20,033 nucleotides of DNA from a virus: positions 1 through 20,033 of the IMG/VR virus record IMGVR_UViG_3300042468_001024. The stretch is one strand, 5' to 3'. Below are positions 1 through 20,033 of this stretch, one piece after another. The notes beneath the pieces were generated by a model. It was not told the origin of the DNA, ran no database searches, and saw nothing but the letters and a program-made list of their open reading frames with translations. Each line of letters opens with the position of its first letter. The stretch's first letter is position 1. The position numbers and the translations under genes are program-made.

Positions 1-39
1 GGCGAGCAGGGCGGTCAGGTTGGTCTGGTGCTTGGTCAT
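1..39 (-). CDS. Start of an unidentified gene, cut by the window edge
   Basis: Only the first 13 codons lie in the window (MTKHQTNLTALLA), reading off the left edge. The start is well supported: a full Shine-Dalgarno AAGGAG (plus-strand CTCCTT at 45-50) sits 5 nt before the ATG. It follows the 87-aa gene in the same leftward unit after a 23-nt gap. Having its own strong ribosome site is unlike the two genes before it, so it may be translated more strongly. Too little is visible to name a family. Confidence 0.6.
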   Translation of the reverse strand, partial: MTKHQTNLTALLA

Positions 40-44
40 GCTTG

Positions 45-50
45 CTCCTT
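45..50 (-). promoter_or_regulatory. Strong Shine-Dalgarno of the edge gene
   Basis: AAGGAG on the minus strand, 5 nt before the ATG at 39. It decides the start of the truncated gene. Confidence 0.65.
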
Positions 51-62
51 GCGGATTGGCCG

Positions 63-326
63 CTACTTGTTCTCGTGCCATGCGGGCCCGTGGATCAGCG
101 GGATGTGGTGCCTGCAGGCCCGTCTCGCTTCGCCCCACTGCCTCAACATCGCTCGCGTCTGTCGCACGCACTCTGCCGCGCTCGACCACACATCGGCGTG
201 GCCCTCCTCGCTCCCCAGGCACGGCCCGAGGCTGCGGTGCCCGTCGCGGTCAAACCCGAATCGGAACTGCACCGCGTGCCATCCGTCCGCGCAGACGATT
301 GCGTAGAAGCCCCAGACGAAGGTCAT
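63..326 (-). CDS. Hypothetical protein, 87 aa
   Basis: I do not recognise this protein. It is short, with many aromatic residues near the N-terminus (MTFVWGFYAIV) and several histidines, tryptophans and cysteines (C12, C36, C53, C71). No signal peptide or clear membrane segment is visible. The start is chosen because its ATG overlaps the stop of the upstream regulator gene by four bases (ATGA, 323-326), which implies translational coupling. It is the second gene of the leftward unit that begins at 718, so it is probably expressed together with that regulator. It may be an accessory lysogeny or host-takeover protein, but nothing in the sequence proves a role. Confidence 0.6.
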   Translation of the reverse strand: MTFVWGFYAIVCADGWHAVQFRFGFDRDGHRSLGPCLGSEEGHADVWSSAAECVRQTRAMLRQWGEARRACRHHIPLIHGPAWHENK

Positions 327-718
327 GGGACTGCCTTCTCGGATCGCTCCGCAAACTGCCGACGGATCAGGTAGACGACCGTCGGGCTGATGCCGAACCT
401 CTTCGCGACGCGCGGGCCGCTGCCGACCGACATGGCGATCTGCCGTCGCTGTTCGGGCGTCAGCTTCCCGGCGTGCCTGACCGGCGGCGGGCTCTTGAAG
501 ACCGGCTGTCGGCAGCACGGGCACTGGCCGCAGGCTGGCCCGATCGCGACGGTGCCCTGCTCGCGCAGGTACTTCGCGTCGATGAGCGGCTGCATGAGCC
601 CGTACATGGCGGAGACGGTGATGCCGAGCTTCGGCGCGATCTCGGAGACCGGGGCGCCGGGGTTCTCCGCGAACGCGCGGAGCGCCTGCATCTGGCGGCG
701 TGTGATGGGCGTGACCAT
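323..718 (-). CDS. Regulator with two HTH segments and a Cys cluster, 131 aa
   Basis: Probable DNA-binding regulator of the phage switch. The N-terminal third (about residues 4-55: ITRRQMQALRAF, then VSEIAPKLGITVSAMYGLM) looks like a winged helix-turn-helix of MarR/IclR type. A Cys cluster follows (CGQCPCC, about residues 63-69), possibly metal binding. The C-terminal third (LTPEQRRQIAMSV, then RVAKRFGISPTVVYLIRRQ) looks like a second, resolvase/transposase-type HTH. The reading frame runs up to an ATG at 775, but the codons between carry the palindrome 750-763. The ATG at 718 also lies exactly at the predicted +1 of a leftward promoter, so I chose 718. It is divergent from the plus-strand HTH gene across 94 bp. 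Repressor versus activator cannot be decided from sequence. Confidence 0.72.
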   Translation of the reverse strand: MVTPITRRQMQALRAFAENPGAPVSEIAPKLGITVSAMYGLMQPLIDAKYLREQGTVAIGPACGQCPCCRQPVFKSPPPVRHAGKLTPEQRRQIAMSVGSGPRVAKRFGISPTVVYLIRRQFAERSEKAVP

Positions 719-724
719 GTCGGT

Positions 725-753
725 CTTGTATCGCCTTTCGTCGCATTGTGCAA
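725..753 (-). promoter_or_regulatory. Candidate leftward promoter, leaderless
   Basis: On the minus strand, -35 TTGCAC (753-748), a 17-bp spacer and -10 TACAAG (730-725). The predicted +1 falls on the A of the ATG at 718. Matches to consensus are partial (3/6 and 4/6); spacing and position make the case. Confidence 0.35.
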
Positions 754-763
754 CACAAGTTGC
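750..763. promoter_or_regulatory. Operator palindrome, copy 1
   Basis: GCAACACAAGTTGC has 5-bp inverted arms (GCAAC/GTTGC) around a 4-bp centre. It differs at one centre base from GCAACACGAGTTGC at 8934-8947, the other main control region. It overlaps the -35 of the candidate leftward promoter. Two near-identical dyads, each in an intergenic control region, are what a phage repressor operator set looks like. The binding protein is not identified. Confidence 0.6.
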
Positions 764-776
764 GTTATGTTTCATG

Positions 777-785
777 AGTTGCGTT
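777..785. repeat. Operator half-site direct repeat
   Basis: AGTTGCGTT at 777-785 repeats the AGTTGCGTT at 758-766 exactly, 19 bp away, about two helical turns. The first copy contains the right arm of the palindrome 750-763. The second overlaps the -35 of the candidate rightward promoter, so one protein could occlude both promoters. Confidence 0.5.
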
Positions 786-806
786 TTTGTGGGGCTCGGT
801 TACCCT
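779..806 (+). promoter_or_regulatory. Candidate rightward promoter, leaderless
   Basis: -35 TTGCGT (779-784), a 16-bp spacer and -10 TACCCT (801-806). The predicted +1 is the A of the ATG at 813. The -10 is weak (3/6), but there is no Shine-Dalgarno upstream, which fits a leaderless message like that of lambda cI from PRM. Confidence 0.35.
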
Positions 807-812
807 CACGGC

Positions 813-1010
813 ATGGCCCGCGAGGACAGGTTCGTGACGCTTCCGGAGGTGGCCCGGCTGCTTGGCGTGAGCCGGCAGACGGCGTGGCGACACGCGCAGC
901 GAGCGAACATCAGGCCGGCGATGATGGTCGGCCGCACTGCGGTCTACCGCATGTCGGACCTTCCTCGGTTCCGCGACCGTCCGCCGCGCGGGCGGAAGCC
1001 TGGGTCCTGA
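813..1010 (+). CDS. Small HTH protein (excisionase/MerR-like fold), 65 aa
   Basis: The only plus-strand gene. The motif FVTLPEVARLLGVSRQTAWR followed by MVGRTAVYRMSDLPRF is the usual small helix-turn-helix plus wing of excisionase-type and MerR-like proteins (Xis, Cox, AlpA families), ending in a basic tail (RPPRGRKPGS). Such proteins direct integrase or repress a divergent promoter. The frame stays open far upstream (to 390), but that part is the complement of the two-HTH gene. The ATG at 813 is the natural start, just after the control region. Its last 101 bp overlap, tail to tail, the last gene of the leftward early unit. Whether it is the lytic or the lysogenic arm of the switch is not settled by sequence. 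Confidence 0.75.
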   Translation: MAREDRFVTLPEVARLLGVSRQTAWRHAQRANIRPAMMVGRTAVYRMSDLPRFRDRPPRGRKPGS

Positions 1011-1314
1011 CGGCCCGCAGCGCCTCGACCCTGCGTCTCGCCTCCGCCGCCTTCTCGACGATCTCCGGCATGACGGCCTCGGCCGCGCGGCGTTCGGCGT
1101 AGCACCTGGCGAAGAGGGACGGGCGGAACGCCTCGTCGTCCTCGTGGCCCTCGCATGACATGGCGACGACGCGCTCGACGCCGTGCGGCGTGGCCTTGAA
1201 GAGCGATGCGGAGTCGAGGATGAGGTGCCCGTCCTCGGTGAGGGTCGGGACTCCGACGACCTTGGTGTCGGCGGTGATCTTTCCGGACATGATGAGGTCT
1301 GCGACGGTCTTCAT
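910..1314 (-). CDS. Hypothetical protein, 134 aa, last gene of the early unit
   Basis: Unrecognised. The first half looks folded: MKTVADLIMSGKITADTKVV, then a segment ending LILDSASLFKATPHGVERVV and an acidic EGHEDDEAF. A charged helix (EIVEKAAEARRRVEALRAV) follows, and then a low-complexity tail rich in G, R, P and C. The start overlaps the stop of the upstream gene (ATGA, 1311-1314). The last 101 bp (910-1010) lie opposite the 3' end of the plus-strand HTH gene. The tail is probably constrained by that gene rather than being a domain of its own. Role unknown. Confidence 0.6.
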   Translation of the reverse strand: MKTVADLIMSGKITADTKVVGVPTLTEDGHLILDSASLFKATPHGVERVVAMSCEGHEDDEAFRPSLFARCYAERRAAEAVMPEIVEKAAEARRRVEALRAVRTQASARAADGRGTEEGPTCGRPQCGRPSSPA

Positions 1315-1754
1315 TGGTTCTTCTCCTTCTGCTGAACGAACTCGTTCGCGATTCGCAGGCTCTTGCGGCACCGTTCCATGACGACCCCCTGAAAGAGATC
1401 GTCTATGAGTTGCTGATTCGTGCCCATCTCGGTCGAAACCACCCGCGAGCAGGTTTCCACGCACCCTGCGATCAGATCGAGGGACGAGTCCGAAGCGGCG
1501 ATGGTCTGGGTGACTCTTCGCACCACGGCGGCCATCACGGCGACGGACAAGGCCATCTCGCTGACGGTCAGCGTCATCACGCACTCGCTGGCTTTCCGTT
1601 CGAGGATCGCCTGCTTGGCCGCCCACATGTCCGGTTCCATTCCGCTGCGGCGCTGCCAATCGAGATCCACCTTGTCGAGGATCACATGAAGGAACGCGGC
1701 GCACCGCTCCTTGCTGAATGGCCGATCGTCGTCCTGGTCATCCGGTCTGTTCAT
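1311..1754 (-). CDS. Hypothetical helical protein, 147 aa
   Basis: Unrecognised, mostly alpha-helical by composition. It has an acidic N-terminus (MNRPDDQDDDRPFSKERC) and a hydrophobic middle (LTVSEMALSVAVMAAVV, about residues 62-78) that could be a buried helix or a weak membrane segment. The end is hydrophilic and lysine-rich (VQQKEKNQ). The start at 1754 is preferred over an in-frame one at 1817 because its ATG overlaps the stop of the 30-aa gene by four bases (ATGA), and the longer version would overprint that gene. Both neighbours are joined by ATGA overlaps, so it belongs to the early unit. Confidence 0.6.
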   Translation of the reverse strand: MNRPDDQDDDRPFSKERCAAFLHVILDKVDLDWQRRSGMEPDMWAAKQAILERKASECVMTLTVSEMALSVAVMAAVVRRVTQTIAASDSSLDLIAGCVETCSRVVSTEMGTNQQLIDDLFQGVVMERCRKSLRIANEFVQQKEKNQ

Positions 1755-1843
1755 TGGTTTCCCTTCGTGATTGCGACGGTGAGGCACCAGCCGAAGACGA
1801 ATCCGGCGAACGCCCACGCGATGAGTCTCGGGATGCGTCTCAT
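1751..1843 (-). CDS. 30-aa single-span membrane peptide
   Basis: A very short gene reading MRRIPRLIAWAFAGFVFGWC and ending LTVAITKGNQ. It has a basic N-terminus (three Arg), one hydrophobic span (about residues 7-25) and a polar end, the layout of a one-pass inner-membrane peptide. Support for its reality is positional: the ATG overlaps the stop of the upstream DUF4406-like gene (ATGA, 1840-1843) and its stop overlaps the next start (ATGA, 1751-1754), so it fills the space between two real genes exactly. Function unknown; phage peptides of this type include superinfection-exclusion and membrane-active proteins, but this is not a prediction. Confidence 0.6.
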   Translation of the reverse strand: MRRIPRLIAWAFAGFVFGWCLTVAITKGNQ

Positions 1844-2193
1844 CCGAGCCTCCTGATCCAGTTGGCGAGGTGCTCGATCTGGTGGAAGACCGGGAGGTCG
1901 ATCTCCTTGGCCTCGGCGATCTCGTTGCGGGCGCCGACGCTCCGCTCCCAGCCCTCGACGGTTATGACGGCGTCGGACCGCCGGAGGAGCTCGAGGTCAC
2001 CCTCAAGGAACCTCTTGTCCGGGACGACTCCGCCCATGAACGCGGTGTTGCAGTGCGGGCAGATGGCGACGGCCTTGAGCCTCCAGACCTCGGCGGCGAC
2101 CGCCCGGGCCGCGACGATGTTGGAGAAGACCTCGGACTCGCATGCCCCCCGGTACGGACCGGCGACATAGACGACGGGTACGACGGTGGTCAT
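1840..2193 (-). CDS. DUF4406 / nucleoside 2-deoxyribosyltransferase-like protein
   Basis: A 117-aa protein with the hallmarks of the small phage branch of the nucleoside 2-deoxyribosyltransferase superfamily. A beta strand leads into VYVAGPYRG near the N-terminus. Later comes DLELLRRSDAVI, then WERSVGARNEIAEA, where the Glu after the SxGA turn is the usual nucleophile position. Relatives act on deoxynucleosides or related nucleotides. The phage versions are mostly uncharacterised and may serve in nucleotide salvage or protection. Residues C45 and C48 (CPHC) are an added pair. It overlaps its upstream gene (ATGA, 2190-2193) and its downstream gene (ATGA, 1840-1843). Family call good; activity inferred. 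Confidence 0.75.
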   Translation of the reverse strand: MTTVVPVVYVAGPYRGACESEVFSNIVAARAVAAEVWRLKAVAICPHCNTAFMGGVVPDKRFLEGDLELLRRSDAVITVEGWERSVGARNEIAEAKEIDLPVFHQIEHLANWIRRLG

Positions 2194-2450
2194 GACCGGC
2201 TCCTTCTCGCGACCGCGTCACACAGCGCGGAGAACCACGCGCGGTTCCGGTCGGTGAAGGTCTGCACGATTCCCTCGCGGACTGGCCGCGAGATCCGTCG
2301 CCACCGATCGACATGCTCGGGACTGATCTCCGATCCGGTGCTTTCCCACCAGACCCCAGCAACGACGGCGAACCGGGTCTGATCCGGCAGACTCATCGTC
2401 CACAGAGCCAGTCGCAAGAAATCGCATGATTTTCCGGTGTTTTCAACCAT
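2190..2450 (-). CDS. Hypothetical protein, 86 aa
   Basis: Unrecognised; no cysteine motif and no membrane span. Visible features are a Trp pair (GVWWESTG), the segment EISPEHVDRWRRI and a basic end (ARRSRS). I start it at the ATG at 2450, which directly follows the purine run AAGGGGGG, a ribosome site although closely spaced. The frame is open upstream to an ATG at 2663, one base after the primase stop, which would give 157 aa. That added part would have to encode through a 13-bp perfect inverted repeat and two operator-like palindromes, so I treat it as non-coding. It is joined to the DUF4406-like gene by an ATGA overlap. Confidence 0.55.
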   Translation of the reverse strand: MVENTGKSCDFLRLALWTMSLPDQTRFAVVAGVWWESTGSEISPEHVDRWRRISRPVREGIVQTFTDRNRAWFSALCDAVARRSRS

Positions 2451-2472
2451 CCCCCCCTTGCAACCTGCCGGG

Positions 2473-2527
2473 TTACTCGGTACGCTCGACGCCGCCTCTG
2501 GCGAAGCGGCGAACGCGTACCGAGTAA
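2473..2527. repeat. 13-bp perfect inverted repeat with nested inner stem
   Basis: TTACTCGGTACGC (2473-2485) and GCGTACCGAGTAA (2515-2527) are exact reverse complements. Inside them CGCCGC (2490-2495) pairs with GCGGCG (2506-2511). There is no T-run on either side, so it is not a normal intrinsic terminator. It could be a cruciform at an origin, an RNA hairpin ahead of the 86-aa gene, or a recombination site. Confidence 0.7.
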
Positions 2528-2598
2528 ACCACTCCGGCACGCGAAACGGAAGGCCGGAGAAACAGCCTAAATCCTGATTCTGAGGGGACTTACGATCT

Positions 2599-2612
2599 GA
2601 AACGACCGTTTC
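2599..2612. promoter_or_regulatory. GAAACG-AC-CGTTTC dyad
   Basis: Perfect 6-bp arms around AC. After one mismatch on each side the symmetry continues (ATC on the left, GAT on the right), giving a 22-bp near-palindrome (2595-2616). It is the size of a dimeric repressor or initiator site. Confidence 0.45.
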
Positions 2613-2652
2613 GGATGTGTTGTTGCGCGCGTGTGTCATGCGTGATTCAGAC

Positions 2653-2670
2653 TTGTGAAACATTTCACAA
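2653..2670. promoter_or_regulatory. 18-bp palindrome across the primase stop codon
   Basis: TTGTGAAACATTTCACAA: exact 8-bp arms around CA. It overlaps the primase stop codon. It is AT-rich in a GC-rich genome and looks like a binding site for a dimeric protein. It differs from the GCAAC-N4-GTTGC operator, so another protein would be expected. Confidence 0.5.
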
Positions 2671-4644
2671 TGTCCCCTTGATGTAGACGGTCGCCGAGCC
2701 TGCGGAGCGGCTTGCGAGCCTGTCTGAAATGCCCGGCCACAGCGAATCGAACAGGCGCTTCGACTCGATGCCCGCGACCTTCGCGAGCTGAAAGATGTCC
2801 GCACGGCGAAGCTCTCGCCCACCGGGGATCAGGCCCAGAACCCGATCGACCGTCCAAGGCTCCGCGATCTCCGACGGTCCGTCGTCCGACTTCCCCTTGC
2901 GCTTCGGGCGATCCGTCTTCAGCCCACGCGGGTCAAGGTCGGAAGCTGATTCCCAAAATGGGAACTGCCAGCGGAAGCAACGGGGCTCGATCGGACGGAA
3001 ACTGCGGGTCGCCGCGTCCAGGACGACCGCCTTGTCCTCCTCGTGGGCCCGCAGGACGAGATGCGTGTCCGCGGCTCGGCTCTGCGAGCCGGCGCCGGCT
3101 CCGACATCCGTGACCGCCTTGCCCGCCTGGTTGCCCTTCGAAGCGTGGTGGATGCAGCAGATCGCCGCGCCGAGATGCCGCGCGTACCCGTCGAGCAGGT
3201 TGTAGACCGCGGCCATCGTGCCGTTGTCGTTCTCGTCCCACTCCCGCGGCATGAACCGGTAGAAGGCGTCGAGGACGATCAGCTTGTAGCGACCCTGCGG
3301 CAGGCTCCTGATCCAGTGCCCGAGGCTCGACAGGTCGCGAAGCTCGCCGCGGAGATTCCGCACGGTGATCCGAGACAGACAGTCGGACCCGTACCCGCGT
3401 CGTCGGTGGCTGACATTGCCGGTCCTGACGATCTCGTCGGCGCACCGCATCACCTCGCGATAGCGGAAGGCCGTCGTCTCGCGGTGGAGCTCGTTGTCGA
3501 GGACGAGCACCTCCCCCTGAACGGTCTCGTAGGTCTCGAGCCACGGGACGCCCGAAGCGATCGACAGGGCGAGATCGATGACCAGCCAGCTTTTCCCCGT
3601 CTTCGGCGGAGCGATGATGTTCATCGTCTCGCCTTCCCGCAGGAGCCCCCGCACGACCTCGGGCCGGAGCGCCGGGAATGTGTCGATCAGGTCCGCGACG
3701 CTCGAACCGGAATCCTCCGATCCGCTCGCGTGGTCGGCTGGTATCTCCGCCTCGTCCTCCGGCACCTGATCCGCGATCGGCGACCGCGGCTGGGCGAAGG
3801 CGTTGCGGACCTGTCTCGGGCAGTCGGCCAGTTCCGACTCGCTCAGGCCGAGCCGTCGCATCCGCTCCATGATCAGGCCCGTCGCGGCGTCGATGTCCCA
3901 TCCCCGCGCGTGCATGTCGCAGGCAACGGTGAACATCGTGTGCCGCCTGCCGTGATGGGCGAGCCACCCGTCGTCGAGGAACCGCCTGGAGAACCGCGAC
4001 AGCGACCCTTCGGCCATGGGCCCGGCCGTGACCTTCGGTTCCGCGACGCGATCGGGGAACTCGATCATGTCGTAGACCCGCTCGGGAACCGCCTCGATGA
4101 GCGAGCAGAGGGGCCGCTCGGCGTGGTTCATGTTGCGGAACCCGGGCAGCCGCATCAGCCGGTTCGGGTTGTGGATGCACGCGTCCGAGTCGAGCTTGCG
4201 GATCAGCCCGCGTTGCCTGCCTCGCCATTCGGCGAGATCGGGAAGCGGCTGCGAGAGCCTCCAATAGGCATGAATGCCCTTTCCGGAGGAGACCCACGCG
4301 GTCGGTTCCGGCAGGTTCGCGTCACGGATGCGAAGCTGGGCCTCGTCGAAGGTGACTCCGCGATCGCCGTTCAGCGAGCGGTCGAAGTCGACGAAGAGGC
4401 ATCGCGCGAGCCTGACATTGCCGGTCTTGAGTCCGACCCCGTCGCTCGGGTTGGGCATGAAGTAGACATTCGCCCGGCCGTTGTGCGGCCACAGCCGATC
4501 GACGATGTCGGCCAGTTCCTCGAGCCTGCCGAACTCGCTCGAGCCCGCGTCGATCACCGAGAACGCGATTGCGTCGTCGGGATCGTGCAGCGCTCCAAGG
4601 AGCCGCACGCACTGGTCGAGGGTCTGGTCCCGCTGGCTGCTCAT
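2665..4644 (-). CDS. Primase-helicase: AEP-like primase fused to RepA-like ATPase
   Basis: A 659-aa replication protein. The N-terminal half looks like an archaeo-eukaryotic-type primase domain of the RepB/phage kind: VDFD (residues 85-88, metal-binding acids), SSGKGIHAYW (119-128) and RLMRLPGFRNMNH (162-174). A variable linker (about 285-320) follows. The second half is a RecA-fold hexameric helicase of RepA/AAA_25 type: Walker A APPKTGKS (345-352), Walker B LIVLDA (455-460) and the CIHHASKG motif (497-504). The C-terminal part (from about 590) may be a small winged helix. The frame is open to 4743, but those codons are Pro/Arg low complexity through a GC hairpin, so I start at 4644. It follows Bet and SSB, consistent with a replication-recombination module. 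It would prime and unwind at the phage origin. Confidence 0.82.
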   Translation of the reverse strand: MSSQRDQTLDQCVRLLGALHDPDDAIAFSVIDAGSSEFGRLEELADIVDRLWPHNGRANVYFMPNPSDGVGLKTGNVRLARCLFVDFDRSLNGDRGVTFDEAQLRIRDANLPEPTAWVSSGKGIHAYWRLSQPLPDLAEWRGRQRGLIRKLDSDACIHNPNRLMRLPGFRNMNHAERPLCSLIEAVPERVYDMIEFPDRVAEPKVTAGPMAEGSLSRFSRRFLDDGWLAHHGRRHTMFTVACDMHARGWDIDAATGLIMERMRRLGLSESELADCPRQVRNAFAQPRSPIADQVPEDEAEIPADHASGSEDSGSSVADLIDTFPALRPEVVRGLLREGETMNIIAPPKTGKSWLVIDLALSIASGVPWLETYETVQGEVLVLDNELHRETTAFRYREVMRCADEIVRTGNVSHRRRGYGSDCLSRITVRNLRGELRDLSSLGHWIRSLPQGRYKLIVLDAFYRFMPREWDENDNGTMAAVYNLLDGYARHLGAAICCIHHASKGNQAGKAVTDVGAGAGSQSRAADTHLVLRAHEEDKAVVLDAATRSFRPIEPRCFRWQFPFWESASDLDPRGLKTDRPKRKGKSDDGPSEIAEPWTVDRVLGLIPGGRELRRADIFQLAKVAGIESKRLFDSLWPGISDRLASRSAGSATVYIKGTL

Positions 4645-4773
4645 GGCGAAAGGTGGACCCCGCCGCCGGCCTGGAGGACTCGGGAGCGGCCGACGGCGGG
4701 GTCTTGGGGGAGGAAAGGCCGATGCGGCGCGTGAGGTCCGCACCGGCCGAGGAGAGGAGATTCGGACCGTTCG
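4645..4773. other. 129-bp gap with GC-rich hairpin before the primase gene
   Basis: A non-coding gap between the SSB-like gene and the primase-helicase, in a unit where most genes overlap. It contains the stem 4658-4701 and no clear promoter or ribosome site for the primase. It may act as an attenuator or a processing hairpin. Confidence 0.5.
4658..4701 (-). terminator. GC hairpin without U-tract (attenuator-like)
   Basis: CCCCGCCGCCGGCC (4658-4671) and GGCCGACGGCGGGG (4688-4701) pair over 14 bp with one mismatch, loop 16 nt. The minus-strand RNA hairpin ends 13 nt before the primase ATG. No U-run follows, so full termination is doubtful. It could reduce read-through or affect primase translation. 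Confidence 0.4.
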
Positions 4774-5217
4774 TCAGAACGGGATGTCGTCGTCGGCCGG
4801 CATGCGCTGACCGGCGGGCTTCTTGGCCGCTGCGCCAGCGACCTTGGCCGGAGCAGTCGCGGCCTTGGCGACCGCGTCGCGCTTGGGGACCCACCGCTCG
4901 ACGCGGGCCTGAGGCTCGTAGCCCTCGGCCTCCTCGATCTTGGTCACCACGGTGACCTCGGTGCCCTCGAGCTTCTCGGCGTCGAACTCGTCGGCGCCAG
5001 GCGGGTATCCGATGGCCTCGAGGATCGCGTCGATGGTCTTGTGGCGGTTGGACAGGACATACTCGTTGATCCAGTAGTCCTGCCCGTCCATGCTGACCTT
5101 GAGCGACAGCTTCATCATGGGGTTGCCGCTCTTCGAGGTCTTCTCGTCGGCGCGGTGGATGACTGCGGTGTGACGACCTGGGGGGAGAACGGGATTGGGA
5201 TCGCGTCTGACTTTCAC
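4774..5217 (-). CDS. SSB-like protein (DUF669-like) with DDDIPF tail
   Basis: A 147-aa single-stranded-DNA-binding candidate. The N-terminal OB-like region carries PPGRHTAVIHRADEKTSKSG followed by NPMMKLSLKV, a pattern typical of DUF669-type phage proteins. An Ala/Lys-rich linker (about residues 112-138) leads to the end ADDDIPF. An acidic tail ending in DDIPF is the known peptide by which bacterial SSB recruits partner proteins, so this protein probably offers the same handle to host repair and replication factors. The start codon is GTG, overlapping the Bet stop (GTGA, 5214-5217). With Bet and the exonuclease upstream it completes a recombination set. Confidence 0.78.
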   Translation of the reverse strand: MKVRRDPNPVLPPGRHTAVIHRADEKTSKSGNPMMKLSLKVSMDGQDYWINEYVLSNRHKTIDAILEAIGYPPGADEFDAEKLEGTEVTVVTKIEEAEGYEPQARVERWVPKRDAVAKAATAPAKVAGAAAKKPAGQRMPADDDIPF

Positions 5218-6071
5218 GGCGTGGTTTCCTTTCCGAGTGCCGCGCGGCCCTTGGCGACTCGCTCGCGGAGCAGGTCGACGGGATCCCGCTTCGCCCTCTT
5301 GGCCGCGGCGTTGATGTTGGTGGTGAGGGATTCGATGGTCGTGGCGGTGCTGCCCGCCTCGATGTTGAGTTCGAGAAGCTCGGCCATGAGCGAGTCGTAC
5401 TCGCCGATCTCGGCGTCGATCACGGCATCGGCCTGGCTTGCGGCGACGGGAGCGGGTTCCGGCTTTGCTTCCGGCTCGACCCTCTGCGGGGTCGCGAGTT
5501 GGCTGCGCAGGTCCTCAAGCGCGTTGATCGGGGCGACTCCGGATGCCGGAGGCGGTTCCGCCGGAGCGGACTCCGCATCTCCGGACTCGGCGATCGCGTA
5601 GGCCGACCTGGCGCACTGGATGAACGCCTTGTGCCGGAGCATGCGGATCGGATGCGAGTTCCACGGCCCGGAGTCGCGTCGGCACTCGTCCATGTACTCG
5701 GTGACGACGAACGGGCGCGTCCGGTCCTTGCGGAACATGCGGCAGGTGATCGCGATGACGGAACCGTTCTCGCGATGCTCCTCGAACTCGACGCCGTCGT
5801 TCTGCGGGTGTCGCTCGACGATGGCGTACCAGCCGTCGATCGCGATCCATGCCTCATAGGCCCCGGCCCCGTTCTTGCGGACCGCGTAGACCTGCTTCAT
5901 GAACGGGTCAAGTCCGTACTTGTTGGCGACCATGCAGAACGCCATGAGTTCGGCGTCCTTCGCGTTGGGCATGATCTGGGTCTTCAGCGCGTCGATGAGT
6001 TCGCGCGGATCGACATTGACGGACCGTGCGAGGGTGCTGACGCCGGTGGGGATCTTCATTATTTCCGTCAT
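5214..6071 (-). CDS. bet: Bet/RecT-type single-strand annealing protein
   Basis: A 285-aa recombinase of the Redbeta/Bet family, which anneals complementary single strands. The diagnostic block is at residues 41-81: ELMAFCMVANKYGLDPF, VYAVRKNGAGAYEAWIAIDG, then W. It continues with a segment ending TCRMFRKDRTRPF and WNSHPIRMLRHKAFIQCAR. The C-terminal part (from about 165) is Pro/Ala/Glu-rich and then helical, as in relatives where it contacts the exonuclease or SSB. The ATG overlaps the upstream stop (ATGA, 6068-6071) and the stop overlaps the SSB-like gene (GTGA). It lies two genes after the exonuclease, so the two should work as a pair. Confidence 0.88.
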   Translation of the reverse strand: MTEIMKIPTGVSTLARSVNVDPRELIDALKTQIMPNAKDAELMAFCMVANKYGLDPFMKQVYAVRKNGAGAYEAWIAIDGWYAIVERHPQNDGVEFEEHRENGSVIAITCRMFRKDRTRPFVVTEYMDECRRDSGPWNSHPIRMLRHKAFIQCARSAYAIAESGDAESAPAEPPPASGVAPINALEDLRSQLATPQRVEPEAKPEPAPVAASQADAVIDAEIGEYDSLMAELLELNIEAGSTATTIESLTTNINAAAKRAKRDPVDLLRERVAKGRAALGKETTP

Positions 6072-6421
6072 CTTGAAACCTCCAAGGTTGCCCCGATGAG
6101 GCTTGTCGTTGGGATGAAGCTGACCGACTCCACGCGGTTCGCGGAGTCTTTGGTTATCCGCACCTCATACCGAGGCGTCATGTGCCCGTCCGAAACGGTC
6201 GGAACGCAGTGGGAGACGAAATAGACCTCCATGTCGTTCGAGACCCATCGATGCTCGACGCGAACCGGGATCACCATCGCGAACACGGCAAGAAGGTCAT
6301 TCACGCCAAGCGATGTGTCGAGAAGATCGCTCGCGAATGTGAAGACGCCGCGACGCTTGCGAATATCAGTTGCGCTTTGAGGCGTCGGATGTTCAGTGGC
6401 GATTTCTGGGAGGGGCGTCAT
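6068..6421 (-). CDS. Hypothetical protein, 117 aa, between exonuclease and bet
   Basis: Unrecognised. A polar N-terminus (MTPLPEIATEHPTPQSATDI) is followed by an apparently folded beta-rich domain: TFASDLLDTSLGVNDLLAVF, VIPVRVEHRW, DMEVYFVSHC and FIPTTSLIGATLEV. The frame is open further upstream, but the ATG at 6421 overlaps the exonuclease stop (ATGA, 6418-6421), so I use it. The stop overlaps the bet start in the same way. Full coupling between two recombination genes suggests an accessory part in recombination, but nothing in the sequence shows it. Confidence 0.62.
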   Translation of the reverse strand: MTPLPEIATEHPTPQSATDIRKRRGVFTFASDLLDTSLGVNDLLAVFAMVIPVRVEHRWVSNDMEVYFVSHCVPTVSDGHMTPRYEVRITKDSANRVESVSFIPTTSLIGATLEVSR

Positions 6422-7254
6422 GCCATCACCTCCCGCTCGAGCTGCCGCTGTGCCCAGACCGGAATGCCGATCTCGCGGATGCCGCCGGTGAAGCCCGGCC
6501 ATCGCCGGGTTCGAACGCACTCGGCGTAGGTGCCGCAGAGACGCGGCAGCTTCTCGTCGAACAGGCTGATCAGCTCGTCCTTCAGCCGATAGACGGCGAC
6601 CGCATGCGGAGGCTCGCTCTCGACGACGATGAAGACATAGTGCTTGACCGGCAGGTGCACCGAGTCGAGCGCTCGGCAGTAGGCCGCGGCCTGAAGGCCG
6701 TAGCCGTAGTTCCAGATGGACTTCTCAAACGCTTCCTCGCCGGCGGACCCGGATGTCGTCTTGAGGTCGACGACGATGCCCTCGCCGTAGGCGTCGATTC
6801 GGGCCTTGAATCGCGACCCGAAGAGGGAGGTCACGACGGACACCTCCCGCATCTCGGCCTTCAGCAGGGCCGAACGGGCCTCGTCATGGGACAGGACGGA
6901 CTCGGCGATCTCCTGTGCCCGCTGGCCCGTCTCGGCCTTGAGGACCTCGCGGCCCTCGTTGAGCTGGCAGAAGTCGGCCCAGAGCTGCTTGCCTTCCTTC
7001 GTCCGCCGATCGCACTCGGGGGCCTGTGCGTATCGGGCAGCCCAGCGATGCGGCTCGAGGATGAGGCAATGTGCGGCACGCCCGAGTTGCTTCGCCGGAG
7101 TGTCCCACGACTCCGGGAAGTCACAGGCGTGCCGCACATGCAGGGGAGTCGAGGATTCGAGGATGCGCAGCCGCGAGGCCGAGCACAGGTCCCAGCAGTG
7201 ATAGGTCTGCTCTGGGATGTCGAGATGAATGCCGTCGCGTGGTGGGGTGGTCAA
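6418..7254 (-). CDS. RecE-like PD-(D/E)XK exonuclease (DUF3799 type)
   Basis: A 278-aa nuclease that would resect double-strand ends for Bet. Visible motifs: LGRAAHCLILEP (residues 57-68, with the early His of the fold), a Glu-bearing strand near AEMREVSV (133-140), ARIDAYG (D154), IVVDLKTT (160-167, the D-x-K catalytic pair) and NYGYGLQAAAY (182-192, the downstream Gln/Tyr motif). This order is that of the putative exodeoxyribonuclease 8/PDDEXK family next to RecT or Bet genes. The frame is open to an ATG at 7341, but that would cover the 33-aa gene. A TTG at 7254 overlaps that gene's stop (TTGA) and follows GGGGGTGG, so I start there; this start is the uncertain part. Confidence 0.82.
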   Translation of the reverse strand: MTTPPRDGIHLDIPEQTYHCWDLCSASRLRILESSTPLHVRHACDFPESWDTPAKQLGRAAHCLILEPHRWAARYAQAPECDRRTKEGKQLWADFCQLNEGREVLKAETGQRAQEIAESVLSHDEARSALLKAEMREVSVVTSLFGSRFKARIDAYGEGIVVDLKTTSGSAGEEAFEKSIWNYGYGLQAAAYCRALDSVHLPVKHYVFIVVESEPPHAVAVYRLKDELISLFDEKLPRLCGTYAECVRTRRWPGFTGGIREIGIPVWAQRQLEREVMA

Positions 7255-7352
7255 TCGCCACCCCCGATCGAGCAGTCCGCCTCCATGGCGAACGGTGCGA
7301 TGCAGCAGGCCGCCGACACGGCGACGAGAACGATCGCGCAAATGATGCCCAT
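7251..7352 (-). CDS. 33-aa membrane peptide at the head of the recombination unit
   Basis: Reads MGIICAIVLVAVSAACCIAP, then FAMEADCSIGGGD. It has one hydrophobic stretch (about residues 3-21) with three Cys (C5, C16, C17) and an acidic, Gly-rich end, so it is either a single-span membrane peptide or a short exported one. A ribosome site GGAAAGG lies about 6 nt before the ATG, better than for most genes here. Its stop overlaps the TTG start of the exonuclease (TTGA, 7251-7254). It is the first gene after the structured leader 7353-7541. It could be a leader peptide that couples translation into the exonuclease gene, or a functional membrane peptide. Confidence 0.55.
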   Translation of the reverse strand: MGIICAIVLVAVSAACCIAPFAMEADCSIGGGD

Positions 7353-7389
7353 GATGCGCCTTTCCGCATCACGGTCGGATCAGTGCCCG

Positions 7390-7435
7390 GAAGGGTCGAA
7401 TCCCTTCAGGTGCGTTGATCCGGCCGCGTGCCGGA
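7390..7435 (-). repeat. Two short stem-loops following the large leader hairpin
   Basis: TCCGGC (7419-7424) pairs with GCCGGA (7430-7435), 5-nt loop. GAAGGG (7390-7395) pairs with CCCTTC (7402-7407), 6-nt loop. They lie between the large hairpin and the ribosome site of the 33-aa gene. There is no U-tract, so neither is a canonical terminator. Confidence 0.45.
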
Positions 7436-7440
7436 AGCCA

Positions 7441-7501
7441 TCGACGCGACGCAGACATCCGGAAACGGCGATGTTCGGATGGATGCCGTGCGTCGCGTCG
7501 A
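7441..7501 (-). repeat. 13-bp perfect inverted repeat with nested stems in the leader
   Basis: TCGACGCGACGCA (7441-7453) and TGCGTCGCGTCGA (7489-7501) are exact reverse complements. Inside them CATCCG (7456-7461) pairs with CGGATG (7476-7481). In the minus-strand RNA it forms the first and largest stem of the leader. The layout resembles the hairpin at 2473-2527 (13-bp outer stem, 6-bp inner stem), but the sequences are unrelated. Confidence 0.7.
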
Positions 7502-7547
7502 ACGCTTCGAGTGATTTGCGGGAGGTGCCGTGAACATCGCCGGGCGT

Positions 7548-7576
7548 CTTATCGGCGAAATCGCAACCGGCGTCAA
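7548..7576 (-). promoter_or_regulatory. Sigma70-like promoter for the recombination/replication unit
   Basis: Minus strand: -35 TTGACG (7576-7571, 5/6), a 17-bp spacer and -10 GATAAG (7553-7548, 4/6). It is the best match I found in the window. The predicted +1 is near 7541. It overlaps the integrase stop codon, so integrase read-through and this promoter would both feed the early unit. Confidence 0.5.
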
Positions 7577-8478
7577 GAGTTTTTCGGGGATGTGGGCAAA
7601 TTGGGGAAAAGCTGGACGATGGGGCGAAGCTCGTCGACCTCGTGCAGGTCGTAGCTCTGCATGGTGGTCCTCGGGTCGACATGCCGGGCGACGCGGCAGA
7701 TCTGGTTGAGGTCCGCCCCGTTCCTGCGCAGGGTGGTGATGAGGCACTTGCGGAAGCGGTGCCAGTTGCCCGCCTTGATCTCGACGCCCGCGGCGCGCAT
7801 GTCTCGCTCAAGGCTCTTGTTGCAGGGGACGCGCGGGAACACGAGCGGGCCCGTCGACCAAGCTCGCCACCGGACAAGGGAATCGGCGACCTGCCTGGTG
7901 ATGGGGATGACATCGTTGCGTCGGGCCTTGTCGTGGGTCACGCGCAGCGTCAGCGATTCGAGATCGATGTCCTCCCAGAGTTGGGCCGACGCCTCGGAGA
8001 ACCGAAGTCCGGTCAGAAGAACGAACCGGTAGAAGGTCGACCGCAGCGGGCCGTGGGCTCGGTGGGCGCCGGGCCGGCGTTCAGCGTCCTCTGCCGCGGC
8101 GACGATGCGCGTCGCCTCGTCGACGGTGAACGGCAGGCACCCTCGCGACTTCGGAGCCCGCGGGAGCCTGATTCCGGCGACGCGGTTGTGCGACAGGATG
8201 CCGCAGGAGACGAGCCAGTCGGCGAATGTCCGGATGACGCTCATTTCGTTCAGGACGGTCTTTCTGCTGACGATTTGCCCGCGTGCCCGCAGCCATCGCA
8301 TGACGGTGATGGGCTCGATCTGGTCCGCCTCGTGAATGCTGGCCCATGCGACGAACGACATGGCGACGCGTCTGCATGTCCTGACATGGATGGGACAGTG
8401 CCCGAGCCGTTGGCCGATGTCCTCGACCCACTCCTCGACGAGCGCGCGGACATCGCCCTGACCTGCGTGCGCGATCAC
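7573..8478 (-). CDS. int: Tyrosine integrase
   Basis: A 301-aa site-specific recombinase that would insert the phage into the host chromosome. The N-terminal core-binding region (about residues 5-105, with VMRWLRARG and VIRTFADWLVSCGILSHN) is SAM-like. The catalytic domain has all expected residues: R159 in TGLRFSEA, K184 in HDKARRND, H240 and R243 in NWHRFRK, H266 in VARHVDPRT and nucleophile Y276 in MQSYDL. The start is GTG, preceded by GGAGG at 7 nt. The length is on the short side for phage integrases and no arm-binding domain is evident at the N-terminus. The promoter of the next unit lies over its stop codon. It shows that this phage is, or was, temperate. Confidence 0.92.
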   Translation of the reverse strand: MIAHAGQGDVRALVEEWVEDIGQRLGHCPIHVRTCRRVAMSFVAWASIHEADQIEPITVMRWLRARGQIVSRKTVLNEMSVIRTFADWLVSCGILSHNRVAGIRLPRAPKSRGCLPFTVDEATRIVAAAEDAERRPGAHRAHGPLRSTFYRFVLLTGLRFSEASAQLWEDIDLESLTLRVTHDKARRNDVIPITRQVADSLVRWRAWSTGPLVFPRVPCNKSLERDMRAAGVEIKAGNWHRFRKCLITTLRRNGADLNQICRVARHVDPRTTMQSYDLHEVDELRPIVQLFPNLPTSPKNS

Positions 8479-8505
8479 GGAACCGCCTCCGGTGTGACTC
8501 TCGGT

Positions 8506-8850
8506 TCAGAACCCGATCTTGACGGCCATCATGGCGATGCCCCATAGGGCGACCGCAGCGGCGACGATGGCGACGACGACCTTCCAGTTCCGGAAGATGA
8601 CGGAATCGGACGGCGGGTCGCCGACGATGATGCGTCCGTAGACGCGGTCGGCCTCGCAGAGGTCGATGTGAAGCTCGACCCTCAGTCCGTTGGACTCCGC
8701 AAACCGGATCCTGTTGAGTTCATCGAGCGTGAGGATTCCGACATCCTGCCCGCCGACGCGGATGATTCCGCCCTTGGGGCTATCGATGACGGTCGCGATG
8801 CCGGTCCGCCCGGTTCCGATTGCCTGTGCGCTGAATCTTGTGTGTTCCAC
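8506..8850 (-). CDS. Membrane-anchored small protein upstream of integrase, 114 aa
   Basis: Unrecognised. A soluble N-terminal part of about 88 residues (visible: GKIT-free, beta-rich stretches IIRVGGQDVGILTLDEL and LRVELHIDLCEADRVYGRII) is followed by one C-terminal membrane span (about 90-109, KVVVAIVAAAVALWGIAMMA) with a very short end. This is a tail-anchored layout facing the cytoplasm. I start at the GTG at 8850, which has GGAGG 7 nt upstream; a GTG at 8868 is also open. A perfect CACCC-ACA-GGGTG hairpin (8862-8874) sits just before the ribosome site. It is the first gene after the operator at 8934, 27 bp before integrase. A superinfection-exclusion role would suit lysogenic expression but is a guess. 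Confidence 0.62.
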   Translation of the reverse strand: MEHTRFSAQAIGTGRTGIATVIDSPKGGIIRVGGQDVGILTLDELNRIRFAESNGLRVELHIDLCEADRVYGRIIVGDPPSDSVIFRNWKVVVAIVAAAVALWGIAMMAVKIGF

Positions 8851-8946
8851 CAGTTGTCCTCCACCCACAGGGTGCGGGGGAATTGTGCGCGGTCAAGCGT
8901 ACAAAATCACTTCGGACAACATCGGACATATTTGCAACACGAGTTG
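8851..8946 (-). promoter_or_regulatory. Control region between late genes and the integrase unit
   Basis: 96 bp with the second operator palindrome (8934-8947), a direct repeat of TCGGACA in one-turn phase (8912-8928) and a small hairpin at the ribosome site. No convincing -35/-10 pair was found. This is probably where the lysogeny regulator acts on integrase transcription. Confidence 0.5.
8912..8928. repeat. Direct repeat TCGGACA, 10-bp period
   Basis: TCGGACA at 8912-8918 and again at 8922-8928, exactly 10 bp apart, so both copies face the same side of the helix. It lies just beside the operator 8934-8947. This is a possible tandem site for an activator or excisionase-type protein. Confidence 0.4.
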
Positions 8947-8947
8947 C
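8934..8947. promoter_or_regulatory. Operator palindrome, copy 2
   Basis: GCAACACGAGTTGC, 13 of 14 bases identical to 750-763, with the same 5-bp arms. Its last base is the first of the complement of the stop codon of the 187-aa gene. It sits upstream of the membrane-protein/integrase unit. Confidence 0.6.
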
Positions 8948-9510
8948 TACTTACCGGGCGAGGTAAGGCGATTGAGCTTTGGCTGGGCCAGCCGGGCAGC
9001 CTCGGCGAGCATTGCGGAAATGACCCCCCGGGCCTGAACGCTGATTCCTGCAATCGCACGACGCCATGAGCCCCACGATCCGGTCGATTCGCCCCACTTG
9101 CCCAGCGGGCACGCGACCGCTGGCATCGTCAGCTTCACATCGAGCGTCGCCCGCTGCCGAGTGCCGCAACCGCACGAGTTGCACCAGCCGAGCGATTGGC
9201 CGGACGGATCAGGCATCCGCTTCGGGCAGTCGTGACACTGGCGGACACGCTCGTGCAGCACGGGCAGCGACACCGGGCCCTGACGCATCAGTGACGCCTC
9301 GGCACGAGCCCAATCAATGGCGCTCGCCTTTTTCGCGACCTCCTGCGACTCGCGACGCATGTCGACGAGCTCGCCCGTGCGGATGTCCACTTGCGTGTGG
9401 CACTCCGCGTCCGAAACCCGCTCCCATCGCGGCAGGGGCTTCTCGTCGCGCCAGACCATCCGAACCGTCTGGCCGTCGCTGTTTGTCCGTTGGTAGATCC
9501 CGCAGGTCAT
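8947..9510 (-). CDS. Cys-ribbon protein, 187 aa, last late gene
   Basis: Family not recognised. The N-terminal half is charged (MVWRDEKPLPRWERV, then RRESQEVAKKASAIDWARA). Cysteines then follow as C92-x2-C95, C110-x2-C113-x-C115 and C134 in ACPLGKWG, a likely zinc ribbon or treble-clef knuckle. The C-terminus is an amphipathic helical tail (AMLAEAARLAQPKL). The start ATG overlaps the stop of the Cys-rich gene (ATGA, 9507-9510). It is the final gene of the late region before the operator at 8934. The ribbon and CPLGKW ending suggest a nucleic-acid or protein-binding role in the cytoplasm, unlike its upstream neighbour, whose cysteines are far more numerous. Confidence 0.65.
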   Translation of the reverse strand: MTCGIYQRTNSDGQTVRMVWRDEKPLPRWERVSDAECHTQVDIRTGELVDMRRESQEVAKKASAIDWARAEASLMRQGPVSLPVLHERVRQCHDCPKRMPDPSGQSLGWCNSCGCGTRQRATLDVKLTMPAVACPLGKWGESTGSWGSWRRAIAGISVQARGVISAMLAEAARLAQPKLNRLTSPGK

Positions 9511-10646
9511 GGCACGCACTCTCCGCGCGGGGCATCGCCCGCCGCTGGCGTAAGGGGGCAGTCTGGGAGGTCCGGTCCGGGGTCGGCCGGGTCGCTCGCA
9601 ACGCGGGCACGACATCCGTACGCCGGCGCATCGTCCCACACGCAGTTGAAGTCCTGCTTCCGCTCGAGCGTAATCACGCTGATCCCGTCGAACTCGCACA
9701 CATAGTCCTCGACGCAGCAGTCGGTGGACTGGTTCACCACGCGATAGCGGTAGCAACATTTGACCAGCCCGTCGCAGTCGGTCAGGTAAAAGGTACTCGT
9801 CGGAACGCAGCCCGGAATGAACGGACTGAGCACCACGCAGTTGGCGTTGGTCGTCGGGTAGCCGTTGGCGTCGTACTCGACGGTGCACGGGAAAATGCAG
9901 ACGCCCGGGTCTTCGCCCTCGCACGGTTCCGACGAGCACTCGCACGGATTCTGCCATCCGAGCCCCGCCTGGTTCGTGCAGGTGCACGCCGTCGAGCCGA
10001 TGCAGTTGATGCAGGGTCCGTTGTCGACATCGCCCGGGCAGGTGCCCGCGCATGTCCATTCCCAACCGGGCGCCGTCGCCGCGGGCAGGTAGAACGGACT
10101 GCCGAGCGCATCGACGAACCGGCACGGCTCGACGCTGTCCGGCCGCCAGTCGCTCGGCGTCGCGCACACATCCTCGATGACCCGGCAGCCCGCGCAGACC
10201 CATCGGATCTCCAGCGGGTAGTTGCACGCGGTCGGGGTGCCGGGCGGGAAGTTGCTGTTGCCGTTTAGGGTGAACTGGTAGTAGGGATGACAGTAGCAGA
10301 ACCCGTCGTCGGGGTTCGTGCGGTAAACGACGAGCCCGTCGCACGGCGTCGCGGTGCACTCGTACTCGACCCACAGGTCGGGCTGGTCGCTGCACTCGAT
10401 CGTGTAGCAGCACCGCTTCGGATAGGTGATCTCCGGCGGGCACGAAGCCCCGTCGCACGATGCGGTGAACGGAGCGCCGGAGCAGGACATCGCGTTCGAG
10501 AACATCGCGACCGTGTCAAACGCGGGACGCGGGAAGGTCAGCCGCAGGACATCCCCCAGCCGATAGCAGCAGCCGCCGGCATCGCCCTGCGGGCCCTTCC
10601 AGCACTGGCAGCACGCTCCGGCACAGCAGCACCGCGCCCCGCTCAT
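9507..10646 (-). CDS. Very cysteine-rich protein, 379 aa, about 46 Cys
   Basis: No family recognised. About 12 percent of residues are cysteine, spread along the whole length: ARCCCAGACCQCW at the start, RCCYTIEC, DGFCYCHPYY, CINCIGSTACTC, NPCECSSEPCEG, KCCYRYRVV and DCCVEDYVC. Spacings are irregular, with no repeat unit I can define. There is no signal peptide. Ser, Thr, Asn and aromatic residues are common as in extracellular adhesins. It could be a disulfide-stabilised virion surface or receptor-binding protein folded after release, or a metal-rich protein. The ATG overlaps the stop of the 57-aa gene (ATGA, 10643-10646). It sits between the fibre and lysis-like genes and the Cys-ribbon gene. 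Confidence 0.68.
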   Translation of the reverse strand: MSGARCCCAGACCQCWKGPQGDAGGCCYRLGDVLRLTFPRPAFDTVAMFSNAMSCSGAPFTASCDGASCPPEITYPKRCCYTIECSDQPDLWVEYECTATPCDGLVVYRTNPDDGFCYCHPYYQFTLNGNSNFPPGTPTACNYPLEIRWVCAGCRVIEDVCATPSDWRPDSVEPCRFVDALGSPFYLPAATAPGWEWTCAGTCPGDVDNGPCINCIGSTACTCTNQAGLGWQNPCECSSEPCEGEDPGVCIFPCTVEYDANGYPTTNANCVVLSPFIPGCVPTSTFYLTDCDGLVKCCYRYRVVNQSTDCCVEDYVCEFDGISVITLERKQDFNCVWDDAPAYGCRARVASDPADPGPDLPDCPLTPAAGDAPRGECVP

Positions 10647-10816
10647 CCCTGTCGCGCCTTCGCCGCATCCACGGCGGCGTCCCACTTCGATTCGCTCACC
10701 GCAACGCGGGCCTTGATCTCGGCCACCTTCTCATCGGACACCTCGCCCTTTGCGGCGAGCGTGTCGAGGATGTGCAGCATGGCGTTGATCCCCGCGATGA
10801 TGATGCTCGGATTCAC
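10643..10816 (-). CDS. Small helical protein, 57 aa
   Basis: Unrecognised and short. It starts MNPSIIIAGINAMLHILDTL and ends in a charged helical run (SESKWDAAVDAAKARQG). The N-terminal half is an amphipathic or weakly hydrophobic helix and the second half is a likely coiled helix. The start codon is GTG, in a GTGA overlap with the lipoprotein stop (10813-10816), and its stop forms ATGA with the next gene. This fit on both sides is the main reason to believe it. It may be a structural or lysis accessory; unknown. Confidence 0.6.
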   Translation of the reverse strand: MNPSIIIAGINAMLHILDTLAAKGEVSDEKVAEIKARVAVSESKWDAAVDAAKARQG

Positions 10817-11142
10817 TTCTGCACCTCCTCGGCGTAGGCAGCCGCAAGCTCGATGATGCCGCCCTTGGCGACGGACAGCCAGTGCTCGAAGCCCTCGCCG
10901 CCCTCGGGCAGTTGGGCCTCGGCGACCTTCAGCGCGCCCCGCGCGACCTTCTCGACCTTGTCGGCCTTGATGAGCGTCGCGTCGCTGACGACGCCCGCGG
11001 CGTGGAGTTCAAGGGTTGTGTCTCTGGCGATGTTGAGCGATTCCGCCGCCGACGCCCACCGAGCCGTCGGAGTCGATCCGCAGCCAGCCAAAAACCCGAC
11101 GATGCAGGCAAGCAGGCACAGGCCCGCGGTGATGGTTCTCAT
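10813..11142 (-). CDS. Lipoprotein, 109 aa (possible outer spanin)
   Basis: The N-terminus MRTITAGLCLLACIVGFLAG is followed by a Cys at position 21, so the lipobox is LAGC and the mature protein would be lipidated. The rest is helical and charged (SAAESLNIARDTTLEL, then KADKVEKVARGALKVAEAQL), without further Cys. Small phage lipoproteins beside a membrane protein are often outer-membrane spanins (Rz1-like) used in the last step of lysis. The neighbour upstream has one membrane span and a coiled coil, as an inner partner would. This is somewhat longer and less Pro-rich than classic Rz1, so the role is tentative. Its start overlaps the upstream stop (ATGA, 11139-11142). Confidence 0.68.
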   Translation of the reverse strand: MRTITAGLCLLACIVGFLAGCGSTPTARWASAAESLNIARDTTLELHAAGVVSDATLIKADKVEKVARGALKVAEAQLPEGGEGFEHWLSVAKGGIIELAAAYAEEVQK

Positions 11143-11540
11143 GGTGAAGTCTCCTTGGACTTGTTCGCCCGGTCGGCGCGCTCGAGCCTGGTCATGCGGG
11201 CATCAAGCTCGTCCATATGCTCCGCGAGCATTCCGATCTTCTGGTCGAGACGCTGAAGAAGGCCCGCGATCACTTCGCCCTGCTGGGTGATCGCGTGCGT
11301 CTCGCCTCGCCCGTTCAGGGCGTTGAGCACGGTCGATCCGCCGCCGGTGCCGAGAACGATCAGGATGGCCCACAGGAGGTACTGATGCGGGATCAGGACC
11401 CCTTGCTTGGTCTGGACGATGCCCCCGGATTCGTCACTCTTCGCTGCCATGCTGACCTCGGCTTCGGTTGCGAACGCTCGGACCCACCCTCCGCTTTTCC
11501 GGATGTCCGTGGGCATTTGGACCGGGTTGATCGTGGACAT
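11139..11540 (-). CDS. Membrane/coiled-coil protein, 133 aa (holin or inner-spanin candidate)
   Basis: One membrane span (about residues 54-72: YLLWAILIVLGTGGGSTVL) is preceded by a soluble N-terminus. After it comes a long heptad-like helix (GLLQRLDQKIGMLAEHM, then LDARMTRLERADRANKSKE). This is compatible with an XhlA-like holin accessory or an inner-membrane spanin; a classical multi-span holin it is not. Start at 11540: AAGGGG lies 7 nt upstream. A later in-frame ATG (residue 31) is possible. The gap to the upstream gene is 3 nt, and its stop overlaps the lipoprotein start. The pair may form the lysis set. Confidence 0.6.
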   Translation of the reverse strand: MSTINPVQMPTDIRKSGGWVRAFATEAEVSMAAKSDESGGIVQTKQGVLIPHQYLLWAILIVLGTGGGSTVLNALNGRGETHAITQQGEVIAGLLQRLDQKIGMLAEHMDELDARMTRLERADRANKSKETSP

Positions 11541-11543
11541 GCG

Positions 11544-11873
11544 TCACCCCTTCGTACCGGTCGAGTTGCACTCGAAGTCGCAGACGACCTCGCCGGTGGT
11601 GGGGTTGACGCGGTAGTAGAGCCGCTTGATCCCGGCGGGCCCACAGGCGATCTGGGCGGACGCGACGCAGTCGTCGATCGTCACCGGATCGGCCGAATCC
11701 ACGGGCGACCACGCGAACCAGAACACCTCGCGCTCGATCTCGACGCCGTCGGCCGAGAGAAACTCGATTCGGTCGGAGTGAAGGTCGACGGAGACAAGCG
11801 GAAGCGGTTCCGGCTGAGAGATCGCAAGAACGCACGATGCGAGAATCGCTGCTGTCGTCACTGGGTGCTCCAT
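11544..11873 (-). CDS. Secreted or surface protein, 109 aa
   Basis: Unrecognised. The N-terminus (MEHPVTTAAILASCVLAISQ) looks like a short export signal. LASC at 11-14 is a weak lipobox but hydrophobic residues follow it, so ordinary cleavage after AIS is as likely. The mature part carries three further Cys (in DDCVASAQIACGP) and a C-terminal beta hairpin KRLYYRVNPTTGEVVCDFEC. The start overlaps the end of the dockerin gene by 16 bp (11858-11873), so the same DNA encodes the last residues of one protein and the first of the other. It may act at the host cell surface. Confidence 0.6.
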   Translation of the reverse strand: MEHPVTTAAILASCVLAISQPEPLPLVSVDLHSDRIEFLSADGVEIEREVFWFAWSPVDSADPVTIDDCVASAQIACGPAGIKRLYYRVNPTTGEVVCDFECNSTGTKG

Positions 11874-12487
11874 TGTGAGAGAAGGATCGCAATGTCAGAC
11901 GCGTCGACGAGCCCGTCGAGGTTGATGTCCGCGATGTGCGGATGTTGCGACCACGCGCCGAGCAGTATCGCATGGTCCACGGCGTCGACGCGCCCGTCGG
12001 CGTCAAGATCGGCGGGCAATCTCGGTTCGGTTCGGCAGACCGCCTGCCCGGACGCGAATCCGGGCAGGGCGATCCGCACGATGTCGCGCATCGCGCCTGC
12101 GCCCGCCTGAATGGCGTTGCCAAGCCTTTCCGCTCCGACGCGGTAGGTCTTGCGCGCAAGAACGATCGCAGACTCATCGACCGGCTGCACGACGCGAACC
12201 GGGCCCCTGTGCCAATCGAGAGACGACGCAAGCGCGAGATCGATGTCGATCTCGACCGGATGCGCGGTCTCGTTCTGTGCCGTGAACCGCCAGGATCGGA
12301 CCGAATCGCCGTTCGCGTCGATCTCGAATCGGACCCAGAACGACATCAACCCGGCGGGGCCGCTCGTCGACATCCGACGAAAGAGCCCGAGCCCGACGGC
12401 CGAGATGGTGTCGGCCTGCGTGGAGACGGGCCCGGCGGCGGTGTCGAACCGGGAAGCGACGGTGATGCTGAACGCGGGCGAACTCAT
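11858..12487 (-). CDS. Protein with C-terminal dockerin-type repeats, 209 aa
   Basis: The last 50 residues are a type I dockerin-like pair of calcium-binding loops: DLDADGRVDAVDHAILLGAW (160-179) and DINLDGLVDASDIAILLSQW (187-206). Each has the D-x-(D/N)-x-D-G-x-(V/I)-(D/N) loop and following helix. Dockerins bind cohesins, and planctomycete genomes carry many such endings on secreted proteins. The first 150 residues are a beta-rich unknown domain (SFWVRFEIDANGDSVRSWRF and so on). The ATG overlaps the fibre stop (ATGA, 12484-12487). Being next to the fibre gene, it may be a virion-surface or host-attachment part. There is no signal peptide, as expected for a virion component assembled in the cytoplasm. 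Confidence 0.8.
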   Translation of the reverse strand: MSSPAFSITVASRFDTAAGPVSTQADTISAVGLGLFRRMSTSGPAGLMSFWVRFEIDANGDSVRSWRFTAQNETAHPVEIDIDLALASSLDWHRGPVRVVQPVDESAIVLARKTYRVGAERLGNAIQAGAGAMRDIVRIALPGFASGQAVCRTEPRLPADLDADGRVDAVDHAILLGAWSQHPHIADINLDGLVDASDIAILLSQWSTQ

Positions 12488-15009
12488 AGCATGGCGCTCC
12501 CGACGACGGACCCGATCGGGCCGGACGACCCGCCGCGCGACTCGCGGCCGACGCTGCCGTCGGCGTTGTTGCCCGGCATGCTTCCGGCGATCGAGATGGA
12601 TGCATGAGCGAGACGGACCATCTCTCGATCGCCGAAGGCGGTGGATCCGGACGGGTGAATGCCGTCGGCGTCGATGTAGTCGTAGTCGGCCTGCATGAGC
12701 CCGCGGATGCGGCTGTGGTCGACCTTCCCGGGCGCGTACCGCCGATCGCGGAGCTTCTGCGGCATGATGTCCGCGACGAGCCCGGGCACGCGGGTCGCGA
12801 ACTCGGTATAGGCCCCGGTTCCGTTGACGATCGACGGAGCGTCGATGAACCAGCATGTCCCGCCGCTGTTGACGCAGAGGTCGGCGAACTTGCACTGTCG
12901 CTCGGCGATCGTCGCGGCCGCGGCAAGCGCTGCGGCGTGCGATGCGGTCGCCGCGGTGACATCATTGACGACGCCGCAGATGAGGACGCCGTGGATGTCC
13001 GGGCATCCGGAAAGCTGCGGCCAGATGTGCGTCTCGCTCTCGCTGAGCCTGGAGCCAGACAGCGACAGATTGAGGCAGATGTCGATGCCACGCATGCCGC
13101 CCTCGGTGGCGATGCAGTCGTATCCGCCTGGGACCGTCGCATCGGTCGCCTGGTTGAAGTACTGGCCCATTCGCTGAGAGGGAGTTTGGAGGGCGGGACT
13201 TGCCCCGATCGTCCCGTCGGCTGTGGCAGACGGAATCGTCTCAGAGACGGTAAGTACCGTGGTGTTCGTGGCCGGGGGGTTGTATGTGATGGCCGTGATG
13301 GTGTATGTCCCATTGTTGCCCGTAGATCCGGTCACGGCGAACTTCATGCCTACGGCGAACGCCGCACGCTGGTCGCCAGACATCGTGAATGTCTTAGATC
13401 CGGTGCTGACAGCGGTGATGCTGTAGCCTCCGAGGGCCGCCGTCACGAACGAGTCGCACTCGATCGCCCGGCATCGGGCATAGACGCCGACTCCGCCGAT
13501 TTCAGCAGAGGTGGAACCGCTGAATGTGCCCACGATGACGAACCCGCTGATGGCAGTCCCGTCCCATGTTCCGGCGGTGGTGTACCGTCGGAGCTTGGTC
13601 GCGGACTTGCTGACGGTGGTGACATCGTTCAGCAGGATCTGCGTCAGGGCCCCCTGCTTGATGCCGACGATGATTTCGAACCGGGTCGAAGTGGAGAGCC
13701 CGGTCTGCTTCGTCACTCCGTCGACGATCAGGGAGTTTGTCGATGAGTTGATCTGGATCGTGTGCAGCGTCGGGCCGGGGTTTCCGGTGATGTCGATGCT
13801 GATGTTGCAGTTGTTGCCGTGGTAGATGTCGGAGAATCGAATCCAGACATACCCGTTCTCGCCCTTCGGCGAATCGGCGGACCCTCCGGTCCAGACCTCG
13901 GTTGCGGTCTGAATGTTGAAGGTCTGCCCCGCCGTTCCCGCGATGACGAACCGGCTTCGGCCGGGGTTGTTGCCGCTGGTCGAATAGGCCGTGCCCGTCG
14001 CGGGCAGCGTCGCCGTGCCGGAGATGTTCCACGCCCCCCCTTGACGGGTGCCGTTGTTTGAGAAGAGAGCCGAGTACCAGCGACGGAGATCGCGGTTGTC
14101 GGATGTGTTCTTCGTCCAGTTGGGGGCGAGGTCAAGATCCGCCTGCGGGACGGTGCGGACCATGATCGGCGGGGCGTAGCGGATCTTGACGCCGGTGATG
14201 GCGTTGAATCCGGAGCCGATGCCGACGAGGCGGGCCAGCCACGCCTGCGTCGTGACGAAGACATCGGCTGAGGTGTAGCGTGCGACGAGGACATCGTTGA
14301 TATAGAGCGACGCTCGCCCGTCGGTCGCGGTGCTGGTCGTGGCCCGCTCCCAGTTGATTCGGACTTTCGCCCATGAGCCCATTGAGAGCATCATGTTCGG
14401 GTTTTCCACTGCGCCTCCGCCAACAACCGAGGCAATCGTCTCGGTGGGAGTCGCGAGGGACGAGATGTCCATGCCCCAGCCCGGCGCGAACCCGCCTCGG
14501 TTGCGGGTTAGGACACGGAACTGGCTGTTCGTCTCTGCGCCGCCGCCCGTGTCGATCGTCTGAGCGATGACCTGGGCCGCGTTGTTGGCCGGGTTGGTGT
14601 CCCGGACATAGGCCCCGCTCGTGACAAGCGAGAGGAAGAATGAGACCTCAAAGCCGTCCTGAAGTTGGGCCGTGGTGAGTGACGCAAACAGGGAGTTGTT
14701 CAGGAACTCGACGAACTGTCCCGAGACCCCAGCCGGGAACTCGATGTAGCCCGTCCCGGTAGCCCCCGCTGGCTTCGCGTCGTCGCCCTGCGTGCCCCAT
14801 GCGTTGAAGGTTCCGCGTGCCGCATTGCTGGCCGCAAGGTTGATGATGCCAGCACCGTCCCCGGATGCGTAGTAGTTTCCGGTCGAGGCAAAAGTCGGGT
14901 AGGTCGTGACTGCGCCCGACCAGGTGACATCGGCACCCGTGCCGACATTGGTGATCGAGTTCTCGCCTCCGGCGACTCCGGTGACGATGCGGTGGTTCGT
15001 GATCGGCAT
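12484..15009 (-). CDS. Large tail fibre/tip protein with SGNH-hydrolase-like end, 841 aa
   Basis: Likely receptor-binding or glycan-modifying fibre. Residues 1-600 look like consecutive beta-sandwich (LamG-like) domains, rich in G, T, S and N: for example GYIEFPAGVSGQFVEFLNN, then RASLYINDVLVARYTSADVF. At about 645-788 an SGNH-esterase-like pattern appears: NLSLSGSRL (block II), GVVNDV (679-684, block III GxND) and DGIHPSG (782-788, block V D-x-x-H). A block I GDS with the nucleophile Ser is not seen where expected. The end is Gly/Ser-rich. Members of the fold deacetylate host glycans. It lies between a 134-aa protein and the dockerin gene. Confidence 0.7.
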   Translation of the reverse strand: MPITNHRIVTGVAGGENSITNVGTGADVTWSGAVTTYPTFASTGNYYASGDGAGIINLAASNAARGTFNAWGTQGDDAKPAGATGTGYIEFPAGVSGQFVEFLNNSLFASLTTAQLQDGFEVSFFLSLVTSGAYVRDTNPANNAAQVIAQTIDTGGGAETNSQFRVLTRNRGGFAPGWGMDISSLATPTETIASVVGGGAVENPNMMLSMGSWAKVRINWERATTSTATDGRASLYINDVLVARYTSADVFVTTQAWLARLVGIGSGFNAITGVKIRYAPPIMVRTVPQADLDLAPNWTKNTSDNRDLRRWYSALFSNNGTRQGGAWNISGTATLPATGTAYSTSGNNPGRSRFVIAGTAGQTFNIQTATEVWTGGSADSPKGENGYVWIRFSDIYHGNNCNISIDITGNPGPTLHTIQINSSTNSLIVDGVTKQTGLSTSTRFEIIVGIKQGALTQILLNDVTTVSKSATKLRRYTTAGTWDGTAISGFVIVGTFSGSTSAEIGGVGVYARCRAIECDSFVTAALGGYSITAVSTGSKTFTMSGDQRAAFAVGMKFAVTGSTGNNGTYTITAITYNPPATNTTVLTVSETIPSATADGTIGASPALQTPSQRMGQYFNQATDATVPGGYDCIATEGGMRGIDICLNLSLSGSRLSESETHIWPQLSGCPDIHGVLICGVVNDVTAATASHAAALAAAATIAERQCKFADLCVNSGGTCWFIDAPSIVNGTGAYTEFATRVPGLVADIMPQKLRDRRYAPGKVDHSRIRGLMQADYDYIDADGIHPSGSTAFGDREMVRLAHASISIAGSMPGNNADGSVGRESRGGSSGPIGSVVGSAML

Positions 15010-15018
15010 TGGTTCCCC

Positions 15019-15423
15019 TTAGACGAGCTGGATCGTGATCGCCTTGTCGAGCGTGTAGGTGTCGGTCGTCCCGTCGCCGATGATGTTGATCCTCATCCGG
15101 TCGAACGCGACGATCGGAAAGGCCCGCGAGACCGACGACTGTCCGATCGCGCCGGCGAAAAGGTTGATCGGAGACGAGTCGTCGTAGCTCTGGTACAGGT
15201 CGCACCAGGTCGTCCCGCCGTCCTGCGAGACCTGAAGCTTCGCGGTGTCGGTGGCGTCGATCACGCCTCCTGCGGTCTTCGTGCACTGGAAATAGAGGAT
15301 TCCGCGGTTGAGGTCAGACGGGCCTCCGCCCTGAGGCGGAACCGCATCGACGACCGCAGCCGTTCCGACGAGTCCTGCCGCCGTGATGTTGCCTGCGGCC
15401 GCGAGAGTGATGTTTCTTGGCAT
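15019..15423 (-). CDS. Small virion-type protein, 134 aa
   Basis: Not a named family. The sequence is small, beta-rich and low in charge: MPRNITLAAAGNITAAGLVG at the start, then LQVSQDGGTTWCDLYQSY, FPIVAFDRMRIN and DTYTLDKAITIQLV at the end. This composition is common in phage head- or tail-decoration and fibre-linked proteins. SQDGGTTW resembles the Asp-box turn (S-x-D-x-G-x-T-W) seen in sialidase-like and other beta proteins. The ATG has AGGAG 6 nt upstream. It stands 9 nt before the large fibre gene and 21 nt after the collagen-like fibre, so it probably belongs to the same adhesion structure. Confidence 0.62.
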   Translation of the reverse strand: MPRNITLAAAGNITAAGLVGTAAVVDAVPPQGGGPSDLNRGILYFQCTKTAGGVIDATDTAKLQVSQDGGTTWCDLYQSYDDSSPINLFAGAIGQSSVSRAFPIVAFDRMRINIIGDGTTDTYTLDKAITIQLV

Positions 15424-15444
15424 GGGGGTCTCCTTCTTTCTGTG

Positions 15445-16659
15445 CTACGCCACAAAGAGCGTCGGCGAGTAGGTGGGTGCGAACGGTCGGCGGATGCGCC
15501 ACGCGACGAAGTCGTGCTCCAGGACCTGCGTCGTCGCGTGAGCCGTTCCGGCCTTGCTTTCGATGGCTCCGAACCCGAAGGAACGGTTGGTCCCGACGGG
15601 GACATTTGCGGTGCCGACATTGGCGTTGGTGACGGTGAAGCTGCCGGACGCTCCGTTCACCCACCATTCGAAGGTCATGTCGCCGCTCGTGGCTCGCGTG
15701 ACGCGGAGCTTGATCCAGTAGTAGGTGTTGATCGCGAGCGAAGTGCCGACGCACTGCGTACGGGTCTCGACGCCGTTGTTCCGGTTGACCCACCACCATG
15801 TGGTGTCGTTGGTCGTGCCGTTCACGAGGTACTCGAGGTACATGCCGTTCGAGGCGAGGCCCGTGAAAGACCCGTTGAACCCGACTCGGATGTAACCCTG
15901 CGTTCCGGCCGCAGGGATCGCCGCTCCGGTGCGGAATGCATACTCGCTCTCGTAGACGCAGACAGCGCTGACGCCCGGGGTCGGCACGCCGACGAGGATG
16001 TCGGTCGAGGTTCCGTAGCTCGCATAGCCGGTGTTGTTGTTGGTCGTGCCGGTGCCGAGCGTGAGGACGCCGAACGCCTGCGCCTCGGACGCCTGCACGA
16101 TGGCGGCGGTGCCGATCGCGATCGAGCCGCCGTTGCCGGAGCGTGCGAGCAGCGGCGAGACCTCGAGCGAGCTCGAGGCCGAGACATTGTAAAAATGAAC
16201 CAGCCCGCCCCACTCGATGACACCCGCCGTCGAAAAGTCGTGGTACTGGCCAGCGATGCGGGTTGCGCTCGTACCGGCCGGTCCCTGCGGTCCGGTCGCC
16301 CCGGTCGCGCCCGTCGCTCCGGCAGGGCCCTGCGGGCCTTCCGGTCCGGTCGCGCCCTGCGGTCCGGTGGCTCCAGTGGCCCCCGTCGCTCCGGTCGCGC
16401 CAGCGGCCCCCTGCGGGCCCTCTGGGCCGGTTGGACCGGCAGGACCCTGCGGGCCGGTTGCTCCGGTGGCACCCGTCGCTCCGGTCGCGCCTGCTGGACC
16501 AGTCGCCCCTTGCGGACCGGTAGCGCCCTGCGGACCAGCAGGTCCGGTCGCTCCAGCCGCTCCGGCTGGACCCTGTGGACCAGGCGCGGAGACCTTCGCC
16601 GACGGACGGTCGGACGAGACGAGGACTCTCGCGATCTCCCTGATCACGGTCACGCTCAC
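15445..16659 (-). CDS. Collagen-like fibre protein, 404 aa
   Basis: Probable trimeric tail or head fibre. After a 26-residue head come about 34 unbroken Gly-X-Y triplets (residues 27-128: mostly GAT, GPQ, GPA and some GPE), which form a collagen triple helix. The remaining 275 residues look like a beta-sandwich head: [48 protein letters not shown] and DFVAWRI, resembling LamG/concanavalin-like fibre ends. The start codon is GTG at 16659, in a GTGA overlap with the upstream stop (16656-16659); an ATG at 16686 is open but would overlap more. Collagen repeats are known in phage fibres and lend a stiff shaft. Confidence 0.82.
16276..16581 (-). repeat. Collagen-coding repeat, 34 Gly-X-Y triplets
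   Basis: A 306-bp 9-base-periodic stretch coding the Gly-X-Y shaft of the fibre. Its codon bias keeps G/C at third positions. On the plus strand it reads as a false Pro/Ala-rich open frame. Such repeats vary in length by slippage, so the count may differ between isolates. Confidence 0.8.
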
Positions 16660-17024
16660 GGCGTCACCCCCGCGGTCACGAGGCAATCGCCCTGCACCAG
16701 GCGAGTCGCGCGGCCTCCGCCGGCGGTGAGGAGCAGGTCGTATACATACTTCCCGGGCACCAGCGTCGCCGTGGTCGCCTTCGCGACGACGACGGTGATG
16801 TTGCCGCTCGAGTCAAGCGCGATGCCAGTGGTGTCGCCAGAGCCGCCGGATCCGCTCGAGATGTCGAGGATCGCCTGACCGATCGCGGCCTCGTAGGCGC
16901 TCTTGACGACCAGCCGGGCCGCATAGCCCGTCAGGTTCACCGGCGAGTCGTTGGAGTCGAGCCACTGGAGGGCCTGCACGAAGGTCGCGTTCTGGTCGAT
17001 CGTGATGTTGAGCGTGTCGGCCAT
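16656..17024 (-). CDS. Baseplate/tail-associated protein, 122 aa
   Basis: A beta-rich small protein. The N-terminus [20 protein letters not shown] and following [13 protein letters not shown] resemble the Ig-like N-terminal domain of phage baseplate upper proteins (BppU-type), which dock fibres. The C-terminal part [18 protein letters not shown], then [14 protein letters not shown], completes the fold. That is a pattern-based guess. The ATG lies one base after the stop of the 163-aa gene, and the stop overlaps the collagen-fibre start (GTGA). Placed between the tail genes and the fibre, an adaptor role is plausible. Confidence 0.62.
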
Positions 17025-17025
17025 G

Positions 17026-17517
17026 TCAGCAGGCTCCGTCGATGGTGTTCTGTGCGCAGAACATGAAGATCTGCTCGCCGCTCTGCGTGACATGCGGCAT
17101 CATGAGGACGACGGGATTCCCCTGAATCGGCTGGTAGGAGAAGCCCGCGGGGATGTTGGCGACGAGGTAGCCCGGCGCGAGCACCGTCGCCGCGTTCGTG
17201 TTGAACGCCTCGTTCGCGTTGTAGGCGTTGCTCGTTCCGACGATCCCGCCCGTGATCGTGACGAAGGTGCTCGACGAGACCTCCCATCGCATCTCCTCGA
17301 ACGAGTACTTCCAGCGGTACAGGAACGAGCCCCACGCCGAGTAGCCGGTGATCTTCGCCCAGAAGTACGGGAGCGCCTTCCCCGGCGTCTCGGTCGCCTT
17401 CGCGGCCTGCGGAAGCGCGGGCCCGTAGCGCTCGACGACGCGCGTGAGATCGCGCTGCCGGTTCATCTCCACGGCCGTCAGCGCACCGTCCCCTCGCGTG
17501 AAGCGGGTGCGCGTCAT
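17026..17517 (-). CDS. Hypothetical tail-region protein, 163 aa
   Basis: Unrecognised. The first third is basic and helical (MTRTRFTRGDGALTAVEMNR, then RQRDLTRVVERYG). The middle has many aromatic residues (YFWAKITGYSAWGSFLYRWK). The end has beta character and reads SGEQIFMFCAQNTIDGAC. No signal or span is visible. The ATG overlaps the upstream stop (ATGA, 17514-17517). It lies in the run of genes following the tape-measure candidate, where siphoviruses carry distal-tail and baseplate proteins, so a structural role is likely. Confidence 0.58.
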   Translation of the reverse strand: MTRTRFTRGDGALTAVEMNRQRDLTRVVERYGPALPQAAKATETPGKALPYFWAKITGYSAWGSFLYRWKYSFEEMRWEVSSSTFVTITGGIVGTSNAYNANEAFNTNAATVLAPGYLVANIPAGFSYQPIQGNPVVLMMPHVTQSGEQIFMFCAQNTIDGAC

Positions 17518-18389
17518 GGCGGGCAGGTCCTCGTCAGGTAGTCCCATTCCTCGGCGGTGAACAGGAGCTCGAAATCGACCTTGTCCTTGTATGGCTGGAA
17601 CCAGTAGACCGACGCCGCGGTTCCGATGCCGCTCGTGCCCGTGAGCTGCACATTGCCGTTGATGTCGAGCTTCGGGATCTGCTTGAGGTGGTACTTCTCG
17701 TCGGCGAGGATCCGGTAGGTGATCTGATACCACTCCGGCCCGACCTCGCTGATCACGGCGGACCGAAAGAGAAGCTGACCGACCGGGAATCCGAATGCGG
17801 CGACACTGTTCCGATGGTTCAGGTACGACAGGTACGCGACCTCCGAATCGAAGCAGTCGGTGGTGTCGTAGAGCGTGTCGATCTGAAGCTCGACGGTGTT
17901 GATCGGAACCGCGATCGGGCGTCCCTGCTGGTCGACCGCCGTTCCGCCGATGTCCGCCGTGCTCACCGGATCGCCGTTCGTCGGAATCGTGACCCCCTCG
18001 CGATAGAGGTCGAACATCCGGTCGGCGGACTGGCATTGCCGACGCACGAACGGCGGACGGGCGACGAATCCCTCGGTCGTCGCGTCGCAGCGGTTCGCGA
18101 AGGTCTCGTACTCCGCCCGGATGTCGAAGTTCGAACTGTCCGGAATCGGCTCGAACGCGATCCGACGGCAGATGAACGAACTCGTCGAGGTCAGCCGCTC
18201 CCGGATCGCGACCGAGTACTGCGACCAAAGCTCGTTGATGAGTTCCTGCGAGTTGTCGAGCGCCGCACCGCCGGTGTTGGCGGTGTCGATGAGTGCGGTG
18301 AATGTCCGCACGAACCGGCTCGGCTGGCCCGGCGTGACGATCTCGACGGCCCGCGTGTCGGTGGTCTCGATGATCGAGAAGTCGGGCAT
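17514..18389 (-). CDS. Hypothetical tail/baseplate-type protein, 291 aa
   Basis: Unrecognised, immediately after the tape-measure candidate, the usual place of the distal tail protein. The N-terminal part has beta strands (MPDFSIIETTDTRAVEIVTP, then FVRTFTALI). The middle is mixed with several Cys (FICRRIAFEP, FANRCDATTEG). The later part has VGPEWYQITYRILADEKYHL and KLDINGNVQLTG, resembling beta-sandwich virion proteins, and it ends in KVDFELLFTAEEWDYLTRTC. The start ATG overlaps the upstream stop by one base (TGATG, 18389). I infer a structural role from position only; it would need structure prediction to support a distal tail-protein name. Confidence 0.6.
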   Translation of the reverse strand: MPDFSIIETTDTRAVEIVTPGQPSRFVRTFTALIDTANTGGAALDNSQELINELWSQYSVAIRERLTSTSSFICRRIAFEPIPDSSNFDIRAEYETFANRCDATTEGFVARPPFVRRQCQSADRMFDLYREGVTIPTNGDPVSTADIGGTAVDQQGRPIAVPINTVELQIDTLYDTTDCFDSEVAYLSYLNHRNSVAAFGFPVGQLLFRSAVISEVGPEWYQITYRILADEKYHLKQIPKLDINGNVQLTGTSGIGTAASVYWFQPYKDKVDFELLFTAEEWDYLTRTCPP

Positions 18390-19132
18390 CAGCGCACCCC
18401 CCCGACCTTCTGGTTGATCTCGCGGAGAAGCTCGACCTGCCTGCGGGCCATCATCAGCAGCTCCTCGCTGCCCATCGTGCCCGTCTCGGTCAGTCGCCGT
18501 CCGTTGACGGTTCCCGTCACGCCGGCCCGGAAGGCGCTCGGCTGCTGGCCCATGTCATAGATCGAGTTCTTCGCGTCGCTCCACATGGACGCGGTGGCGC
18601 CCTTCAGGGTCCTCGTCCACTCGAAGTCGGTCGATCCGAAGGAGGCGAGGTACATGACCGTCTCGACGATCGACGCGAGCGCCGTCGCGAATCCCGTGAT
18701 GACGAGGCCCGCAGACCTGATCGCGCTCTCGACGCCGTTGAATGTCGCCTGAACGGCACCGCCGACGACCCCGGCCACAGCGCCGAACGCACTCATTCCG
18801 GCCGACGAGTCGTCAAGCCAGCCCTTCAGCTTCGTGTCGAGGATGCCCGTCAGGACATTCAGGACCGGAGCAAGGGATCGGGCGGCCGCGAGCTCGAGTT
18901 CGCGGAAGGTCTTGGTGATCGAGTAGATCGACTCGCGGGTCTCCGCGAACCGGAAAAGAGCCTGCCTGGTGATGCGGCCGAACTCGTAGATCATCGCACC
19001 GGACAACGCGATCGCCGAGAGGCGACCGGCGATCGGAAGCCTCTGGAGGCGCTCGACGACACCGGCGATTCCCCTGGAGAACTCGCTCGTCTTCGCCGCG
19101 ATGTTGACGAACAGGTTGCCTACGACGGCCAT
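18389..19132 (-). CDS. Short tape-measure-like protein, 247 aa
   Basis: In the position of the tape measure protein, directly after the gpG/gpT-like chaperone pair. The N-terminus MAVVGNLFVNIAAKTSEFSR resembles the usual tape-measure start in which a strand is followed by a charged helix. The middle is hydrophobic and Gly/Ala-rich (FGAVAGVVGGAVQATFNGVE, then GLVITGFATALASIV), suggesting membrane insertion during DNA entry. The end is helical (LMMARRQVELLREINQK). At 247 aa it is far shorter than siphoviral relatives (lambda gpH is about 850). If the rule of roughly 0.15 nm per residue holds, the tail would be near 37 nm. Ribosome site AAGGAAG lies 6 nt before the ATG. Confidence 0.65.
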   Translation of the reverse strand: MAVVGNLFVNIAAKTSEFSRGIAGVVERLQRLPIAGRLSAIALSGAMIYEFGRITRQALFRFAETRESIYSITKTFRELELAAARSLAPVLNVLTGILDTKLKGWLDDSSAGMSAFGAVAGVVGGAVQATFNGVESAIRSAGLVITGFATALASIVETVMYLASFGSTDFEWTRTLKGATASMWSDAKNSIYDMGQQPSAFRAGVTGTVNGRRLTETGTMGSEELLMMARRQVELLREINQKVGGVR

Positions 19133-19135
19133 CGT

Positions 19136-19321
19136 TCACTTCCTTGCCTGTATCGCGTTCGCCAGAACCGACTCCAGCCCGTCCTCGGACCCCTCGTCAG
19201 ACGAGAGGTAGTCGGACCACTCGCGAAACTCGACCGCATCCATCCGTTCGCACAGCTCGCGAACCGTCATTCCCAGATGCCCGGCCAGTCGGAACATCAG
19301 TCTCCGAACGGGCCGGGTCAC
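19136..19321 (-). CDS. gpT-like tail assembly chaperone (DUF4035-type), 61 aa
   Basis: A 61-aa protein whose core, HLGMTVRELCERMDAVEF followed by REWSDYL, matches the typical phage minor-tail T pattern (LGMTVRELxxRMxxxEFxEW). In lambda, gpT is made only as a gpG-T fusion by -1 frameshifting and recruits tail subunits to the tape measure. Here the frame is the -1 frame relative to the upstream gpG-like gene and is open upstream to 19372. A GTG at 19321 could also start it, in a GTGA overlap with the gpG stop (19318-19321). It is 3 nt before the tape-measure start. Either a fusion or independent translation is possible. Confidence 0.72.
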   Translation of the reverse strand: MTRPVRRLMFRLAGHLGMTVRELCERMDAVEFREWSDYLSSDEGSEDGLESVLANAIQARK

Positions 19322-19650
19322 GCTTTTTCCCCGCCGATCTCCTGCGACCTCAGGCCGCAAAGCCTCATGCACTCGTCCATCGCCGGCTCGATCGCTCCGG
19401 AATCGAGTTCGCTCAGCGCCGTCTCATCCTGCTCCGCGAAGAGCGGCTTGCCGTCCGCGTCGCACGCGCACAGGCGAAGCATGCGGGCCCGGATGCCGCG
19501 GATGTTGCCCCGGGACTTCTGGATGAAGACCTCGAGGGCGTCCCTGTCGTTCAGCGAGATCGCGCGAAGGCTGATCTCCCCGCCCAGAACGGGCAGGAAT
19601 ACCGACGACATCCGCGGCTTCGCGTTGAGGATCTGTTCCTTGGTCAGCAT
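19318..19650 (-). CDS. gpG-like tail assembly chaperone, 110 aa
   Basis: Starts MLTKEQILNAK and continues RMSSVFLPVLGGEISLRAIS, LNDRDALEVFIQ, the usual beginning of phage tail assembly chaperones (gpG/XkdN type). It lies between the tail tube gene and gpT, as in lambda. The C-terminus includes DETALSELDSGAIEPAMDEC and the last codons are GGC GGG GAA AAA GCG TGA. The purine run GGGGAAAAAG there is where a frameshift into gpT could occur, but its phase is not the canonical X-XXY-YYZ. The gap to the tail tube stop is 3 nt. Such proteins coat the tape measure before the tube polymerises. Confidence 0.72.
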   Translation of the reverse strand: MLTKEQILNAKPRMSSVFLPVLGGEISLRAISLNDRDALEVFIQKSRGNIRGIRARMLRLCACDADGKPLFAEQDETALSELDSGAIEPAMDECMRLCGLRSQEIGGEKA

Positions 19651-19653
19651 GGG

Positions 19654-20033
19654 TCAGGACTTCGTGATTGCCCCGTCGATGTCGAGAACGAGGGTCGCAA
19701 CGAGCGCGTCCTCGCCGTCCGCCTCCGGCCCGTTCAGGGCCTCGACGAACGCGTTGAAGGCGAGCGTCGTCCCGTCCGGGAAGACGACATCGCAGGCCAC
19801 CGACGCCGGCGCCGTCGTGGACGAGTACGCGGCGCTCAGCGTCGACCAGAATGTGTTGTGCGCCGTCTCGTTGTAGTAGAGCTCGACCGTGCACTTGCCC
19901 GCGTCGGGACGGCCCGGCAGCTTGCGGGCGTGCGTGCTCGCGAGCGGGGTCCGCTTCACCATCTGACGCGTGACGCCGGAGAACTTGACGCTCTTCACAT
20001 CGTCGATCAGCGTCGACGCGAAGCTGAATGTGG
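19654..20033 (-). CDS. Major tail tube protein, 5' end missing
   Basis: The visible 126 residues read from the right window edge, in frame beyond it (TFSFASTLIDDVKSVKFSGV). The core has features of siphoviral tail tube proteins (gpV-like): KLPGRPDAGKCTVELYYNET, HNTFWSTLSAAY, ACDVVFPDGTTLAFNAFVEAL and an end ALVATLVLDIDGAITKS with alternating beta residues. The order tube, gpG, gpT, tape measure agrees. A GTG at 19998 would give 114 aa, but the frame is open upstream with sensible residues, so the true start is outside the window. Subunits stack into the tail tube around the tape measure. Confidence 0.7.
   Translation of the reverse strand, partial: TFSFASTLIDDVKSVKFSGVTRQMVKRTPLASTHARKLPGRPDAGKCTVELYYNETAHNTFWSTLSAAYSSTTAPASVACDVVFPDGTTLAFNAFVEALNGPEADGEDALVATLVLDIDGAITKS

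Follow-up and report, generated by a model that had tools for sequence, protein, structure and literature searches.

The lambda cI message made from PRM is leaderless and arises from a divergent operator region. In PY54, the cI and cro messages are both leaderless: they start from divergent promoters, RACE placed their 5' ends at the AUG, and a palindromic operator separates the two genes (PMC4488713). Apl and other recombination directionality factors work at switch promoters as well as at att, and the small HTH factors 186 Apl and P2 Cox are usually encoded at the head of the early operon (PMC7498355); proteins of the Xis/Cox/BldC type form filaments on direct repeats spaced by roughly one helical turn (PMC5859096, PMC11963761). 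In leaderless genes of the TANNNT type in Actinobacteria and Deinococcus-Thermus, the -10 box sets +1 at the start codon (PMC3898074, PMC12340547). Here, a 94-base stretch of a viral genome fragment (positions 719-812) is compared with these systems; it probably starts two opposite messages, as predicted from its promoter boxes, exactly at both flanking start codons (Table 1). In our preferred reading, to which we assign a probability of about 0.45, it is a divergent early control region in which the product of the rightward gene, P0002, would bind both -35 regions, repress both promoters, and couple them to the integrase.

The window, meaning the whole stretch of DNA analysed, is a linear virus record of 20,033 bp (IMGVR_UViG_3300042468_001024, positions 1 to 20,033) with nearly all of its genes on the minus strand. 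The tyrosine integrase points to a temperate phage, and together with tail genes and genes for recombination and replication (a RecE-like exonuclease, a Bet/RecT annealing protein, an SSB-like protein, and a primase-helicase) it suggests that the window is part of the genome of a temperate, siphophage-like virus; a collagen-like (G-X-Y) tail fibre gene lies at 15445-16686. The closest matches of the window proteins among named phages were distant and scattered, tblastn of P0001 and P0002 against named phages gave no useful relatives, and a DNA search with the control region in named phages gave no match. A scan of a genome collection returned only partial HTH matches in scattered bacteria, a search for the integrase in viral contigs found nothing, and a scan of the whole window detected no Rfam family and no tRNA.

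Table 1. Positions of the control-region elements, flanking genes, and integrase-side features in the window.
Feature	Position	Strand	Remarks
P0001, 131 aa: N-terminal wHTH, CxxCxCC cluster, C-terminal HTH	323..718	-	ATG at predicted +1
Leftward promoter (predicted), TTGCAC-N17-TACAAG	725..753	-	Predicted +1 at A718; from sequence; -35 box and 17-base spacer kept in G001 and L009
Conserved block GCATTGTGCAACNCAAG	743..759		Over leftward -35 box; absent from the features listed in the earlier note
Palindrome GCAACACAAGTTGC, GCAAC-ACAA-GTTGC, candidate operator	750..763		Overlaps leftward -35 box; 13/14 sister at 8934-8947
Direct repeat AGTTGCGTT	758-766 and 777-785 (758..785)	+	Copies 19 bp apart; second copy overlaps rightward -35 box
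Rightward promoter (predicted), TTGCGT-N16-TACCCT	779..806	+	Predicted +1 at A813; from sequence; counterpart in G001 and L009; in relatives, strict form over-represented upstream of small HTH-like genes
P0002, 65 aa, HTH_17/MerR-like winged helix (excisionase-and-regulator family)	813..1010	+	ATG at predicted +1
Tyrosine integrase	7573..8478	-	PF00589 2.9e-13; phrog_1 1.1e-34
Second palindrome copy GCAACACGAGTTGC	8934..8947		13/14 match; intergenic, directly after a stop codon, upstream of integrase operon

Reading leftward, TTGCAC (753-748) is followed by 17 bases, TACAAG (730-725), six bases, and the ATG at 718-716; reading rightward, TTGCGT (779-784) is followed by 16 bases, TACCCT (801-806), six bases, and the ATG at 813-815. 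The coordinates given in the earlier note for promoters, palindrome, and half-site all proved correct on re-examination, as did the -10 box spacing that puts the predicted +1 at the ATG of both genes and the overlap of 750-763 with the leftward and of 777-785 with the rightward -35 box. That neither gene has a Shine-Dalgarno sequence in range was likewise confirmed, compared with 21 of the 28 window genes that have one; an AAGG about 15 nt upstream of the P0001 ATG is too far away to score. Both -35 boxes match the sigma-70 consensus at 3/6 positions and the -10 boxes at 4/6 and 3/6, hexamers so weak that a standard scan (9-of-12 threshold) reported neither promoter. The unusual feature is the position of the promoters relative to the ATG, not the quality of the hexamers. 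Of the window's 580 ATGs, a loose rule (TTGNNN, a spacer of 15-19, a TA box with at least 3/6 matches, 5-8 bases, ATG) picked out 3, which include the starts of P0001 and P0002; in the related 42.4-kb genome G001 (IMGVR_UViG_3300044608_002225, also L005) it picked out 1 of 1069, namely that of the P0002 homologue. When the 94 bp were shuffled with dinucleotide composition kept, both promoters arose together in 0.02% of cases.

A strict form of the rightward rule, TTG-N19-TANNNT-N6/7-ATG (16-base spacer), was applied to forty primase relatives and phage loci including the window, G001, and L009 (IMGVR_UViG_3300037508_001807), about 0.52 Mb in all. It occurred 11 times, against an average of about 2 and a maximum of 7 for other spacers from 4 to 39, and eight of the 11 occurrences precede proteins of 65-105 aa: P0002, P0004 of G001, the L009 copy, and single genes in L087, L092, L098, L100, and L103. 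These last five are all divergent from a tyrosine integrase and lie on the primase strand. Matches to excisionase/regulator families were obtained for P0002, P0004, and the proteins from L087, L092, and L100 (three of the five integrase-linked genes); those from L098 and L103 have weak or no HTH family matches, and their inclusion rests on position. In several of the five, GAGG adjoins the first ATG and another ATG or GTG follows within four codons; some integrase-linked relatives may therefore carry a short leader. Both features are missing from P0002 and P0004. The same integrase and HTH gene without the strict promoter were found in L101, L105, and L107, and L003 and L010 were rejected as unrelated HTH matches. 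TGTACA palindromes in the integrase-HTH intergenic regions (two in L087 at 1894-2093, two in L100 at 279-456, and one in L103 at 918-1125) are possible operators of a different specificity.

The rarity of the ATG position, the G001 homologue, and the peak at spacer 16 before small winged-helix-like proteins make the predicted leaderless start of P0002 well supported. Both promoters might instead be accidental hexamer matches, the genes being translated from other transcripts without Shine-Dalgarno sequences, and the consensus match of only 3/6 and 3-4/6, the empty 9-of-12 scan, and the lack of a Shine-Dalgarno sequence in some other window genes would agree with this; nevertheless, the position statistics, the conservation in G001 and L009, and the spacer-16 peak across relatives make an accident quite improbable.

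P0002 is plausibly a small HTH regulator suited to an early switch, with profile matches to PF12728 (E = 1.8e-8; 35 bits against a cut-off of 27) and phrog_66 (E = 8.5e-8). Its AF2 model (pLDDT 81.6, moderate confidence) has the strand-HH-wing-helix order of a wHTH fold, and Foldseek recovered BldC, MerR, and RacA, at a TM of about 0.58 for the BldC and MerR proteins, although with E > 0.05. Alternatively, P0002 could be a packaging DNA-recognition domain, similar to a small terminase, rather than a regulator: there is a weak phrog_141 match (1.4e-3; 1e-3 for P0004), packaging-protein domains appear among its weak fold matches, and P0004 points towards the terminase genes in G001. At 65 aa, however, the protein is too short for the oligomerisation part, P0002 in the window is oriented in the direction opposite to the virion genes, and its excisionase/regulator match is stronger than that to phrog_141, so we consider a packaging role very improbable. 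About 100 bp of the P0002 gene coincide with the 3' end of a well-led gene on the minus strand (910-1314), which makes the pair convergent and antisense.

The P0002 homologues in G001 and L009 share 47% protein identity and 56% coding-DNA identity with the window gene, and the control region before each reads GCATTGTGCAACNCAAG, then TTGCAA-N16-TACGCT-N7-ATG. The GCATTGTGCAACNCAAG block, which in the window encloses the dyad TTGTG-CAA-CACAA (746-758), is identical in all three except at N. The window and G001 control regions have a 12-base identical word in common, whereas shuffled regions gave words of at most 10 bases (500 trials); the G001 and L009 regions differ at two bases, both between the two -35 boxes, and as close relatives these genomes count as one independent comparison. 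Matches to the block pattern in other viral contigs were unrelated sequence, followed by no similar control region or HTH gene, and were judged to be chance. G001 and L009 also keep the predicted leftward promoter, as TTGCAC-N17-TAGACT, but with a different gene behind it. In G001 this promoter would drive an operon of small genes (10325-12584) that has good, repeated AAGGAG leaders and a serine recombinase at its end.

P0001 has profile matches to PF13384 (1.2e-8) and PF09339 (6e-7), and its predicted structure (pLDDT 63) was too poor for a fold search. A near-identical copy, of which part is present (61/61 aligned N-terminal residues identical; 99% DNA identity over window positions 526-711), occurs in G001 within an early operon, where its GTG overlaps the stop codon of the upstream gene. 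Since this GTG aligns with the P0001 start codon at 718, a 150-aa version of P0001 from the ATG at 775 was rejected. Similarity stops roughly where the start codon lies, and the P0001 gene appears to have been joined there by recombination to a pre-existing promoter, so that its leaderless start would be given by the position of the junction. Mosaic junctions between the window and G001 fall near 711 and near 9026, and window positions 8947-10646 are about 95% identical to G001 within otherwise diverged genomes.

Opposite the P0002 homologue, G001 and L009 carry other genes in a different divergent operon. The earlier note had proposed a compact lysis/lysogeny switch pairing P0001 with P0002; in CI/Cro-like form, the two leaderless regulators would repress each other. 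Their divergent orientation, the candidate operators over both -35 boxes, and the two leaderless-type starts are in keeping with this, and PY54 shows that such a layout exists. The divergent region, the leaderless-type starts, and the HTH regulator of that proposal are supported, but the pairing of a 65-aa with a 131-aa protein as a switch is not supported: two conserved regulators facing each other, as in a CI/Cro-type switch, were not found, the partner being different in G001 and L009, and the P0001 copy sits inside an operon. The apparent joining of P0001 to an existing promoter also argues against a conserved pair, and mutual repression is therefore unlikely.

An inverted repeat with 5-bp arms as good as that at 750-763 occurs in 37% of shuffles, so the palindrome alone means nothing. 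Even when one mismatch was allowed, GCAACN4GTTGC did not occur in G001 (42 kb), and L009 lacks it too, so the palindrome is not supported as a conserved operator. The sister copy at 8934-8947 lifts it above chance level, with 0.003 copies expected per shuffled window at up to one mismatch and 0.012 for GCAACN4GTTGC, post hoc figures obtained on a site that the earlier note had fixed beforehand. The 9-bp direct repeat AGTTGCGTT arises in about 2% of shuffles and is not kept in G001 or L009; a weak middle copy, TGTTTC, lies at 768 between the two copies, and the three-copy phasing within 719-812 was not significant (8.5% of shuffles). A terminator scan listed 748-765, at the palindrome, but an intrinsic terminator there was rejected because the scan found fewer such sites than in shuffles and the site lies among promoter elements. 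Adjoining the second palindrome, a TCGGAC direct repeat with copies 10 bp apart (8912-8927; 4.5% of shuffles) possibly represents arm-type or directionality-factor sites.

The N-terminal HTH of P0001 is identical in G001, where the palindromic site is absent even with one mismatch, and P0002, which has diverged from its G001 homologue, would therefore be the better candidate reader. With the same leaderless divergent promoters, the palindromes could nonetheless be operators of a dimeric repressor encoded outside the fragment, P0002 being merely one of its targets, or of P0001. A symmetric dimer would fit a palindrome, a pair of matching sites, one at each of two operons, resembles a regulon, and the window is a linear fragment in whose 20 kb no lysogeny repressor of the CI type was identified; the 19-bp spacing and the shared palindromic site also suit a dimeric reader better than a protein of the Xis/Cox/BldC type. 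Against this explanation, no gene for such a repressor was identified, and its P0001 form meets the objection from G001; we regard it as possible but doubtful. In favour of our preferred reading, the leaderless geometry recurs at the homologues despite their low protein and coding-DNA identity, and G001 has a second, weak HTH_17 (excisionase-like) gene beside its integrase (7648-7803) but no palindrome, whereas the window has the palindrome and no HTH_17 gene at the matching place.

The anatomy of the region, its conservation, the sister site, and the exchange of partners are observed; for the 5' ends, the binding protein, repression, and the role in excision, we infer the following under our preferred reading. 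From the rightward TTG-N19-TANNNT promoter, the message would begin at the P0002 AUG, and this small excisionase-, Cox-, Apl-, and BldC-like winged-helix protein would be translated without a leader; the conserved leftward promoter would happen, in this phage and by virtue of the junction, to start at the AUG of P0001. Binding of P0002 to the GTTGC/GCAAC elements that cover the two -35 boxes would repress both divergent promoters, and through the palindrome on the upstream side of the integrase operon the protein could connect this control with integrase expression or with excision. A broader version, which we think rather unlikely, is that an excisionase-like leaderless regulator with fixed TTG-N19-TANNNT-N6/7-ATG geometry replaces CI/Cro as master switch in a widespread, undescribed class of temperate phages; the gene opposite (an integrase, a resolvase operon, or another regulator) would be freely exchanged and a shared operator would link early transcription to integration. 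A limited search of the open-access literature found no description of an excisionase-like regulator combined with fixed leaderless geometry and an exchangeable partner. If the preferred reading is right, this would be a recurring design in uncultured temperate phages in which promoter geometry stays fixed while the divergent partner swaps; TTG-N19-TANNNT-N6/7-ATG before a small wHTH gene would serve to locate such control regions, and GCAACACRAGTTGC offers a concrete candidate operator connecting the early region with the integrase operon.

We regard the locus as varying a known type of phage switch, not as the new kind suggested earlier, since PY54 already provides a documented pair of divergent leaderless regulators and Apl-type factors already act at switch promoters and att; it is a variant in that the excisionase-like side recurs and P0001 is a swapped-in partner. 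PY54 is a telomere phage with CI/Cro-type proteins, whereas here an excisionase-like wHTH protein faces an unrelated two-HTH protein and the starts are predicted. In lambda only cI is known to be leaderless, and its proteins are unrelated to P0001 and P0002. Compared with the TANNNT genes of Actinobacteria and Deinococcus-Thermus, a TTG -35 box is also present here. In fold and size P0002 resembles BldC, RdfS, and Pukovnik Xis, all HTH_17 winged helices (PMC5859096, PMC11963761), and BldC (68 residues) is among its best PDB matches, at about 22% sequence identity. The promoters of 186 Apl and P2 Cox are face-to-face, with direct repeats 10-11 bp apart, whereas those here are divergent, with 19 bp between repeats and a shared palindrome; and where Apl and Cox share sites between switch and att, the window has the palindrome at 750-763 and 8934-8947, with attP not located.
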